A stretch of DNA of 64,000 bases from Natronobacterium texcoconense. GTDB lineage: Archaea > Halobacteriota > Halobacteria > Halobacteriales > Natrialbaceae. This document shows, piece after piece, positions 1-64,000 of this stretch; the stretch's first letter is position 1, and every line of letters starts with the position of its first letter. The position numbers and the translations under genes were made by a program. Under the pieces are notes generated by a model, which was not told where the DNA came from, searched no databases, and worked only from the letters and a program-made list of their open reading frames with translations. The stretch covers positions 1,054,001-1,118,000 of the forward strand of contig NZ_FNLC01000001.1 in the NCBI RefSeq assembly GCF_900104065.1. Direction: 5' to 3'.

Positions 1-563
1 ACGTGATGACGGTCCAGGGTGACGTGACTGATCCCGAAAGCGTCGAAGGAGTTTTCGGCGCGATCGAGTCGGAACTCGGTACCGTCGACGTGCTCGTCAA
101 CAACGTCGGCGACTTCGCGCCGACTCACTGGGCAGACCTCGCGTTCGAGGACTGGAAACGCGTCTTCGAGACGAATCTCGACGGAACCTACCTCTGCTCG
201 AGACGGGCGTTGCCGGCGATGCGAGAGAACGGCTACGGACGGATCGTCAACGTCGGCTACGCTTCGTCGGAGAAAGGGCTGGTGAGTCCGAAGAACTTCC
301 CCTACTTCGCCGCGAAAGCCGGCGTCCTGATGTTCACGCGGATGCTCGCGGCCGACACGCAGGACGACGCCATTACCGTCAACGCCATCTCGCCGTACGT
401 GGTCGAAAACTCCGACGAGTTCCCCGACGAACTCCCGCAGGACCGGCCCGCGCGATACGAAGACCTGATCCAGCCGCTGTACTTCTTCCTCGATCCCGAT
501 ACCGAATACGTAAGCGGTGAAAACGTCGAAGTCGACGGCGGCTGGTTACCCGAATCCGTCTGA
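1..563 (+). CDS. SDR-family NAD(P)-dependent oxidoreductase, 5'-truncated
   Basis: This is the C-terminal ~187 residues of a short-chain dehydrogenase/reductase; the N-terminal Rossmann glycine motif lies outside the window. The frame is open from base 3. Visible SDR landmarks are the NNVG structural motif, the catalytic Ser in GYASS, the catalytic YxxxK (Y-F-A-A-K), and the C-terminal VSGENVEVDGGW that closes the family fold. The closest functional type is 3-oxoacyl-ACP reductase (FabG)-like, but the substrate cannot be assigned. The gene is convergent with the small minus-strand genes that follow. Confidence 0.9.
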   Translation, partial: VMTVQGDVTDPESVEGVFGAIESELGTVDVLVNNVGDFAPTHWADLAFEDWKRVFETNLDGTYLCSRRALPAMRENGYGRIVNVGYASSEKGLVSPKNFPYFAAKAGVLMFTRMLAADTQDDAITVNAISPYVVENSDEFPDELPQDRPARYEDLIQPLYFFLDPDTEYVSGENVEVDGGWLPESV

Positions 564-566
564 AAA

Positions 567-677
567 CTACCGCGTTGTGTCGTCGGACTCGTCTCGCGTC
601 GATTGCGACTCGAGCGTCGCAGCTACCTGTCTAGCTGCTCGATCGGCGGCTCGAGACCGCTCTTCGGGAGTGAGCAT
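567..677 (-). CDS. possible 36-residue charged small protein
   Basis: An ATG ORF of 36 codons starts 8 nt after the stop of the 686-943 gene, on the same strand, and ends in TAG. The product begins MLTPEERSRAADRAARQVAA and ends in an acidic, Ser/Thr-rich tail. It has the charged amphipathic-helix look of haloarchaeal small proteins rather than of a random frame. No family was recognised and no Shine-Dalgarno sequence is evident. It would be the third cistron of a small operon. It could equally be chance. Confidence 0.35.
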   Translation of the reverse strand: MLTPEERSRAADRAARQVAATLESQSTRDESDDTTR

Positions 678-685
678 GGCGACGG

Positions 686-943
686 TCAGGTGTCTTTCGC
701 GACGCGCCAGGTGGTCGCGGACGTGTACGACCACTTCTCGATCTCCAGTTCGTCGGCCGAGTCCTGAAGCTGGACCATCAACGCGCCGATCTCTTTCGGA
801 GAGAGATCGACGTCGTCGGCGATGAATTTGCCTTTGACGTAGAGATCACCCGACTGACGCTCGAGTTCCTCTTTGAAGTACTCGATCAATCGCTGTGCCT
901 TCGACGATTGCTGCGGAGTCGTGGGGGTTGCGCTCGTACTCAT
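686..943 (-). CDS. small conserved haloarchaeal protein (DUF7123-like)
   Basis: 85 residues from ATG at 943; the longer open frame upstream is rejected because it is Arg-rich and overlaps the preceding gene. After a short Ser/Thr/Pro/Gln-rich N-terminus comes a compact domain with SPKEIGALMVQLQDSA and a final EIEKWSYTSATTWRV, which looks like a winged-helix-type fold with a wing-like tail. It resembles the haloarchaeal small-protein family I know as DUF7123, recalled rather than searched. It sits 2 nt after the stop of the upstream membrane-protein gene, so the two are probably co-transcribed. Function is unknown; DNA binding is an inference. Confidence 0.8.
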   Translation of the reverse strand: MSTSATPTTPQQSSKAQRLIEYFKEELERQSGDLYVKGKFIADDVDLSPKEIGALMVQLQDSADELEIEKWSYTSATTWRVAKDT

Positions 944-945
944 GA

Positions 946-1191
946 TTACTGGGGGGTGTGGTTGTGACCGGCGATTGCACACGCACTGTACACGGCGAGG
1001 AAACCGATCGCGGTCGGCAGTGTGACCGACGCGACGCCTACCGCCAGCATCACGAGTGCGCATACTGGAAGCAGAATCGTCGTCCAGAAGGCGATCGCAC
1101 GAATCGGGAAGACGACGGACTCGCTCACGACGGAGGCGACGCGTCGTACGGCAGGCCCGGTGTGAGTGTCCGTGTCTGAGATCAACGGCAT
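946..1191 (-). CDS. small two-helix membrane protein
   Basis: 81 residues from ATG. Two hydrophobic segments, roughly residues 29-50 and 54-75, are joined by a tight turn, with a polar N-terminus carrying an acidic start. The final HNHTPQ could be a cytoplasmic tail. No family was recognised. It is the first gene of a probable minus-strand operon: its TAA is separated by 2 nt from the ATG of the next gene. A TATA-like box lies about 40 bp upstream. Confidence 0.7.
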   Translation of the reverse strand: MPLISDTDTHTGPAVRRVASVVSESVVFPIRAIAFWTTILLPVCALVMLAVGVASVTLPTAIGFLAVYSACAIAGHNHTPQ

Positions 1192-1224
1192 GGTTTACCT
1201 CTCACTTCTCCCTTGCACCTCCGA

Positions 1225-1237
1225 CCCCATATAAAGG
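1225..1237 (-). promoter_or_regulatory. TATA-like promoter of the 1191-686 operon
   Basis: On the minus strand the sequence reads CCTTTATATGGGG. The TTTATA core lies about 40 bp before the ATG at 1191, which would give a short leader of roughly 15 nt. The spacing and composition fit a haloarchaeal TATA box. Assigned by eye only. Confidence 0.4.
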
Positions 1238-1502
1238 ACATATCATTAGACGTGATTCACCTATTTTCACGAATATACGTTTTTGCGCCACGTTTCACCT
1301 CGTTTTACGAACAGATGAAACGGCCTTAGAATCCGCTAGAAATTTTAGAACCGAACCTAATCGATTTATCCGTTCTCTAGATTACACCTCCAAAATTCGC
1401 CGGTCGAACACGATTTCACGAGGTCGAATCGCCGTTTCGATTTGAGTCCGGTCGCTCCTCGAGAAAAACGAATCGACGTCACTCTCGAGGAAAATGTCGG
1501 AT

Positions 1503-1520
1503 GGTATCACCCCTGATACC
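1503..1520. repeat. perfect inverted repeat GGTATCA-CCCC-TGATACC
   Basis: Two 7-bp arms with a 4-bp spacer, about 40 bp upstream of the TATA-like box of the gene at 1592. The position and symmetry fit a dimeric regulator site. A transcript hairpin is less likely, since it lies upstream of the predicted promoter. Confidence 0.5.
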
Positions 1521-1591
1521 GAACCCGATCGGCGGTGGCCTCCATCCTGTGAAACCGATACAAAATTCACAACGGGATACGAACGGCCGCC

Positions 1592-2356
1592 ATGAACGTC
1601 GACTGGAGCCGGATCACACACGTTACGAAGGTCGATCCAGCGAAATCACTCCCGGACGACCTCGAGGTTCTCGACGGAACCGATCTGATCATCGTCGGCG
1701 GATCGGACGGCGTGACGGCCGAGAACACGCTGGAAGCGGTCAGTGCGATCACCGAGTCCTTTCCCAGCCTCCCGGTCTGGCAGGAGCCGTACAGTTCCGA
1801 TCACGTCTCGAGGGATACCATCGAGGCCGTCGACTACGTCTCCGTTCCTGCGGTCTACAACGGCGATCGAGAACACTTCGTCGGCAAGCACGTCGACCTC
1901 TTCACCGAGGTCGGGAAGAAACCGGAGGAACTGCTCGGCTCGAGTCTACCGGTCGTCGGTAGCCTCGTCGCATCGAAAGGCGAGAAGGCGGTCTCGAAGC
2001 TCACGGAAAAGTTGATCGGCGAGGGGTACGTCGTTCAGCACCTCGACTCCGCGGCCGCGGACGTCTCCGGAGTCGAGACGCAGTACACGCCGGAGCAAGT
2101 CGCAGGCGCGGCGCTTGCAACCGAGTCGTTCTACGGCTTCCCCGTCTTCTACGTCGAGTACTCGGGAACGTACGGCGGGCCGGCGGACGTCGAGGCCGCC
2201 TCGACGTACCTCTCGGAGACGACGCTCCTGTACGGCGGCGGGATCGATAGTCGCGAGAAGGCAACGGAGATCCTGAAAGCCGGCGCGGACGCGATCGTCG
2301 TCGGCGACTGTTTCCACGACGATCCAGACCGGTTCCGAGAGACGATTCCAGCCTGA
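1592..2356 (+). CDS. phosphoglycerol geranylgeranyltransferase (GGGP synthase) / PcrB-like TIM barrel
   Basis: 254 residues. The family catalyses the first archaeal membrane-lipid ether bond, joining sn-glycerol-1-phosphate to geranylgeranyl diphosphate. Supporting motifs are HVTKVDPAKSL at the N-terminus, IIVGGSDGVTAENT, the YVEYSGTYGGPADVEAA region that holds the prenyl/phosphate site, LLYGGGIDSREKA and GADAIVVGDCF, all in the order seen in PcrB/GGGPS barrels. ATG at 1592 gives the usual length and puts a TATA-like box 25-30 bp upstream. Haloarchaea can carry more than one such gene, so this may be the paralogue rather than the main lipid enzyme. Confidence 0.85.
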   Translation: MNVDWSRITHVTKVDPAKSLPDDLEVLDGTDLIIVGGSDGVTAENTLEAVSAITESFPSLPVWQEPYSSDHVSRDTIEAVDYVSVPAVYNGDREHFVGKHVDLFTEVGKKPEELLGSSLPVVGSLVASKGEKAVSKLTEKLIGEGYVVQHLDSAAADVSGVETQYTPEQVAGAALATESFYGFPVFYVEYSGTYGGPADVEAASTYLSETTLLYGGGIDSREKATEILKAGADAIVVGDCFHDDPDRFRETIPA

Positions 2357-2486
2357 CGATCGGTCGGCCGGAGAAATGCGACCGAAGAATCGGTTCGGCG
2401 GTCGCTACGCGTAGATTTCGGTCCTCGAGTACTGCGACACTCGAGGAGAGCGATTGGCTGGCTTCACGAACCGAACGTGGAAGCCG

Positions 2487-2897
2487 TTAGAACGTTTCCT
2501 CGATGATCTCGCCGACCGCAAAGTTCGACTTGACTTCGGTGACTTCGATCTTGACACGGTCGCCGACGTCGGCACCGGGAACGATGATGACGTAGCCGCG
2601 TTCGACGCGGGCAATTCCATCGCCCTGTTTGCCGATGTCTTCGATCTCGACGTAACGCGTTTCGCCGACGTCGACCGGTGGCTGTGGTTCCGATGGCGCA
2701 CTCTGTGGCTGTGTCGAGGCTGACTCCCCGTCGGTGTCAGTTGCCTCGTCGCGCGAGATGAGTGCGACGCGGTACACTTCCTCCGGATCGATGTCGCCGG
2801 TCTCCACTTCCTGGCGTGGTACTTCGATGACGTATCGGTCCTCCTCTGCCGATACTTCGGTACTGAACAGACACAGGAGTTTTTCAGATATCTCCAC
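2487..2897 (-). CDS. TRAM-domain protein
   Basis: 136 residues from GTG at 2897. The C-terminal ~65 residues form a TRAM domain: VDVGETRYVEIEDIGKQGDG, then GYVIIVPGADVGDRV, then VKSNFAVGEII, a small beta-barrel that binds RNA. The N-terminal ~45 residues (MEISEKLLCLF...) and a Ser/Gln/Pro-rich linker are typical of the longer haloarchaeal members. TRAM-only proteins are thought to act as RNA chaperones in archaea. The GTG start is chosen because the first residues match that family pattern and no ATG lies nearby in frame. Confidence 0.85.
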   Translation of the reverse strand: MEISEKLLCLFSTEVSAEEDRYVIEVPRQEVETGDIDPEEVYRVALISRDEATDTDGESASTQPQSAPSEPQPPVDVGETRYVEIEDIGKQGDGIARVERGYVIIVPGADVGDRVKIEVTEVKSNFAVGEIIEETF

Positions 2898-3037
2898 AGG
2901 TAGACCCTCATCACTCTCTCTACGCCGCCTGCATAATAGAACTACCGACCGACTGTCTCCGAATCCGGCTGAACGGCAGTGACCGGCGCTCGAGTCGGCG
3001 TGAAACCAGTGGTTACGGCAACCAATGACGCTCGGTA

Positions 3038-4789
3038 TCAGTCGCCGTCGGCCCGTTCGACAGCCCCGGCCGTCACGAACTGTGAGAGGTCGACTCCGGC
3101 CTCCGTCTCGGCCTCGATCCCCGGACTCGCATCCGTGATGGAATCGTACGGCCGATTGACGACGATGTCGCCCGCAGTCCGGTCGCCGACGCCTGGAATC
3201 GCGGTGAGTTCGTCCATCGACGCCTGGTTGACGTCGAGCGGGTACGGAACGCCGGTGACCGAGCGGTAGCCGTGGTCGACGACCGCCACGTCGATCGTCT
3301 TGCCGAGTTCGCGTTCACCCGGAATCCCCACGAGAAGCGGGTACGTACCGAGTTGCCGGCCGAACGTCTTCCCATCCTGATGGTACTCGAGGTGGACGTC
3401 AGGGAGGACGGTTCCGGGCGGGGCGACCCGCTCGAGCATCGGGTTGTCGATCTCCTCGCGGACCTGCCGTTTGTAACGTTTGAACAGCTTCTTGTGCTCT
3501 TTCGCGATTTGCGCGCCCGTCTCGGACATCTCGGTGCCGTCGAACGACATCACCTGGCGGATGTTGACCCGCCGGAGCATGTACCCCTCGTCGTAGACCC
3601 GCTGGAGGAACTCGCGGTTGAGCTCGTAGGTCTCCTCCCGTTCACCCTTCAGGCCGTGCAGGAGGTTGATGCCGGGAAGCAGTTTGGGAAGTCGGCGTGG
3701 CGCGTCGTCGCCGAAGGTAGGTGCGTCCTCGCGGTCTTCACCGGGACGCCAACCAGCCTCTTCGTTGACGATTTTGACCGCCTCGAAACACTCTTCGGCG
3801 GTGACGTTGAGGTTGTTCTCCTCCTGGACCACGGGGTCGGCAGACTCGAGACCGAACGCGGCCGTGTCGCCGGGGGTGTTGTGCTCGGCGATGATCCGGA
3901 TCCCCTCGCGGGACTTTTCGGGCCACTCGACGATCGTGATGGGGTTCATGTTGTCGAGGTGGAGCGTCTCGAGGTCGGGTGCGACCTCGCGAATCCCGCT
4001 GTAGAGCTGTCGCAGCGCGTCCGGGTTCGGCGCTTCGCCGTCGCCGCCGTAGGCGAGGATGTCGGCCTGGCGGCCGAGCCGGAAGTGTTTCACGCCGTAA
4101 TCGGAGAGTGCGTCGACCTCGCCGACCACAGTGGGGGCGGGCCGGAAGTCTGGATTGCCGTACAGCGGTTCCGTACAGAACGAACACCGGTATGCACAGC
4201 CACGCGAGGTCTCGAGTTCGGCGATCAGGTAGTCGGGATGGTTGGGGTGTTGCTCGACGACGAACGCGCCGTCCTGGGCCCACCGCGAGACCTCGTCGAT
4301 ATCGCGCATCCGGTTGTTAAAGCCCTCGAGACCGCTCTCGACGAGGTCGTGGACGGCGGCCTCGACGTCGCCTTTGGCGACGAAGTCGAAGTCCAGGTCC
4401 TGGCGTTCCGTTTCGGTCGCGCCGGCGTTTTCCTCGCCGACGCCGAACTTGACGGGGCCTCCCATCAGGCTCGTGCCGCTTGCCGTCCAGGCAAGCTTTC
4501 GGACCTCGTCGGGTTCGGCAGGCGTGCCGCCGACGTACTTCCCGGGGACGGTCATCCCACCCAGGTAGATCAGCAGATCGGCCTCGTCGACGTCGCGCCA
4601 GCGGTTGGTTTCGTCGCGCAGGCCGTCGATCGTGTGATAGGTGATCTGCTCGCGGGGAACCCCCGCGTCGACGAGTGCTCCCGCGGTGTATCGCGGGTAC
4701 GTCGAGATGTACGGCGGCACCCCGAAGTGTGCGGGCTCGTCGACGTAGCCGTCGACGATGGTCACCGACAGCTGTTCGGGGTCAGTCAT
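3038..4789 (-). CDS. radical SAM protein with C-terminal helix-hairpin-helix
   Basis: 583 residues from ATG at 4789. The N-terminal ~170 residues resemble a B12-binding-like Rossmann domain of radical SAM proteins (STYPRYTAGALVDAGVP). The [4Fe-4S] cluster motif is C198-x3-C202-x2-C205 in SRGCAYRCSFC, followed by a TIM-barrel region. The last ~60 residues hold a helix-hairpin-helix (MDELTAIPGVGDRTAGDIV) that suggests nucleic-acid contact. The family is conserved in archaea, but the reaction is not one I can name. An upstream Arg-rich extension of the frame is rejected. It is divergent from the zinc-ribbon gene at 4891. Confidence 0.85.
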   Translation of the reverse strand: MTDPEQLSVTIVDGYVDEPAHFGVPPYISTYPRYTAGALVDAGVPREQITYHTIDGLRDETNRWRDVDEADLLIYLGGMTVPGKYVGGTPAEPDEVRKLAWTASGTSLMGGPVKFGVGEENAGATETERQDLDFDFVAKGDVEAAVHDLVESGLEGFNNRMRDIDEVSRWAQDGAFVVEQHPNHPDYLIAELETSRGCAYRCSFCTEPLYGNPDFRPAPTVVGEVDALSDYGVKHFRLGRQADILAYGGDGEAPNPDALRQLYSGIREVAPDLETLHLDNMNPITIVEWPEKSREGIRIIAEHNTPGDTAAFGLESADPVVQEENNLNVTAEECFEAVKIVNEEAGWRPGEDREDAPTFGDDAPRRLPKLLPGINLLHGLKGEREETYELNREFLQRVYDEGYMLRRVNIRQVMSFDGTEMSETGAQIAKEHKKLFKRYKRQVREEIDNPMLERVAPPGTVLPDVHLEYHQDGKTFGRQLGTYPLLVGIPGERELGKTIDVAVVDHGYRSVTGVPYPLDVNQASMDELTAIPGVGDRTAGDIVVNRPYDSITDASPGIEAETEAGVDLSQFVTAGAVERADGD

Positions 4790-4890
4790 ACCGACCGATA
4801 GCGTCTCGAGTGGTAAAACGGTGACTACACGCGGGAGAGTCGACACGAGAGCCAAATGTTGATTAGTTCGGGACTCGGTTACGCAACCGT

Positions 4891-5049
4891 ATGCCACCGA
4901 CGGAAGAGATCGTGTGTACCGCGGAGGACTGCTTTCTCGATATGTTCGAGAACCACTACACGTACGACGTCCCGGACGAGTTCGACGTCTCCGAACTCTC
5001 CTGTCCCGTCTGTGGCGGAACGGAGTGTCTGGAGCCGGTCGAACTCTAA
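4891..5049 (+). CDS. 52-residue zinc-ribbon protein (DUF7559-like)
   Basis: ATG at 4891 to TAA at 5049. Two cysteine pairs are visible: C-x4-C near the start (IVCTAEDCFLDMFENHYTY) and CPVCGGTEC at the end. The acidic central part (VPDEFDVSEL) has normal haloarchaeal composition. I recall a haloarchaeal family with this architecture as DUF7559. The role is unknown; such small zinc proteins often bind nucleic acid or protein partners. It lies alone between the divergent radical SAM gene and hsp20. Confidence 0.85.
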   Translation: MPPTEEIVCTAEDCFLDMFENHYTYDVPDEFDVSELSCPVCGGTECLEPVEL

Positions 5050-5269
5050 TATTCAGAACGTATGACAATATTTTCTCGTTCGGCTACTGGATCACAATCG
5101 ATAACAACGGTGACGTCGTACGGTCCAATCCGGTTATGACCAGGGTGTACTGTCACCGCTTCGCTACCGATCTCGCCGCCACTCCAGCCGTTTCTCTGTG
5201 GTCGTCTCCGACTCCGGTCTCCGACTCGAACCCGACGGGTACGCCGGACGCAGTCGGAGGTGAGACGCC
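5050..5269. promoter_or_regulatory. intergenic leader region of the hsp20 gene
   Basis: 220 bp upstream of hsp20. An AT-rich stretch (ATGACAATATTTTCTCG, about 5061-5077) is the only obvious promoter-like patch and lies far from the start. A strong Shine-Dalgarno GGAGGTGA sits at 5256-5263, 6 nt before the GTG at 5270. So this gene is probably translated from a leadered transcript, unlike many neighbours. Confidence 0.4.
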
Positions 5270-5722
5270 GTGAACCTGAAAGGCGTCGGCAAGTCGATCG
5301 GCAAGACGATCTATCGTGGAATCGGACGCGCGAACAGCCGAATACAGAGCCATCGGTCGCTCCCCGTCGACATTCTCGAGGACGAAACCTCGTATCTCGT
5401 CGTCTTCGACGCACCCGGCGCAGAACCCGACGACGTCCAGGTGCGATACCTCGAGGGGAACGTCAGAATCCAGATCGACCGCTTCCGCCAGTTTCGTGAC
5501 CGCTACGAGATGCGGTTTCCGGGCCGCGGGATGACCCTCGGCGGCGAGGCTGAACTCCCGTCCGACGCGATCGTCGATCCCGATGCGGGGACGGCGACGA
5601 TCACCGAGACGGGGACGCTGAACGTCGAAATCCCGAAAGATCCCTCCGCTGACGAAATCGAATCACCAGCGACGGAATTACACGACGAACAGAAAACGGA
5701 CGTTCCTGCAGGCGACGATTGA
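5270..5722 (+). CDS. Hsp20/alpha-crystallin family small heat-shock protein
   Basis: 150 residues from GTG, supported by GGAGGTGA at 5256-5263. The alpha-crystallin domain spans roughly residues 30-130: SLPVDILEDETSYLVVFDAPG, then VRYLEGNVRIQI, then a final ETGTLNVEIPK strand carrying the hydrophobic strand characteristic of the family. An acidic tail follows. Small heat-shock proteins act as ATP-independent holdase chaperones that bind unfolding proteins. The gene ends in TGA, which is also the first bases of the palindromic repeat at 5721. Confidence 0.9.
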   Translation: MNLKGVGKSIGKTIYRGIGRANSRIQSHRSLPVDILEDETSYLVVFDAPGAEPDDVQVRYLEGNVRIQIDRFRQFRDRYEMRFPGRGMTLGGEAELPSDAIVDPDAGTATITETGTLNVEIPKDPSADEIESPATELHDEQKTDVPAGDD

Positions 5723-5803
5723 GACGGATTGCAGTAACTGTTTACGCACAACCGCGACCCGTCCGGCGGTTATGCCGGCAATAATTTACCGTAGTCCGTA
5801 TGG
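5721..5803. repeat. dispersed ~83-bp palindromic element, copy A (most diverged)
   Basis: This starts inside the TGA stop of hsp20 (TGAGACGGATTGC...) and ends at ...GTCCGTATGG. Termini and core match copies B (22011-22093) and C (51337-51420, inverted): ACGGATTGC at the left end is identical to copy C, and the centre has CAACCGC facing GCGGTTATG. It lies between the convergent hsp20 and FAD-oxidoreductase genes. The length is the same as copy B by count. The inner stem is less perfect than in B and C, suggesting an older copy. Confidence 0.75.
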
Positions 5804-5832
5804 CCAGTCGTGGGCCCGACGAGGCCGCGTGA

Positions 5833-7017
5833 TCACTCTCTATCGCCAATCTGCATCCCTTCTGTCACCTCGAACTCCTCGTCGCCGTCGAACCGCGTCG
5901 GATCGAAGGCGTCGATCCCGTCGCCCCCGAGAATCTCCGTCGCGATCCGCTCGCCGATCGCCGGCGCGCGCATGAACCCGTGACCCTGGAACCCGGTCGC
6001 GACGTACAGTCCGTCTTCGATCTCGCCGACCAGCGGGTCCCCGTCGGGTGTCGACGTACAGAGGCCGGCCCAGGCGCGCTCGAGTTCTGGCTCTGCCTCG
6101 GGGAGCCGATGCCGGACGCGCTCGAGCAGGTCCTCGGCGAACCCGTCGTTTGCCTCGCGGTCGTACTCGTCAGGATCGGCCTCCCAGAGTTCGGTGCCGT
6201 CACCGGCCAGGATCCCTTCCGGGTGGGGACGGACGTAGAATCCAGCGGTTGCGTCGAAGCAGGTCGGCTCCGCGAGATCACAGTTCGCGACGAGCGCCTG
6301 GACGCGGTAGGGCTTCATCGGGATCGGTACGCCCGCGTCGGCGAGCACCTGCTTCGTATGAGCGCCCGCAGTGACGAGGACGGCGTCGACCTCGCGGGCC
6401 TCGCCGTTTTCGGGGACGACGCGTGGCGGATCTGTCCGAGCTTCGACGGGGTTCTCGGGCTCGAGGTCGGCTCCAGCACCGTTGGCCGCTGCCGCGAGCG
6501 CAGCCGTGTACTTCGCCGGGTCGGTGTAGCCCGCCGCACCCGCGATGCCGGCGACTGCGACGTCGTCGGTTCGGAGCCCGTCGAACCGGTCGGCCAGCGC
6601 GTCGGCGTCCATCTCGAGGGCGACGACGCCGTTTTCCTGCATCCGAGTGACCTGCTCGCGGACGAGGTCGGCGCGTTCTTCGTCGCCGTCCTGGGCGAGC
6701 CAGACGTACGGGCACTCGACGAACGGGAAGGTTTCGTCGCCCGAGAGCGCACGGAACCGCTCGATCGCGTCGCTCGCGATTTCGGCGTCCAGCCGGTCGG
6801 CGTAGGCGTCGTAGCAAACACCCGCCGCACGGCCGCTCGCGCCGCTTGCGATGCCGTCGCGGTCGTATAGCGTCACGTCCGCACCCGCACGAGCGAGGTC
6901 GTACGCAGCGGTCGCGCCGACCGCGCCAGCGCCGACGACAGCGACCTCGAGGTCGACCGACTCGTCGGTGAAGGCGTCGGCACCGACGGCGAGTTCGGGT
7001 TCCGAGTCGCCGCTCAT
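5833..7017 (-). CDS. FAD-dependent oxidoreductase, DAO (sarcosine/D-amino-acid oxidase-like) family
   Basis: 394 residues. An N-terminal Rossmann FAD site is at residues ~25-54 (VAVVGAGAVGATAAYDLA then VTLYDRDG), followed by ASGASGRAAGVCYDAY, the region after the flavin loop in DAO proteins. The C-terminal ATGFQGHGFMRAPAIGERIA closes the FAD domain. The family oxidises the C-N bond of amino acids or sarcosine-like substrates; the substrate here is not known. The start ATG overlaps the stop of the upstream creatininase-family gene (ATGA), so the two are translationally coupled and probably share a pathway. Confidence 0.85.
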   Translation of the reverse strand: MSGDSEPELAVGADAFTDESVDLEVAVVGAGAVGATAAYDLARAGADVTLYDRDGIASGASGRAAGVCYDAYADRLDAEIASDAIERFRALSGDETFPFVECPYVWLAQDGDEERADLVREQVTRMQENGVVALEMDADALADRFDGLRTDDVAVAGIAGAAGYTDPAKYTAALAAAANGAGADLEPENPVEARTDPPRVVPENGEAREVDAVLVTAGAHTKQVLADAGVPIPMKPYRVQALVANCDLAEPTCFDATAGFYVRPHPEGILAGDGTELWEADPDEYDREANDGFAEDLLERVRHRLPEAEPELERAWAGLCTSTPDGDPLVGEIEDGLYVATGFQGHGFMRAPAIGERIATEILGGDGIDAFDPTRFDGDEEFEVTEGMQIGDRE

Positions 7018-7784
7018 TTGTGATCACGCGGCCAGCAGTCCTCGAGCGGTCGCTCGGCGAGCCAGTCGATCAGCGCGGAGAGTCGATCGCGGCCCGTCTC
7101 GAACAGTTCCCGGCCCGCGTCGGGATCCGCTTGCGTCGGCCGTCCGACCGCGCCGCTCTCAGAGAAGTCGATCGTGTCGAACCCGATGTTCGCTCCGTTG
7201 ACGGACTTCCCCCAGCTCTCGCTGGCGCCGTCCTCGGCGGCCTCGAGTTCGTCGGGGTCGACGAGTTCCTCGTGGAGGTGCCACAGCAGGCTGGACTCCA
7301 TCGCGTCGGCGTGGCCGCCTTCCTCGTCGAACAGGTCGTCGGCGAGGTCGTCGACGGCGTCCCACCAGTTCCACGGCGGGGCAAAGGCCGTCCGCTCGTT
7401 CCGCAGCGTCCGTGCGGCGCGTCCCAGCGCGGCGCTGTTCCCGCCGTGGCCGTTGACGACGACGGCCTTACGGACGCCGTGTTCGGCGAGGCTCGAGAGC
7501 GTCTCCGTGACGTAGCGTTCGAAGGTCCGGTCGGAGACGTACAGCGTTCCGTCGAACTGGCGGTGATGTTCGCTGACGCCGACGGGAACCGTCGGGAGGA
7601 CGACGGCATCACCGCCCTCGCGGTCGACCGCTGTCCGGGCGAACGCCTCGGCTGCCAGGTGGTCCATTCCCAGAGCCAGTGCGGGGCCGTGCTGTTCGGT
7701 ACTACCGGTCGGGAGCACCGCGACGTCGGCCGCCTCGAGTACGTCTGCGGCCTCGCTCGTCGTCTGTTCGGCAAGCAGCGTCAT
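7014..7784 (-). CDS. creatininase-family protein
   Basis: 256 residues from ATG at 7784. Metal-binding family motifs are clear: VLPTGSTEQHGPALALGMD, SEHHRQFDGTLYVS, VVVNGHGGNSAALG and EEGGHADAMESSLL. Members hydrolyse cyclic amides (creatinine) or formamides such as the riboflavin/F420-pathway intermediate (ArfB-like), using two metal ions. Which of these applies here is undetermined. The pairing with a DAO-type oxidase (4-nt ATGA overlap) would suit creatinine-to-sarcosine-type catabolism but does not prove it. An extension to 7856 is rejected because of its composition. Confidence 0.85.
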   Translation of the reverse strand: MTLLAEQTTSEAADVLEAADVAVLPTGSTEQHGPALALGMDHLAAEAFARTAVDREGGDAVVLPTVPVGVSEHHRQFDGTLYVSDRTFERYVTETLSSLAEHGVRKAVVVNGHGGNSAALGRAARTLRNERTAFAPPWNWWDAVDDLADDLFDEEGGHADAMESSLLWHLHEELVDPDELEAAEDGASESWGKSVNGANIGFDTIDFSESGAVGRPTQADPDAGRELFETGRDRLSALIDWLAERPLEDCWPRDHK

Positions 7785-7862
7785 ACCTACTTCTGGCGGT
7801 CGAAGTGACTTATACTCTCGGACGGATGCATCGAAGAAACCCTCCGACGGCGGCACGGCCGG

Positions 7863-8453
7863 TCACTCCGATCGGCCGACCCGTTCCGGCGGCTCGAACT
7901 CCGTCGCGAGCTCGAGCAACTGGACCAGAATGCGGCCGGTGGCCCCCCAGACGGTGTAGCCGTCGACGTGGAAGTAGTGGATGACGATGTCGCCGTAGTA
8001 GGGGTGATCGCGGCGCTCGTACTCGTAGTTTGCAGGGTCGAGAATCCCCGATAGCGGGAGCAGGACGATCTCGGCGACCTCGCTGTCGTCGCGTTCGTAC
8101 TCGCGGTCGGGAACCCGGGCGACGAAGGGAGTCACGGCGTACTCCGTGACCGTCCGGATGTCGTCGAGTCGGCCGACGACCTCGGCCTCGGCCGGCTCGA
8201 GTCCGATCTCCTCGTTTGCCTCGCGGAGAGCCGTCTCGAGGATCGTCTCGTCGACCGGTTCGGCCCCGCCGCCGGGGAAACTCATCTGGCCGGGATGTTC
8301 CCCGAGATGATCCGCCCGCCGGGTAAACAGGAGGTGCTGTTCGCCGTCGCGGTCGACGATCGGCGCGAGGACGGCCGCGTCGTGTTCCTGATCGTCGATC
8401 TCGCGGGGTTCGTGGGCGGCGATCGGATCGAGGGTCAGTGTCGTCCGTGGCAT
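7863..8453 (-). CDS. Nudix hydrolase, CoA-pyrophosphatase-like
   Basis: 196 residues. A full Nudix box is present (G-x5-E-x7-REANEEIG), starting at the GGGAEP segment. It is preceded by HPGQMSFPGG, which matches the extra motif of the NudL/CoAse subfamily that cleaves CoA or related dinucleotides to 4'-phosphopantetheine plus 3',5'-ADP. The C-terminal HYFHVDGYTVWGATGRIL also fits that subfamily. It is the last gene of a three-gene minus-strand run and starts 3 nt after the stop of the gene at 8457-8930. Confidence 0.88.
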   Translation of the reverse strand: MPRTTLTLDPIAAHEPREIDDQEHDAAVLAPIVDRDGEQHLLFTRRADHLGEHPGQMSFPGGGAEPVDETILETALREANEEIGLEPAEAEVVGRLDDIRTVTEYAVTPFVARVPDREYERDDSEVAEIVLLPLSGILDPANYEYERRDHPYYGDIVIHYFHVDGYTVWGATGRILVQLLELATEFEPPERVGRSE

Positions 8454-8456
8454 AGA

Positions 8457-8930
8457 TTACTCGAGTGTCGCTTCCAGCCGACTCCGTTCGGCCGCGAGAT
8501 CGATCGGTGCCCAGGATTCGACGTCGTAGCTGAGGTCTATTAGTTCTCTGATTCGGTCGTCGTCGTTCGATTCGACGGCGCTCTCGAGGTCGGCGACGAA
8601 CCGGTCGCGAACCGACTCGCCGAGTGCCGCTCGATCGAGTCGTCGCCGCTCGATCTCGAGGATGTGAGGAACGTCCTCGGCGTCGTCCGGAACGGTCGGG
8701 AACGCCGTCGGCCCGGCAACGAGAAGTTCGTCGTCACCGTCCCAGCCGTCGTACTGTACGAGGGAAAACGATGCGATCGCGTCGTCGATGGCCGCCTCCA
8801 GCGCCGCCCCGTCGACAGACCCGCCGTCCGCCCGGAACGCGGCTTCCGAGAGCGCACGATCGAGTTCCGCTCGGGTCAACCCACCGAACAGGTCGACCAC
8901 GCCAGCAAGTTCGTCGGCGGTCGCGTCCAT
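8457..8930 (-). CDS. conserved haloarchaeal protein of unknown function (DUF7109-like)
   Basis: 157 residues from ATG at 8930. All-helical and acidic by composition, beginning MDATADELAGVVDLFGGLTR, with a central VQYDGWDGDDELLVAGPTAF strand-rich part and a helical C-terminus. No catalytic motif was seen. It resembles a haloarchaeal family I recall as DUF7109. It sits between the glycosyltransferase (26 nt upstream) and the Nudix gene (3 nt downstream), so co-transcription is likely. The N-terminal segment may be a helix-turn-helix-like unit, but this is a guess. Confidence 0.75.
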   Translation of the reverse strand: MDATADELAGVVDLFGGLTRAELDRALSEAAFRADGGSVDGAALEAAIDDAIASFSLVQYDGWDGDDELLVAGPTAFPTVPDDAEDVPHILEIERRRLDRAALGESVRDRFVADLESAVESNDDDRIRELIDLSYDVESWAPIDLAAERSRLEATLE

Positions 8931-8956
8931 ACGCGGCAACACGGGCGGTTATCGGA

Positions 8957-10129
8957 TTAGTCTTGTGCGCTAGCGCTCGTCTCGAGTCCCGCGTCGACCC
9001 ACGGCTGGGTCGCCTCGAGTACGGCGTCCGGATCGACGGGCGCGTCCGTCCAGCGTGGCAGCCGCCGGTCGGGTCCCGGTGGTGCGATCGACTCCCCGTA
9101 CCGGTCGACCTGTTCTTGCTCGCTCGCGAGGTCGTACTCGAGCCCGTTGAACTGCGCGTCGGCCCGGTACTGCTGGGTCAGTCGCCGTCCGGCAGCCCGA
9201 TACCGTTCGGGCAACGTCTCGTAGGCAGGATCGACGCCACCCTCCTCGAGGACGCCCAATAGTGCCGTTGCGACCTCGCGGCTCATCCCCTCGAGGCCGC
9301 TTTCGCCGGCGACCGCGCGGTGGTCGTGGACGTGCAGACCGAGGTCGACCTGTGCAGTCCCCTCGAAGCCGGCGTGGTCGAACGCGGCACCGAGCGTCCC
9401 GACCTCGAGTCCCCACGCGGGCGGCGTCCGGAGTCGTCGGGCCAGCGTGGACGTCATCGCGAACTCGCCGGCCAGCGCGTACCGGAACGACGAGAGGTAG
9501 TCGAGGATCGGCGCGTCGTGAGCGTCCGCGAGCGCCCGGATCAGCGGCCGGTAGAACAGCCGGAAGAGCCGCCCGTAGAGGCGACCGTCTTCGACGCGCG
9601 CGTAGTAGCCCTTCGAGAACGAGAACTCCATCGCGAGCGGCGCGAGCAGCCGGTGGACGTGGTCGGCCTCGTAGCTTCGCGCGTCGGCGTCGTGGACGAC
9701 GACGTACTTCCCGGCGTCGGCCGCGGGCCCGAGCGCGAGCCAGACGTCCCGTCCCTTGCCGGCCCCGTTCGCGAGTCCGGCCGCCTCGAGGGTGCGTTCG
9801 ACCGCAGGTGCGTTACACCAGAGCGGACGGATCGGGAGCGAAAAGGACTCGAGCCACTCGCGAAACGGCTCGATACGCTCCGACGGGCAGCGAACGGGAA
9901 CGAAGACGGCGGCAGGAGCGGGATCGAGCGCCTCGAGTTCGGAGAGGACGCGTTCGGCGGCGGGATTGCCGAGTTCGCGGTCGGTCATAGGGACGACGAT
10001 CGCGGTTTCGGGAACGAGGTCGGCACCGACGGGTACACCCTCCGCTGGCTCCTCGCTCGCGTCGCCGGGAGGATCGTCGACGGCACCGAATTGGTGGAGC
10101 GTCGCGATCCGCTCCTGTACGTATTCCAT
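8957..10129 (-). CDS. GT-A glycosyltransferase, glucosyl-3-phosphoglycerate synthase-like
   Basis: 390 residues from ATG at 10129. The start MEYVQERIATLHQFG, the nucleotide-sugar region TAIVVPMTDRE and a metal-binding D147-A-D149 motif in KYVVVHDADARSYE fit a retaining GT-A enzyme of the GT81/GT55-like type. GpgS makes glucosyl-3-phosphoglycerate, precursor of the compatible solute glucosylglycerate. That product would be plausible for a halophile, but the exact sugar and acceptor are not proven by the sequence. It leads a three-gene operon with an unknown protein and a Nudix hydrolase. The long upstream frame (to 10360) is a shadow. Confidence 0.75.
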   Translation of the reverse strand: MEYVQERIATLHQFGAVDDPPGDASEEPAEGVPVGADLVPETAIVVPMTDRELGNPAAERVLSELEALDPAPAAVFVPVRCPSERIEPFREWLESFSLPIRPLWCNAPAVERTLEAAGLANGAGKGRDVWLALGPAADAGKYVVVHDADARSYEADHVHRLLAPLAMEFSFSKGYYARVEDGRLYGRLFRLFYRPLIRALADAHDAPILDYLSSFRYALAGEFAMTSTLARRLRTPPAWGLEVGTLGAAFDHAGFEGTAQVDLGLHVHDHRAVAGESGLEGMSREVATALLGVLEEGGVDPAYETLPERYRAAGRRLTQQYRADAQFNGLEYDLASEQEQVDRYGESIAPPGPDRRLPRWTDAPVDPDAVLEATQPWVDAGLETSASAQD

Positions 10130-10310
10130 CAGTCGTGTGTTCGGCCGAACCGATAAAACGGCCACGACTCCGGCGATACGGACGGCGGTGAGACTGTCTC
10201 CTGTCGGCCCCCTGACGCGGACAGAATCATCCGGTGTTAGGGACGAGCTACTGCAACGTGTACTGGTGAAGCCCCGGTCTTTTTCTTCCCTACCTTCGTA
10301 ACGTTGAACC

Positions 10311-10481
10311 ATGAAATCAGTCCGGAAGGCACTCCGCGACGACGAACTCGACAAAGACACCTACGATCGGCTCGTCTGTGGAGAGTGTGACAAGCCACTG
10401 CAAACCGAGAACGATCCGGACTCGATCAAGACGGTCCGGGTCTGTCCGGATTGCAAGCAGGAGTGGAAAGAAATCCGGTGA
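10311..10481 (+). CDS. HVO_0758-type zinc-finger micro-protein
   Basis: 56 residues, ATG at 10311 to TGA at 10481. Two zinc knuckles are visible: CGEC (VCGECDKPL) and CPDC (VCPDCKQEW), with a basic N-terminus MKSVRKALRDDELDKDTYD. This matches the H. volcanii HVO_0758 small zinc-finger family. Such proteins are short, conserved across haloarchaea and linked to regulatory or RNA/DNA-binding roles. It is divergent from the glycosyltransferase operon and convergent with the DHH gene. Confidence 0.88.
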   Translation: MKSVRKALRDDELDKDTYDRLVCGECDKPLQTENDPDSIKTVRVCPDCKQEWKEIR

Positions 10482-10538
10482 CCTCCTGACAAGCAGTATC
10501 GCAACTCGCCCGATAGACCGGACGGTACCTGTTCCCGC

Positions 10539-11738
10539 TTACGAGCGTTCGCCAGCCATCGACGAAAAGAGCCGGTCCTCGAACTCCTCTTTACCGATCC
10601 CGTCGGACGGTCCGAGCCCCTCCATGTGATCGACCGATACCTGCCCACCGCCCATCCGGGCGTGGCCGCCCGCGTTCGCCATCGGAATGTCACTGACGGC
10701 GTGTCGAAGCGTCTCTCCCATGTGGACCCGATCGTCCCGTGACCGACCCGATAGGTGAAGCGTTCCGTCGTTCTCGCCGTAGACGACGACAGCCGTCACC
10801 CCCTCGAGGTGCATGAGTTCGTCTGCCGCCTGCGGGATGGCGTCGACGTTCGAGATGTTGCCGACGTCACAGACTGCGAACGGGCCGTCGATGCGCTTCT
10901 CGGTGATCGCAGTTGCCTTGATCTGTAACACGTCGTCGCTGACTTGCGGGTTGGCAATCCGATCGAGCAGGTCTTCGTCGATCTTGTCGAAGAGGTAGGC
11001 TGCGGCGTCGAACTCGGCCCGCGAACAGCCGTTGGTCAGGTGGTTGGTGTCCGACTGGATACCGTAGAGGAGGCCGGTCGCGAGTTCGGCAGTGAGTTCG
11101 AGTTCGTTCTCCTCGAGTTCCTCGTCGTCCTCGAGCGCGACCGCGCCCATCTCCTTGAGATACTCCACGAAGATCGTCGAGGCCGCGCCGTAGTCCGTCC
11201 GGACGTCGGTGAATCGCGTCCCGGTTCCGTTGCCCGGATGGTGGTCGACCACCGCGACGGGTTCGACGTTCTGTGCGCCGGTGAACCCACGCGGCGTGTT
11301 GTGGTCGACCAGAACGACCGCGTCCGCGGCCAGTTCCGAACTGGACTCGACGTTCTCGAGATCGAGATCGAGGACGGTACGGAACGCCCGGTTCTCCTGG
11401 TGGCGGATTTCGCCGGGGAACTGCAGGGTTGCGTCGGTGTCGACGAACTCCGCGATCGCCGCGACGCCCATCGCACACGCCATCGCGTCGGGATCCGGAT
11501 TGGGGTGCATCAACACTGCAATCTCGTCGTAGTCGTCGAGTACGTGCTGGAGTCGAACGCCTGCCGGCCGGCGGAACCAGCGAACGGCCCACCAGCCGCC
11601 GAGAACGAAGCCGACGACGACGAGTACCAGCAACGAGAGCAACAGCGGATCGAGTGCCTGCAACGAGTCGACCAGCGTGTCGACGGCAAGCACGTCCGCC
11701 TCGACGAACGCGGTAGTCGAGGCGTCGTGATAGCTCAT
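10539..11738 (-). CDS. membrane-anchored DHH/DHHA1 phosphoesterase
   Basis: 399 residues from ATG at 11738. A transmembrane helix at about residues 31-54 is followed by a cytoplasmic DHH domain: HPNPDPDAMACAMG (metal Asp residues), VVLVDHN, then the signature VVDHHPGN (D-H-H 165-167). The C-terminal DHHA1 half has GGHARMGGGQV. The family hydrolyses small RNAs, pAp or cyclic dinucleotides. An N-terminal membrane anchor recalls GdpP-type c-di-AMP phosphodiesterases, which is inference. ATG 11738 is preferred over the upstream GTG because CTTTATGG at 11758-11765 would place the transcript start at or next to it. Confidence 0.88.
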   Translation of the reverse strand: MSYHDASTTAFVEADVLAVDTLVDSLQALDPLLLSLLVLVVVGFVLGGWWAVRWFRRPAGVRLQHVLDDYDEIAVLMHPNPDPDAMACAMGVAAIAEFVDTDATLQFPGEIRHQENRAFRTVLDLDLENVESSSELAADAVVLVDHNTPRGFTGAQNVEPVAVVDHHPGNGTGTRFTDVRTDYGAASTIFVEYLKEMGAVALEDDEELEENELELTAELATGLLYGIQSDTNHLTNGCSRAEFDAAAYLFDKIDEDLLDRIANPQVSDDVLQIKATAITEKRIDGPFAVCDVGNISNVDAIPQAADELMHLEGVTAVVVYGENDGTLHLSGRSRDDRVHMGETLRHAVSDIPMANAGGHARMGGGQVSVDHMEGLGPSDGIGKEEFEDRLFSSMAGERS

Positions 11739-11757
11739 ACCGGACACTCAAATCGGA

Positions 11758-11765
11758 CCATAAAG
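11758..11765 (-). promoter_or_regulatory. TATA-like box of the DHH gene, leaderless start
   Basis: The minus strand reads CTTTATGG about 23-27 bp before the ATG at 11738, the spacing expected for a leaderless haloarchaeal transcript. This decides the start in favour of ATG 11738. Assigned by eye. Confidence 0.45.
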
Positions 11766-11795
11766 AATTTTCCGCTGATTTTCGTCACTGATGCA

Positions 11796-11825
11796 AATAT
11801 TTCCATCCATCGATGTTGAAATATT
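11796..11825. repeat. AT-rich inverted repeat AATATTTC-N14-GAAATATT
   Basis: Perfect 8-bp arms separated by 14 bp, in the 134-bp gap between the DHH gene start and the end of the epimerase-like gene. It lies about 30-60 bp upstream of the DHH TATA box, so it could be a regulator site for that gene. Alternatively the half nearer 11873 could help terminate the epimerase transcript. Confidence 0.45.
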
Positions 11826-11872
11826 CTTGAGTGGCTATGGTCGTAGGTAATCGCAGCGACAACTCACTGGCG

Positions 11873-12766
11873 CTATCGACCGTCGGAATAGGCGTCGATC
11901 GCGTCGCGATATCCGTCCCGGAACGTCGGATGGGCGAACTCGTATCCTAGCTCCCGTAGTTTCTCGTTCGAACAGCGCTTGTTCACCAGGATTCGCTGGC
12001 GAGCAGTCGGCGAGAGGTCGTCGGCCTCGAGTCGCTCGGCCACCGTCTGCTTTTCGGGGCGCGGAGAGTCACACTCGTCGGCGAGCCAGTCCGCGAACGC
12101 CCACTTCTCGACAGGTTCGTCGTCGACGGTCAGGACGACCTCCCCACGCGCGCGGTCTTCTTCGAGCAGGTATCGAACCGTGCCTGCAGCGTCGTCGCGG
12201 TGGATCATGTTCAGGTAGCCCTCGGTAACGGGTCCCTCGAGGTAGCGCTCGAGACGGTACCGATCGGGCCCGTAGAGCCCGGCGAACCGTGCGACGGTGC
12301 CGTCGAACCCGTACTCGGATGGGAGTTCGAGAGCGAGCCGTTCGGCGTCGACGAGCACCTCGGTCTTCTCGGTAGCTGGCTCGAGCTGGGTCTGCTCGTC
12401 GACCCAGTCGCCGTCGTGGTCGCCGTAGACGCCCGTCGAGGAAGTGTAGACGAGTCGATCAGGCGTATTTTCGCGTTCGCCGAAGGTTTCGATCGCGGTC
12501 CGAAGCCCCTCGGCGTAGACTTCGCGAGCGGCTTCGGCGTCACGTCCGCCGCTGCTCGCCGCGAAGACGACCGCGTCGACGTCCGGAACGGACTCGAGGC
12601 TCTCGGGGTCGGTGACGTCGGCGCGGACGGCGTCGAACCCGGCCGCTTCGATCGCGTCGATCCCCGCGTCGGAGCGGCGAACGCCGACGACGTCGTGGCC
12701 GCGTGCGGTAAGCTGGCGGCCCAGTTCGAGACCGACGTAACCACAGCCCAAAATAGTGACGTGCAT
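11873..12766 (-). CDS. NAD-dependent epimerase/dehydratase-family protein (extended SDR)
   Basis: 297 residues from ATG at 12766. The N-terminal Rossmann motif is MHVTILGCGYVGLELGRQL, with a following VVGVRRSD acidic/basic switch. A catalytic-like Ser/Tyr region is VYTSSTGVYGDHDG, followed by RFAGLYGPDRY, MIHRDDAAGTVRYLL and C-terminal NKRCSNEKLRELGYEFAHPT, as in the YeeZ/SDR-a subgroup. The true substrate of this subgroup is not established. The YxxxK motif is not evident after the TSSTGVYG strand, so activity may be atypical. Confidence 0.82.
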   Translation of the reverse strand: MHVTILGCGYVGLELGRQLTARGHDVVGVRRSDAGIDAIEAAGFDAVRADVTDPESLESVPDVDAVVFAASSGGRDAEAAREVYAEGLRTAIETFGERENTPDRLVYTSSTGVYGDHDGDWVDEQTQLEPATEKTEVLVDAERLALELPSEYGFDGTVARFAGLYGPDRYRLERYLEGPVTEGYLNMIHRDDAAGTVRYLLEEDRARGEVVLTVDDEPVEKWAFADWLADECDSPRPEKQTVAERLEADDLSPTARQRILVNKRCSNEKLRELGYEFAHPTFRDGYRDAIDAYSDGR

Positions 12767-12893
12767 ACCCGAACTCACGGTGGGAGCCACATAGGTTCAC
12801 TGCTACGGACCACCGAAAGCGTATACGACGCGCCGACACTCACGAATCGCGACTAAACGGCTATGAACGTCGATACCGAACCTGAAACGAGGT

Positions 12894-13043
12894 ATGCTCG
12901 AGACGTGTGCAAACTGCAGGGCAAACGTCCCGGCCCGACGGTACCACGTCCACCTGTCGACGGACGAGGTGGTGGAGATCCCGCTCTGTGAAGGCTGTCG
13001 ATACAAGTTCGTCACAGCGGAGTGGGTCGATACCGTCGTCTAG
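12894..13043 (+). CDS. 49-residue zinc-finger micro-protein
   Basis: ATG at 12894 to TAG at 13043. Two CxxC pairs are visible: CANC (LETCANCRANV) and CEGC (LCEGCRYKF), with an intervening acidic strand region (STDEVVEIPL). It fits the short haloarchaeal zinc-finger class. Its stop codon overlaps the stop of the convergent gene 13040-13465 within one CTAG. Function unknown. Confidence 0.75.
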   Translation: MLETCANCRANVPARRYHVHLSTDEVVEIPLCEGCRYKFVTAEWVDTVV

Positions 13044-13465
13044 GGGATATTGCCCGCGATCACGTACTGGAGGTGGACGTACTCCTCGAAAGACATCGTC
13101 GCTCGCCGCTCTATCTTCTGCTGGACCTCCTTTGCGTCCATCTCGATCTCGAGTTCACCCTCGACGGAATCGACGTCGAGGACGGCCGTCGACATCCCCA
13201 TCAACAGGTGTTCACAGGCCATCGTCACGACCGTCTCCGGATCGCGAATTCCCTCCTCGAGCGAGAGGATCTCGGCCGCCTCCTCGAGCGAGATATCGGG
13301 CATATCGCCGTCAGAGAGCGTCTCGAGTTCCGATCGCTCGAGAGTCGTCTCCTCGACGGCGGTCTCGAGCCCGTAGTCGTCGACGATCGTGGCGAGTTCC
13401 GCTCGATACTCCTCGCGGAGGTCCTCGGGCGAATCGGGGACGCCGGTCCGCTGTTCGTGGAACAT
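13040..13465 (-). CDS. conserved haloarchaeal protein (DUF5791-like)
   Basis: 141 residues from ATG. Acidic and mostly helical, with MFHEQRTGVPDSPEDLREEY at the start, an LEEAAEILSLEEG helix pair, the MACEHLLMGMSTAVLDVDS segment and a C-terminal TMSFEEYVHLQYVIAGNIP. The pattern matches a haloarchaeal family I recall as DUF5791. No catalytic motif is seen. It is divergent from cetZ, which starts 115 bp away, and shares a stop-codon overlap (CTAG) with the zinc-finger gene on the other strand. Confidence 0.8.
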   Translation of the reverse strand: MFHEQRTGVPDSPEDLREEYRAELATIVDDYGLETAVEETTLERSELETLSDGDMPDISLEEAAEILSLEEGIRDPETVVTMACEHLLMGMSTAVLDVDSVEGELEIEMDAKEVQQKIERRATMSFEEYVHLQYVIAGNIP

Positions 13466-13513
13466 ACCGGAACAGACAGCCGTCGATCACAAGTGCATTG
13501 CCATTGCCGAGAC

Positions 13514-13526
13514 CTATCACTGATAG
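13514..13526. repeat. inverted repeat CTATCA-C-TGATAG upstream of cetZ
   Basis: A 13-bp perfect palindrome with one central base, in the 115-bp divergent region between the DUF5791-like gene and cetZ. An overlapping second symmetry (TCACT-GAT-AGTGA) shares the centre. It could be an operator for either gene. Confidence 0.45.
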
Positions 13527-13580
13527 TGACAGTAATCTCTCACCGGAACGTTCAACATACCGTTCGTCCATAAGGGGTGT

Positions 13581-14663
13581 ATGAAGGCTGCCCTGATCGG
13601 AGTCGGTCAGGCCGGTGGGAAGATAACCGAACGCCTCGCTCAGTTCGATGCTGAGATGGGATTCGAGGCCGTTCGTGGTGCCCTGGCTATCAACTCCGCA
13701 ACCTCAGACCTCCAGTCGATCGAGTTCGTTGACACCCAGCTGATCGGTGCAGATCAGGTCAACGGACACGGCGTCGGCGGTGACCGCGACCTCGGTGGCG
13801 AACTCATGGAATCGAACACCCAGCAGGTGTTAGACGAACTCGAGGGACGAATTACGTCCGATGCCGAATCGATCTTCGTGATCGCCGGACTCGGTGGCGG
13901 GACCGGCAGCGGTGGTGCACCCGTTCTCGTCGACGCCCTCCAGAGTATCTACGACATTCCGGTCTACGCGCTCGGAGTCGTTCCCGGCCGCAACGAGAGC
14001 AGACTCTACCGGATAAACGCCGGCAACGCGTTGAAGACGCTCGTCGACGCGGCCGACGCGACCTTGCTGATCGACAACGACGCCTGGCACCAGCAAGGCG
14101 AGAGCGTCGAAGGCGCTTACGACACGATCAACGGCAACATCGCCCAGCGGGTCGGCCTGTTGCTCGCCTCCGGCGAGGCTATCGAGGGCGTCGGCGCGAG
14201 CGTCGTCGACTCGAGCGAAGTAATCAACACGCTCCAGTCGGGCGGAATCGCGGCACTCGGATACGCGAGCGCGCCCGCGAGTGAAGACAGCGACGAGAAC
14301 ATCCGGACGGTGATGACCGTCTCCCGGCAGGCGTTGCTCACGGGGACGAGCCTCCCGGACGCGACCAGCAGCGACTCCGCGTTGCTCGTCGCCGCCGGCA
14401 AACCCGACGTCATCTCGCGTAAGGGCGTCGAGAAGGCTCGAAGCTGGCTCGGTGACGAGATCGGTAGCCGGAAAGTTCGCGGCGGGGACTTCCCGCTCGA
14501 GAGCGACCAGCTCGGAGCTCTGGTCCTGCTCGGCGACGTCGACCGGCCGGACCGCATCGACGAGTTAATAGAGGAAGCCTGGAACGCGAAACAGTCCAGC
14601 GACGAGGATCGAAGCGATCCCGAGGACGGCCTGATCGACGACCGCATCGAAGGGCTATTTTAG
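13581..14663 (+). CDS. cetZ: CetZ-type tubulin/FtsZ-family cytoskeletal protein
   Basis: 360 residues. The tubulin-superfamily GTPase signature GGGTGSGGAPVLV is at about residues 104-116, with an N-terminal IGVGQAGGKITERLAQFD nucleotide loop and AINSATSDL. The QLIGADQVNGHGVGGDRD segment and the short acidic C-terminus ending DDRIEGLF are typical of archaeal CetZ rather than FtsZ1/FtsZ2. CetZ proteins control cell shape and motility in haloarchaea; several paralogues usually coexist, and which one this is cannot be told. It is followed 42 bp later by the GH2-like gene, which has its own TATA-like box. Confidence 0.92.
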   Translation: MKAALIGVGQAGGKITERLAQFDAEMGFEAVRGALAINSATSDLQSIEFVDTQLIGADQVNGHGVGGDRDLGGELMESNTQQVLDELEGRITSDAESIFVIAGLGGGTGSGGAPVLVDALQSIYDIPVYALGVVPGRNESRLYRINAGNALKTLVDAADATLLIDNDAWHQQGESVEGAYDTINGNIAQRVGLLLASGEAIEGVGASVVDSSEVINTLQSGGIAALGYASAPASEDSDENIRTVMTVSRQALLTGTSLPDATSSDSALLVAAGKPDVISRKGVEKARSWLGDEIGSRKVRGGDFPLESDQLGALVLLGDVDRPDRIDELIEEAWNAKQSSDEDRSDPEDGLIDDRIEGLF

Positions 14664-14705
14664 CGGTCGGAACACCTTTTTACATCGCGTACAGTGTCGA
14701 CAGCA

Positions 14706-16595
14706 ATGACAGACGAGTGGACCGGCGGGCGGGTGACTGACCGCGGGGGCGACGGCCCGCCAGGGGTCGAGTCCTGGCAACCGATTTCTGACGGACGACT
14801 GGCAGTCGAGGACGGCGACGAGGGGTCGGTCGCGTACCGGACGACGATCGACGATCCACGAACGAGCGACGACGAACGCGCGTGGCTCGAGGTCCGTGGC
14901 GGCTACGGGCGGACGACGGTCTGGCTCGACGGCGAAAAGCGAGGCGAGTCGGATCCGGCTTTCGTGCCGATCCGGTTTCCGTTCGATCCGGATCCGACCA
15001 GCGAGTTGCTCGTCGTCCGCGAATCGCCGAACGCGTTTACCGGCGTTCGTGGCACCGACGCGGTTCCGTCGTCGCTCGAGACGCCCGGTATCAGGTGGGG
15101 CGTCGACGTCGACTCGCGTCCACAGACGTTCATCCGACGACTCGAGGCGCGACCACGCCTGTGGGAGAACGAAGAGGGGACGACCTACGGCACCCTCGAC
15201 GTCACCCTCGAAGTCGATGCGGGAACTGCGATCGACGATTCGATCACGCTCACGGTCCGGCCGGAGGAACGTGGCGGCGGCGCGACGATGGAACGGATCC
15301 CCGTCACGGCCGAGGCGGGCGAGCGGACGACCGTCACGCGGACGATCGACCTCCGCGAGCCGTCGCTGTGGTGGCCCCGCGGGTACGGCCACCAGCACCG
15401 GTACAGTGTCCGGGCGAAACTCGGCGACGACGCCGTCGAACGAACCGTCGGATTCCGACGAGTCGAACGCGATTCTGACGGACTGGTCGTTAACGGGACG
15501 CGAGTTCTCGCCCGCGGATTCACCCGGCTCCCTGGCGGCGATCCGATCGAAGACGTCGAGCGCGCGCTCGAGGCGAACGCAACGCTGGTTCGCGCACGCG
15601 CACACGTTCCGGATCCGACGTTCCACGCGGCCTGTGACGAGGCAGGGCTGCTCGTCTGGCAGGATCTCCCCGCGAGCGGCCCCGAGTTCGCGACGAGAGC
15701 GAGCGAGGAGATAGAACGCGGGCGGGAGTTTGCGACGGCGCTCGCCGAGGAGTACGCCCCCCATCCGAGCATCGCACTCTACGGCGTCCAGGACGAACCG
15801 GCGAGACCGTTCTCGAAGCCGGTCGGGAGCGGCTTTACCGGACGACTCGCCGTCCGGTATCGCGCGTGGCGGACGTCGATCGACCGCGGGCCAGCCGAGG
15901 AGATAGCCGAAGCGTTCCCCGAGGACACGCCTGTCGTTCCGATCACCGGTCCGGTCGGCACCGATCCCGACGCGGCCCACCTCTCGCCGGGGTGGGAGTA
16001 CCTCGAGGCGACGGATCTCCCCTGGCTGCTCGAGACCTACCCCTCGCTTTCCGAAGTCGTCGGCGCGCTCGATGCAGGGTCGCTCGCGACCGACGTGGAT
16101 CCAGCCGACGTCCCCGGCCTGAACGAGGACGCGCTCGGTCGCCGGGAGACGGATCCCGAGGCGTCCCAGGCCTATCAGGCACGAACGCTGAAGACAGGCA
16201 TCGAGACGCTGCGTCGGGAAGGGTGTGGCGTCTTCGCCACCGCGCCGATCCGGGACGCCGCGCAGGGTGGCGGGATGGGCGTGACGACGGTTGAGGGCGA
16301 ACCGAAGCCGGCGTACCGGGCAGTAGCGGATTCGCTCGAACCCGTCCAGGCCGTTCTCGAGGAGCCGCCCGCGCCCGGCCGAACGATCGGAATTACGGTC
16401 TGTAACGACACGACGGAGGCACTCGAGACGACGGTCGAGTGGGAGGCCGGCGAGGAAAGCGGCCAGGAGACGATCCTCGCCGATGCCGTCGAGGCGAGCG
16501 ACGCCGGGAGCCTGACTGTTCCCACAGACGCTGATGTCGTCGAACTTACCGTTGTAGCGGGTGAGCGGACCCTCACGAACCAGTATCGTTTATAG
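14706..16595 (+). CDS. GH2 (beta-mannosidase-like) fold protein with altered active site
   Basis: 629 residues from ATG at 14706; TTTTTACA at about 14676-14683 would give a near-leaderless transcript. The N-terminal jelly-roll (YRTTIDDP, RTTVWLDGEKRGESDP), the Ig-like domain and the LWWPRGYGHQHRYSV junction are classic GH2/mannosidase features, followed by a TIM barrel with LLVWQDLP and HPSIALYGVQDEPA. In active GH2 mannosidases the last segment reads W-x-G-N-N-E, with the acid/base Glu after Asn. Here it is V-Q-D-E, so Asn is replaced. No signal peptide. It could be a cytoplasmic hydrolase with changed specificity or a non-catalytic relative. Confidence 0.75.
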   Translation: MTDEWTGGRVTDRGGDGPPGVESWQPISDGRLAVEDGDEGSVAYRTTIDDPRTSDDERAWLEVRGGYGRTTVWLDGEKRGESDPAFVPIRFPFDPDPTSELLVVRESPNAFTGVRGTDAVPSSLETPGIRWGVDVDSRPQTFIRRLEARPRLWENEEGTTYGTLDVTLEVDAGTAIDDSITLTVRPEERGGGATMERIPVTAEAGERTTVTRTIDLREPSLWWPRGYGHQHRYSVRAKLGDDAVERTVGFRRVERDSDGLVVNGTRVLARGFTRLPGGDPIEDVERALEANATLVRARAHVPDPTFHAACDEAGLLVWQDLPASGPEFATRASEEIERGREFATALAEEYAPHPSIALYGVQDEPARPFSKPVGSGFTGRLAVRYRAWRTSIDRGPAEEIAEAFPEDTPVVPITGPVGTDPDAAHLSPGWEYLEATDLPWLLETYPSLSEVVGALDAGSLATDVDPADVPGLNEDALGRRETDPEASQAYQARTLKTGIETLRREGCGVFATAPIRDAAQGGGMGVTTVEGEPKPAYRAVADSLEPVQAVLEEPPAPGRTIGITVCNDTTEALETTVEWEAGEESGQETILADAVEASDAGSLTVPTDADVVELTVVAGERTLTNQYRL

Positions 16596-16608
16596 GTGGT
16601 CTACCACC
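16595..16608 (+). terminator. hairpin GGTGGT-CT-ACCACC at the end of the GH2-like gene
   Basis: A perfect 6-bp stem with a 2-bp loop begins at the last base of the TAG stop codon. No oligo-T tract follows directly, so it may serve as a transcript 3' stabiliser more than as a classic terminator. Confidence 0.35.
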
Positions 16609-16854
16609 CCTGTGAGACACCAACACGACCGGACGAGGCCCCTGCTAACGGTTTTCGGGGACCCAGGGACCGGTACATTTAAATTACATGCGCCAGTAGT
16701 TACCGGTACCAGAACGCCACCGGGGCGCGTATAGCTCGACGATCGATGACAGGGAATCTTATTCACCGAGGTTTCGCAGATCGTCAGCGTACGCTTTGTA
16801 CGGCCGTCTTCGGCCGCCTTCCCGGTGCGGGTATGGCACAGAGGTTTGAATAAC
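16609..16854. other. upstream region of the coiled-coil gene
   Basis: About 245 bp with no gene-like ORF. It contains an AT-rich ATTTAAATTACATG patch (about 16676-16689), a TATA-like TCTTATTC (about 16757-16764) and a hairpin (16801-16816). If the TCTTATTC box is used, the transcript has a leader of roughly 70 nt containing the hairpin, unusual for this mostly leaderless organism. Confidence 0.4.
16801..16816 (+). repeat. hairpin CGGCCG-TCTT-CGGCCG in a probable 5' leader
   Basis: Two identical 6-bp GC-only arms with a 4-nt loop, about 40 nt before the ATG at 16855. It would form a very stable stem in the mRNA leader. Confidence 0.4.
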
Positions 16855-17736
16855 ATGGTAGACGAATCGCAGAACATCGAACTGACAGAGGACGACCTAG
16901 AAAACAAATCGAAAGGCGAGCTCATCAAGAAGGCCGGACAGCTCCGAGACCGGCGAAACGAGCTCAACCAGATGGCCTCCGAACGGGCCTCCAACCGCGA
17001 CGATCTCAACGCGAAGACCCGCGAGAAAGTCGACGAAGCCCAGGAGCACCGCGAAAAGCGCGACGAGCTCAACGAACAGGTCCAGGAGCACAAGGACAAA
17101 CGCAACGAGCTCAACGCCGAAGCCAACGAGCTGTTCGACAAGGTCGAACAGCTCAAGTCGGACATGGAGCTCGACGAGGGCAAGGACTTAGAGGAACTCG
17201 AGGAGGAGATCGAACAGCTCGAGTTCAAACAGCAGACCGAGGTCCTCTCGAGCGAGGAAGAGCAGGAGCTCATCGAGAAAATCGAGAACAAGCGCGAGGA
17301 GTACGAGGAGCGCAAGGGGAAACTCGAGCAGAACGAGGATCTCGAAGAACTCGTCGAGGAAGCTGAGGAAGTTCGCTCGGAAGCCTCCCAGCACCACCAG
17401 AAGGTGACGGAACTGGCGGACAAGGCCCAGGAACATCACAACCAGATGATCGAGGCCTACCGCGAGGCCGACGACATCCGTGACGAGGCCGACGAGATGC
17501 ACGAGAAGTTCGTCGAGGCCCAGGAAGCGGCCGACCGTCATCACGAGGACTTCGTCCGCGTCCAGAAGCGTCTGCGCGAACTGGACAAGCAGGAAGAAGA
17601 AGAGCGCAAGACCGAACGCGACAAGAAGAAAGAAGAGGCCAAAGAAGAGGCCGAGGAGATCTATCAGAAGTTCAAGGAAGGCGAAACCCTCGACACCGAG
17701 GACCTGATGAAGCTCCAGAAGACGGGTCTACTCTAG
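16855..17736 (+). CDS. long coiled-coil protein
   Basis: 293 residues from ATG at 16855. Almost entirely charged heptads (Glu/Lys/Arg/Gln with Leu at core positions), from LENKSKGELIKKAGQLRDRR through repeated RDELNEQVQE/KRNELNAEAN units to a final DLMKLQKTGLL. No enzymatic domain. It is unusually Lys-rich for a halophile, but coiled coils of this type (DUF7121-like, as I recall) are conserved in archaea. A structural, scaffolding or translation-related role is guesswork. The ATG is preferred because the preceding ten in-frame codons lack this composition. Confidence 0.8.
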   Translation: MVDESQNIELTEDDLENKSKGELIKKAGQLRDRRNELNQMASERASNRDDLNAKTREKVDEAQEHREKRDELNEQVQEHKDKRNELNAEANELFDKVEQLKSDMELDEGKDLEELEEEIEQLEFKQQTEVLSSEEEQELIEKIENKREEYEERKGKLEQNEDLEELVEEAEEVRSEASQHHQKVTELADKAQEHHNQMIEAYREADDIRDEADEMHEKFVEAQEAADRHHEDFVRVQKRLRELDKQEEEERKTERDKKKEEAKEEAEEIYQKFKEGETLDTEDLMKLQKTGLL

Positions 17737-17937
17737 GGTCGTCAGTTCGATTCGTCCCACGTTCGTTTTTCGACCGGGGACCGACACTCTCGGTCTCGAG
17801 TCACGACTCCGGAGTCGAACGTACCGGCTTCGTCGGGGACGTGCGGACGACGGGCGGTTTTCGAGCGACGTACGGATAGGCCGGTAGCGACGGCAAGGTT
17901 AACGGAGCAGCGCTCGGAACTGCCGCTATGCACAGAG

Positions 17938-18942
17938 GTGACAGCTGTGGTCAGTAAAGACGGTGTTTTCCAACTCCTGATCGTCGTGGTGACGACGGCG
18001 CTGTTTGCCGTCGTCGGGGTCGGCCTGTTCGTGTTCTATCCGGACACCCTCACGGACCTGCTGGGTGTCCTGCTGGCGCTCGTCGTCGTACTCGTCGGCA
18101 TCAAGATCGCGGGCAACGTCGCTAGCTCGCTGTTTCCCGGCTACAACGTCGCCGAGGTCGCCGTCACGGGTCCGATCACGCGCGATGGAGGGGGCGGCCC
18201 GCTTCCGTCGGGGCCGCGCGCGACGCCGGCCGACGACGTGGTCGAGCAGATCGATCGTGCGGACGCGGACGACAGCGTCGACGCGTTGCTACTGAAACTG
18301 AACACGCCCGGCGGCGAGGTCGTCCCGAGCGACGACATCCGGCTGGCTGCCGAGCGGTTCGACGGGCCGACGATCGCTTACGCGACGGATACCTGCGCCA
18401 GCGGTGGCTACTGGATCGCAAGCGGCTGTGACGAACTCTGGGCCCGCGAGGGATCGATCGTCGGCTCGATCGGCGTCATCGGCTCGCGAGTCAACGCGAG
18501 CGACCTCGCCGAGAAGGTTGGCCTCTCCTACGAACGGTTCGCGGCCGGCGAGTACAAGGACGCCGGGACGCCCCTGAAGGAACTCGAGGACCACGAACGC
18601 GAGTACCTGCAGGGCGTCATCGACGACTACTACGAGACGTTCGTCGAGCGTGTCAGTGACGGCCGGGACCTGGATGCGGAGTTCGTCAAAGACACCGAGG
18701 CCCGGATCTACCTCGGCGAGTCGGCACACGAACTCGGACTGGTCGACGAACTCGGGACGCGCCGGGAGATCGAGGAGGAACTCGAGCAGCGACTCGAGAC
18801 CGACGACGTGGTCGTCGAGGAGTTCGAACCCGAGCGGCCGCTGATGGCTCGCATCGGGTCGGGTGCACAGTCGATCGCGTACGCGTTCGGGGCCGGTATC
18901 AGCGGCCTCGGCGACGGTCGTGGGTTCCGTCTGCGAAGCTAA
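17938..18942 (+). CDS. sppA: S49-family signal peptide peptidase (SppA-like)
   Basis: 334 residues from GTG at 17938 (a GTG four codons later is possible). Two hydrophobic segments at ~10-33 and ~40-60 anchor it in the membrane. The catalytic domain has KLNTPGGEV, a nucleophile Ser in DTCASGGYWIASG (S155), SIVGSIGVIGSR and the general-base Lys in GEYKDAGTP (K207), so the Ser-Lys dyad is intact. The C-terminal LGESAHELGLVDELG also fits. The enzyme degrades cleaved signal peptides or other membrane-embedded peptides. The gene stands alone. Confidence 0.9.
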   Translation: MTAVVSKDGVFQLLIVVVTTALFAVVGVGLFVFYPDTLTDLLGVLLALVVVLVGIKIAGNVASSLFPGYNVAEVAVTGPITRDGGGGPLPSGPRATPADDVVEQIDRADADDSVDALLLKLNTPGGEVVPSDDIRLAAERFDGPTIAYATDTCASGGYWIASGCDELWAREGSIVGSIGVIGSRVNASDLAEKVGLSYERFAAGEYKDAGTPLKELEDHEREYLQGVIDDYYETFVERVSDGRDLDAEFVKDTEARIYLGESAHELGLVDELGTRREIEEELEQRLETDDVVVEEFEPERPLMARIGSGAQSIAYAFGAGISGLGDGRGFRLRS

Positions 18943-19038
18943 CGAGCGTGGATCGGTCCGGTTACTTTCACTCGACTCGAGTGCGAATCGGTTCGATAAG
19001 TAAGTGGTTTTATCGTCACACGGAACTGAACGGAAACC

Positions 19039-20343
19039 GTGACAACGCTGGTCGTTCGTCTCGACCGGACCGACGACGTGGGTCGCAAGACCGGGCTACG
19101 GACCCCGATCGTCGGCTGGGAGGCAATTCGTGCGCTCGTGACCGATATCGGGCTTGCGGATCCGGAGGATTCGGGAGTCAATTCCCTGCTCGAGACGTTG
19201 CGGGTTGCACAGGACCTTCGCGACGAGAACGAGGAGACGGTCGTGGCGGTCGTCTCCGGAGACAGGGAGTCGATGGTCTCGGCCGACAGAACGGTTGCGC
19301 GCCAGCTGGACGAACTCATCGAGGAACACGACCCCGATTCGGCGGTCGTCGTCATCGACAGCGCCGAGGACGAACGGCTGGTGCCGATCGTCGAGAGCCG
19401 CGTGCAGGTCGACTCCGTCGATCGGGTCGTCGTCCGGCAGGCCAGAGACATCGAGTCGACCTACTACCTGCTCAAGCAGTTCCTCGCGGACGAAGAACTC
19501 CGGCAGACGATCCTCGTTCCGGTCGGGATCACGCTGCTTGTCTTTCCGATACTCGCGATGCGATTCGGTGCTGCACAGGGTGCTGCGGCAATCACGACTG
19601 TTATCGGGCTGTTCCTCCTGTACAAAGGGTTCAACGCCGACGAGATCATGACCGGAGTTACTCATCAAGCCCGCGAGTCGCTGTACTCCGGGCAGGTGTC
19701 GGTCGTCACCTACGTCGTCGCGGCCGGACTGACGCTCGTCGGCCTGTTCGCCGGTGCACTCGGCGTCTCGGGTCTCGACGATCCCCAGAGCGTGTTCGTG
19801 CCCGTAATGCAGTTCGTCTTCGACAGCATCCCGTGGCTCGCGATGGCCGGTATCACGGCGAGTGCTGGCCGCATCCTCGACGAGATCATCGGCGAGGACC
19901 CCGTCAGGCGCTCCTATCTCAACCTGCCGTTTATCCTGCTCGCCGTCGCGCTCGTGCTCCGTGGCTTCGCGGCGTACTTCCTCCAGCAACAGGACGTAAT
20001 CGGCCCGCTGGAAGTACCCAGCAGCGAGTTCATCCCGCCGGTGATCGACGGACTCCAGTTCACGTCCGGCGGACGGCTGACGCTGTTCGTCGTTACCGCG
20101 ATCGCAGTGAGTCTCGTCGGCGCACGGTTCGCCGCTATCTTCAGCGGCAGGGACGAACTGGCGCTGACCGACGACAGCGACTCGAGAGCCGAGTCGGAAC
20201 TCACCGACGGCGGCCCGGATTCCGGCGGTGGCGAGAGCCAGACAGTCCGTGACCTCGAGTCGGATCCGCGACTGGACGTAAAACGGGAGACCGAGGCGTC
20301 CGACACAGAAGTCGATCGAGACGACTCGGACGACGGTGAGTGA
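19039..20343 (+). CDS. DUF373-family membrane protein
   Basis: 434 residues from GTG. The N-terminal ~145 residues are a soluble alpha/beta domain (MTTLVVRLDRTDDVGRKTG, VVAVVSGDRESMVSADR, VVVIDSAEDERLVPIVESR). The middle carries about six hydrophobic segments between ~158 and ~375. The last 60 residues are a disordered acidic tail rich in Ser, Asp and Gly. This is the DUF373 family, widespread in archaea and of unknown function; the N-terminal domain looks nucleotide-binding. It ends 41 bp before the dph6-like gene. Confidence 0.88.
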   Translation: MTTLVVRLDRTDDVGRKTGLRTPIVGWEAIRALVTDIGLADPEDSGVNSLLETLRVAQDLRDENEETVVAVVSGDRESMVSADRTVARQLDELIEEHDPDSAVVVIDSAEDERLVPIVESRVQVDSVDRVVVRQARDIESTYYLLKQFLADEELRQTILVPVGITLLVFPILAMRFGAAQGAAAITTVIGLFLLYKGFNADEIMTGVTHQARESLYSGQVSVVTYVVAAGLTLVGLFAGALGVSGLDDPQSVFVPVMQFVFDSIPWLAMAGITASAGRILDEIIGEDPVRRSYLNLPFILLAVALVLRGFAAYFLQQQDVIGPLEVPSSEFIPPVIDGLQFTSGGRLTLFVVTAIAVSLVGARFAAIFSGRDELALTDDSDSRAESELTDGGPDSGGGESQTVRDLESDPRLDVKRETEASDTEVDRDDSDDGE

Positions 20344-20384
20344 CGACTCGTCACGCATTTACTGTCGGCACTCGACCCACAACC

Positions 20385-21110
20385 ATGAACGAGACCGAGG
20401 GTGCGTGGGTGAGCCTCTTTTCGGGCGGCAAAGACTCCTCGTGGGCGCTGTACCGGGCCCTCGAGGCAGGACTCGACGTTCGACGGCTGGTTACCGTCCA
20501 TCCCGCGGGCGACTCCTACATGTATCACGTCCCCGCGACGGATCTGGCGACGCTGGCCGCCGAGAGCGTCGGGATCGACCTCGTCGACGTCGAACCGGAC
20601 GACTTCGAGGCCGACGCCGTCACCGACTCGAGCGCACAGGGCGACGACGAACTCGAGCCCCTCGAGGCGGCCCTGCGGGAACTCGACGACGAACTCGAGG
20701 ACGGCATCGCTGGCGTCACCGCGGGTGCCGTCGAGAGCGAGTATCAGACGAGCCGAATCGAAGGGATGTGCGACCGTCTAGGATGTGAGCTATTCGCTCC
20801 GCTCTGGCAGGAAGACCCCCGCGAACTCGCCGACGCGATGCTCGAGGCCGGATTCGAAATCGCGATCATCCAGGTCGCCGCTCACGGGTTAGACGAGTCG
20901 TGGCTGGGTCGGACGATCGACCACGAGGCGCTGGCCGAACTCGAGGAACTCAACGACGAGTACGGCGTCCACGTTCTCGGCGAAGGTGGGGAGTTCGAGA
21001 CGCTGGTTGTGGATGGGCCACACATGGATCGGCGGATAGCGTTGGAGTACGAGACGGAGTGGGAGGGGACGCGCGGACAGTTACGGATTACGGACGCACG
21101 ACTGGAATAG
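20385..21110 (+). CDS. dph6: diphthine-ammonia ligase (Dph6 family)
   Basis: 241 residues from ATG at 20385. The ATP-pyrophosphatase P-loop SLFSGGKDSSWALYRALE is at residues ~10-27, followed by YMYHVPATDL and the conserved GAVESEYQTSRIEGMCDRLG and LAPLWQED-type segment (FAPLWQEDPRELA). The C-terminal VHVLGEGGEFETLVVDGPHM is diagnostic. Dph6 amidates diphthine on elongation factor 2 in the last step of diphthamide synthesis. The frame upstream of ATG 20385 lies in the spacer and is not used. Confidence 0.92.
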   Translation: MNETEGAWVSLFSGGKDSSWALYRALEAGLDVRRLVTVHPAGDSYMYHVPATDLATLAAESVGIDLVDVEPDDFEADAVTDSSAQGDDELEPLEAALRELDDELEDGIAGVTAGAVESEYQTSRIEGMCDRLGCELFAPLWQEDPRELADAMLEAGFEIAIIQVAAHGLDESWLGRTIDHEALAELEELNDEYGVHVLGEGGEFETLVVDGPHMDRRIALEYETEWEGTRGQLRITDARLE

Positions 21111-21132
21111 TACGACGGCTCGGCAGTCTGGT

Positions 21133-21270
21133 TCAAAATTCGTAGTGAGCGATCCCCGTCCAGCTACAGTTGGGACATTCGTCGGTGTCTTCTGCGAGTT
21201 TCTTGCCGCAATTTCGACACTCGTACAGCTCTTTTCCGCTGCCGTTTCGAAACGTTTGGGATACTTTCAT
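21133..21270 (-). CDS. 45-residue zinc-ribbon micro-protein
   Basis: ATG at 21270, TGA at 21133. The protein starts MKVSQTFRNGSGKELYECRN and carries two pairs, C-R-N-C-G and C-P-N-C-S (ECRNCGKKL, ECPNCSWTG), then ends IAHYEF. The spacing of the CxxC pairs is that of a rubredoxin-like zinc ribbon. It is too short for routine ORF calling. Convergent with dph6; function unknown. Confidence 0.75.
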   Translation of the reverse strand: MKVSQTFRNGSGKELYECRNCGKKLAEDTDECPNCSWTGIAHYEF

Positions 21271-21541
21271 TTCGATCCCCCTCGAATAAGCGTTTCAGCG
21301 CCAGTCACATAACGGAATCTACTGGTCGGTTCGCAACGGGTGACAATGGGTCACCCGGTGAACGATACATCTCTCGGAGTCGATACATCGTTCGGATACT
21401 CCCTTTCAGGACGGTTGATCGTCGGCAAGCGGATTTACTCGTTGCCCGTCCACGCCGTGGGGTTCCGTACAACTCGAGACCACGGGCGTTTCAATCGACG
21501 GCCGAACCTCTTTGCATCCGGCTGTGGAGAGACCGACCGGC
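21271..21541. other. divergent intergenic region with a near-palindrome
   Basis: 270 bp between the zinc-ribbon gene and the YciF-like gene. The ORFs crossing it are Arg-rich shadows. It carries the inverted repeat at 21337-21357 and some A/T enrichment near 21300-21320, consistent with two divergent promoters. Nothing else is recognised. Confidence 0.4.
21337..21357. repeat. inverted repeat CGGGTGAC-AATGG-GTCACCCG
   Basis: Perfect 8-bp arms with a 5-bp spacer, flanked by GTTC and GAAC at slightly greater distance. It lies midway between divergent genes, so it may be an operator for either. Confidence 0.45.
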
Positions 21542-22012
21542 ATGATCGAAAGCGAACGCGACCTCTTCGCCCGGACGCTGCGGGAACTCTACCACATCGA
21601 GCGCGAACTCGAGGACCTCCAGGCCGAACTCGCGGAGGCCGCGACCGACGAAGAACTCGAGGACTTTTTCACGGCCCACAGCGAGCGCACCACCGAACAG
21701 ATCGGCCGACTCGAGCCGATCTTCGACGCGATCGAGGTCGAGGTCGAACCGGGGCCGATCGAGAGCGCGTCACTCGATGGCCTCCGTGCCAGACGGGACG
21801 AACTCGTCGGCGATCTGCAGGATCCCGTGCTGGGCGATCTGATCGAGATGGAACTCGGTCGGGCGATCGAACGCCTCGAGATCACCAGGCTCGAGACGCT
21901 GCTTGCCCTCGCGGATCGGATGAATTTGCCCGGCGAGGTCACGGATCCGCTCGAGACGACGAAAGCCGAGGCCGAGAACGGTCTCGAGGAGTTACAGGAG
22001 TCGACGGTTTGA
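21542..22012 (+). CDS. YciE/YciF-type ferritin-like protein (DUF892)
   Basis: 156 residues from ATG at 21542. The signature LRELYHIERELEDLQ, with the ferritin-like E-L-Y-x-x-E pattern, begins at residue ~13, followed by FFTAHSERTTEQIGRLEPIF and C-terminal helices carrying EMELGRAIERLEITRLETLL. The fold is a dimetal four-helix bundle; members are stress-induced and of uncertain activity. The TGA stop forms the first bases of the palindromic element at 22011. Confidence 0.85.
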   Translation: MIESERDLFARTLRELYHIERELEDLQAELAEAATDEELEDFFTAHSERTTEQIGRLEPIFDAIEVEVEPGPIESASLDGLRARRDELVGDLQDPVLGDLIEMELGRAIERLEITRLETLLALADRMNLPGEVTDPLETTKAEAENGLEELQESTV

Positions 22013-22093
22013 GACGGTTCTCTGCCACGGTGTACCGGCGCAACCGCAAGGAGCGCTCGGTTGCGCCGCCAATGACTTACAGTAGCCCGTCCG
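22011..22093. repeat. dispersed ~83-bp palindromic element, copy B
   Basis: Begins inside the TGA of the YciF-like gene (TGAGACGG) and reaches into the 3' end of the minus-strand gene, whose TAA is supplied by the element (ACTG-TAA on the minus strand). It shares with copy C two long identical runs, TGTACCGGCGCAACCGC and AATGACTTACAGTA. Its central stem (GGCGCAACCG facing CGGTTGCGCC) is perfect over 10 bp. Same orientation as copy A, opposite to copy C. It sits exactly at a convergent gene junction. Confidence 0.85.
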
Positions 22094-22790
22094 TTTGCTG
22101 GTCGCTCGCCTCGAGGACGGCCTCTCGCTCGTCCTCGTCGGTGAACTCCCACCAGGCGATCCGGTCGATCTCGAGCGGCCGGAACGACGAGACCAGCGCG
22201 AGCCACTCACAGGAGGCGATCGTAGCGCGAGCGGTACTGGTATCGAGCGGGGAGGAGTCGAGATCCGCGTCGACGTCGGTGACGAACTCGACGACGTCCG
22301 GGTCCGGCCGCACGGCGTCGACGCCGGCCAGTTGTCGCAAATACTGGAACGTCGAGGGGCCGACGCCGGCGATCGATCCGATCGGGTCCTCGTCGTACCG
22401 GTAGTGGTCGGCTTCGGCCGCCCATCCCGCAAGCGCCGCGAGGTCGTCGGCCTCCTCGCGAGCTGCGAGTACGTCGGCAGCCTCGAGGAGGACGTGGCGT
22501 TTTCGCTCCGCGCCGAAGGCCTCGACGAGGCCCTCGTCTTCGAGGTCGAGAGCCGCGATGTCCTCGAACGAGTCGATCCGGTCGGTCTCGACGAACGCCT
22601 CACGAAAGCGTTCGACGGCGGGTTTGATACCGTCCTCGAAACCCTGGCCAGTCGTCGAGGCGGCCGCCTCCGCGAGCAGGAGTCGCGGATCGTCGCCGGT
22701 CCAGCGACGATACTCGAGAAATGCCCGCGCGAGTTCCTCGTAGGGCGTCTCCGACGCATACTGCTCGAGGATCCCCTGGACCGAACTCAT
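22077..22790 (-). CDS. conserved haloarchaeal protein with possible HhH motif
   Basis: 237 residues from ATG at 22790. Acidic and mostly helical. It begins MSSVQGILEQYASETPYEEL, carries RAFLEYRRWTGDDPRLLL, and in the middle has IGSIAGVGPSTFQYLRQLAG, which resembles a helix-hairpin-helix of DNA-binding proteins. No enzyme motif. Function unknown. Its last codons (DGLL, stop) lie inside the palindromic element, so the element has set the C-terminus. Confidence 0.78.
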   Translation of the reverse strand: MSSVQGILEQYASETPYEELARAFLEYRRWTGDDPRLLLAEAAASTTGQGFEDGIKPAVERFREAFVETDRIDSFEDIAALDLEDEGLVEAFGAERKRHVLLEAADVLAAREEADDLAALAGWAAEADHYRYDEDPIGSIAGVGPSTFQYLRQLAGVDAVRPDPDVVEFVTDVDADLDSSPLDTSTARATIASCEWLALVSSFRPLEIDRIAWWEFTDEDEREAVLEASDQQTDGLL

Positions 22791-22875
22791 AGCCAACACA
22801 TCACACGGCGGTCTTTTAGCTGTTACGAGGGTTACGGTGGCGCGAGAACGGACGACCGTAGTCGTGGAAGTACTG

Positions 22876-23193
22876 TTAGAGCGGGAGAGAAACGACGTGA
22901 GCAATTGCGAGCAACATCGCAATCGCGCCCAGCAGGACGAACAGGACGTTCTCGAGGTCTGGATCGCCGGCTTCGACACGCGCGGATCCCGGTTCGGGGG
23001 CGTAGGGGTCGCTTTCCGACTCGTCGTCGGTGGCCGATCGATCACTGTCGGCGGAATCGTCCCTGGAGAGGTTCATCGGGATCCGTTCGTCCTCGGACGT
23101 GGATGGATCCGCGTTCGATCCCCAGGAAGGGTCCGACGATCGCTCCCGGCCGGAATCGCCCGCTTCGTTCGTATCGGACGCCTCGTCTGCCAT
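22876..23193 (-). CDS. acidic tail-anchored membrane protein
   Basis: 105 residues from ATG at 23193. Residues 1-80 are disordered, Ser/Asp/Glu-rich and very acidic. One hydrophobic helix (NVLFVLLGAIAMLLAIAHVV) ends the protein, which fits a tail-anchored topology with the acidic part in the cytoplasm. It resembles small haloarchaeal proteins that I recall as DUF7312-like. No function is known. Confidence 0.7.
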   Translation of the reverse strand: MADEASDTNEAGDSGRERSSDPSWGSNADPSTSEDERIPMNLSRDDSADSDRSATDDESESDPYAPEPGSARVEAGDPDLENVLFVLLGAIAMLLAIAHVVSLPL

Positions 23194-23262
23194 GTCCGTG
23201 CGTAGTAGGCCAGCCGTCAAAAACCCGTGGTACCGCAGGCGTCGCGTGTTCCCGTTTCGATC

Positions 23263-25020
23263 TCAGGGCCTGTCCGTTCGGCCGTCTATCTCACCGGCGT
23301 AGACGACGCCGCGTTCGGCGTCGACAGTGACCGTGGTCCCCTCGTCGATTGCCGACACCTCGGCGTCGCTTATCATCGGGACGTCCATCTCGCGGGCGAC
23401 GAGCGCCGGATACCCGGTCATTCCGCGTTCGGCGTCGATGATCCCGCCGATCTTTGCGAGGTCGCCGTCGAACTCGTCGTCGAAGTCCGCCGGGAGCGCG
23501 ACGATCGCTCCCTCCGGAACGTCCGAGAGATCGCCACCGGGCACGCGGGCGATGGGACCGGTTGCCCGTCCGCCGACGACGACCCGGCCCGTCGCCAGCG
23601 CATCTGCTGCGACGTGGACCTTCATCATGTTGGTCGTGTTCGCCCCCTCGAGGTCGGTCATCATCCCACAGAGGACGACGACCGTGTCGCCGCTGTCGGC
23701 GACGCTGGCGTCCAGTGCGGCTTGAACAGCCCGTTCGACGACCGCGTCGGCACCCTGGCCGGAGACGCGAGCGTACAGCGGTGTGACGCCCCACGAGAGC
23801 GCGAGTTGGCGGCGCACGCCGTCGTTCGACGTCGAAGCGACGACCGGAACGCCCGGCCGGTACTTGGCCGTCTTCAGAGCAGTGTAGCCGGACTCGGTCG
23901 CCGCGACGACGGCGTCCGCACCGACGTCGCGTGCGAGATAGCGTGCCGACCGCGCCAGGGCATCGGTCCGTGCGTCGCCAGCGGTCGGAACGCGCTGCTC
24001 GAGCAGTTCCTCGTACTCCTCGGAGTTTTCGACCTGGCGGACGATGCTGTCCATCGCTTCGACTACCTCGACAGGGTGGTCGCCGACCGCGGTCTCGGCC
24101 GAGAGCATGACGGCGTCGGTGCCGTCGAGGACGGCGTTCGCGACGTCGGAAGCCTCCGCTCGCGTCGGCCGTCGGGCGGTTACCATCGAATCGAGCATTT
24201 CGGTCGCGGTGATGACCGGCGAACCGGCGTTCCGGCAGGTCCGGATGATCCGTTTCTGGATCATCGGGACATCCTCCATCGGACACTCGACGCCGAGGTC
24301 GCCGCGTGCAACCATCACGCCGTAGGCGGCGTCGACGATCTCTTCTAGGTTCTCGACGGCTCCAGCCCGTTCGATCTTCGCGACGATCGGAATGTCCGCG
24401 TCCAGTTCCTCGAGCACTTCGCTGACCTCGTAGACGTCTTCGGCGTCCCGGACGAAGCTCGCCGCGACGAAGTCGGCGTCTTTCCTGGCGGCGAGTTCGA
24501 GGTCCTTCCGGTCGCTCTCGGTGACGATGTCCAGGTCGAGGTCGACGCCGGGAACGTTGACGCCCTTGCGACCGCCCAGTTCGCCGCCGGTGTCGACGCG
24601 GGCTCGGATAGCGTCGTCCTCACACGCCAAAACGGTCGTCTCGATCAGCCCGTCGTCCAGCAGAATCCGGTCGCCCGGCTCGACGGGGTCGATCGGCAGT
24701 GAGAGTCCGACCGTCTCCGGAGAGGCCTCGTCGCCCTCGACGAATCGAATCTCCGAGTCCGTCTCGAGCGTCACCGTCTCTCCCTCCGGGAGAGGCGCGG
24801 TTCGGACCTCCGGTCCCTGCATGTCGAGCATGACGGCGACGGGTTCGTCGCGATTCCCGTCGACGGTCCGAACGCGACTGATGAGGTCGGCCCGATCCTC
24901 GCGGCTGCCGTGGCTCGCGTTTAGCCGCGCGACGGACATCCCGGCCTCGGCGAGTTCCCGGATCGTCCGCTGGTCGTTCGACGCCGGCCCCAGCGTACAG
25001 ACGATCTTCGCGTTTCTCAT
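23263..25020 (-). CDS. pyk: pyruvate kinase with extra C-terminal PEP-utilising-like domain
   Basis: 585 residues from ATG at 25020. It converts PEP and ADP to pyruvate and ATP. The barrel shows MRNAKIVCTLGPASND, ARLNASHGSREDR, MLDMQGPEVRT, the catalytic Lys in IPIVAKIERAGAVENLEEI, VARGDLGVECP and SPVITATEMLDSMV. From about residue 475 an extra domain carries GGIIDAERGMTGYPALVARE, the fold of a phosphohistidine (PPDK-type) swivel domain. The His normally found there is absent, so it cannot be a phosphocarrier. Such a domain occurs in other archaeal and bacillar pyruvate kinases. Confidence 0.95.
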   Translation of the reverse strand: MRNAKIVCTLGPASNDQRTIRELAEAGMSVARLNASHGSREDRADLISRVRTVDGNRDEPVAVMLDMQGPEVRTAPLPEGETVTLETDSEIRFVEGDEASPETVGLSLPIDPVEPGDRILLDDGLIETTVLACEDDAIRARVDTGGELGGRKGVNVPGVDLDLDIVTESDRKDLELAARKDADFVAASFVRDAEDVYEVSEVLEELDADIPIVAKIERAGAVENLEEIVDAAYGVMVARGDLGVECPMEDVPMIQKRIIRTCRNAGSPVITATEMLDSMVTARRPTRAEASDVANAVLDGTDAVMLSAETAVGDHPVEVVEAMDSIVRQVENSEEYEELLEQRVPTAGDARTDALARSARYLARDVGADAVVAATESGYTALKTAKYRPGVPVVASTSNDGVRRQLALSWGVTPLYARVSGQGADAVVERAVQAALDASVADSGDTVVVLCGMMTDLEGANTTNMMKVHVAADALATGRVVVGGRATGPIARVPGGDLSDVPEGAIVALPADFDDEFDGDLAKIGGIIDAERGMTGYPALVAREMDVPMISDAEVSAIDEGTTVTVDAERGVVYAGEIDGRTDRP

Positions 25021-25138
25021 GGCTCGAGATAGCCCGAGCACTGCCAAAAAGGGCGGTGGTTTACTCGGTCACGAGTCCATTTTGATGCCGTCCTGTGCCA
25101 CGCCAACCGTTTTCCGCGTGGTCGTGTCCCCATCGAGC

Positions 25139-25426
25139 ATGAACACGTACGTGTCGCTCATCGAACTCACGGATAGAGACGTCCAGAACACGCAGGAACT
25201 CGTCTCGATCTGGGGCGAAATCAGGACGGAGTTCGAGGAACACGAAGCCGAACTCGTGGATTCGTACGCTATTCTCGGCGAACACGACTTCCTGGTCGTC
25301 TTCAAAGCCGGTGACCGCGAATCGGCGTTCAAGGCCGCGCTGACGCTTCGCCGGCACGGACTCGACGGCCAGACGATGGAGGCCGTCGAAACCGACGAGT
25401 TCGCCGACCTGGTCGACGAAATCTGA
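25139..25426 (+). CDS. GYD-domain small protein
   Basis: 95 residues from ATG at 25139. Starts MNTYVSLIELTDRDVQNTQE and carries SYAILGEHDFLVVFKAGDRE, a ferredoxin-like fold of the GYD family in which the usual G-Y-D is Y-A-I-L-G-E-H-D-F here. The family is unassigned in function and often occurs as a dimer. The long frame from 24521 is a shadow of pyruvate kinase. Convergent with the ArsR-type regulator: 3 nt separate the stops. Confidence 0.82.
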   Translation: MNTYVSLIELTDRDVQNTQELVSIWGEIRTEFEEHEAELVDSYAILGEHDFLVVFKAGDRESAFKAALTLRRHGLDGQTMEAVETDEFADLVDEI

Positions 25427-25429
25427 GTG

Positions 25430-26302
25430 TTATCCGTGCAGTTCGGTGTCGACGACTCGAGCCTCATCGTCGACGAACACCGCGAGCCGATCACCCTCGA
25501 GTTCGACGTCGATTCGCACCTCGAGCGGTTCGTCCTCGACGACGGTGACTGCCTCGTCGTCGACGAACGGGAGCGTCCAGGGGTGTCGGTCGGTCAGGTC
25601 GACGCCGCGTTCCCAGTAAAACGAGACGACTGCGGGATGGGTGAGTGCAGCGATACCGACGTGTGAGCCACCGAGCGGCCCACACTCCGGACAGGTCGCG
25701 CCGAACGAGTACGTCCAGACGGCCGCCTCGTCGACCTCGACCGACCGTTCGACGGCCGTCTGGCAGTACGGACAGATCCCTTCGAGTAGCTGTTCGATCG
25801 TGTGTCGCCACAGCGTCGCGGCGACCTCGAGCAGGCGCGGCAGTTCCATCTCCCGATCGGCCGCGCCGGTGGGCCTGACCGCGTGGGCGTACAGCGTGTC
25901 GTCGCCGCGTCGAACCTTCACGACGCTGTCCTCGTACACTGCAGTCAACGGTTCGTTCTCGCCGTCGCCTTCCTCGAGCACTATCGGTCCACACGCCTCG
26001 TGCGATCGCCAGGCGTCGACGTCGATCACCTTCGCGATCTCGAACCCGGCGAACGTGAGTCGGTAGCCGTCGCCGTCGTCCTCGAGAAACGTTCCGTCGA
26101 GTTGCCGGAGGTGGTAGTTGAAATTCCCCTTGTCCTCGATCCCGACCGCATCACGAAGCGTCGAGTACGGGAGCGTCGCGTCGCCACCGGTCGATCCCCG
26201 GGTTCGATCGTACAGCGTCCGGATGATCTCGAGGCGCGTCTCGTTGCCGAGCGCCTTGAACGGGTCCGCCGGCCGTTCGACGCCACGTTGGTCGTTCGCC
26301 AT
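25430..26302 (-). CDS. ArsR-type winged-helix regulator with C-terminal zinc-ribbon-like domain
   Basis: 290 residues from ATG at 26302. A helix-turn-helix begins at FKALGNETRLEIIRTLYDR (residues ~14-32), typical of ArsR-like haloarchaeal regulators, followed by DKGNFNYHLRQLDG and a wing. The C-terminal half carries CPYCQTAVER and CPECGPLGG, two pairs suggesting bound zinc, then a beta-rich DUF7351-like part. It is divergent from the Tat-exported serine hydrolase across an 80-bp AT-rich gap, so it may control that gene. The effector is unknown. Confidence 0.82.
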   Translation of the reverse strand: MANDQRGVERPADPFKALGNETRLEIIRTLYDRTRGSTGGDATLPYSTLRDAVGIEDKGNFNYHLRQLDGTFLEDDGDGYRLTFAGFEIAKVIDVDAWRSHEACGPIVLEEGDGENEPLTAVYEDSVVKVRRGDDTLYAHAVRPTGAADREMELPRLLEVAATLWRHTIEQLLEGICPYCQTAVERSVEVDEAAVWTYSFGATCPECGPLGGSHVGIAALTHPAVVSFYWERGVDLTDRHPWTLPFVDDEAVTVVEDEPLEVRIDVELEGDRLAVFVDDEARVVDTELHG

Positions 26303-26382
26303 CGCTCTCACTCTCTCGCCCGGGAGTAAAATATTGCTCCAAATACATTTGTCGTCGTCGCGAGAACCGTCGACTATCATCG
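26303..26382. promoter_or_regulatory. divergent promoter region between ArsR-type regulator and serine hydrolase
   Basis: 80 bp containing the AT-rich stretch GTAAAATATTGCTCCAAATA, long enough for two overlapping TATA-like elements in opposite directions. A regulator encoded next to it would be placed to control both genes. Confidence 0.4.
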
Positions 26383-28545
26383 ATGTCGCGACTTACCCGC
26401 AGACGACTGCTCGCAGGCTCTAGCGTCGCCCTCCTCGGACTCGGCTCGCTCGCCCGCAACGGGTCACGGAGCGTCCGCGCCGAGGACGGAACCGGGGAAA
26501 CGATCCGGACGCGAACGCCAGAGAACACCGAGTCGGTCGACGTCGACCTCGAGGGACTGGAATCGTTCGTCGACGACCGAATGGAGACGCATCTCGAGGA
26601 ACACGGTATCGTCGGTGCCGCCGTTGCGGTCGTCCACGACGACGAAATCGTCCTCGCGAACGGCTACGGCGAGACCGACACAGGGGCGGAAACGCCGGTC
26701 GTGGCCGACGAGACGCTGTTTCGGTTCGGCTCGGTCTCGAAACCGTTCGTCTGGACCGCCGCGATGCAACTGATCGAGGACGGCCGAATCGATCCACACG
26801 AGGACGTGACGACCTACCTCGAGTCGGTGTCCATCCCCGACACGTACGACGAACCGATCACGATGGCGCACCTGGCGACCCACACCGCCGGCTTCGAGGA
26901 GCGGTTTCGCGGAACGTGGGTCGACGGCCCCGACGATATGCGCACGCTGGCGACCGTACTCTCGGAAGAGCAACCCGACCGCGTCCGGCCACCAGGCGAG
27001 GTCGTCTCCTACTCGAACTACGGGACGGCGCTTGCCGCACAGGTCGTCGCCGACGTGACGGGAACGCCCTTCGCGGAGTACGTCGAGACGGAACTGTTCG
27101 ACCCACTGGGCATGGAGCGATCCACGTTCGAACAGCCACTCCCCGACGACCTCGCCGCCGACGCCGCGACCGGCTACAGCAGCCTCACGGGAACGCCGAT
27201 GGAGGCACCTGGCCTCGCCCTCGAGTTCGCACCCGCAGGCTCGCTGTCGGCGACCGTAACCGACGTGGCACAGCTCGCCCGCGCTCACCTCGAGAGCGGC
27301 GAAGTCGACGGCGAACGGATCCTCGAGGCCGAGACGGTCGACGAGTTTCACGACCGATGGTTCACCCACCACGACGCACTCGACGGCGTCGCGTTCGGGC
27401 TCTTCGAGGACAGCTACGGCGATGTCCGGACGCTCTGGCACAACGGGCACATTCCGGGCTCGTTCTATACGGATTTCCTGGTCGTGCCCGCGGCAGACCT
27501 CGCGCTCGTCCTCGCGTACAACACCGACGGCGGCCAGCAAGCCGCACCCGCGTTTCGCCAGGCGTTTCTCGAGGAGTTTCTGCCCAACGACGATGACGGT
27601 GAATCCGAGGTCCCGGCACCCGACGGACAGCCGGAACGGGCCGACGACCTCGCGGGCACGTACCGCGGAACGCAAATCGCCGAATCGACGATGGCGCGGC
27701 TTCCTTCGACACTTCAGGCGGGAAGCGTCGACGTCACCGTCGACGACGACGGCTATCTCGTCACCGACTTCGGCGGCGGTCCGGATCGCTGGGTCGAACG
27801 CGAACCGCTGGTATTCGACGAACGGGACGGGGAGACAACCCTCGCGTTCGGCGAAACCGACGGCGAGATCACGCGTCTCTTCCTGGGATTCCAGGCCTTC
27901 GAGCGCGTCTCGAGCCACGAGACGCTGGCGTTTCACGGCGGCGTCGCAGGCACGACGACCCTCGGGATGCTCTCGGGAGCGCTCGGCTGGCCGCTGGCGC
28001 GTGGGGTGCGGGTGATCCGCGAGACCAGTTCGGAGTCGACTGCCGAAACGGACTCGGCATCCAGCTCTTCTGGAGCCAATTCGGAGCCCAGTCCTTCCGA
28101 GACCGGCTCGAAACCCGGTTCCGACGGGACGAGCGACGATACGACTTCGCCTGCATCGGATGGTGGAGAAACCGAAACCGGTACCGGTTCCAATACGGAT
28201 ACGCGCCTCGAGTCGCTGGAATCGTTGCTCTCGCCCGCTCGAGCGCGCTGGATCGCCGGCGGTGCGATCACCTGTCTGTTCGCAGTCGTCGTCGGGACCG
28301 TGATCGCGTACCTGTTCAACCCCTACACCCTGTTTAGCGATCCGCCGCTCGGCTTCGGTCTCGTCTCGCTGGTCGGACTCCTCGGCGCGGTCGGAACGGT
28401 CGTGGCTGCAGTCGCCGGCGTCCAGGCCTGGCGCGAGCAGTGGTGGGGGCTGCCGTCTCGAGTCCACTATACGCTCGTCGTTCTCGCGATGGCCGGCTTC
28501 TGCTGGCTGCTGGCCTACTGGAACGTCCTCGGACTGCCGTTCTGA
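26383..28545 (+). CDS. Tat-exported serine hydrolase (class C beta-lactamase-like) with C-terminal membrane domain
   Basis: 720 residues. A twin-arginine signal peptide is at the start (LTRRRLLAGSSVALLGLGSLA). The penicillin-binding-protein/beta-lactamase fold has S-V-S-K (117-120, nucleophile Ser and Lys), Y210-S-N212 in VVSYSNYG, and a C-terminal HNGHIPG as the third motif. A Ser/Glu/Gly-rich disordered linker at about residues 545-605 precedes three hydrophobic segments (about 622-715). It would be an esterase or peptidase facing outward and anchored by its C-terminus; the substrate is unknown. Divergent from an ArsR-type regulator. Confidence 0.88.
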   Translation: MSRLTRRRLLAGSSVALLGLGSLARNGSRSVRAEDGTGETIRTRTPENTESVDVDLEGLESFVDDRMETHLEEHGIVGAAVAVVHDDEIVLANGYGETDTGAETPVVADETLFRFGSVSKPFVWTAAMQLIEDGRIDPHEDVTTYLESVSIPDTYDEPITMAHLATHTAGFEERFRGTWVDGPDDMRTLATVLSEEQPDRVRPPGEVVSYSNYGTALAAQVVADVTGTPFAEYVETELFDPLGMERSTFEQPLPDDLAADAATGYSSLTGTPMEAPGLALEFAPAGSLSATVTDVAQLARAHLESGEVDGERILEAETVDEFHDRWFTHHDALDGVAFGLFEDSYGDVRTLWHNGHIPGSFYTDFLVVPAADLALVLAYNTDGGQQAAPAFRQAFLEEFLPNDDDGESEVPAPDGQPERADDLAGTYRGTQIAESTMARLPSTLQAGSVDVTVDDDGYLVTDFGGGPDRWVEREPLVFDERDGETTLAFGETDGEITRLFLGFQAFERVSSHETLAFHGGVAGTTTLGMLSGALGWPLARGVRVIRETSSESTAETDSASSSSGANSEPSPSETGSKPGSDGTSDDTTSPASDGGETETGTGSNTDTRLESLESLLSPARARWIAGGAITCLFAVVVGTVIAYLFNPYTLFSDPPLGFGLVSLVGLLGAVGTVVAAVAGVQAWREQWWGLPSRVHYTLVVLAMAGFCWLLAYWNVLGLPF

Positions 28546-28589
28546 CGGCACTCGGGATCGAACGACGAAAACCGGAAAAGGGAACCGCT

Positions 28590-30674
28590 CTATCGCACTT
28601 TTTCGCCGAGTTCAGCGTCGTCGTGGGTCGTCAACAGGTCCGCCTCCTCGCCCGCCGCGAGGATCATCCCGTTGGACTCGACACCGAACAGTTCGGCTTT
28701 CGCCATGTTCGCGAGCAGGATACACTTCTCACCAGGCAGTTCGTCGAGGTCGTGCAGTTGCTTGATACCCGCGACGACCTGGCGGGTCTCGAAGCCGATG
28801 TCGACCTCGAGTCGCGCGAGGTCGTCTGCACCCTCGATGCCTTCCGCCGACTCGATGCGGCCGACGCGGATGTCCAGTTCCTGGAAGTCCTCGAACTCGA
28901 TGCGCTCGTCCGCGAGCGGCTCGAGGTCGTCTGCGTCTACCATGTCACCGGTTTCGTCGCCAGTGGTGTCGTCGCTTTCGGTTTCTTCGTCGTCCGCGGC
29001 GGCGGCAACTCGCTCCTCGAGTTTCTCGTTGAGTTCCGCGACGCGGTCGTCCTCGAGTTTCTCGAAGAGTTCGCCCGGTTCCGCGAAGTTCCGTGGCGGG
29101 GACTCGAGGGCGGCCTCGAGGTGGGTGTCGGCGATCTCGCCGTCTTCGCCGAGTTGCTCCCACAGTTTCTGGGCTTTGTCCGGCGCGATTGGCTCGAGCA
29201 GGACGGCGACGGCCTTGGCGATCTGGACGCAGTCGCGGATGACCTGTGCGGCCTTCTCGGGTTCGTCGTCGGTGAGTTTCCAGGGTTCGTGGCGCTGAAT
29301 GTACTCGTTGCCGAACTGGGCTAGCTGGACCGCGGACTGCCCAATGCCCCGAAGGTCGTAATCGTTGACGCTCTCGCGGACGCCCTCGATGCCGTCCTGA
29401 ATGCGCTCGTGGACCTCCTCGGAGACGTCGGTCTCGGGGGTGCCCTCGTAGTTGCGGTAGGCAAAGAGGAGCGAGCGGTACCAGAAGTTGCCGACGGTGC
29501 CGACGAGTTCGCCGTTGACCTTCTCCTGGAAGGCGTCCCAGGAGAAGTCGACGTCCTGCTGGAGACCGCCCGTGGTCGTCAGGTAGTACCGCAGCAGGTC
29601 GGGGTGGAACCCTTCCTCGAGGTACTCTTTCGCCCAGATAGCGCGGTTACGGCTGGTCGAGAGTCCCTTGCCGTTGATCGTGATGAAGCCGGTCGCGGCG
29701 ACGCCGCGGGGCTTGTTGTAGCCTGCCCCCTCGAGCATCGCGGGCCAGAAGATGGTGTGGTGCTGGATGATGTCACGGCCGATGACGTGGACGATCTCGC
29801 CGTCTTCCTTCCAGACCTGCTCCCAGTCGTACTCGTCTTCGCCGACGCGCTCGCTGTACTGTTTCGTCGAGGCGACGTACTCGATCGGTGCGTCGACCCA
29901 GACGTAGAGGACGACGTCCCGTTCCTCCTCGCCGGGGTAGTCGATCCCCCACTCCATGTCCCGGGTGAGACACCAGTCCTGAAGGCCCTCTTCGATCCAC
30001 TGCCGGGGCTGATTCCGGGCGTTCGAGGTCCCCTCGAGGCCGTCGAGGAACTCGGTGAGGAAGTCGGCGAACTCCGAAACCTCGAAGAACTTGTGCGCTC
30101 GCTCGCGGTACTCCGCAGGATTGCCGGTGATCGTACTCTTCGGGTCCTCGACCTCGCCCGGCTCGAGGTGGCGCTGACAGCCTTCGTCACACTCGTCGCC
30201 GCGAGCCTTCTCGCCACAGTAGGGACAGGTGCCCTCGACGTAGCGGTCGGGGAGATACTGGTCTGCGTCGGGGTCGTAGGCGACCTGAATCTCCTTCTCG
30301 TAGACGTAGCCTTCCTCGTCTAAGGTCTGGACGATCTCCTGGGTGAGTTCGGTGTTGGTCTCGTCGTGAGTGTGACCGTAGTTGTCGAAGTCGACGTTGA
30401 ACTGCGGGAACGTCTCCTCGTACTGTTCGTGCCACTCCAGGGCGAACTCGTCCGGTTCGACGCCCTCCTGCTCGGCGTTGACGGCGACCGGGGTGCCGTG
30501 CATATCCGAACCGCTCACGTAGGCGGTCTGCTGGCCGAGTGTCTCGAGGGCGCGCGTGAAGGCGTCCGCCCCGATGTACCCCCGGAGGTGACCGATGTGG
30601 AGGTCCCCGTTCGCGTAGGGCAGTCCACACGTCACCACCGCGGGACGATCCGTCGGAAACTCGTCGTTGCTCAT
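28590..30674 (-). CDS. metS: methionyl-tRNA synthetase, archaeal type
   Basis: 694 residues from ATG at 30674. It charges tRNA-Met. H26-I-G-H29 is in GLPYANGDLHIGHLRG, the zinc knuckles are CPYC (150-153) and CDEGC (162-166), and the second signature is KGLSTSR at 336-342 in place of KMSKS. The C-terminal ~110 residues are a fused OB-fold tRNA-binding domain (DFQELDIRVGRIESAEGIEG, then GIKQLHDLDELPGEKCILLANM), linked by an acidic disordered spacer. The upstream frame is not used; GGTTTTACG about 25 bp ahead looks like its TATA box. Confidence 0.96.
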   Translation of the reverse strand: MSNDEFPTDRPAVVTCGLPYANGDLHIGHLRGYIGADAFTRALETLGQQTAYVSGSDMHGTPVAVNAEQEGVEPDEFALEWHEQYEETFPQFNVDFDNYGHTHDETNTELTQEIVQTLDEEGYVYEKEIQVAYDPDADQYLPDRYVEGTCPYCGEKARGDECDEGCQRHLEPGEVEDPKSTITGNPAEYRERAHKFFEVSEFADFLTEFLDGLEGTSNARNQPRQWIEEGLQDWCLTRDMEWGIDYPGEEERDVVLYVWVDAPIEYVASTKQYSERVGEDEYDWEQVWKEDGEIVHVIGRDIIQHHTIFWPAMLEGAGYNKPRGVAATGFITINGKGLSTSRNRAIWAKEYLEEGFHPDLLRYYLTTTGGLQQDVDFSWDAFQEKVNGELVGTVGNFWYRSLLFAYRNYEGTPETDVSEEVHERIQDGIEGVRESVNDYDLRGIGQSAVQLAQFGNEYIQRHEPWKLTDDEPEKAAQVIRDCVQIAKAVAVLLEPIAPDKAQKLWEQLGEDGEIADTHLEAALESPPRNFAEPGELFEKLEDDRVAELNEKLEERVAAAADDEETESDDTTGDETGDMVDADDLEPLADERIEFEDFQELDIRVGRIESAEGIEGADDLARLEVDIGFETRQVVAGIKQLHDLDELPGEKCILLANMAKAELFGVESNGMILAAGEEADLLTTHDDAELGEKVR

Positions 30675-31071
30675 ATGCGTAGTCTCTGGGTGGCGGGCGT
30701 AAAACCCGCCGGTTTTCGGTCGGTTGCTCGAGCGATGCCGCTCCGTGGCGAATCGAACGTGTCGGGTTTCGACGTCACCGGGACCCGTATGAACGGGCAC
30801 GAAAGCGGCGCTTCCCCCCGAAGACAGAGACGGCTACATCCGCATCGAGTAGAACGAGTCGACGGGTGCCGAACAGTCCGTCATTCTCGGCTATACGTTT
30901 CGCTTCGACGTGTATAACTATTGCCATGCGCTTCACTGTCGACGGCCTCGACGAGTAGTATCCAGTTATAGCCACTTTCGGAGAGTATGGGGCGGATACA
31001 ACGACGAAAACGCGTATTACTACCGAAGACAGTCGCCGCCAGTTTTGGGAGGCAGTGTCGTGGGTCCGACC
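30675..31071. other. divergent intergenic region upstream of metS and the NSS transporter
   Basis: 397 bp. No gene is convincing. A minus-strand ORF of about 50 codons (starting MAIVIHVEAKRIAENDGLFG, about 30777-30929) has mixed composition and is left unassigned. Two related AT-rich words, GTATAACTATTGCCATGC (about 30910-30927) and CCAGTTATAGCCAC (about 30962-30975), could be TATA-type elements for the transporter. The region is divergent, so both promoters must lie here. Confidence 0.4.
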
Positions 31072-32439
31072 ATGGCTGGGATCGACATCCCTCGCGAGAC
31101 CTGGGCGACTCGGACCGGGTTCATCCTCGCGGCCGTCGGAAGCGCGGTCGGCCTCGGGAACATCTGGCGGTTCCCCTTCCAGGTCGGACAGGAAGGCGGA
31201 GCCGCGTTCCTGCTGATCTACCTGCTGTTTATCGCGCTCATCGGGTTCCCGGCGATGCTCGTCGAGTTCGTCGTCGGCAGACACACCGAACGAAACCCAG
31301 TCGGCGCGCTGAAAGCGATCGCGGGCGGCGCCTGGTCGTACGTCGGCTGGATATTCATCGCGACCGGGTTCGTCATCCTCTCGTACTACAGCGTCGTCGC
31401 TGGCTGGACGATCCGGTACACGATACTCGGACTCCAGGACGGCTACCTCGCTGATGCTGGCGAGGCCGAGGGGCAGTTCGTCGAACTCGCGAGCGGACTG
31501 GACGCCATCTTCTTCCACGCGCTGTTCATGGCGGTCGTGATCGTCATCGTCGCCTTCGGCATCCAGCGCGGGATCGAACTCGCCGTGAAGGTGATGGTTC
31601 CCGCGATCATCGTCATCACGGTCGGAATGGCCATCTACGCGTTCACCCTCGAGGGCGCGAGTGAGGCCTACAGCTACTACCTCTCGCCGGAGTGGGGCGT
31701 GATCGCCGCCGAATGGCAGAGCATCTTCCCCGCCGCAGCGGGACAGGCCTTCTTTACCCTCTCGCTGGGAATGGGAGTGATGATCACCTACGCCTCCTAC
31801 CTCGGTGAGGACCGGAATCTCGCCGAAGACGGCGCGATCGTCATCGGCTTCGACACCGCGATCGCGTTCATCACGGGCCTCATCGTCTTCCCCATCCTCT
31901 TTACCGCGGGCGTCGATCCCGCCGATCCCGGTGCTGGCGCGATCTTCGTCTCACTGGCCGCAGCGTTCGGTGACCTCGCACTCGGCTGGATCATCGGTGC
32001 GATCTTCTTCGGGACCGTCGCGATCGCCGCGCTCTCGAGTGCGATCAGCCTGATGGAGGTCGTCGTCTCCTACGTCGTCGACGAGCGAAACGTCGACCGA
32101 AAGGTCGCGGCCTTCGGAATCGGCATCGCGCTGTTCCTGCTCGGGCTTCCGTCGGCGTACGACCTCGTCCTGCTCGACCTGTTCGACCTCTTCGCCGACC
32201 AGATCCTGCTGGTGCTCGGTGGACTACTCCTGATGATCCTCGTTAGCTGGTCGCTGTCAGAACTCGCGGTCGACGAACTCTCGCGAGGCATCGGCGACCT
32301 CGGCTCGCTCGGGCCCGCCTGGATCTGGGCGGTCCGCATTCCGGTCGTCGTCGTCCTGATCGTCGCGCTCGTGCTCGGTATCCTCGACTACTACGAGTTC
32401 CTGACCGGACCGTTCGCGGAGTGGGTCGGCGGTCAGTAA
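31072..32439 (+). CDS. sodium-dependent transporter, NSS (SNF) family
   Basis: 455 residues from ATG at 31072. The family start WATRTGFILAAVGSAVGLGN, with the N-terminal half-helix IWRFPFQVGQEGG, forms the Na+/substrate site. About 11-12 hydrophobic segments follow, including YSVVAGWTIRY and FFTLSLGMGVMITYASYL. NSS proteins import amino acids or related zwitterions with Na+. Substrate not determinable. The longer frame to 30910 is not used, because the ATG at 31072 begins right at the conserved segment. It faces a small membrane-protein gene at 3 nt on the other strand. Confidence 0.93.
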   Translation: MAGIDIPRETWATRTGFILAAVGSAVGLGNIWRFPFQVGQEGGAAFLLIYLLFIALIGFPAMLVEFVVGRHTERNPVGALKAIAGGAWSYVGWIFIATGFVILSYYSVVAGWTIRYTILGLQDGYLADAGEAEGQFVELASGLDAIFFHALFMAVVIVIVAFGIQRGIELAVKVMVPAIIVITVGMAIYAFTLEGASEAYSYYLSPEWGVIAAEWQSIFPAAAGQAFFTLSLGMGVMITYASYLGEDRNLAEDGAIVIGFDTAIAFITGLIVFPILFTAGVDPADPGAGAIFVSLAAAFGDLALGWIIGAIFFGTVAIAALSSAISLMEVVVSYVVDERNVDRKVAAFGIGIALFLLGLPSAYDLVLLDLFDLFADQILLVLGGLLLMILVSWSLSELAVDELSRGIGDLGSLGPAWIWAVRIPVVVVLIVALVLGILDYYEFLTGPFAEWVGGQ

Positions 32440-32442
32440 TCC

Positions 32443-32766
32443 CTACTCGCTCTCTACGGTCCAGACGTCGAGCAACACGCCGGATCGACCACCCAGCAAC
32501 AGCATCGCACCCAGTACCCCAGTTCCGACGAACGCGACCACGAACGTCGGCGTCGACAACTCGAGGACGATTGTGACAGCGGTCCAGACCCAGACGAACC
32601 AGCCCAGTGCCTCCCAGGGTCGCCCGTCGTACAGCCGCCAGACAGACAGCGACAGCAAGAAGCCGGCGAACGCGGCCGCGACGACGACCGCCTCGAGCGT
32701 GAGTAGCCACGTCGCTACGACGAGGACGAGACAGCCGACGGCAGCGACGACGTCCAGCCGATCCAT
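32443..32766 (-). CDS. small integral membrane protein
   Basis: 107 residues from ATG at 32766. Three to four hydrophobic segments: VVAAVGCLVLVVATWLLTLE, AAFAGFLLSLSVW, ALGWFVWVWTAVTIVLEL and FVVAFVGTGVLGAMLLLG, with a short hydrophilic loop RLYDGRPWEA. No family recognised. It lies 40 bp downstream of mfnA on the same strand and is convergent with the NSS gene. The long upstream frame is a shadow of mfnA. Confidence 0.7.
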   Translation of the reverse strand: MDRLDVVAAVGCLVLVVATWLLTLEAVVVAAAFAGFLLSLSVWRLYDGRPWEALGWFVWVWTAVTIVLELSTPTFVVAFVGTGVLGAMLLLGGRSGVLLDVWTVESE

Positions 32767-32806
32767 CGGATCGTACTCTCGGTTACGGCGAAAAACGTGT
32801 GTCGAT

Positions 32807-33895
32807 TCACTCTCCCGAAACGGGAACTTCGATCCCAACCTCGTCCTCGAGTCGATCCACGTCGGCCACGAACGACTCGAGCTGGTTACGGGTGACGTGG
32901 GGCATACAGACGACTCGGAGTTCGTCGTCTGCAGTCCGGGAGAGTCGCCACCCCTCACCGCGTAACGCCTCGAACAGTTGCGTCGGGATCGACGCCGCCA
33001 CGAGCGGAAGTTCCGGGTCGACGACGTCGTACCCCCGGGACTCGAGTTCGGCGGCGAGCCACTCGGCGTTGTTCTGCGAGCGGACGTACTGGTCGCGGTA
33101 GCCGTCGGGCCACAGTTCTTCCATCGCGGCGACGGCGCTCGCGACGCCCGCACCCGACCGGGTTCCAGTCAGCGTCGCCTGCGAGGTCGACTCGAGGTAG
33201 GGCGTCTCGACGGCGAGTTCGTCCAGCAGGTCGGCGGAACGGGCGAGCAGCCCGCCCGCCGGAACCGCAGCCTGCCCCATCTTGTGGGGATCGATCGCCA
33301 TCGTATCGACGGCCGCGTGGCCGAAGTGCCACTCGTGGTCGGTAAAGGGGAGGACGAACCCACCCCAGGCGGCGTCGACGTGTAACAACGCGTCGACCGA
33401 GTCGGCGATTTCGCCCAGTTTCGGGATCGGATCGACCCGGCCGTACTCCGTCGACCCGGCGACGCCGACGATCGCGGCGGTATCCTCGTCGACGCAGGCA
33501 CGGACGGCCTCGAGGTCGACTCGACCGTCGTCGGCCGTCGGGACGACCGCCAGTTCGACGCCGAGGAGGTCGGCTGCCTTGTTGAAGCTGAAGTGTGCCG
33601 ATTCGGGAACGACAACGGTCGGGCGGCGAGCGTCGGCACGTTCGCGTGCGATCCGGACGGCCTGGACGTTCGCCTCCGTTCCGCCGCTGGCGACGTACCC
33701 CGCCGGCTCCGCGAGACCAGCGATTTCGCCCAGAAGTTCGATGGCCTCGTCCTCGAGGGTGGCGACGGTCGGGTACGTGCCGGGATCGCCGGGATTGGTC
33801 GCGAGGAAGCGTTCGGCGGCCTCGCGTGCTGCCGGATGCGGCTCGGTGCACATCGAGGACAGCACCCGGTCGAACGACTGTGGCTCGGCGCGCAT
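32807..33895 (-). CDS. mfnA: PLP-dependent decarboxylase, MfnA-type (L-aspartate/L-tyrosine decarboxylase)
   Basis: 362 residues. The PLP-binding lysine is K205 in [54 protein letters not shown] and HVDAAWGGF are the standard group II decarboxylase motifs in order. In archaea this family makes tyramine for methanofuran or beta-alanine for CoA; haloarchaea have no methanofuran, so the aspartate (beta-alanine, CoA) role is the more likely one, by family knowledge. The ATG at 33895 gives the family length. Convergent with none; divergent from the micro-protein at 34057. Confidence 0.92.
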
Positions 33896-34056
33896 ATTAC
33901 GGTAGATGAGTATCGGTCGGATATTCGTTGCGTTTGCCCGCAGCGAGGTGAACAGGGGCGACTGCTCGAGAGTTGCCGGATTTTGCCAGCCGTCGTTGGC
34001 AGAGGAGGCATCGACTCGACCGATAGTTTCATCAATATCCTAACACAGTCGAAAAT

Positions 34057-34194
34057 ATGCTCGAGCCGATCCTCGCACTGGTGGTCCTGTTCGGCATCTT
34101 GTGGGCAGCAGTCTACTCCGGAACGAAAGCGGCCCTGCGCGAGTTCTACGCCGAGATAGAGGACGATATCGCCCCGAAAGAGGAAGAGGAGTAA
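34057..34194 (+). CDS. 45-residue single-pass membrane micro-protein
   Basis: ATG at 34057, TAA at 34192-34194. An N-terminal hydrophobic helix (MLEPILALVVLFGILWAAVY) is followed by a charged, acidic tail ending PKEEEE. Composition and codon choice look haloarchaeal. It lies between the divergent mfnA and the convergent ppsA gene. An AT-rich patch (ATCAATATCCTAACACAG, about 34031-34048) precedes it. Function unknown. Confidence 0.65.
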   Translation: MLEPILALVVLFGILWAAVYSGTKAALREFYAEIEDDIAPKEEEE

Positions 34195-34221
34195 CGACGA
34201 ATCGACGTTCTCGGCCGCCGA

Positions 34222-36567
34222 TCAGCGCACCGAATCGAGCAGTAGCTTCTGCTCGACTCGCTTCACTTCGTGCTGGACGTCACGGACGGCGTCGATGTTC
34301 GCGGAGATCGAACTGATTCCCTCGTTGACGAGGAAGTTGACCATGTCGGGCTTGGAGCCGGCCTGCCCGCAGATGCTCGTGTCGACGTCGTGTTCGCGGC
34401 AGGTCTCGATCACGTCGCCGATCAGCCGCAACACGGAGGGGTGGAGTTCGTCGAACCGGTCGGCGACGTGCTCGTTGTTCCGGTCGACCGCGAGCGTGTA
34501 CTGGGTCAGGTCGTTCGTGCCGAAGGAGGCGAAGTCGATGCCGGCCTCGGCCATCTTCTCGACGGCCAGCGCCGAGGCGGGCGTCTCGATCATCACACCC
34601 CACTTGCGCTTGTCTGGGTCGATGCCGGCCTCACGCATCAGTCCCTTGGCGGCGTAGACGTCCTCCGCGTCGTTGACCAGCGGGAACATGATCTCGACGT
34701 TGTCGTACCCCATCTCGTAGAGCCGGCGGAACGCCTCGAGTTCGTGCCCGAAGACCTCGGGTCGGTCGAGCGAGCGGCGGATGCCACGATAGCCCAGCAT
34801 CGGGTTGTGCTCGTCGGGTTCGTCGCTGCCGCCCTCGAGCTGGCGGAACTCGTCGGTCGGGGCGTCGAGGGTGCGGACGCGGACGGGACGCGGGTAGAAC
34901 TCGTCTGCGACGCCCCGAATGCCGTCGATCAGCTGGTTGATGTACTCGTCTTTGCCGTTTTCCTCGATGAACTTCTCGGGCGTCTGATTCAGCGAGAGGA
35001 TCATGTGCTCGGTCCGTAACAGACCGACTCCGTCGGCTCCCGTCGCGGCCGCGCGTTCTGCTGCTTCGGGGATCGAGACGTTGACCTTCACCTCGGTCGC
35101 GGTCATCGGCTTGACCGGCGACTGCGGGCGGACCTCCTCGACGGGTTCGGTCTCCTCGTCGGGTTCGATCTCCTTGCCCTCGAGGACGTTGCCCTTTTCA
35201 CCGTCTAACGTGACGACCTGGCCGTCCTCTAAGACGGTCGTGGCGTTCGTCGTGCCGACGATCGCGGGGACGCCGAGTTCGCGGGAGACGATCGCCGCGT
35301 GGCTGGTCATCCCGCCCTCGTCGGTGATGATGCCGGAAGCGCGTTTCATCGCAGGCACCATGTCGGGCATCGTCATCTCGGTGACGATGATGTCCCCTTC
35401 GCCGACCTTCGCGAGGTCGTCGAGTTTCGTGACGATCTTGGCGGCACCGCTTACGGTCCCGGGACTCGAGCCGAGACCGTCGACGATGACGTCGCCGGAG
35501 GGTTGTGAGTCGGCGCTTCCGGAGCCGGCGGCCGCCGTCGCTCCGCTGCCGTCGGTGACGCCTTTCGTCGGATCGGCCATCCCTTCGGTGAGGTCCGTCT
35601 CCGCACTGGCGGAGTCGTCCTCGTCGATCGTCGTGATCGGCCGGGACTGGAGCATGTAGACCTCTCCATCCACGATGGCCCACTCGACGTCCTGTGGCTG
35701 GTCGTAGTGGTCTTCGACTCGTTCGCCGAGTTCGACGAGCGCGTCGATCTCGTCGCCGTCGAGAACCCGCTGGTTGCGCTTTTCCTCGGGGACTTCCCGT
35801 TCGACGGTTTCGCCGGTCTCCTCGTCTTTGACGTGCATCACCTTCTTCTCGGCGACGGTCACGTCGACTTCGTCGTCGTCGTCCTCGCGGGGGACGACGT
35901 AGTTGTCCGGCGAGACCGCGCCGGAGACGACGGCTTCGCCGAGTCCCCAGGCGGCTTCGACGATCATCGTCGGATCGCCGGTCGAAGGGTGGCTGGTGAA
36001 CATCACGCCGGACTTGTCGGCGTCGACCATCTGCTGGACGACGACGGCGATGTTGACCGACGAGTGGTCGAATCCCTGCTCCTGGCGGTAGTAGATCGCC
36101 CGCTGGGTAAACAACGAGGCCCAGCACTCACGGACTCGTTCCAGGAGGCGCTCCTCGGTGACGTTCAGGAACGTCTCCTGCTGGCCGGCGAAGGAGGCGT
36201 CGGGCAGGTCCTCGGCCGTCGCCGACGAACGGACGGCGACGAACGCTTCTCCGTCACCGACCTCGTGGTAGGCCTCGAGGACCTCCTCGCGCAGGTCGTC
36301 GGGGAACGGCGTCTCAGTGATCAACTCCTGGGCCCGATCCGCGGCCTCGGCGAGGGCGCTCGAGTCCTCGACGTCGACGTCGACGGCCTCGAACAGTTCC
36401 TCGTCGATTTCCGCTTCTTCGATAAACGATCGGTAGGTTCCAGCAGTGACCACGAATCCCGAGGGAACGGGCAGCCCCGCGCCCGTCAGTTCTCCCAGGG
36501 AGGCACCTTTTCCGCCGACCTGCTCGAGGTCGTCGGCGCTGATTTCGTCCAGCCAGAGTACAGCCAT
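34222..36567 (-). CDS. ppsA: phosphoenolpyruvate synthase
   Basis: 781 residues from ATG at 36567. It makes PEP from pyruvate and ATP in gluconeogenesis. The ATP-grasp domain starts AVLWLDEISADDLEQVGGKG, with RSSATAEDLPDASFAGQQET and VMFTSHPSTGDPTMIVEAAWG. The swivelling phosphohistidine domain has the catalytic His in GGMTSHAAIVSRELGVP (residue ~421), and the C-terminal TIM barrel has PMLGYRGIRRS and IMFPLVNDAED. A Gly/Ser/Asp-rich linker (about 325-365) between the first two domains is longer than in bacterial enzymes. TCTTTATTCG at 36591-36600 gives a leaderless start. Confidence 0.95.
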   Translation of the reverse strand: MAVLWLDEISADDLEQVGGKGASLGELTGAGLPVPSGFVVTAGTYRSFIEEAEIDEELFEAVDVDVEDSSALAEAADRAQELITETPFPDDLREEVLEAYHEVGDGEAFVAVRSSATAEDLPDASFAGQQETFLNVTEERLLERVRECWASLFTQRAIYYRQEQGFDHSSVNIAVVVQQMVDADKSGVMFTSHPSTGDPTMIVEAAWGLGEAVVSGAVSPDNYVVPREDDDDEVDVTVAEKKVMHVKDEETGETVEREVPEEKRNQRVLDGDEIDALVELGERVEDHYDQPQDVEWAIVDGEVYMLQSRPITTIDEDDSASAETDLTEGMADPTKGVTDGSGATAAAGSGSADSQPSGDVIVDGLGSSPGTVSGAAKIVTKLDDLAKVGEGDIIVTEMTMPDMVPAMKRASGIITDEGGMTSHAAIVSRELGVPAIVGTTNATTVLEDGQVVTLDGEKGNVLEGKEIEPDEETEPVEEVRPQSPVKPMTATEVKVNVSIPEAAERAAATGADGVGLLRTEHMILSLNQTPEKFIEENGKDEYINQLIDGIRGVADEFYPRPVRVRTLDAPTDEFRQLEGGSDEPDEHNPMLGYRGIRRSLDRPEVFGHELEAFRRLYEMGYDNVEIMFPLVNDAEDVYAAKGLMREAGIDPDKRKWGVMIETPASALAVEKMAEAGIDFASFGTNDLTQYTLAVDRNNEHVADRFDELHPSVLRLIGDVIETCREHDVDTSICGQAGSKPDMVNFLVNEGISSISANIDAVRDVQHEVKRVEQKLLLDSVR

Positions 36568-36590
36568 CTCTATATAGGTGGTCAGGAGAC

Positions 36591-36600
36591 CGAATAAAGA
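36591..36600 (-). promoter_or_regulatory. TATA-like box of ppsA
   Basis: On the minus strand TCTTTATTCG ends about 24 bp before the ATG at 36567. It supports that start and a leaderless or near-leaderless message. A second AT-rich word, CTATATAGAG, lies immediately before the ATG. Confidence 0.4.
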
Positions 36601-36688
36601 AGGTTGCGAACGGTAGCCACGATTCGAAACTCGGGACCGAATGAGTTTCTCTGTTGTCTGGCGATTTTCGCCGCTCGGGAGTCCGTAA

Positions 36689-37591
36689 TCAGGCCTCGAG
36701 AATCTCGTCCTCGTCGGCCGGCGGAACGACCATCGACCCCTCGAGTGCGACGACGCCGCGGCCGCCGACCTGTACCTCGCCGTCGACTCGCACGCGAACG
36801 ATGCCCGGCCGGTCGACGTAGTGTCCTTGCTCGAGTCGCAGTTCCTCGGGGAAGTCGTCGTCGAACGCACCGAAGCGGTCGAGGTAGGCACCGACGGCAC
36901 CGCTTGCCGTCCCCGTTACCGGATCCTCGGGGACGCCGGCGCCGGGCGCGAACATCCGTCCGTGTAGCGACGACGCGCCCTCGAGCGTGTCGAAGCTGAA
37001 GACGTAGATGCCCGCGGCGTCGACGGACTCCGCCAGCCCCTCGATCGCGTTCATGTCGGGTTCGGCTGCGCCGAGGTCCGAGAGGTACGTGATCGGAACG
37101 ATCAGGAAGGGGAGGCCGGTCGAGGAGACCGCGAGCGGAATGTCGTCGCTGGCGCCCTCGAGTGCCGCCTCGTCGACGCCCAGAGCCGCTGCGACACGGT
37201 CGTAGCCGACGTCTACTTCGCGAATCTGCGGTGTGTCCTGTGTCATCCAGACCGTACCGTCTTCCTCGAGGTCGATCTCGAGGACGCCGACGTTCGTCTC
37301 GAGGGTCGTCGTTCCGGGCTCGAGCCCCTCACGGTCGTGAAGGTAGGCGAACGAGCCGATCGTCGCGTGGCCACAGAGGTCGACCTCTTGTGTGGGAGTG
37401 AAATAGCGAACGCGGCGGTCGGCGTCGTCGCTCGAGCGGAGGAAGGCCGTCTCGCTGACGGCCATCTCGTCGGCGATCGCTTGCATCTGGTCGTCGGTGA
37501 GGTCGTCCGCGTCCGGGACGACACCGGCAGGGTTGCCCCCGAGCGGTTCGTCGGTGAACGCGTCGACCTGGAAGAGCCGGATCGTCTCCAT
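36689..37591 (-). CDS. PhzF-family isomerase
   Basis: 300 residues. The family start METIRLFQVDAFTDEPLGGNPAGVV has the catalytic Glu in AVSETAFLR; RYFTPTQEVDLCGHATIGS and a second half-domain with DPVTGTASGAVGAYL (the PhzF DPVTGSA motif) follow. The fold is two diaminopimelate-epimerase-like halves. Phenazine synthesis itself is unlikely in archaea; the family also contains uncharacterised isomerases. It lies upstream of and on the same strand as ppsA (about 120 bp gap). Confidence 0.92.
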   Translation of the reverse strand: METIRLFQVDAFTDEPLGGNPAGVVPDADDLTDDQMQAIADEMAVSETAFLRSSDDADRRVRYFTPTQEVDLCGHATIGSFAYLHDREGLEPGTTTLETNVGVLEIDLEEDGTVWMTQDTPQIREVDVGYDRVAAALGVDEAALEGASDDIPLAVSSTGLPFLIVPITYLSDLGAAEPDMNAIEGLAESVDAAGIYVFSFDTLEGASSLHGRMFAPGAGVPEDPVTGTASGAVGAYLDRFGAFDDDFPEELRLEQGHYVDRPGIVRVRVDGEVQVGGRGVVALEGSMVVPPADEDEILEA

Positions 37592-37640
37592 ACGGGATGG
37601 TACAGCGGAGGGCTATTCGGTTTTCCCCTCGAGTTCCGTA

Positions 37641-39077
37641 TCAATCGTCGGACGTGCCCTGCCCGGTCGCCGTCTCCACGTCGGGGCGGCGACCGCCGGT
37701 GAGGTCGCCGTCTCGCCACGTGCCGCGGTTGAACCAGCCGACGGCGACAACCGCGCCGATCAGGTGCGAGACCGCAAAGGAGAGCCAGATACCCTCGGGA
37801 CCGAGGATCGTCGAGGCCCACCACGCGACCGGCACCTGGACGATGCCGAACGCCAGGAGTACGAGTCCCGCGGCGGTAGACGTCATTCCGGCTCCGCGGA
37901 AGCCGCCCATGTAGGTGTACATGACGCCGAAGAGGCCGAACGTGGGAGCGACGTAGTAGAGGAAAGTTGCTCCGGCGTCGATGACCTCCGGATCGGTCGT
38001 GAAGACGGCGACGACGGGTTCCGCGACGAGCATCGTCAGTAACCCGGCCGCGGTCAGCGTACAGAACAACGCGATCGCGGCGATCCTGTTTGCCGACGCC
38101 GCCCGGTCGGGGTAGCCGGCACCGACGTTCTGTCCGGTCATCGTCTCGACGCCCTGGGAAAGTGCGATCGCCGGCAGGATAATCACCGAGAGGATTCGCG
38201 TCCCGATGCCGTAGGCCGCGACTACTGGCGTCGCGAACAGCGAGACGATGACCAGAAGCAGGTTGATCGAGAGCGCACGACTGGCACCCTCGAACGACGC
38301 CGGGAGCCCGAGTCGCATCAGCTTCCAGCCGTACGAGGGGTCCGGAACCATCTGAGAGAGGTGGATCTGGACGCCCCGGTAGCCCCGAAGCATGATCCAC
38401 AGCCCTAGCGCCAGCGTGAGTGCGCGGGCGAAGATCGTCGCGTACGCTGCCCCGGCGATTCCGAGTTCGGGGAACGGACCCACGCCGAAGATCAAGAGTG
38501 GGTCGAGCGCGATGTTGATCGCCACCGAGACGAACATGATCAGCATCGGCGTCACCGTGTCGCCGTACCCCCGCATCAACGAGACGAACATGAAGAAGCC
38601 GAAGACGAACACGAGCCCCAGCGAGTAGATCCGCATGTAACTCGCGGCGGCCGCGACGACCTCGGGTTCGGCACCAAAGAGCGCGAGCAGGTCGTCGACG
38701 ATGGCGTAGCCCACGAGTCCGAGGATCAGTGAACCGATTATCGAGAACGACACCGTCTGTGACGCCGCATACTCGGCTTTCGACTCGTCGTCGGCACCGA
38801 CGTACTGGGCGACGAGAACGCTCCCGGCGACCGACAGTCCCAGCGCAAGCGAGATCAACAGGAAGACCAGCGGAAACGCGTAACTGATCGCCGCCACCTC
38901 CGTCGTCCCGTACCGGCCGAGCCAGAACGTGTCGGCGACGTTGTACGCCGTCTGGAGGACGTTCGTGATTATCAGCGGCAGGGAGAGATAGAGCAGCGGC
39001 CGCGCGACGCCGCCGCTGGTCAGATCGACCTCCTCTCGAGCGTCGAATATCCGCTCGAGGTGATCGCGAAGGCTCAC
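37641..39077 (-). CDS. MATE-family efflux transporter
   Basis: 478 residues from GTG at 39077, supported by a GGAGGAG Shine-Dalgarno at 39086-39092. Twelve hydrophobic segments in two halves, e.g. YLSLPLIITNVLQTAYNVAD, SVAGSVLVAQYVGADDESKA and the second-half VVAAYGIGTRILSVIILPAI. MATE proteins export organic cations or drugs with Na+ or H+. The start is preceded by a perfect inverted repeat typical of TetR-type operators (39143-39160), so it may be repressed until a substrate appears. Confidence 0.92.
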   Translation of the reverse strand: MSLRDHLERIFDAREEVDLTSGGVARPLLYLSLPLIITNVLQTAYNVADTFWLGRYGTTEVAAISYAFPLVFLLISLALGLSVAGSVLVAQYVGADDESKAEYAASQTVSFSIIGSLILGLVGYAIVDDLLALFGAEPEVVAAAASYMRIYSLGLVFVFGFFMFVSLMRGYGDTVTPMLIMFVSVAINIALDPLLIFGVGPFPELGIAGAAYATIFARALTLALGLWIMLRGYRGVQIHLSQMVPDPSYGWKLMRLGLPASFEGASRALSINLLLVIVSLFATPVVAAYGIGTRILSVIILPAIALSQGVETMTGQNVGAGYPDRAASANRIAAIALFCTLTAAGLLTMLVAEPVVAVFTTDPEVIDAGATFLYYVAPTFGLFGVMYTYMGGFRGAGMTSTAAGLVLLAFGIVQVPVAWWASTILGPEGIWLSFAVSHLIGAVVAVGWFNRGTWRDGDLTGGRRPDVETATGQGTSDD

Positions 39078-39142
39078 GAATTCCGCTCCTCCGGTAGAAG
39101 ACGCGCGGTCGCTCTCTCGGATTCCGTTCGGCCGGACACGCT

Positions 39143-39160
39143 ACTGACTAACCAGTCAGT
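39143..39160. promoter_or_regulatory. TetR-like operator ACTGACT-AACC-AGTCAGT upstream of the MATE gene
   Basis: Perfect 7-bp arms with a 4-bp spacer, 66 bp upstream of the GTG. The TGACT/AGTCA half-sites are the pattern commonly recognised by TetR/AcrR repressors of efflux pumps. No TetR gene lies in the window, so the regulator would act in trans. Confidence 0.55.
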
Positions 39161-39253
39161 CAAGAAGTACCTTGCGCTCGCCGAACCCTGTGGGAGTCGG
39201 TATCACGCAGTACTGTGGCGAAAATCGGATTGGCGAACGCGTCCGTCGGCCGC

Positions 39254-40732
39254 TCAGTCGTCGCCCGTCGAATCGATCGGTTGCTCCGCCCACTCGTCGA
39301 TCGGCGGCAGATCGTCGGAATCGTGCGTTCCGACGGGTGGCCGGTTCACCTCCGCAGCGGGAGAGGACTCGAGGTCGGTCTCGGTCTCGAGTCGCGCCAT
39401 CGCTTCGGTCTGAGACTGGTCAGTTTCCGCCGGCCGCGGACTATTTTCAGACGCTCGAGCGTCCTGATCGATCCGCATCGAACAGAACTCGACGCCGCAC
39501 ATCGAGCAGAATCGCGCCTCCTTGTAGTTGTCTCCGGGGAGCGTCTGGTCGTGATACTCGCGGGCGCGATCGGGATCGAGCGCCAGCCGGAACTGCTCGC
39601 GCCAGTCGAACTCGTAGCGGGCTTCCGAAAGTGCGTCGTCCCAGTCTCGAGCGCCGGGCCGTTCGTTGGCCACGTCACCCGCGTGGGCGGCGATCCGGTA
39701 GGCTGCCAGGCCGTCGCGAACGTCTTCCTCGTCGGGCAAGCCGAGGTGCTCCTTGGGCGTCACGTAACACAACATGGAGGCACCGGACTGGGCGGCTATT
39801 GCCGCACCGATGGCACTCGTAATGTGGTCGTACCCCGGCGCGACGTCCGTGACGAGTGGCCCGAGGACGTAGAACGGCGCGCCGTCACAGACCTCCTGCT
39901 GGCGTTCGACGTTCTCGGCGACCCTATGCATCGGAACGTGGCCGGGTCCCTCGACCATCACCTGGACGTCGTACTCCCAGGCACGGCGGGTGAGTTCGCC
40001 GAGCGTGTCCAGTTCGGCGTACTGAGCCTCGTCGCAGGCGTCAGCAAGACAGCCCGGACGCAGACTGTCGCCGAGGCTGAACGTGACGTCGTGTTCGGCG
40101 AATATCTCGCAGATATCGTCGAAGACCTGGAACAGCGGGTTCTGCTCGCCGTGTTCCTCCATCCACTTGGCCATGATCGAACCACCCCGGGAGACGATGC
40201 CCGTCTTGCGGCCGTTAGTCAACGGCAGGTGTTCCGCCAGAATACCGGCGTGAATCGTCATGTAATCGACGCCCTGCTCGGCCTGTTTCTCGATGATCTC
40301 GAGCAGCAGCTCCGTCGTAATCGCTTCGGGACTTCCAGCCTGCTTGACGGCCTCGTACAGCGGCACGGTACCGATCGGGACGGGCGAGTGCTCGATGTGC
40401 GCTTCTCGAATCTCGTCCAAGTCGCTGCCCGTCCCGAGGTCCATCACCGTATCCGCGCCGTAGTGGACCGCGGTGTGGAGTTTCTCGAGTTCGGTCTCGA
40501 GGTCGCTCGTGGTTTCGCTGTTACCGATGTTGGCGTTGACTTTCGTCGCGAACTCGCGGCCGATGATCATCGCATCGAGGGCGTCGTGGTTCCGATTGGC
40601 CGGAATGACAGCCTGACCGTCGGCGACCTGCTTGCGGACGAATTCCGGATCGCGGTTCTCGCGTTCGGCGACGCGTTCCATCTCCTCGGTGATCGTTCCG
40701 CTTCGGGCGGCGGCAATCTGGGTGTTCGCCAT
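39254..40732 (-). CDS. thiC: phosphomethylpyrimidine synthase ThiC
   Basis: 492 residues. It converts 5-aminoimidazole ribotide to HMP phosphate in thiamine synthesis using a [4Fe-4S] cluster and [46 protein letters not shown] and [19 protein letters not shown] are ThiC signatures. The C-terminal [14 protein letters not shown] holds the cluster cysteines (C-x2-C-x4-C). The final ~60 residues are a disordered acidic tail. A 6-bp inverted repeat flanks the TATA-like box (40748-40766). No TPP riboswitch core is visible in the leader. Confidence 0.96.
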
Positions 40733-40747
40733 CGATAACTAGGTTGT

Positions 40748-40766
40748 ACTATTGAGTTATAATAGT
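40748..40766. promoter_or_regulatory. inverted repeat ACTATT-N7-AATAGT around the thiC TATA box
   Basis: Perfect 6-bp arms spaced by 7 bp. Between them, on the minus strand, reads TTATAACTC, a TATA-like box about 28 bp from the ATG at 40732. A protein on the arms would block TBP. This fits transcription-factor control of thiC (the haloarchaeal ThiR type) rather than a riboswitch. Confidence 0.5.
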
Positions 40767-40871
40767 TGTCCGGTTGTAAAACGGCAGCTCGGCGTCCGAG
40801 ACCCGGCGCATCGTCGGCAGTCTCTCGACTTCAGTGACAAGGAAAGTCGCGGCAAGCGGTTCGTGAGCGGG

Positions 40872-41294
40872 CTATCGGAACTCGACGAACAGGTTCCGTC
40901 TGGCGAGAAGGAACCCGAGCAGAAGGAGAGAAGAAACGAGCGCGACCGGACGGGCCGCGTGACTCGCGGCGAGTGACGTGGCGAGCGAGAGGACAGCGCC
41001 ACCGACCGCAAACGTGACCGCGCCGAGCCACGCGATCAGTCGTCGCTGATACAGGCCGACGGCGATGGCGAGCAAGACGGTTCCGAAGAGCAGAAACCGA
41101 ACGCTCACGGCCGTCCGTGGCGATGTCCCGTCCTCGACGACGGGGCCGGCAACCCGGACGAGATAGCCGAGAACGAACGCGTATACGCCGATACCCGCCA
41201 TGACGGCGGCGAGACAGACGATATCGCCGGCCGGGGATCCGCCACCGCGCGACCTGACCAGCGTTCGAAACAATTGCCAGCGATCGGCACCCAT
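40872..41294 (-). CDS. four-helix integral membrane protein
   Basis: 140 residues from ATG. Four hydrophobic segments: LAAVMAGIGVYAFVLGYLV, LLFGTVLLAIAVGLYQ, LGAVTFAVGGAVLSLATSL and VALVSSLLLLGFLLA, with short charged loops. The N-terminus is polar (MGADRWQLFRTLVRSRGGG). No family recognised. It lies downstream of the S1-like peptidase gene on the same strand, 85 bp away. Confidence 0.72.
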   Translation of the reverse strand: MGADRWQLFRTLVRSRGGGSPAGDIVCLAAVMAGIGVYAFVLGYLVRVAGPVVEDGTSPRTAVSVRFLLFGTVLLAIAVGLYQRRLIAWLGAVTFAVGGAVLSLATSLAASHAARPVALVSSLLLLGFLLARRNLFVEFR

Positions 41295-41379
41295 TGGTAT
41301 CGATCACGGAACAGTGATAGAAAAATGTTCTGAGAGTAACATTTCCCTGGCGTCGCTGGACCTCCTCGAGAACGCTGCT

Positions 41380-42681
41380 CTACTCGAGCGTCTCTATCGG
41401 TCCGCCGCGGATTCGGAGCGTCGTCGACGGCGACGCGTCGTCGGGGATCCACACCGAGAGCGTTCCCTCGCCGTCGCCGTCCTCATCGATCGACACCGTC
41501 GTCCGTTCGTCCTCGACGGCGAGCCAGTACTCGCCCGGTTCGCCGGACAGCGTCGCGGTCACGTCGACGGTCGTCCCCGGCTGTAGTTCGCCGTCGAACT
41601 CGAGCGCCTCGAGTTCGGGCGACTGGGCCTCGAGGTCCACGGTGACGGTGTGATCCATGGTCGTCGTGTAGACGGGAACCTCCTCGTCCTCACCTTTCTC
41701 GTTGTTCTCGTCTTCCTCGTCGGGCTCGGTGACGAGAATTTCGACGCCCAGTTCCGCTTCGACGTTCGCGATCCGGTTACAGATCGTCTGTCGGGACGAA
41801 CCGGCAAAGAGCAGGCCGACGAGTTCGCCGTTCTCGAGGAAGACCGGCGACCCGCTGTCGCCCGGTTCGGACATGTAGCCGGTGACGAGCTGGTCGCGAA
41901 AGAGGATCGCTCCCTGCTCGCCGAACTCGACGCGAACACTCGCGCTCGTCGCCTCGACGTCGGCGCTCGTGACGCCGGTGGTACGGCCGGTCTTCGTCAC
42001 GGTCTCGCCGCGGGGGTCGGCGTACTCCTCTCGGCGAACACCGGTCGGCCAGTCGGCCTCGAGTTCGTAGTAGGTCGCCGACTCCTGCCCCCGGTCGACC
42101 GAGCGGGCGGCGACGTCGACCAGTGCTTCGTCCTCGATGGGCACGTACCCGACGAGTTCACCGACTGCATCTCCCTCGTCGCCGCCGTCCTCCGGCGACG
42201 GCTGCAGGATCGGTTCGCCGAAGTCGGCCGCATTCGACCGGGCGTAGACGTGGTTGTTCGACAGCCGAACGAGGTCGCCCTCGTCGACGTCGTCGCTCCA
42301 CGCCGCGGCGCTCGCATCCTCGACGCGTGCCGGATACGGGCCGCCAGTGCCGGCCGTCGAGTCGACGTTGATCTCGCTGACGCCGCCGGGTACGGGCCGG
42401 TGGCGGTCCTGTCTCCCTGGCGCGGCTTCCGGCATGGGCTCGAGGACGGAGAGAGCGTCGAACCCCTCCTTGGTCTCGTCGTAGCCGGCGTCGACGACGT
42501 CGACGTCGGCATCGTGGCCGGCCTCGACGACCCGCTTTTCGACGTCGTCCTCGTCGTCGAGGCAGTCTTTCGGACGCTTCTGGGAGACGAAGACCGTTAC
42601 CCGGTTCTCGCTCTCGTCGTAGTCGACGCCGATCACGTTCTCGCACTCGAGGAGGTACTCGTACTCCTGTGTAGCGGGCAT
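41380..42681 (-). CDS. trypsin-like (S1/PA-clan) serine peptidase without signal peptide
   Basis: 433 residues from ATG at 42681. A propeptide-like N-terminal domain (ENVIGVDYDESENRVTVFVS) resembles that before bacterial/plant NAL1-type trypsin-fold peptidases. The catalytic triad fits H144 (SNNHVYA), D189 (ALVDVAA) and S276 in EPGDSGSPVF. The C-terminal ~90 residues are a beta-sandwich (DHTVTVDLEAQSPELEALEF, TVDVTATLSGEPGEYW). There is no Tat or Sec signal, so it is probably cytoplasmic, or exported by another route. Confidence 0.8.
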   Translation of the reverse strand: MPATQEYEYLLECENVIGVDYDESENRVTVFVSQKRPKDCLDDEDDVEKRVVEAGHDADVDVVDAGYDETKEGFDALSVLEPMPEAAPGRQDRHRPVPGGVSEINVDSTAGTGGPYPARVEDASAAAWSDDVDEGDLVRLSNNHVYARSNAADFGEPILQPSPEDGGDEGDAVGELVGYVPIEDEALVDVAARSVDRGQESATYYELEADWPTGVRREEYADPRGETVTKTGRTTGVTSADVEATSASVRVEFGEQGAILFRDQLVTGYMSEPGDSGSPVFLENGELVGLLFAGSSRQTICNRIANVEAELGVEILVTEPDEEDENNEKGEDEEVPVYTTTMDHTVTVDLEAQSPELEALEFDGELQPGTTVDVTATLSGEPGEYWLAVEDERTTVSIDEDGDGEGTLSVWIPDDASPSTTLRIRGGPIETLE

Positions 42682-42809
42682 CGGTACGCAGAACTATTCG
42701 ACATTCGAACGGTTATACCTATGCACTATTATAGGAACTCGCGAGAACGAGACGCGTTTCACCTCACTTATGAGGATCCCGATTCGTCTTTCGTCTAGGT
42801 GGCCACCAG
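42682..42809. promoter_or_regulatory. divergent promoter region, peptidase and phosphoribosyltransferase
   Basis: 128 bp with AT-rich words GGTTATACCTATG (about 42711-42723) and ACTATTATAGG (about 42726-42736). Their opposite orientation fits promoters for the two divergent genes. A weak CCTAT-N8-ATAGG symmetry joins them. Confidence 0.35.
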
Positions 42810-43508
42810 ATGTCCGACTTACCGGACGACTTCGACTGTACGATAACGAACTGGGAGTACATTTACGGCCTCTGTCGGGACGTCAGCGACGACGTCCGCT
42901 CCGACGAGTTCGAACCGGACGTCATCGTCGCGCTCGCACGCGGCGGCTGGTTCGCGGGCCGGTGTCTCTGTGACTTCCTCGGGATGGACGACCTGACGAG
43001 CCTGAAGATGGAACACTACGTCGGCACGGCCGAGAAATCGGGCGAACCGACCGTCCGTTACCCGATGCCGGAAGGCAGCGTCGAGGGGAAAGACGTGCTG
43101 ATCATCGACGACATCGCCGACACCGGCGGTTCGATCGAACGCGCCCACGAGTACGTCGACGACCGCGACGCCGGCGAGGTCCGGACCGCCACGCTGCAGT
43201 TGCTCGGCACCAGCGAGTACGAACCCGACTACGTCGGCGAACGACTCGAGGAGTGGACCTGGATCGTCTACCCCTGGAACTTCATCGAGGACATGGTCGA
43301 TCTGATCTCCGGTGTGATGGAGCAGGCAGCGGGCGACTCGTTCACCCAGGAGGAGATCCGCCACTCTCTCGCCGAAGTTCACGGCATCGACCGCATCGAG
43401 ATGGAAATCGCCCAGCCCGACCGACTCTCGGAAGTGCTCTCGGAGATGGAACGCCGGGGCGTCGTCGCCTCGAGCGGTTCCGAGGAGTGGACGCTGGCCG
43501 ACGAGTAA
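42810..43508 (+). CDS. phosphoribosyltransferase (type I) with C-terminal extension
   Basis: 232 residues from ATG. The PRPP-binding motif is VLIIDDIADTGGS (residues ~92-104). A substrate-binding loop DVIVALARGGWFAGRCLCDFL precedes it, as in the Gpt/hypoxanthine-type enzymes. The last ~70 residues (FTQEEIRHSLAEVHGIDRIE, SEVLSEMERRGVVASS) look like a winged helix. Purine salvage is the likely role, the base unknown. It is divergent from the peptidase and convergent with the P-type ATPase, whose stop lies 31 bp on. Confidence 0.85.
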   Translation: MSDLPDDFDCTITNWEYIYGLCRDVSDDVRSDEFEPDVIVALARGGWFAGRCLCDFLGMDDLTSLKMEHYVGTAEKSGEPTVRYPMPEGSVEGKDVLIIDDIADTGGSIERAHEYVDDRDAGEVRTATLQLLGTSEYEPDYVGERLEEWTWIVYPWNFIEDMVDLISGVMEQAAGDSFTQEEIRHSLAEVHGIDRIEMEIAQPDRLSEVLSEMERRGVVASSGSEEWTLADE

Positions 43509-43539
43509 CGAGCGCGACACTGTTTTCCGATTTTCATCG

Positions 43540-46047
43540 TCAGGAGAGCAACGGCCGTGCCGCGTTGCCGACGACGAGCAGACTGCAGACCGCGACGGCG
43601 CCGGTCGCGACGAGCGGGTTCAGGACTCCGAGCAGTGCCGCTGGAATCACGATCACGTTGTAGACGAGCGCCAGCGCGAGCGTGCTCCTGATCCGACGGC
43701 GTGCAGCACCCGCAAGCTCGAAGGCGCGTTCGACAGACCGGAGGTCGTCGTCGACGATGGCGAGATCGGCTGCGTCGGCCGCGAGCGCGGTCGCACTTCC
43801 GAGCGAGATTCCCAGGTCCGCCTCGGCGAGCGCGGGCGCGTCGTTCGTCCCGTCGCCGACCATCGCCACGCAGCCCTCTTCTCGGAGGCGACGCACCGCC
43901 TCGGTCTTCCCGGCCGGTGGCACGGCCGCGAACGTGTGATCGACCGCCGGATGATCCGCGAAGTACTCCGTCGCTGTCTCGTCGTCACCGGTCAACACCA
44001 CGACCTCGACGTCCCGGTCCCCCAGACTCGAGAGCGTCCCCTCCCAGTCGTTCCGCGGTTCGTCGCCGACCACGACGAGTCCCTTCGCGCGACCGTCCCG
44101 GCCGACGACGATCGGCAGTCGGCCAAAGCCCCGCTGTGTCTCGATCCGATCCGCGAGGCCGTCCTCGAGCGTCCATCCTCGCTCCCGGAACAGTTGCGGA
44201 TGACCGACGAGGATTCGATCCCCGTCGACGATCCCGGAGACGCCCTTCCCGTGGCTCCGGAACTCCGCGACTCGAGTCTCGCCATTACCTCCGAAGGCGG
44301 CCGCGATCGGTTCCGCGACGGGATGGGACGCGTGTGCCTCGAGTTCGCCGACCGCCGCCAGCAAGTCCGGCGGTGCCTCGGTCTCGAGGACGGTCATCTC
44401 GCCGGTCGTCAGCGTCCCCGTCTTGTCGAAGACGACGACGTCGACGTCCCGGAGCCGCTCGAGGACGCTCTCGTCGAAGACGACGATGCCGTGCTCGAGG
44501 GCCTCCCGGAGGCCGGCACCGACGGAGACCGGCGCGGCGAGCCCGAGCGCCCACGGGCTCGCGACGATGACGGTCACCAGAACGGCCGTCGCGACCGTCG
44601 TGGGGGCGGCTCCCTGGATGGCGGCAACCGTACCGACGAGGGCGGCCGCGACGATTACGATCGGTGCGAGAACGGCTGCGACCGCGTCAGCCCGGCGCTG
44701 GGTGCCGTGGGTCGCGCTCTGGAGGTCCCAGACCGCTTCCGTGATTCGGTCGATGCTGCTGGTCGTCTCCTCGCCGACGTCGACGACCGCGGCGTCAGTT
44801 CGGACGACGGAACCACCGACGACCGGATCACCGGCGACCTTCGAGACGGGAAGGGATTCGCCGGTAACGACTGCCTCGTCGACCGTACACGCGCTCTCGA
44901 GGACGCCGTCGACGGGGACACGTTCACCTTCTCGGACGAGCAGACGGTCGCCCGATTCGACGTCCTCGACTGGAATCTCTCGCGTCGTCTCGACGTCGGT
45001 GTCGGAGCCGTACACGCGGGCCGTATCGACCTGTGACGTCGTTAGTTCGGTCAACTGGTTTCTCGCTCGACGCTTGATCGTCGCCTCGTAGAAGACGGCG
45101 GCCATCACCAGTGCAGCGACGGCGATCGTGAGATCGAAGTAGAGTTCGACTTCCCCGGTGACGATCGCCAGAGTGCCGTAGGCGAACGCGGCGACGATCG
45201 TCAGCGCGGCCAGCAGGTGCGTGTTCGGCCGTCGGAGTTTCAGGCTGACGTAGGCACCGCGCAAGAGTGGGAGTCCGGTCAGGTAGAGTACGGCTCCGGT
45301 GACGACGAAGAAGAAGGGGAAAAACAGGAACCCGTCGAAATCGCTGAACGCCTCTTCGTAGAGGTGGAGCATCCCCCAGTCGGCAAACGACGTGAGATAG
45401 ACCGGATACAGCACCGCGAGGTAGGGCACGAGCAGGAACGAACCGAAGACGATCCCCACGACGTACCTGATCTCGAGCATGTCCTCGGTCCGGTCTTTCC
45501 GGAGCCCGCTCATCTCTCGAGCGCGCCGCGTCGCGTCGTCGCTCCTGCGTCGATTCCCGTCGTCTGCGGCACCTTCCCGCAGATACGCCGTGTAGCCGAC
45601 CGTACTCAGGACGTCCCGGAGTTCCTCCTTCGAGATTCGGTCGGGATCGTGGGCCACTCGAACGGTTTCGGTGACGTAGCTCGCGGCGACGTCGACGACG
45701 CCGTCGCGGGCACTCGCGACCGTCTCCAGGAACGATTCGCAGGTCGCCGAATGCATGCCGTCGACCCGAAAGTGGGTGGTGGCGGCGTCTTCGTCCCCGT
45801 CCCGATTCTCGGTGGCTCGAGTCTCCGTCCGGCCTTCGTCGGGACCCAGTGGTTCGAGTGCTCGGTCGACGTCCCGACAACCGGTCGAACAGAACGGCTC
45901 ACCCGTCGTCTCGACTGCCGTCCCCGAAAGCGAGCCCCCACAGACGGAACACGTCCGCTCGTCGCGGTCGATCCCGTCGCCCCGTTCGGCTCGTCGATCG
46001 CTCACTACGTCGGCGTCCACCCTCGAGTACATTAAAGGAGTCGCCAT
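43540..46047 (-). CDS. P1B-like heavy-metal P-type ATPase with altered metal sites
   Basis: 835 residues from ATG at 46047 (GTG 46005 also possible; see findings). Order: a TRASH-like zinc finger (C33-x2-C36 ... C53-x3-C57), an HMA domain (~92-158) reading GMHSATC instead of GMxCxxC, eight hydrophobic segments, TGES (395), the phosphorylated Asp in DKTGT (541-545), an HP motif (HASHPVAEPI) and GDGTNDAPAL. The membrane motif that is CPC in Cu+ pumps reads S-P-W (497-499). It exports or loads a metal at ATP cost; Cu(I) is therefore doubtful. Convergent with the phosphoribosyltransferase. Confidence 0.9.
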   Translation of the reverse strand: MATPLMYSRVDADVVSDRRAERGDGIDRDERTCSVCGGSLSGTAVETTGEPFCSTGCRDVDRALEPLGPDEGRTETRATENRDGDEDAATTHFRVDGMHSATCESFLETVASARDGVVDVAASYVTETVRVAHDPDRISKEELRDVLSTVGYTAYLREGAADDGNRRRSDDATRRAREMSGLRKDRTEDMLEIRYVVGIVFGSFLLVPYLAVLYPVYLTSFADWGMLHLYEEAFSDFDGFLFFPFFFVVTGAVLYLTGLPLLRGAYVSLKLRRPNTHLLAALTIVAAFAYGTLAIVTGEVELYFDLTIAVAALVMAAVFYEATIKRRARNQLTELTTSQVDTARVYGSDTDVETTREIPVEDVESGDRLLVREGERVPVDGVLESACTVDEAVVTGESLPVSKVAGDPVVGGSVVRTDAAVVDVGEETTSSIDRITEAVWDLQSATHGTQRRADAVAAVLAPIVIVAAALVGTVAAIQGAAPTTVATAVLVTVIVASPWALGLAAPVSVGAGLREALEHGIVVFDESVLERLRDVDVVVFDKTGTLTTGEMTVLETEAPPDLLAAVGELEAHASHPVAEPIAAAFGGNGETRVAEFRSHGKGVSGIVDGDRILVGHPQLFRERGWTLEDGLADRIETQRGFGRLPIVVGRDGRAKGLVVVGDEPRNDWEGTLSSLGDRDVEVVVLTGDDETATEYFADHPAVDHTFAAVPPAGKTEAVRRLREEGCVAMVGDGTNDAPALAEADLGISLGSATALAADAADLAIVDDDLRSVERAFELAGAARRRIRSTLALALVYNVIVIPAALLGVLNPLVATGAVAVCSLLVVGNAARPLLS

Positions 46048-46099
46048 TTGAGGGGATCGCAGGCTGGACGTTTTTGTCCGCCGCTGCCGGAGTTCGCCC

Positions 46100-46489
46100 G
46101 TGACAGTCCCACCGGAAGCACAGCGACTCCTCGAGGGCGAACCGCTGATGGCCCACCTCGCGACCTGTCGGGACGGACGACCCCACGTCGCCCCCGTCTG
46201 GTATCGGTACGAGGCCGAAGACGAGGTCGTCGAACTCGTCACGACGGGACGGAAACTGGAGAACGTCCGGGAGAACCCACGAGTCGCGCTGTCGATCCAG
46301 CACGACGACGGGGGCGATCCCCAGTGGATGGTCACGCTACTCGGAACGGCGACCGTCGTGGACGACGACGAACGAACCGCGGCCGCACGACGCCGGATCA
46401 ACGAGAAGTACGGCGCGGCTGCCGACGCCTACGCCGAGAACGTGCTGGTTCGGATCGACGTCGGCTCTGCGTCGTATCGAACGTACTGA
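46100..46489 (+). CDS. pyridoxamine 5'-phosphate oxidase-family (flavin-binding) protein
   Basis: 129 residues from GTG at 46100. The split-barrel pattern is clear: ahead MAHLATCRDGRPHVAPVWYRY, then VELVTTGRKLENVRENPRVALSI, then MVTLLGTATVV, and a final helix ending IDVGSASYRTY. The family binds FMN or F420 and reduces or oxidises small substrates. It is divergent from the P-type ATPase with a 52-bp gap, so the two promoters overlap. Confidence 0.85.
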   Translation: MTVPPEAQRLLEGEPLMAHLATCRDGRPHVAPVWYRYEAEDEVVELVTTGRKLENVRENPRVALSIQHDDGGDPQWMVTLLGTATVVDDDERTAAARRRINEKYGAAADAYAENVLVRIDVGSASYRTY

Positions 46490-46607
46490 GTCCTGTCGAG
46501 GGACGCACCGTCGAAAATCTGCGTGGTGAGAGTCGAACGGCCGAAATCGAGGAAAACGCGAAAACAATCAGTTCGATCGACGTCGAGTCGGAACGTAGTC
46601 CTCGCGA

Positions 46608-47972
46608 TCAGTGCCCTTTCTTCTTGTCCTCGTTGTCGTCTTCCACCTTCGGTGCCGTCTTGTCGATCCCTGCTTCCGCGATTCGGTCGCCGTCGTGGTA
46701 GAGGCCGACGACTGCACCGTCCTCGAGTTTCCCTTCGAGTGGCACCCAGAACTCCGCCGTGCTTTTCGCCGGAACGCAGACGTATCCACGGGCGTCACCG
46801 TCCTCGAGTCGCCACTCGAGCGGTGCTTTCGTCTCGCCGTGGTTGGTCGCCTTGAACCTGCCGTAGCCGTCCTTGCGGCCGACAGCCTCGAACTCGATGT
46901 CCTCTGGGTCGACGGCGACGTCGTCCTCACACAGTTCTTCGGGGAGTCCCTCGCTGCCGACGATGTCGCCCTCGTAGAACAGCTGTGCCGTCGTATTGGG
47001 GTCGGTCGACCCGATCCACACGTCGACCGCCTGGTTGCCGGGTACCGTAATCGCGGCGTCGCTTGCGGTGCCGGCGACGCGCAGGGTCGGCGTCAGCGTC
47101 CTGCCCTCGTAGTTCGTGATCCGGTACCAGGACCGATCCTCGCAGACTTCGACACACTGGGCGGTGAGACGGAGTCGGTCGCGGGGGATACACTCACGAT
47201 CCTGGTTGCTCCCTTCGACGGCGAGTTGCGAGTCACCGTAGTAGAAGTACACCGTCGCCGAGCCGCTGGAACTGGTCGTGCCGACCTCGAAGTACGTCGC
47301 ACTCTTGCCAGCGATCGTTACCGTCCCTTCTTCGCCGCCGGCGACGACGTAATCGAGTGTGACCGTCCGTTTGTTGTCGTTGGCGACTCGGAACCGTGCG
47401 GTATCGCGGTCCGTGTCGACGCAGATTCCGTCGTAGGAGAGTTCGTCGAAGTCGATCGTCGCGTCCTCGTCGTTTTTCGTGTCGACCGGTGCCTTCGCGC
47501 AGTCGTGTGGGTTGAGCACGCCCTGGCCGTCGATCGACACCGCGAGGATTCGGTCGCTCGAGTCCGCCGGGCGGTCGTAGAACTGGTAGACGTTGAACTC
47601 GTAGACCAGATCTGTTCCGTAGCGGGCGAACTGCCGGACGCGATCCGCGGTCACCGTCACCGCGACGTGTTCGATCCGTTCGTCGACGGCGTTGTACGTC
47701 ACGATGCGGACGGCAGCCGGCAGCTCGTCTTCGCTCTCGAAACGCACGAATGCGGCGTCACACTCCTGGAAGTCGACCCGATCTTCGTAGTCGACGTCTT
47801 TGCCGTCGTCCCCGTCCTTGTCGTCTTTCCCTTTCTTGTGATCCTTGCCGTCTTTCTTGTCGCCCGTCGCACTCGCGGTGCCGAGGCCGAACCCGGCACC
47901 ACCGACCAGCGCGCCGGTCGTGGCGATACTCCTGAGACTGTCCCGTCGAGAGAGGGTACGTTCGTCGGTCAT
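46608..47972 (-). CDS. Tat-exported protein with three beta-sandwich-like repeats
   Basis: 454 residues from ATG at 47972. A twin-Arg signal (SRRDSLRSIATTGALVGGAG) is followed by a Lys/Asp/Gly-rich spacer (about 37-60), unusual for a halophile. Three ~60-residue repeats follow at about 193-254, 283-343 and 373-436, each with an N-x(2)-x-R/K-T...V-A-G...GN/K-x-A...TA-x-x-F/Y-Y-x-G-D pattern, and cysteine pairs between them (CVDTD..., CVEVC). A surface or envelope role is likely; no family recognised. It is convergent with the flavin-family gene. Confidence 0.8.
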   Translation of the reverse strand: MTDERTLSRRDSLRSIATTGALVGGAGFGLGTASATGDKKDGKDHKKGKDDKDGDDGKDVDYEDRVDFQECDAAFVRFESEDELPAAVRIVTYNAVDERIEHVAVTVTADRVRQFARYGTDLVYEFNVYQFYDRPADSSDRILAVSIDGQGVLNPHDCAKAPVDTKNDEDATIDFDELSYDGICVDTDRDTARFRVANDNKRTVTLDYVVAGGEEGTVTIAGKSATYFEVGTTSSSGSATVYFYYGDSQLAVEGSNQDRECIPRDRLRLTAQCVEVCEDRSWYRITNYEGRTLTPTLRVAGTASDAAITVPGNQAVDVWIGSTDPNTTAQLFYEGDIVGSEGLPEELCEDDVAVDPEDIEFEAVGRKDGYGRFKATNHGETKAPLEWRLEDGDARGYVCVPAKSTAEFWVPLEGKLEDGAVVGLYHDGDRIAEAGIDKTAPKVEDDNEDKKKGH

Positions 47973-48578
47973 GGTGGGCTCCCGGCCACCGGCCATCGCC
48001 GGCTCCGGTGAGTGGCGAATCCTCCAATATACTGACGGTTTGTAATCGGTGAACTACCGTTTCTCACGACGATACTACCGTTCTGACCGTCAGCAACTGA
48101 GAATAGTCACGAGATCGAATGTATCGCAGGCAGGGATTATCGGCTCTCTCCGGGCGAGAAATGAGACTCTATGAACCACTACGGTCGTCTTTCCCGAGCC
48201 GTGTAATGAGAAAGCCGAGCGTACAGGGAGCAAGGACAGCAACCGCGAATACTTCGGACGAACACGTCAGTAGGTGATTTCCGACGGCGACTCGAGGAAA
48301 CCGTCCCGTTCGATCACAGCCGTCACTCCCGAACCCGTTTCGGGCCCGGATCGGGACGCGACTACTCCGACCGGACGATCTCCGCATACCTGCGGTGCGT
48401 TCGAAGTGACCGCCGCTCGAGCGAATCCGTCGGACACCTCGTATGAGTTTCCCGACCGATCCGAAAAGCTACGACGGAGTGCACTGTACCGTTGCACCCA
48501 CTCATGCAAGTCGTTCACATGGGTACGGGGATCGACGCCGTTGCAATGACGGACGACAGCCACCCACCCGCGAGATAG
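47973..48578. other. 606-bp gene-poor region upstream of the HTTM gene
   Basis: No secure gene. A minus-strand ORF of 98 codons (48267-48563, from GTG, starting MAVVRHCNGVDPRTHVNDLH and ending GFLESPSEITY) has partly natural composition but no recognisable domain and no start-region signal; it might be a decayed gene. A plus-strand ORF over the same bases is Arg/Ser-rich and looks random. The region around 48020-48170 is A/T-enriched and may hold the promoter of the exported repeat protein. Confidence 0.35.
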
Positions 48579-50171
48579 ATGGGGAAGATCAGCCGCCGTC
48601 TCACGGTGCTGTCGGCACGCATCAGGGAGCGGCTAGCGAACCCTACTTACCTCGCTTCCGCTTCGGTCCGGATCGATACACGTTCGCTCGCCGCCTTTCG
48701 GATCGCTGCCGGGTTACTCATCGTCGCTGACGTGTTGCTCCGCGCCCGAAACTTCAGGTTCATGTACACGGAGGAGGGGGCCGTCCCACAGTCGCTGGCG
48801 ATGGAGGCGTCGGCCGACGGTGCGTTCTCGGTGTACTACTTCACGACGAGTTCGACCGCGATTGCGGCGCTTTTCGTCCTCACTGCGCTGGTAGGGATTC
48901 AACTGGCCATCGGCTACCGAACGAGAATCGCGACGGTGGTTGCCTTCCTGCTGGTCATCTCGCTTGACCACCACAATCCGCTGGTGTTGAGCTACGCCGA
49001 CGTCCTCTTCCGGTTCCTGCTGTTCTGGGCGATCTTTCTCCCGCTCGGGGAGCGGTGGTCGATCGACGCTGTCCACGCCGACGGTCCCTCTCGAGACGGC
49101 GTCACGAGCGTCGCTTCCGCCGCGATACTCGCCCAGATCGTGTTCATGTACTTCCTCAACGGCTACCACAAGACCGAGTCGGACCTGTGGATCAGCGGGG
49201 AGGCGACGCCGCTCATCATGGGCCTGGACAACACGACGTTTCTCCTCGGAGACTTCATGCGGAACTTTCCGACGATGCTGCAGTACGGCGGCCTGACGTG
49301 GTACTACATGCTGCTTTTCTCCTGGCTGCTCGTCCTCCTCGGGGGAAGAGCTCGGACGGCACTGGTCGCCATGTTCGTCGGCGGCCACGCCTCATTCGCG
49401 ATCACCGTCCGGATCGGTGCGTTCCCCTACGTCGCGATTGCGGGCCTGCTGTTGTTCCTCCAGGCAGGGTTCTGGGAGGACGTAAAGACGATCGCACGGT
49501 ACGCGTCGATCGAGCGACTCCGACCGGTCGACGCTCGAGGAAGCCTGGAGCGACTCGCTCGCTCTGTGCCGGTGTTCCAGCTCAGTACTCCGGTTCCGGG
49601 CTGGTTCACGAGGAGCGTCTACGGCGTCGCCCTGGCTATCGCGGTCGTTTCGGTCCTGATCGTTCCGGCGCTTACACACATGCCCCTCGCCGAGTTCGTC
49701 GACGAGGAAGACGGTCCAGCCGACCGGATCGAACAGCGGGCCGAGATCGTCGGCGTCGATCAACCGGACTGGAGCGTCTTCGCGCCCCATCCCCGGACGT
49801 CGGATCAGTATTACGTCTTCCCGGCCCAGACCCAGGACGGCGGCCAGTTCGACGTCTACAACGACCGGGAACTGACCTACGACCGGCCGTACGAGGAGTT
49901 ACAGAAACAGTTCGACACGTACAGGGAACGGTTCTACATGAGCAGCGTCCGGAGCAGCGACACCGTCGCAGCGTCGCTGGCCGAACACCTCTGTTCGAAC
50001 TGGGGAGCGGATCGGAACGCCACGATCACCCACGTCAACGTGTACTACGTCGTCGAGGACGTCACGCTCGAGTCGATCGACGATCCAACGGATCGAGACA
50101 GAGACAAAGAGCGAGTGTACGAACACGGCTGTGGTGACCACGAACCTCGAGAGATCGCGCCGCCGGAGTAA
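48579..50171 (+). CDS. HTTM-domain membrane protein (gamma-carboxylase-like)
   Basis: 530 residues from ATG. The first ~380 residues have seven to nine hydrophobic segments of the HTTM (horizontally transferred transmembrane) domain shared with vitamin-K-dependent gamma-carboxylase: SLAAFRIAAGLLIVADVLLR, the YFTTSSTAIAALFVLTAL segment, SLDHHNPLVLSYADVLFRF and FMYFLNGYHKTESDLW. The last ~140 residues are extracellular/soluble (FAPHPRTSDQYYVFPAQTQD). Carboxylase activity is not implied in archaea. It stands alone, before cspA on the other strand. Confidence 0.85.
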   Translation: MGKISRRLTVLSARIRERLANPTYLASASVRIDTRSLAAFRIAAGLLIVADVLLRARNFRFMYTEEGAVPQSLAMEASADGAFSVYYFTTSSTAIAALFVLTALVGIQLAIGYRTRIATVVAFLLVISLDHHNPLVLSYADVLFRFLLFWAIFLPLGERWSIDAVHADGPSRDGVTSVASAAILAQIVFMYFLNGYHKTESDLWISGEATPLIMGLDNTTFLLGDFMRNFPTMLQYGGLTWYYMLLFSWLLVLLGGRARTALVAMFVGGHASFAITVRIGAFPYVAIAGLLLFLQAGFWEDVKTIARYASIERLRPVDARGSLERLARSVPVFQLSTPVPGWFTRSVYGVALAIAVVSVLIVPALTHMPLAEFVDEEDGPADRIEQRAEIVGVDQPDWSVFAPHPRTSDQYYVFPAQTQDGGQFDVYNDRELTYDRPYEELQKQFDTYRERFYMSSVRSSDTVAASLAEHLCSNWGADRNATITHVNVYYVVEDVTLESIDDPTDRDRDKERVYEHGCGDHEPREIAPPE

Positions 50172-50250
50172 TCGGCGGTTTCTCGAGGCTGTCGCTCTCG
50201 AGTGAAACTGTCGAAAGAATTGTTTCTCGCCGTTTGGCGAGGCAGTTACC

Positions 50251-50445
50251 TTACAGACGAACGACGTTCGTCGCTCGCGGGCCCTTCTCGGCCTCTTCGA
50301 TATCGAACTCGATCTCGGTCCCCTCGGTGAGGTCCTCGCCGCCGACGTCTTCCATGTGGAAGAATACGTCCTCGTCTGCGTCCTCGGTGTCGATGAATCC
50401 GTAGCCGCCCGTGTCGTTGAAGAAGTCAACCGTTCCGGTTGCCAT
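50251..50445 (-). CDS. cspA: cold-shock domain protein CspA-type
   Basis: 64 residues from ATG at 50445. RNA-binding motifs RNP1 (GGYGFIDT) and RNP2 (DVFFHMEDV), with MATGTVDFFNDTG at the start and C-terminal GPRATNVVRL, complete a single cold-shock barrel. It binds single-stranded RNA/DNA and melts mRNA structure. The first eight codons of the longer frame (to 50469) are excluded because the ATG begins exactly at the conserved strand. Convergent with the HTTM gene. Confidence 0.95.
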   Translation of the reverse strand: MATGTVDFFNDTGGYGFIDTEDADEDVFFHMEDVGGEDLTEGTEIEFDIEEAEKGPRATNVVRL

Positions 50446-50712
50446 TGTATCTCTCTGAAGTAGCACCACACGATTAAGGGTTTCGAATTTATATCCACAA
50501 TATGTTTTCTCGATTAGGATAGAATATCAGGGATACAACCAGGTTATGGGCTATGTAATGCCGATTATAACGTATATAATGTCATCTAGTTACACCAGAG
50601 CAGAAATTTCGTCAAAAACACATTTGGCCTCGAGCAGTCACTGCCGATCCGTCGCTGACAGAGATCGTCGTCGAGACCACGGTACTTTAAGGCTCGGCGG
50701 TGGACGGATAAC
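50446..50712. promoter_or_regulatory. divergent promoter region, cspA and methyltransferase
   Basis: 267 bp, strongly AT-enriched around 50480-50620. On the minus strand GGATATAAATTCG (about 50484-50496) is a good TATA box for cspA, giving a short leader of ~20 nt. On the plus strand TACTTTAAGG (about 50683-50692) lies ~25 bp before the GTG at 50713 and would give a leaderless methyltransferase mRNA. An extra AT-rich block (ATTATAACGTATATAATG, about 50564-50581) is unexplained. Confidence 0.5.
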
Positions 50713-51321
50713 GTGGATTCTACCGAGACCCGTCGCGAGTGGGCACGACGTTCCGGCGAGTATTCTCCGGAGTACTACGCGTACTACGGGCCCGACGAGA
50801 CGAGTGAGACGATCAGACGCATTCTCGAGCAGTTCGTCGGGCGAGACGCTTCCGTCCTGGAACTGGGCTGTAGTTCGGGTCGGCACCTCTCCCATCTCTA
50901 CGACGACGGGTTCGACGACCTGGCGGGTATCGAGATCAACGACGACGCGTTCGATGTCATGGCGGAGCACTATCCAGACCTCGCAAGCGAAGGGACGTTC
51001 TACGCCGATGCGATCGAAGACGTCCTCGAGGAGTTCGACGACGGTCGGTTCGACGCAATTTACTCGGTGGAGACGCTCCAGCACGTCCATCCGGATGCCG
51101 AGTGGGTCTTCGCGGAACTGTCCCGGGTTACGGACGAACTCCTCGTTACGGTCGAGAACGAAGGGGCAGAAACGGAGTCGACCGACGGCGACGTAGAGTA
51201 CGTCGACGAGGACGTCCCCCTCTACTACCGTGACTGGAACCGCGTCTTCACCGACGAGGGGTTAGACGAGGTCGTCGTCGAATCGAGCAAACGTGATACC
51301 GTTCGTGCGTTCCGTTCGTAG
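50713..51321 (+). CDS. class I SAM-dependent methyltransferase
   Basis: 202 residues from GTG (leaderless, TATA-like TACTTTAAGG about 25 bp upstream). The SAM-binding motif I is VLELGCSSGRHLSHLYDDG, then an acidic end of strand 2 in GIEINDDAFDVM; motif III-like DAIYSVETLQHVHPDAEWVF follows. The acceptor is unknown. It is convergent with the Mqo-like gene, with palindromic copy C between them. Confidence 0.88.
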   Translation: MDSTETRREWARRSGEYSPEYYAYYGPDETSETIRRILEQFVGRDASVLELGCSSGRHLSHLYDDGFDDLAGIEINDDAFDVMAEHYPDLASEGTFYADAIEDVLEEFDDGRFDAIYSVETLQHVHPDAEWVFAELSRVTDELLVTVENEGAETESTDGDVEYVDEDVPLYYRDWNRVFTDEGLDEVVVESSKRDTVRAFRS

Positions 51322-51336
51322 GTCGACGTCTCCCGT

Positions 51337-51420
51337 CATACGGTTTACTGTAAGTCATTTCCGGTGCAACCGCGACCTGGGCGGCGGTTGCGCCGGTACA
51401 TCGGTACAGCAATCCGTATC
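51337..51420. repeat. dispersed ~84-bp palindromic element, copy C (inverted)
   Basis: On the plus strand it runs CATACGGTTTACTGTA ... TACAGCAATCCGTATC, with 16-bp terminal inverted repeats (13 of 16 matching) and an inner stem CCGGTGCAACCGC facing GCGGTTGCGCCGG (12 of 13). Its complement matches copy B over TGTACCGGCGCAACCGC and AATGACTTACAGTA. The end at 51420 forms the TGA stop of the minus-strand gene (TGATACGG). It sits between convergent genes. Confidence 0.85.
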
Positions 51421-52813
51421 AGTCGTCCGCGGCAGGGACGTCGTCGACGGTCTTCTCGTCCGTGTCGTCTGCCGCGCCCTCGCGCGGGAAGTTGTCGATC
51501 GTGTCTTCGCGGAACGCCGACTCGTCGAACTCGTATTCCTCGTCGAAGAAGTCCAGCAGCGTGTGCGTGTCCTGCATGGCGTTCTTGAGACACGTCGAGG
51601 CACCCGGCGACGGCGTGATGTTGAAGATGATGTCGTCGCCGACGATTTTCGCCTCGCCCATGTCGAGCGAGCGGTTCTTCGTGTCGACGATCTGTGGGCG
51701 GACGCCGCCGTACCCCTCCGCGCGGTCGATGTCCTCAAGCGTCGCGGTCGGGACGACCTTCTGGACGTGCGGGAGGAAGGCTCGCGGTCCGACCTTGGGC
51801 AGGTCGTAGACGAGGTTCTTGAGCACGTACGGCAGGAGAATTCGGTCTGCGAGGATGTTGGCGTAGCTAATGAACGACGCAGCGTTCAGTCCGAAGACGT
51901 CGAAGAAGTCCCGGACGGTCGAGAGACGGCCGCGCTCGAGCGTCGGGACGAGTTTTGCGGTCGGTCCAAACCGAGTGATGCTCCCGTCGTGGACGTCGGC
52001 GTCGCCGTGAACCGCGGCGAACGGGAGTTTCTTCATCTGGAGGGTGTACACCTTCCCGTTCAGGAAGTTGTCGGCGAGGAAGAAACTCCCGGCGACGGGC
52101 AGCAGAACCTTCCCCTCGCCGTAGCCGAGTTCCTTCGCGATCTGGAGGCTGTGTGAACCGGCCGCGACAACGGTGACGTCACAGTCGAACGGCCCGTCGT
52201 CCGTCGAGAGCGTGTAGCCGTCGGTCGTCTCCGTGATGTCCGTGACTTCCGTGCCGGTGTAGACGTCGACGCCCTCTTCTTCTTTTGCGCGCTCGACCAG
52301 CGACTTCGCCACCTCGCCGTAGTCGACGACGTAGCCGTCTGGCGTCTGGAGCGCGAGCATCTCCGTGTCCGAATCTCGTCCCTCGACGACCTTCGGCTCG
52401 AGGTCGGCGATCTCTTCGCGGCCGATCGCCTCGAGTTTCGGGAAGAGGTCGCCAAAGCCCTCCTCCTCGTATCGCTTCTCGAGTTTCTCGACTTCCTCCT
52501 CGCCGACGCCGAGGACCATCTTGCTGCGCTTGTCGTGCATCTCCTGGTCGGAATCGTAGTTCTCGAGATATCCCGCCAGCAGTTCTGCACCCTCCTTTAC
52601 CTCCTCGGCTTTCTCGAGGGTGTAGTTGGTCTCGATGTCCCCGAAGTGAAGCGTCTGGGAGTTGTTCGTGCAGTGTGAGTTGATCGCTGCGATCTCCGAT
52701 TCCTTCTCGACCAGCGCGATCGAGTCGACGTCAGTGAACTTCGCGGTCGTGTACAGCAGGGATGCACCACTGATTCCCCCACCGACGATAACGAGGTCGT
52801 ACTTACCAGACAT
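51419..52813 (-). CDS. malate:quinone oxidoreductase-like FAD dehydrogenase
   Basis: 464 residues from ATG at 52813. The FAD Rossmann start is KYDLVIVGGGISGASLLYTT. NSHCTNNSQTLHFGDIETNY and the C-terminal FNITPSPGASTCLKNAMQD are the pattern of Mqo and its close relatives. Mqo oxidises malate to oxaloacetate with electrons to the quinone pool, at the inner membrane face. Substrate identity is inferred. A long acidic tail follows. The TGA stop overlaps repeat copy C. Confidence 0.82.
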   Translation of the reverse strand: MSGKYDLVIVGGGISGASLLYTTAKFTDVDSIALVEKESEIAAINSHCTNNSQTLHFGDIETNYTLEKAEEVKEGAELLAGYLENYDSDQEMHDKRSKMVLGVGEEEVEKLEKRYEEEGFGDLFPKLEAIGREEIADLEPKVVEGRDSDTEMLALQTPDGYVVDYGEVAKSLVERAKEEEGVDVYTGTEVTDITETTDGYTLSTDDGPFDCDVTVVAAGSHSLQIAKELGYGEGKVLLPVAGSFFLADNFLNGKVYTLQMKKLPFAAVHGDADVHDGSITRFGPTAKLVPTLERGRLSTVRDFFDVFGLNAASFISYANILADRILLPYVLKNLVYDLPKVGPRAFLPHVQKVVPTATLEDIDRAEGYGGVRPQIVDTKNRSLDMGEAKIVGDDIIFNITPSPGASTCLKNAMQDTHTLLDFFDEEYEFDESAFREDTIDNFPREGAADDTDEKTVDDVPAADD

Positions 52814-53113
52814 AGTTGTTCTCTGTGAACTATCGGAGCAAGTGTACTCCTGACGGATAACTTATCTTCTTTTGATCGGGTTTTCGATAATCGACGATCC
52901 GGACTTCGACGATCTCGGGAACGAGCCTGGAATACGGGATCGCAAGGGAGACAGCCGCTGTAACGCTGTACGCGTTTTCAGCAGAACTTTCCACGTCCTG
53001 TCGATCGTAAACGGTACGTGACAGGTGTTGTCGATCGGCTCCAGCGGAGAGTGCCTCGAGGAGCAACTGAGAGACGGGACCGGACTTAAGTTCACTACCG
53101 TATACTCCGAGGT
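52814..53113. other. 300-bp intergenic region
   Basis: No secure gene. A minus-strand frame of about 78 codons from a TTG (52830-53066) reads partly like a protein (SSAENAYSVTAAVSLAIPYS) but has no ATG/GTG start, no domain and mixed codon choice; left unassigned. The plus side carries ACTTAAGTTCACTACCG (about 53083-53099), possibly the TATA region of the PTPS-like gene. Confidence 0.35.
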
Positions 53114-53491
53114 ATGTACGGCGTCTCCGTCTCGCGGTCGTTCGTCGCCCAGCACTACCTGACGGTGCCGGACCCCGGTCCCGAGGGAGACCTCCACTCT
53201 CATCACTTTACCGTCGAAGCGACGTTTCGCGGCCCGGAACTCGGTGAGTACGGCTATCTCGTAAACATCGACGCCGTCGTCGAAGCACTCGAGGGCGTCG
53301 TCGCCGAGTTTCGCGACGAGACGCTCAACGAGTTGCCGGCGTTCGAAGGCGTGAATCCGAGCGCCGAACGGTTCGCGAGCGTGTTCGGCGACCGGTTGCT
53401 GGATCGATTGAATCCGGAGGCGGCGACCGTCCTCGAGATTCGGCTCCGGGAGGACGACGTCGCCACCGTAAGTCACGAACGATATCTCTGA
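53114..53491 (+). CDS. 6-pyruvoyl-tetrahydropterin-synthase-fold protein (PTPS-like)
   Basis: 125 residues from ATG. The T-fold zinc site fits H14 (AQHYL), H28 and H30 in EGDLHSHHF. In QueD the motif is C-x3-H-G-H; here a Glu (E24) stands at the Cys position and the Gly is Ser. It therefore resembles the PTPS-III type, which can make 6-hydroxymethyl-dihydropterin, rather than QueD. It is not next to queC/queE. Eight bases separate it from the glycosyltransferase gene, whose Shine-Dalgarno (GAGGT) overlaps its stop. Confidence 0.82.
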   Translation: MYGVSVSRSFVAQHYLTVPDPGPEGDLHSHHFTVEATFRGPELGEYGYLVNIDAVVEALEGVVAEFRDETLNELPAFEGVNPSAERFASVFGDRLLDRLNPEAATVLEIRLREDDVATVSHERYL

Positions 53492-53498
53492 GGTCAGG

Positions 53499-54581
53499 AT
53501 GCACGTCGGACTGGTCGTCTACGGCGGACTCGAGAAAACCTCGGGTGGCTTCCGGTACGACCGACGGCTCGTCTCGGCGCTTCGAGACCGCGGAGACACG
53601 GTCGACGTGATCGCGATTCCGTGGCGTCGGTACTCGAGAGGCCTCCTCGATGGTCTCTCCCGGTCGATTCGCTCGAGGCTCGATCGGTCCGTCGACGTCC
53701 TCGTCCAGGACGAACTCTGTCACCCGTCGCTGTGGTGGCACAACCGTCGGCTCACGCGCCCCGACGCCGTCGTCGCGCTCGTCCACCACCTCCGGTCGGA
53801 CGATCCGACCGAGCGATTCGCTTCCCTCTATCGTCCGGTCGAGCGGCGCTACCTCGAGTCGGTCGACGCGACGATCACGACCAGCGAGTTCACGCGGACG
53901 CGCGCGAGCAGACTGACGCCCGCAGTCGCCTCGAAACCGAACCTGGTCGCGACGCCCGGCGGCCGGGTCGAATCGCCGGCAGTGTCGCCGGACCGGGTCA
54001 CGGATCGGGCCGACGAGGGGCCGCTTCGGATCGCGTTCGTCGGCAATTTGGTGCCCAGAAAGGATCCGAAGACGCTGTTGTCGGCAGTCGCACGCGCGGG
54101 CCGGAACTGGGATGTGACCGTCGTCGGGAGCCACGACGCGGAACCCGACTACGCCACAGCTGTCCGCAAATACGCAACCGAACGCGGCCTCGAGGACCGG
54201 GTGACGTTCACCGGCGAGGTCGACGACTCGACCCTCGTGGCCGTCCTCGCCGACAGCCACGTCTGCTGTGTCCCCTCGCGGTACGAGGCGTTCGGGATGG
54301 TGTACCTCGAGGCGATGGAGTACGGCGTCGTCCCGGTCGCGAGCGCCGTCGGTGGAGCACGCGAGTTCGTCGATCACGGCCACGACGGATTCCTCCTGAC
54401 ACCGGGTAACGACGAACGACTGGCGTCTTTGCTCGCGATACTCGACGACGACCGCGACCGACTGGTCGAACTCGGTCGAAACGCACTCGAGACGGCCGAA
54501 CGCTATCCGGGCTGGGAAGAGACGATGGGGAAGGTGCGGGCGTTTCTCCGTTCGCAGTCGGCGTCGTTAAACGGTCAGTAA
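53499..54581 (+). CDS. GT4-family glycosyltransferase (GT-B)
   Basis: 360 residues from ATG. An N-terminal MHVGLVVYGGLEKTSGGFRY glycine-rich acceptor-side loop and a C-terminal nucleotide-sugar domain with LRIAFVGNLVPRKDPKTLLSAV, FTGEVDDSTLVAVLADSHVC and the E-x7-E motif in SRYEAFGMVYLEAMEYG. It transfers a sugar with retention; the donor and acceptor are unknown. Co-transcribed with the PTPS-like gene, and its 3' end overlaps the convergent methyltransferase by 15 bp. Confidence 0.9.
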   Translation: MHVGLVVYGGLEKTSGGFRYDRRLVSALRDRGDTVDVIAIPWRRYSRGLLDGLSRSIRSRLDRSVDVLVQDELCHPSLWWHNRRLTRPDAVVALVHHLRSDDPTERFASLYRPVERRYLESVDATITTSEFTRTRASRLTPAVASKPNLVATPGGRVESPAVSPDRVTDRADEGPLRIAFVGNLVPRKDPKTLLSAVARAGRNWDVTVVGSHDAEPDYATAVRKYATERGLEDRVTFTGEVDDSTLVAVLADSHVCCVPSRYEAFGMVYLEAMEYGVVPVASAVGGAREFVDHGHDGFLLTPGNDERLASLLAILDDDRDRLVELGRNALETAERYPGWEETMGKVRAFLRSQSASLNGQ

Positions 54582-55439
54582 CACGTCCAGCTGGTGGGCG
54601 ACGTAGACGAGTTCGCCTCGCTCTATCTGTTCGTGGCGACGTTCAGTCCACGTCTCCAGGCGGTCGTCGTCCACGGCTGGATCGTCCGCGAGTGCCCTCG
54701 AGACGGTGTCGACGATGTAGTGGAGGAAGTACCCCTCGTCGGCCGGGTACTCGGCTCCGTCGGCACAGACCACCCAGTCGGACGCACCCGCCGCACGCAA
54801 CGTGTGGTCCGTCGCCGCTCGAGCGAGCAGGTGGCGGCCGGCGTGGGGGTCACCGGGCTCCTCGCGGCGGTGCATGTCCTCGTGGTAGCGCTCGACGACG
54901 TGGTCGTCGAACGCCGGGAAGACCGTCGGCTGGAACGTCGTCCCGCCGTCGAAGGTGATCGGGAAGTAGCAGTGACAGCCGTCCGGAATCCGGTCGAAAA
55001 GCGCCTCGGTTTCGCCTGGCTCGAAGAGATCGAGCACGGCCGCGCCAATCAACAGGTCCGGATCGGCGGTCTCGAGGTAGACCGTCGCGTCGGCGACGAC
55101 CGTCTCGATCGTCACGACCTGTCCGTCGCGCTCGAGGCGGATCGGCCGCTCACTCGCCACTGTGTACCCCTGTTCTCTCGCCCACGCCGGGAGCCGTTTC
55201 CTGACGGTCCCGATCGCGTCGGCGTCGACGTCGACCAGCGTGTACGTGAGCCGATCCGGGAGCAGGTCCCACTCGGCGAGTCGCTGGAGCATCGTCCCGA
55301 TTCCGGCACCGATCTCGACGACGGACGACGACGACTCGAGGAGGGGTTCGAGTTCTTCGAGGACGGCTCGATCGAGTGCGCGGTCGTCGACGGTTCGTTT
55401 CGCGGCCAGGTATCGCTCCTTCGAGTCGGTTCGGGTCAT
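54567..55439 (-). CDS. SAM-dependent methyltransferase (class I)
   Basis: 290 residues from ATG at 55439. Motif I is SVVEIGAGIGTMLQRLAEW with the downstream acidic YTLVDVDADAIGTV, then DLLIGAAVLDLFEPGE and FPITFDGGTTFQPTVFPAFD. The C-terminal ~90 residues carry VVCADGAEYPADEGYFLHYI. The last bases overlap the convergent glycosyltransferase by 15 bp. It forms part of the PTPS-like/GT4/methyltransferase gene set. Confidence 0.85.
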   Translation of the reverse strand: MTRTDSKERYLAAKRTVDDRALDRAVLEELEPLLESSSSVVEIGAGIGTMLQRLAEWDLLPDRLTYTLVDVDADAIGTVRKRLPAWAREQGYTVASERPIRLERDGQVVTIETVVADATVYLETADPDLLIGAAVLDLFEPGETEALFDRIPDGCHCYFPITFDGGTTFQPTVFPAFDDHVVERYHEDMHRREEPGDPHAGRHLLARAATDHTLRAAGASDWVVCADGAEYPADEGYFLHYIVDTVSRALADDPAVDDDRLETWTERRHEQIERGELVYVAHQLDVLLTV

Positions 55440-55608
55440 GCTCGAGCGGGCCGTGCCACCTCGTGGATACACGCACACGCTCGGTCCGCTTACGCTTTGC
55501 CCGTCGACAGGTGTCGTCGCTCGTGTGCGCTCGAGCGTCGAGAGAAAGTGGTTCGCATCGAGCGGTGGTGTCGACGCGAACGGTTCAGGTGCGACTCGAT
55601 TCAGTCGT

Positions 55609-56133
55609 TCACTCGAGATCGGTCTCCTCGCGCAGGTCCTCGTAGATCTCGGGATCGGTCTCGAACTTGAGGACGTTGTGGACGGCGGAGTTGCGTACGT
55701 TCTCGATGACGTCGCCGTACTCCTTGTAGAACTCGTGGATCCATTGTGAGATCTGCTCGCGAGTTCGGAACATCATCACGGTCTTCCACTGGTACTCGCC
55801 GTCCGAGAGGAAGTAAAAGAGGGTGTGTTTGTCCGATTTGATGTGGTTCATCGCGTCGCGCCAGCCGTCGGCGAAGTTCTCGGCGTTGAACTTGAACTCG
55901 AACAGCGCGAAGATGTAGTACTCCTCGTTGGGGATGATCGCCTCCCGGAAGACGCCCTCGTCGCGCATCCGGCGAATCGACTCGCTTACCGTGACGTGAG
56001 AGACGTCGATGTCGTACTGCTCCTCGAGGACGTCCGTCAACTCCCGCGAAGAGAGCTGTGGATCGTTCGATAGCTCACAGAGGATCGCGATGTCGCGATC
56101 CTTGAAGTCCCAGTTCGGCGGCTCGTCGTCCAT
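55609..56133 (-). CDS. Lrp/AsnC-type winged-helix regulator
   Basis: 174 residues from ATG at 56133. An HTH is at residues ~9-50: KDRDIAILCELSNDPQLSSR and HVTVSESIRRMRDEGVFREA. The C-terminal part (YYIFALFEFKFNAENFADGW, TLFYFLSDGEYQWKTVMMFR) is a RAM-like/ligand-binding alpha-beta domain rather than a canonical AsnC one. The gene is divergent from the Liv-type ABC operon, across about 246 bp, so it may sense an amino acid and control that operon. The longer frame to 56283 is rejected. Confidence 0.85.
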   Translation of the reverse strand: MDDEPPNWDFKDRDIAILCELSNDPQLSSRELTDVLEEQYDIDVSHVTVSESIRRMRDEGVFREAIIPNEEYYIFALFEFKFNAENFADGWRDAMNHIKSDKHTLFYFLSDGEYQWKTVMMFRTREQISQWIHEFYKEYGDVIENVRNSAVHNVLKFETDPEIYEDLREETDLE

Positions 56134-56379
56134 ACACGAACATCCGGCTGACGTTACGTGTTCGTTTCGGTCACCTTCCTCGATTGCTGCTGGGCGGGCC
56201 AGGAGCGACCAGTGGGAGTGATAGCCGTCGAGACAGCCGCGTTCGATCTGCTCCCGACGCTCGAGGCCGAATACACTCGCCATAAGACGAGCTACCAGAT
56301 AACAAGTGAACTGCGCTAACGAGGAACAGACTTAATATGTATAAAAAATAATCCGAAACACGTTAACCGAGTGGTCCAA
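56134..56379. promoter_or_regulatory. divergent promoter region between the Lrp-type regulator and the Liv operon
   Basis: 246 bp. On the plus strand TTAATATGTATAAAAAATAA (about 56332-56351) is a strong AT-rich TATA-containing block, about 25-30 bp before the start. A regulator site could be anywhere between; no perfect palindrome was found. Confidence 0.5.
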
Positions 56380-57711
56380 ATGGATAACGATAGTAACACA
56401 CACGGGGCGGAATCGACCGATGGACGAACCGGTGTCGACCGACGTCGCTTCCTTGCGGCGGGGACTGGTGCGGTGGCGACCTCCGTCGCCGGCTGTCTCG
56501 ACCTGAGCGGCGAGGCCGGCGCAGGCGGCGAGGTCACGATCGGCGTCCTGGCACCGCTGGGACAGGACCAGGGCGTCGGTGCCGAAAACGCCGCAGAGAT
56601 GGCCGTCGACGAGATCAACGACGACGGCGGCATCGACGGAGCCGACGTCGAACTCGTCGTCGTCGACACGCTGAGCGATCCCGGCGAAACCCAGGACGAG
56701 ACCGAGCGGCTGATCGAGGTCGAAAACGCCGACCTGCTCGTCGGAACGTTCTCGAGCGAGGCGACCCAGGGTGCCCTCGAGACGATCGGTGAGTACGGAA
56801 TCCCGTTTATCATCACCGGGTCGGCGGCACCGTCGCTGGTCACCGACTTCGTCGCCGACGACTACGAACAGTACAAGAGCGTCTTCCGGTCGGGTCCGAT
56901 CAACTCGAACCTGCAGGCCGAAGCGATGGGCGACTACGCCGAGTACCTCGAGGAACGTCACGGCTGGGAGGAGTTCGCGTTCCTCGCGGACAACGCGGCG
57001 TGGACGGAACCGTTCGCCGAGAACCTGCCGGACATCCTCGAGGATCGAGGGTACGAGGTCGTCCACGAGGATCGACTCCAGCCGGGACTCGACGACTGGA
57101 GTTCGGTGATCGGCGATCTCCAGAACGCGGCTCCCGACGCAGTCTTCCGATTTTTCGCCCACAACATCGCGACCGAACTGCTCGGTGCCTGGCACCAGCA
57201 GGAACTCGACTTCGGCATCGAGGGGATCCACGTCGCCTCGATGACGCCGGACTTCTTCGAGGTCATGGAGGGTGCCGCGAGTTTCGAGACGACGTCCCAG
57301 TCCGGTGCCGCCGGTGCCACAGCCATCACCGAGCATACCCAGGACTTCGTCGAGCGTTATCAGGAGGAGTACGACGAACCGGCGCTGCCGATGTACATGG
57401 GGTTCAACACGTACGACGCCATCCACGTCTACCACGAGGCCGTCGAACGGGCGGGGACGACCAACTGGGAGAGCGACCTCGACGACATCGTCGACGCGAT
57501 GCTCGAGACCGAGTACACCGGCACCGCGGGCACCGTCGAGTTCTACGGTCCCGACAGCGACTATCCACACGACCTTCAGGAGACCCGTGACGAGGACGAC
57601 GTCATCTCGAACTTCCCGGTCACCCAGTGGACTCCCGAAGGCGAAATCGAGTGTGTCTACCCCGAAGCGCATCGCACGGCCGACCACCAGGCGCCGCCGT
57701 GGATGGGATAA
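56380..57711 (+). CDS. livJ: Tat-exported substrate-binding lipoprotein of a branched-chain amino-acid-type ABC transporter
   Basis: 443 residues from ATG at 56380 (GTG 56371 possible; the TATA block fits either). A Tat signal plus lipobox is VDRRRFLAAGTGAVATSVAGCLDL, with the lipid Cys in the AGC motif. The mature part begins GGEVTIGVLAPLGQDQGVG and follows the LivJ/periplasmic binding fold (AAEMAVDEINDDGGIDG, PFIITGSAAPSLV). It hands the ligand to the permeases downstream. Ligand may be a branched-chain amino acid, amide or urea-like compound. Confidence 0.9.
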   Translation: MDNDSNTHGAESTDGRTGVDRRRFLAAGTGAVATSVAGCLDLSGEAGAGGEVTIGVLAPLGQDQGVGAENAAEMAVDEINDDGGIDGADVELVVVDTLSDPGETQDETERLIEVENADLLVGTFSSEATQGALETIGEYGIPFIITGSAAPSLVTDFVADDYEQYKSVFRSGPINSNLQAEAMGDYAEYLEERHGWEEFAFLADNAAWTEPFAENLPDILEDRGYEVVHEDRLQPGLDDWSSVIGDLQNAAPDAVFRFFAHNIATELLGAWHQQELDFGIEGIHVASMTPDFFEVMEGAASFETTSQSGAAGATAITEHTQDFVERYQEEYDEPALPMYMGFNTYDAIHVYHEAVERAGTTNWESDLDDIVDAMLETEYTGTAGTVEFYGPDSDYPHDLQETRDEDDVISNFPVTQWTPEGEIECVYPEAHRTADHQAPPWMG

Positions 57712-57713
57712 AC

Positions 57714-58667
57714 ATGCTCGATGCGTTCCTCACAGTGCTGGTCACCGGGGCGATCATCAGCGCCCTCTACGCGCTGATCGCCATCGGCTTCACGATGATC
57801 TTCGGCGTCGGTGGCGTGTTGAACCTCGCCCACGGCGCGTTGATCATGGCCGGCAGCTACCTGTTCCTGTTCGTCCAGCGCGACGTCTACCTCGAGGCCG
57901 TCGCGGTCAACTCCCTCGTGGCCCTGCCAGCGACGGTACTCGGCATCGCCGTCGCCTCCTACCTGCTGTACGTGTTGCTCGTCAGGTACATCGAGGAGAA
58001 CGTCGTCATCACGTTCCTGGCGACGGTCGTCGTCGCGACCGCGTTCACCGAAATAATGATCTGGGGTATCGGACAGACGCCCGAACGGTTCACGATCATC
58101 ACGTCGGATCCGAGCCTCGGCCCGCTCACGCTGCCCGGAAGCGGCGTCTCGGTGCTCGGAACGTTCGTCTCCTACACGGAACTGGCGGCGTTTGCCGTCT
58201 CGTGGATCGCGATCGGGCTTCTCTGGTACTACGTGACGAAAACGGACAGTGGCCGAGCGATTCTCGCGACGTCGATGAGCGAACGCGGCGCCCAGCTTAC
58301 CGGCGTCGACGTCCACAAGGTGCGGGCACGGACGTGGTTCATCGCCGGCGCGCTGGCAGCCGTCGCCGGCGTCTTCCTCGTCGGCACCGACACGTACGCG
58401 CTGACGCCGCTGATGTGGCTCGACCCGCTTGCACTTGCGTTCATCATCGTCGTCATCGGCGGCATCGGCTCGATCAAGGGCTCGATCCTCGCGGCGTACC
58501 TGATCGGCTACCTCGAGACCCTCGTCGTGTACGGCCCCGAATTCGGGCTCCCGGTGCTCGACCTGCTGGGCTCGAGTTTCCGGGGGATCTTCGCCCTGAT
58601 CGTGCTCGTCGTCGTCCTGCTGGTGTTACCGGAAGGCATCTACGGGAGGGAGTTCGTCCATGAGTGA
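57714..58667 (+). CDS. livH: branched-chain amino-acid-type ABC permease LivH
   Basis: 317 residues from ATG at 57714, 2 nt after the stop of the binding-protein gene. Eight hydrophobic segments, with GVGGVLNLAHGALIMAGSYL (the family glycine-rich segment) and IIVVIGGIGSIKGSILAAYL, the EAA-like loop. It forms half of the membrane channel with LivM. Overlaps the livM gene by 8 nt. Confidence 0.92.
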   Translation: MLDAFLTVLVTGAIISALYALIAIGFTMIFGVGGVLNLAHGALIMAGSYLFLFVQRDVYLEAVAVNSLVALPATVLGIAVASYLLYVLLVRYIEENVVITFLATVVVATAFTEIMIWGIGQTPERFTIITSDPSLGPLTLPGSGVSVLGTFVSYTELAAFAVSWIAIGLLWYYVTKTDSGRAILATSMSERGAQLTGVDVHKVRARTWFIAGALAAVAGVFLVGTDTYALTPLMWLDPLALAFIIVVIGGIGSIKGSILAAYLIGYLETLVVYGPEFGLPVLDLLGSSFRGIFALIVLVVVLLVLPEGIYGREFVHE

Positions 58668-59769
58668 TTCGACACAGCAACTCGGCGGAACGGTACAGCA
58701 GTCGATCGTCGATCCGATCGGCCGGGGACTCACGCGGGTCCTCGCACCGATCGACCGGACGTTCGACCCGATTGCGGATCGGTTCAACCGCCGCTTCGGG
58801 GCGTACGTCGGGACGATGACCGGCCTCCAGCTGTTCATGTTGCTTTCGACGCTGGTCGTCCTGCTCGCGGCGCCGCTGTGGACGCCGTACCTGGTCGGCA
58901 ACTACATGCGTACACTGACGCTTGCTGCTATCTGGGCCATCTTCGCGATGGGCTGGGACTTCCAGAGCGGCTACACGGGCTACATCAGTTTCGGTCACTC
59001 CGTACTGTCCGGTGCGGCCGCGTACGCGACCGCGCTGCTCGTAACTCACGTCGACCCCGGGCTCGGACTCTGGGTGACGATCCCGGTCTCGATCCTCGCA
59101 GCGGTCGTCGTGGGACTCGTGATCGGCCTGCCGTCGCTGCGGCTTCACGGGCCGTACTTCTCGCTGATCACGTTCGTCGCCGTCCTGCTGTTCTATCGGC
59201 TGACCTACGCGTTCCCGGGACTGCTGGGCGGCGAGACCGGATTCAGCGGCGTCGAGATGTGGTACACCGGAGCCGACCCGGTCGCCCGATACTACGTCAT
59301 GCTGCTCCCGATGCTAGCCATCGCGGTCGTACTGACCGTCATCGCGCGGTCGAACGTCGGGATGATCCTCGTAGCAATCCGCGAGAACGAGGCCGCTGTC
59401 TCGGCCGCGGGGCTCGACCCCACCAAGTTCAAGCTCTGGTCGTTCGGCATCAGCTCGTTCGTGATGGGCGTCGGCGGCGTCATGCTCGCTCACTTCTACG
59501 GCAACGTCGACCCGATGACGTTCATCGTCGTCGACAACAGCATCGAGATCATCGCGATGGCGGTGATCGGCGGCATGAGTTCAATCCTCGGCGCGTTAGG
59601 CGGTGCATTCCTCTTCATCGTGTTGCGCGACGAGATCCTGCACGGACTCGGACACGTCCGCTGGGTAGTGCTGTGGCTGCTGGTACTTACCGTGCTGGTA
59701 CTCGCTCGAGACGGGCTGTTCCGAATCCTCTGGCACGTCGTTGGTGCCATCGGAGGTGATCGAGAGTGA
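58660..59769 (+). CDS. livM: branched-chain amino-acid-type ABC permease LivM
   Basis: 369 residues from ATG. An N-terminal soluble stretch of ~45 residues is followed by about 8-10 hydrophobic segments, including GMGWDFQSGYTGYISFGHSV-like sequence and VIGGMSSILGALGGAFLFIV, the loop contacting the ATPase. Its start overlaps the end of livH, a sign of translational coupling. Its TGA shares bases with the GTG start of livG. Confidence 0.92.
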   Translation: MSDSTQQLGGTVQQSIVDPIGRGLTRVLAPIDRTFDPIADRFNRRFGAYVGTMTGLQLFMLLSTLVVLLAAPLWTPYLVGNYMRTLTLAAIWAIFAMGWDFQSGYTGYISFGHSVLSGAAAYATALLVTHVDPGLGLWVTIPVSILAAVVVGLVIGLPSLRLHGPYFSLITFVAVLLFYRLTYAFPGLLGGETGFSGVEMWYTGADPVARYYVMLLPMLAIAVVLTVIARSNVGMILVAIRENEAAVSAAGLDPTKFKLWSFGISSFVMGVGGVMLAHFYGNVDPMTFIVVDNSIEIIAMAVIGGMSSILGALGGAFLFIVLRDEILHGLGHVRWVVLWLLVLTVLVLARDGLFRILWHVVGAIGGDRE

Positions 59770-60494
59770 CGATCCTCGAGGTAGACAGCCTGACCAAACG
59801 CTTCGGCGGCCTCGTCGCCGTCGACGACGTCTCGTTTTCGATCGACCGCGGCGAGATCGTCGGGCTGATCGGCCCCAACGGATCGGGCAAGACGACGGTG
59901 TTCAACTGCATTATGAGTATCTACGACGTAACCGACGGTGCGATCCGGTTCGACGGCGAGGAGATCACGGACGCGAAGACCCACGAGATCGTCAACCGTG
60001 GAGTCGCCCGCGTCTCCCAGGAGTCGAACCCGATCGATCGCTACCCCGTCGCGGGCAACATCAAACTGTTCACGCTGCCCAACAGCGTCCGCTCGTTCTA
60101 CGGCGGCGCCGACGAGCAGGAAATCTACGCCTACGCCGAGCGCGTCGGTCTCGGCGACAAACTCGAGGAACAGCCGGACGAACTCCCCCACGCGGACGTC
60201 CGACGTCTCGAGATTGCGAAGGCGCTGGCGACCGAACCCGACGTGCTCTTGCTCGACGAACCGTTCGCGGGGATGAATCAGGCCGAAATCGCGACCCTCT
60301 CGAAACAGATCGAAGCGATGCGCGAGGAGGGGATCACCATGATCGTGGTCGATCACAACATGAGCGGACTGATGCAACTGGTAGACCGAACCGTCGTCTT
60401 GCACAACGGGTCCAAACTGGCCGCGGGCCTGCCCGAGGAAATCGTCGAGGACGACTCCGTCCAGGAGGCGTACCTGGCCGGGGAGGGGATCTAG
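59766..60494 (+). CDS. livG: ABC transporter ATPase LivG-type, signature motif altered
   Basis: 242 residues from GTG. Walker A is GLIGPNGSGKTT, the Q-loop lies in ARVSQESNPID, Walker B is VLLLDEPFAGM and the switch His is in IVVDHNM. Where ABC proteins have LSGGQ (LivG: x-L-A-Y-G-Q-Q-R-R-L-E-I-A), this one reads L-P-H-A-D-V-R-R-L-E-I-A, so the signature residues Ser/Gly and Gln are replaced. Probably a partly degenerate half of a heterodimer with LivF. Confidence 0.9.
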   Translation: MTILEVDSLTKRFGGLVAVDDVSFSIDRGEIVGLIGPNGSGKTTVFNCIMSIYDVTDGAIRFDGEEITDAKTHEIVNRGVARVSQESNPIDRYPVAGNIKLFTLPNSVRSFYGGADEQEIYAYAERVGLGDKLEEQPDELPHADVRRLEIAKALATEPDVLLLDEPFAGMNQAEIATLSKQIEAMREEGITMIVVDHNMSGLMQLVDRTVVLHNGSKLAAGLPEEIVEDDSVQEAYLAGEGI

Positions 60495-61214
60495 ATGAGC
60501 GACGATCCACTCCTCGAGATCGAAGACGTCCACGTCTACTACGGCAAGTCCCACGCCTTGAAGGGCGTCTCCGAGACGATCCATCGCGGCGAGATCGTCG
60601 GGATCATCGGCCCTAACGGTGCCGGCAAGACGACGCTGCTGAACGCGATCGCCGGCTTCGTCGACTACGAGGGAACGATCCGGTTCAAGGGCCAGGATCT
60701 CCAGACGATGTCCTCACAGGAGGCCGTCGAGAACGGCCTGATCTACTGTACCGAGAAACGCGATCTCTTCCCGTTTTTCTCGGTCCACGAGAACCTGCTG
60801 ATGGGCGCACAGTTCCGCGACGACCGCGCGGCCGTCCGCGAGGACCTCGAGATGGTCTACGACCTGTTCCCGCGACTCGACGAGCGCCGTGATCAGGAGG
60901 CCGAGACGATGAGCGGCGGCGAACAGCAGATGCTCGCGATCGGCCGCGCGCTGATGGGTGACCCGGACCTCCTGATGCTCGACGAACCCACGATCGGACT
61001 GGCTCCGGTCATCATCGAGGACATCGACCGCGCGATCGAACGCCTCCACGACGAAGGGCTGACGATCTTCCTCGCGGAACAGAATTCGACGTTCGCGCTA
61101 AACCACGCCGAACGCCTCTCACTGCTCGAGACCGGCGAGGTCGAACTCGCGGGCAGCGCCGACGAGTTTCAGGACGACGACTACATCCGCGAGGCCTACA
61201 TCGGCGTCCACTGA
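60495..61214 (+). CDS. livF: ABC transporter ATPase LivF-type
   Basis: 239 residues from ATG, directly abutting the livG stop. Walker A GIIGPNGAGKTT, signature TMSGGEQQMLAIGRAL, Walker B LLMLDEPTIGL and the switch His replaced by Gln in IFLAEQNSTF, as usual in LivF. With livG it makes the nucleotide-binding pair, with only this subunit carrying a normal signature. Last gene of the operon. Confidence 0.93.
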   Translation: MSDDPLLEIEDVHVYYGKSHALKGVSETIHRGEIVGIIGPNGAGKTTLLNAIAGFVDYEGTIRFKGQDLQTMSSQEAVENGLIYCTEKRDLFPFFSVHENLLMGAQFRDDRAAVREDLEMVYDLFPRLDERRDQEAETMSGGEQQMLAIGRALMGDPDLLMLDEPTIGLAPVIIEDIDRAIERLHDEGLTIFLAEQNSTFALNHAERLSLLETGEVELAGSADEFQDDDYIREAYIGVH

Positions 61215-61235
61215 GTCAACGTCTTCCTTCCTGCG

Positions 61236-61526
61236 TTATCGTGACCGGTACTCGAGGCCGCGGAGCGCGCCACCGACCGCGAGCAACGCGACCGCAATCG
61301 TCACGATCGGCGTCTCACAGCGATTGACGCCGCCGTCGGGCGAGTAGGCCATCCATCCCAGGTAGAACTCGTAGTACTCGAATCCACCGGGCGGTTCGTC
61401 ACCGGGGTAGCCGACGTCGGTACAGGCCGAAAGCGGTAACTCCGGAAACGAGAGGGAACTGAGGAGGACGACGAGGAAACCAGTGAATAGAAACACGTTC
61501 GCGACAGCCACCAGGCGACTCGGCAT
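61236..61526 (-). CDS. small membrane protein with two hydrophobic segments
   Basis: 96 residues from ATG. Segments AVANVFLFTGFLVVLLSSL (about 7-26) and TIAVALLAVGGALRGL (about 74-90) flank a polar extracytoplasmic loop carrying a pair of cysteines (SACTDVGYP, NRCETP). The pairing suggests a possible disulfide outside the membrane. No family recognised. Ends 21 bp after livF on the other strand. Confidence 0.68.
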   Translation of the reverse strand: MPSRLVAVANVFLFTGFLVVLLSSLSFPELPLSACTDVGYPGDEPPGGFEYYEFYLGWMAYSPDGGVNRCETPIVTIAVALLAVGGALRGLEYRSR

Positions 61527-61623
61527 AGCCGATAGTTCTCACGCACCTACTATATTTTCGTGGATGAACGAGTTATTCCCCGGCCGAGAGCCCACGAAGC
61601 GACTCGCCGCCGACCGTTTCGGA

Positions 61624-61776
61624 TCAATCACTGGTCGTTCGCGGGCGTTCGCTATACTCGTCTCCGAAGAATCGCTTCAATGCCAGCATCGTTCCGGCGT
61701 ATGAAGCACCCAAAACGCCTGCGAGGAGCAGTATTCCGAAGAGAACGGTGAAACTGAACAGGACGCTCTGTACCAT
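61624..61776 (-). CDS. 50-residue single-pass membrane micro-protein
   Basis: ATG at 61776 (the longer frame to 61830 overlaps the helicase stop). One hydrophobic helix, LFSFTVLFGILLLAGVLGAS, is followed by a positively charged tail KRFFGDEYSERPRTTSD. It starts 50 bp after the stop of the helicase gene on the same strand. Function unknown. Confidence 0.55.
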   Translation of the reverse strand: MVQSVLFSFTVLFGILLLAGVLGASYAGTMLALKRFFGDEYSERPRTTSD

Positions 61777-61826
61777 ACCCGAAAATACACTGGGTTGACA
61801 AAAAGGATACTGGTCGACCTGCTGTG

Positions 61827-64000
61827 TCACTCCCCCGAGGAGAGCCCACGAAGCGACTCGTCGCCGATCTCCTCTAACACGTGCTCGTGAAACGCCTGCA
61901 GCGCCGCGCTCTCGTCTTCCGCGAGGACGACGTCGCTTGCCGACAGCGTCGCGAGGCCGAACGCACGCGGCGTCGGCGAATCGACGAGGTGGCGCTCGAG
62001 GTCGATCTCGCCCGACTCGATTCCGGCGACGATCTCCTCGATCTCCGCGACGTTGAGTTTGTCCTCGAGAATTTCGCGGTAGGTCTCCTCGATCACGGCG
62101 AAGTTCTCGAGGTCCTCCGCGAATCCCAGTAGCATCTCGCTCGAGACCTGCTGTTCGCTCGCGGACTTCTCGTAGCCCTTGTAGCGTTTGAGGATCATCA
62201 GCGACCGCGTCGCGTTGATCCGGAAGTACCGCTGCAGGAGGTCGGTATCGTTCAGTGCCGCACGCAGGTCCTCCCGGACCTCGTCGGGATCGAGGTCCTC
62301 GACGATCCCTTCGATGTCGACTTTCCGGTTCAGCGGCATCGAAAGGACGAAGCCGTTGTCCGCGACGGCCACACGGACGTTGGCTGTGGCTTCCTGTGCA
62401 CAGTGGTAGGCCAGCAGCCGCGAGAGGCCGTCGTTGAACTTCCGGCCGTACGCCGAGTGGACGTAGTAGTGGCGTTCGTACTCGTCACGGTCGCGTTCGA
62501 CCTCGATCGTGAGCCGATCGGTCGTGCTGACGCTCTCGACCCCGGCGTACTGTAGCTGGTGGTCGAACAGCCGCGCGATCGCTCGGACGCTGTCGTCATC
62601 CAGCGGGAACTCCCGGAGCCAGGCGCGAACCCGCGGCGGCCCGCCGTCCTCGTAATGCTCGAGAAGCTGTTTCTGAAACGCGAGGATCTCGCAGCCGAGG
62701 TCGTACGACAGCGGCAGCCGTTCGGAGTACCACGAGGGGACGGTCGGCCGCGCGCTCGTCCGGTCGACGTAGACCTTCGAGCCGCGCCGGTACTGGTACT
62801 CGAAGTGGTCGCCCCCGAGGACGAAGACGTCGCCCTTCTCGAGGGTGTCGAGGTAGCTTTCGTCTAGCTGGCCGACCCACTCGTCGCTCGCGCGGGTGTA
62901 GACGTCGCAGGTAAAGGAGTCGGGGATGGTGCCGATGTTCGTCATGTAGATCACCCGCGCCAGCCGTCCCCGTTTGCCGATCAGGGGCTGGCCGACGGGG
63001 TACTCCTCGTGGTGGTGCTCTCCGTCAGGTGGGTCGTTTTCGTCACACCAGATCTTCGCGTAGACGTTCTTGTCCTCTAAACCGGCGTAGTCGGCGGTGA
63101 GATAGCGCACGAGCGACTCCCACTCCTCCTCGGAGTAGTTCCGGTAGGGGTAGGCTCGCCGCAGAATGTCTTTGATTTCCGACTCCGGCCGAATCTCGGC
63201 GATCGCCATCCCGTAGACGTGTTGGGCCGCGACGTCCTGGGCGTTCTCCGGGATCGACACCGAGTCGACGAATCCGTCCTCGGCCTTCTTCAGCATCACG
63301 GCACACTCGAGCAGTTCGTCCCGATCGAGCGCGATTACTCGCCCGGTGACGGTCTGGCCGACGCGATGCCCTGCACGGCCGACCCGCTGGAGGAGCGCGG
63401 CGACGGATTTCGGCGAGCCGACCTGGACGACGAGGTCGACGTGGGGCATGTCGATCCCCAGTTCCAGCGAGGTCGAGGAGGTCACGACGTCGAGACTGCC
63501 CTCCTTGAGCCGTGCTTCGACGTCCTGGCGGACCTCTTTCGAGAGGCTTCCGTGGTGGCAGGCGGAGTTGTCCTCGTCGTAGCCGTCGAATCGCTCGCGG
63601 AGGTTGTGCAGGACGCGTTCTGCCCCCGACCGCGTGTTCGTGAACACGAGCGTGTTCGTGTGCTCCTGGACGTGCTCGTGGAGCATCCGGTAGAACCGCT
63701 CCTGAACGACCTCGCGGGAGGTGTTGATCAGGTCGTCGGTCGGACACTCGAGTTCGAGGTCGAACTCGCGGGCGAAGCGGGCGTCGACGATGTCGTACTC
63801 GCGGGACTCCCCACCAGGCCCGTCGCCGTCTCCCGGGTCGCTTCGCTCCCCGCTCGACCGTTCCGAGACGCGTGGCGTCTCGCGACCGACGAGAAACTCT
63901 GCAACCCCCTCGAGCGGTTCGATCGTCGCCGAACAGCCGATCCGGGTAATATCGTGGTCGGTCATCGCCTCGAGTCGCTCGAGGCTCACCGAGAGGTGGG
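61827..64000 (-). CDS. Lhr-type superfamily 2 helicase, N-terminus outside the window
   Basis: About 724 C-terminal residues are visible; the frame is still open at the window end and reads H-L-S-V-S-L-E-R-L at its edge, a match to Lhr-family helicases. Motif III is GCSATIEP, motif IV NTLVFTNTRSGAERV, motif V GIDMPHVDLVVQ and motif VI QRVGRAGHRVG. The C-terminal part is the Lhr-core winged-helix and beta-barrel region. The N-terminal DEAD-type Walker motifs are off the window. A DNA-repair or RNA helicase role is known for the family, not for this gene. Confidence 0.9.
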   Translation of the reverse strand, partial: HLSVSLERLEAMTDHDITRIGCSATIEPLEGVAEFLVGRETPRVSERSSGERSDPGDGDGPGGESREYDIVDARFAREFDLELECPTDDLINTSREVVQERFYRMLHEHVQEHTNTLVFTNTRSGAERVLHNLRERFDGYDEDNSACHHGSLSKEVRQDVEARLKEGSLDVVTSSTSLELGIDMPHVDLVVQVGSPKSVAALLQRVGRAGHRVGQTVTGRVIALDRDELLECAVMLKKAEDGFVDSVSIPENAQDVAAQHVYGMAIAEIRPESEIKDILRRAYPYRNYSEEEWESLVRYLTADYAGLEDKNVYAKIWCDENDPPDGEHHHEEYPVGQPLIGKRGRLARVIYMTNIGTIPDSFTCDVYTRASDEWVGQLDESYLDTLEKGDVFVLGGDHFEYQYRRGSKVYVDRTSARPTVPSWYSERLPLSYDLGCEILAFQKQLLEHYEDGGPPRVRAWLREFPLDDDSVRAIARLFDHQLQYAGVESVSTTDRLTIEVERDRDEYERHYYVHSAYGRKFNDGLSRLLAYHCAQEATANVRVAVADNGFVLSMPLNRKVDIEGIVEDLDPDEVREDLRAALNDTDLLQRYFRINATRSLMILKRYKGYEKSASEQQVSSEMLLGFAEDLENFAVIEETYREILEDKLNVAEIEEIVAGIESGEIDLERHLVDSPTPRAFGLATLSASDVVLAEDESAALQAFHEHVLEEIGDESLRGLSSGE

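Follow-up and report, generated by a model that had tools for sequence, protein, structure and literature searches.

In Haloquadratum walsbyi, the small mobile repeats SMR-A and SMR-B measure 80-110 bp, are bounded by inverted terminal repeats unrelated to known transposons and occur in up to tens of copies (PMC3119063). They encode no transposase and their mobilisation has been called enigmatic; SMR-A displays a strong target preference, and the SMRs are reported to generate no target duplication (PMC3119063). PATEs are also non-coding haloarchaeal mobile repeats with palindromes (PMC3119063). Among bacterial repeats, GTAG REPs lie downstream of genes, where their tag supplies a TAG stop codon (PMC3733652).

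Here we analyse a 64,000-nucleotide stretch of the Natronobacterium texcoconense genome (the window) in which a palindromic sequence, copy B, lies at the junction of two convergent genes [Table 1]. We put at about 0.8 the probability that copy B belongs to a Natrialbaceae family of non-autonomous mobile palindromes that insert at (C/T)TGA and have TGA on both sides (the YTGA element). With its ~80 bp, inverted terminal repeats and no transposase, the YTGA element resembles the SMRs, its relation to transposons having been checked against three DDE_Tnp_1 groups of the sister species G003. It is set apart from them by description in its TGA repeat (unless the second TGA is element-borne), SMRs reportedly making no target duplication, and SMR-A targets palindromes of PATE/IS605-type elements whereas the YTGA element targets YTGA, often a stop codon. 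PATEs have only near-terminal IS605-related palindromes and no inverted terminal repeats; the YTGA element, in contrast, is one whole palindrome. With the GTAG/CGTC REPs and their RAYTs it has in common an imperfect palindrome, high copy number, clustering, location downstream of or between convergent genes and a tag that serves as stop codon (PMC3733652, PMC2817692), but it is archaeal, measures 80 bp rather than 20-40 and has YTGA/TGA on both sides instead of a GTAG/CGTC tag, and two copy-rich genomes (G003, G025) contain no intact, and hence no cognate, Y1 transposase. A further comparison is with MITEs. ERIC is an enterobacterial repeat of MITE type with the same traits as RU-1. These traits, found in the YTGA element as well, are a short, non-coding, inverted-repeat and intergenic nature, mobilisation in trans and a short target duplication (PMC2759123 for RU); the YTGA element differs in its TGA target, no related autonomous insertion sequence was found for it, and no sequence relation to these repeats is known. 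It is thus closest to the Haloquadratum small mobile repeats, the nearest described haloarchaeal kind, and to bacterial GTAG REPs. A text search for the repeat sequence among open-licence papers found no earlier description.

Copy B and the ends of its flanking genes

The original prediction described copy B as an 83-bp element at 22011-22093 with a 10-bp perfect inner stem. The element is real but one base wider on each side, and the stem, indeed perfect, is 11 bp long (22036-22046 pairing with 22058-22068). Copy B is among the more degraded copies of the family (66.8 bits with the covariance model described below), its right end reading CCGTCCGT where the intact form is CCGTATGA, and it had no match to any Rfam family at E<=1. 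Taken alone, it folds barely better than shuffled sequences (RNA folding z of -0.4 on the + strand and -1.5 on the - strand; copy C, -3.6 and -4.8), as might be said in favour of a chance similarity of short GC-rich inverted repeats; that reading is refuted by the ~70 strong copies and the family-wide occurrence reported below.

As had been proposed, copy B supplies the stop codons of both flanking genes. At the orthologous empty site of G003, there is an overlap between the two convergent genes: the frame of the YciF-like gene extends ~45 more codons and the convergent gene ends in ...TDQLEGFTVDS*; in N. texcoconense, the C-termini are ...QESTV* (YciF-like) and ...DQQTDGLL* (convergent), with both stops within the element. 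In another relative, G001, the element is absent and both flanking genes end separately. Copy B determines the C-termini of both of its neighbours, and the claim that the element fixes both ends stands for this copy. It is not general in the family: in the set of 70 own-genome copies, copy B alone has on its far side a gene with a clear coding signal whose in-frame stop lies within the element. The supply of both stops is an exception of copy B, the family rule being that the element systematically ends just one neighbour, the gene on the TGA strand.

Table 1. Coordinates of copy B, its parts and flanking genes, and of the other family members in the window
Feature	Position	Strand
Copy B, a mobile palindrome bounded by TGA repeats	22010..22094	+
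TGA serving both as stop codon of the DUF892/YciF-like gene upstream and as left unit of the TGA direct repeat	22010..22012	+
Outer arm of copy B, left side (consensus TACGGATTGCTGTAA)	22013..22027	+
Conserved internal loop of copy B, left side (consensus CGATTTA)	22028..22034	+
Left inner stem of copy B, CCGGCGCAACCGC	22035..22047	+
Right inner stem of copy B, CGGTTGCGCCG	22058..22068	+
TAA stop codon of the convergent gene, within the right outer arm of copy B (consensus TTACAGTAAACCGTA)	22077..22079	-
Upstream gene, DUF892 (YciF-like), 3' end in copy B	21542..22012	+
Convergent gene, no Pfam family, 3' end inside copy B; last residues TDGLL element-encoded	22077..22790	-
Third window copy, same family; TGA is the stop codon of gene 5270-5722 (+); convergent gene 5833-7017 (-)	5720..5803	+
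Copy C, same family; TGA (51419-51421, -) is the stop codon of gene 51419-52813 (-); convergent with 50713-51321 (+)	51336..51421	-

Structure, abundance and distribution of the family

The window contains two further copies: copy C, opposite in orientation to copy B, and a third that is probably copy A of the original prediction. An exact run shared by copies B and C, TACTGTAAGTCATT, is found unaltered at these two copies only, with a chance expectation of 0.6 matches even at 3 mismatches. In the whole N. texcoconense genome (G000; 4.01 Mb, 9 contigs), BLAST detects ~40 copies at 71-85% identity, and a covariance model built from 26 copies finds ~88 distinct places, ~70 of them above 45 bits. 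The similarity within the family is far beyond chance. Matches were found in 30 of 37 Natrialbaceae genomes, the richest having at least 73, and outside the Natrialbaceae in three of 24 genomes, with 1-2 weak matches each. A scan of 84,980 species with a 27-base pattern returned 29 exact matches, all in Natrialbaceae (Natrialba, Natrarchaeobius, Natronorubrum, Salinadaptatus and one assembly named to family only). Many Natrialbaceae genomes are rich in the element, which is almost missing outside the Natrialbaceae.

The mobile unit is an imperfect palindrome of ~80 bp, TACGG...CCGTA, with a TGA direct repeat on both flanks and the consensus TSA-TACGGATTGCTGTAA-CGATTTA-CCGGCGCAACCGC-N10-GCGGTTGCGCCGG-AAATGAC-TTACAGTAAACCGTA-TSA. 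Its predicted structure consists of a 15-bp outer stem broken at positions 9/78 by one constant A.A or T.T mismatch, a 7x7 internal loop of which each strand is conserved with no position-for-position pairing, and a 13-bp inner stem closed by a variable loop. Given this structure, 93% of cells pair, against at most 41% in all slid controls, and six stem pairs are altered on both sides. Such paired changes are compensatory, although arm-to-arm homogenisation by template switching could be another source of them. The S positions at the ends form a direct repeat, not a base pair, being G/G (TGA...TGA) in 62 unique copies, C/C (TCA...TCA) in 29 and mixed in eight; the ends, read on the appropriate strand, therefore have TGA on both sides. 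The element is non-coding and, at 80 bp with 15-bp outer arms, combines the shortness and terminal inverted repeats of MITEs; it is too short for a transposase.

Some copies depart from this plan or lie in unusual settings. The 10-nt loop occurs in two mutually reverse-complementary forms, CGCCCGGGTC and GACCCGGGCG, among G000 and G021 copies, which suggests loop inversion between the arms of the inner stem. One 143-bp copy (L123:4412-4554, the same place as L283:5426-5568) has a 57-bp insertion in its left inner stem, the insert being itself rich in inverted repeats. At G000:C1:330211-334714 (L270), four copies lie within 4.5 kb and one partial copy abuts another.

Insertion at (C/T)TGA and its relation to stop codons

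Orthologous sites in relatives were aligned and only those with clean flanks on both sides were used, because many sites were too diverged downstream and some automatic filled or empty labels were alignment noise. At several of these sites the relative has a single TGA where N. texcoconense has TGA-element-TGA, both flanks being conserved. Thus at L061 the empty site of G003 reads TTC TGA GCGCCCTTGCAGATACAGCG (TTC-TGA-GCGCCCTTGCAG) and the filled site of G000 TTT TGA, the element and TGA ACGGCCCTGCAGATACAGCG (TGA-ACGGCCCTGCAG); L038 is another empty-site case, with respect to both G003 and G001. G003 also harbours eight identical copies at different loci, and copies with at most three mismatches from a consensus number 61 in G003, 62 in G016 and 39 in G021. 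The empty sites with one TGA, together with the eight identical copies in the sister species, indicate that the element is mobile. The proposal that copy B is a dispersed MITE- or REP-like unit that moves is borne out by these sites and identical copies as well as by the ~70 clear copies of the own genome.

The element also inserts next to itself, in tandem arrays of the form TGA-E1-TGA-E2-TGA-E3-TGA whose units belong to different subfamilies and have single TGAs in common (in G003, three units each at L131 and L225); such arrays point to repeated insertion, not tandem duplication. At L225:541-786, where three subfamilies stand in tandem, the outer arms are conserved and the inner stem sequences unrelated.

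The TGA direct repeat was perfect in all 20 fresh copies examined (G003 and G016), at a stop codon or not, and its presence beside a single TGA at empty sites is what a MITE target-site duplication would leave. The two TGAs may represent either a 3-bp target duplication or one target TGA and one carried by the element. Identical interiors were found in both orientations relative to TGA. An orientation inherited with the lineage, as for an element-borne TGA, was hinted at by eight identical TCA-type copies of G003 and set aside, other identical sets being mixed. The base before TGA is a pyrimidine, C or T, in 98 of the 116 copies, compared with 57% of ordinary TGA stops and 42% of intergenic TGAs (p=3e-5 for stop copies against TGA stops, p=1e-9 for non-stop copies against intergenic TGAs), and the target is therefore YTGA, which the element finds at gene ends, at intergenic sites or in other copies.

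The original prediction hinged on further copies and on their relation to stop codons, and both were found. Beyond the ~88 places of the own genome, the edge TGA is the exact stop codon of the upstream gene in 66 of 126 copies overall (G000, 45/70; G003, 6/14; G016, 1/6; named Natrialbaceae contigs, 14/36), against a baseline share of stops among TGA stops plus intergenic TGAs of 16% in the window and 10% over a larger sample. The gene calls behind these stop-codon counts come from a codon model fitted to the window, not from a curated annotation, so the counts carry calling error; the copies, being related by descent, are also not fully independent. Old copies have a higher stop-codon share than fresh ones (G000, 45/70; fresh, 7/20; p=0.02), which fits better survival at stop codons. 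Fresh copies also occur at non-stop YTGA sites, so that the primary target is a short sequence, and the statement that the element is unlike a random insertion was too strong.

Retention alone may nevertheless be insufficient to account for the bias, as fresh G003 insertions are also enriched at stops, 6 of 14 against the 10% baseline (p=0.0015). This enrichment is what would be expected if insertion were actively directed to gene ends, coupled to translation or transcripts, beyond the choice of YTGA. We find such targeting quite improbable: only one of six fresh G016 copies is at a stop, fresh copies also lie in plain intergenic DNA, and the share is inflated by purifying selection acting on insertions that hit genes or promoters.

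As to whether the flanking genes are convergent, 29 of 70 copies lie between convergent neighbours, an enrichment over the 22% baseline (p=2e-4), and divergent neighbours are depleted (6/70 against 21%). The CGATTTA-first orientation on the gene strand is favoured 52:14 at stop codons and 29:26 elsewhere (p=0.003), a lead only, because copies related by descent are not independent. Both biases, and the position of the hairpin immediately 3' of the stop codon, would suit a selected 3'-end element, a bidirectional terminator or mRNA stabiliser kept for ending or protecting transcripts and for which mobility is only the route of spreading. We regard this as unlikely, since 115 of 116 copies lack any run of at least four T on the gene strand, the 80 nt downstream contain T-tracts about as often as those that follow ordinary genes (22/116 and 73/439), a terminator-like site was sought and not found at copy B, several orthologous sites in relatives lack the element and several non-stop copies lie a long way from the nearest gene end. 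Without T-tracts the element is not a canonical archaeal terminator, and the sequence lends no support to the terminator half of the suggestion of a bidirectional terminator that moves. REPs near E. coli stop codons have been proposed to affect mRNA stability or translation termination (PMC12306157), and by analogy a hairpin right after the stop codon may influence either process.

Mobilisation of the element and its significance

Y1 transposases were searched for because IS200/IS605 and REP elements both depend on them. In a REP-type mechanism, a Y1 enzyme (RAYT/IS200-IS605) would cut out a YTGA-tagged hairpin and paste it elsewhere in single-stranded form, the right TGA being element-borne. 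The short motif joined to an imperfect hairpin with conserved mismatches, the location downstream of genes with a tag serving as stop codon as in GTAG REPs (PMC3733652) and the empty sites with a single TGA are all in keeping with such a mechanism. Intact Y1 transposases are widespread in Natrialbaceae, but G003, which has the freshest copies, has only truncated ones (PF01797) and G025, with 67 element matches, has none, so that Y1 was rejected as mobiliser. The length of 80 bp rather than 20-40 and the two orientations relative to TGA also weigh against a REP-type mechanism, which we consider improbable.

Other candidates fared no better. Multicopy DDE_Tnp_1 transposases were rejected as partners, the three delimited groups of G003 having other ends (TATCYGTCTTTAGC, AGGGTGTCATAG and GGCTCTGGTGAATC) and other flanking repeats; the comparison covered these three groups, leaving aside a 447-aa group that could not be delimited and lower-scoring matches. 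No pair of element arms was found around a longer insert in G000, nor in G003 among the matches listed, and the genes between close element pairs encode regulators, NUDIX, Fe-S assembly and chemotaxis proteins and no recombinase. An integron attC site, considered for the hairpin layout, does not appear to apply, as no attC-like R-box or integrase link was seen. As a separate observation, a ~1.05-kb DDE_Tnp_1 insertion sequence present in eight near-identical copies in G003 has inserted into one copy of the palindrome (L248) and directly next to another (L251).

Returning to the mobile palindrome with (C/T)TGA as its site, we propose that this imperfect hairpin of ~80 bp, its outer arms acting as terminal inverted repeats, would be moved in trans by a host- or element-encoded enzyme that reads the hairpin or the arms; its insertion at (C/T)TGA leaves TGA on both sides. 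A copy that lands in a TGA stop leaves the upstream protein exactly as it was, so copies at such sites are probably harmless and persist. The side effects are an mRNA hairpin that starts immediately 3' of the stop codon and, at copy B, new C-termini of both convergent genes. Tentatively, the enzyme may be an undescribed haloarchaeal one, neither Y1 nor a standard insertion sequence transposase, that recognises the hairpin with its conserved mismatch loop and inserts it at (C/T)TGA, favouring gene ends, a possibility we hold with some doubt.

The element is real, mobile and family-wide, a palindrome with an unusual and well-defined insertion site. If this last possibility is true, stop codons would offer a mobile element safe harbour, and convergent genes would gain new C-termini and 3' hairpins. 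The family provides an archaeal counterpart of the bacterial REPs for which the target rule is clear, copies have been active recently and empty sites have been mapped, and it makes the movement of haloarchaeal small mobile repeats, called enigmatic (PMC3119063), directly testable. Using the stop codon as its insertion site, such an element can settle densely in a compact genome, altering the 3' ends of genes and, at copy B, the C-termini of their products.
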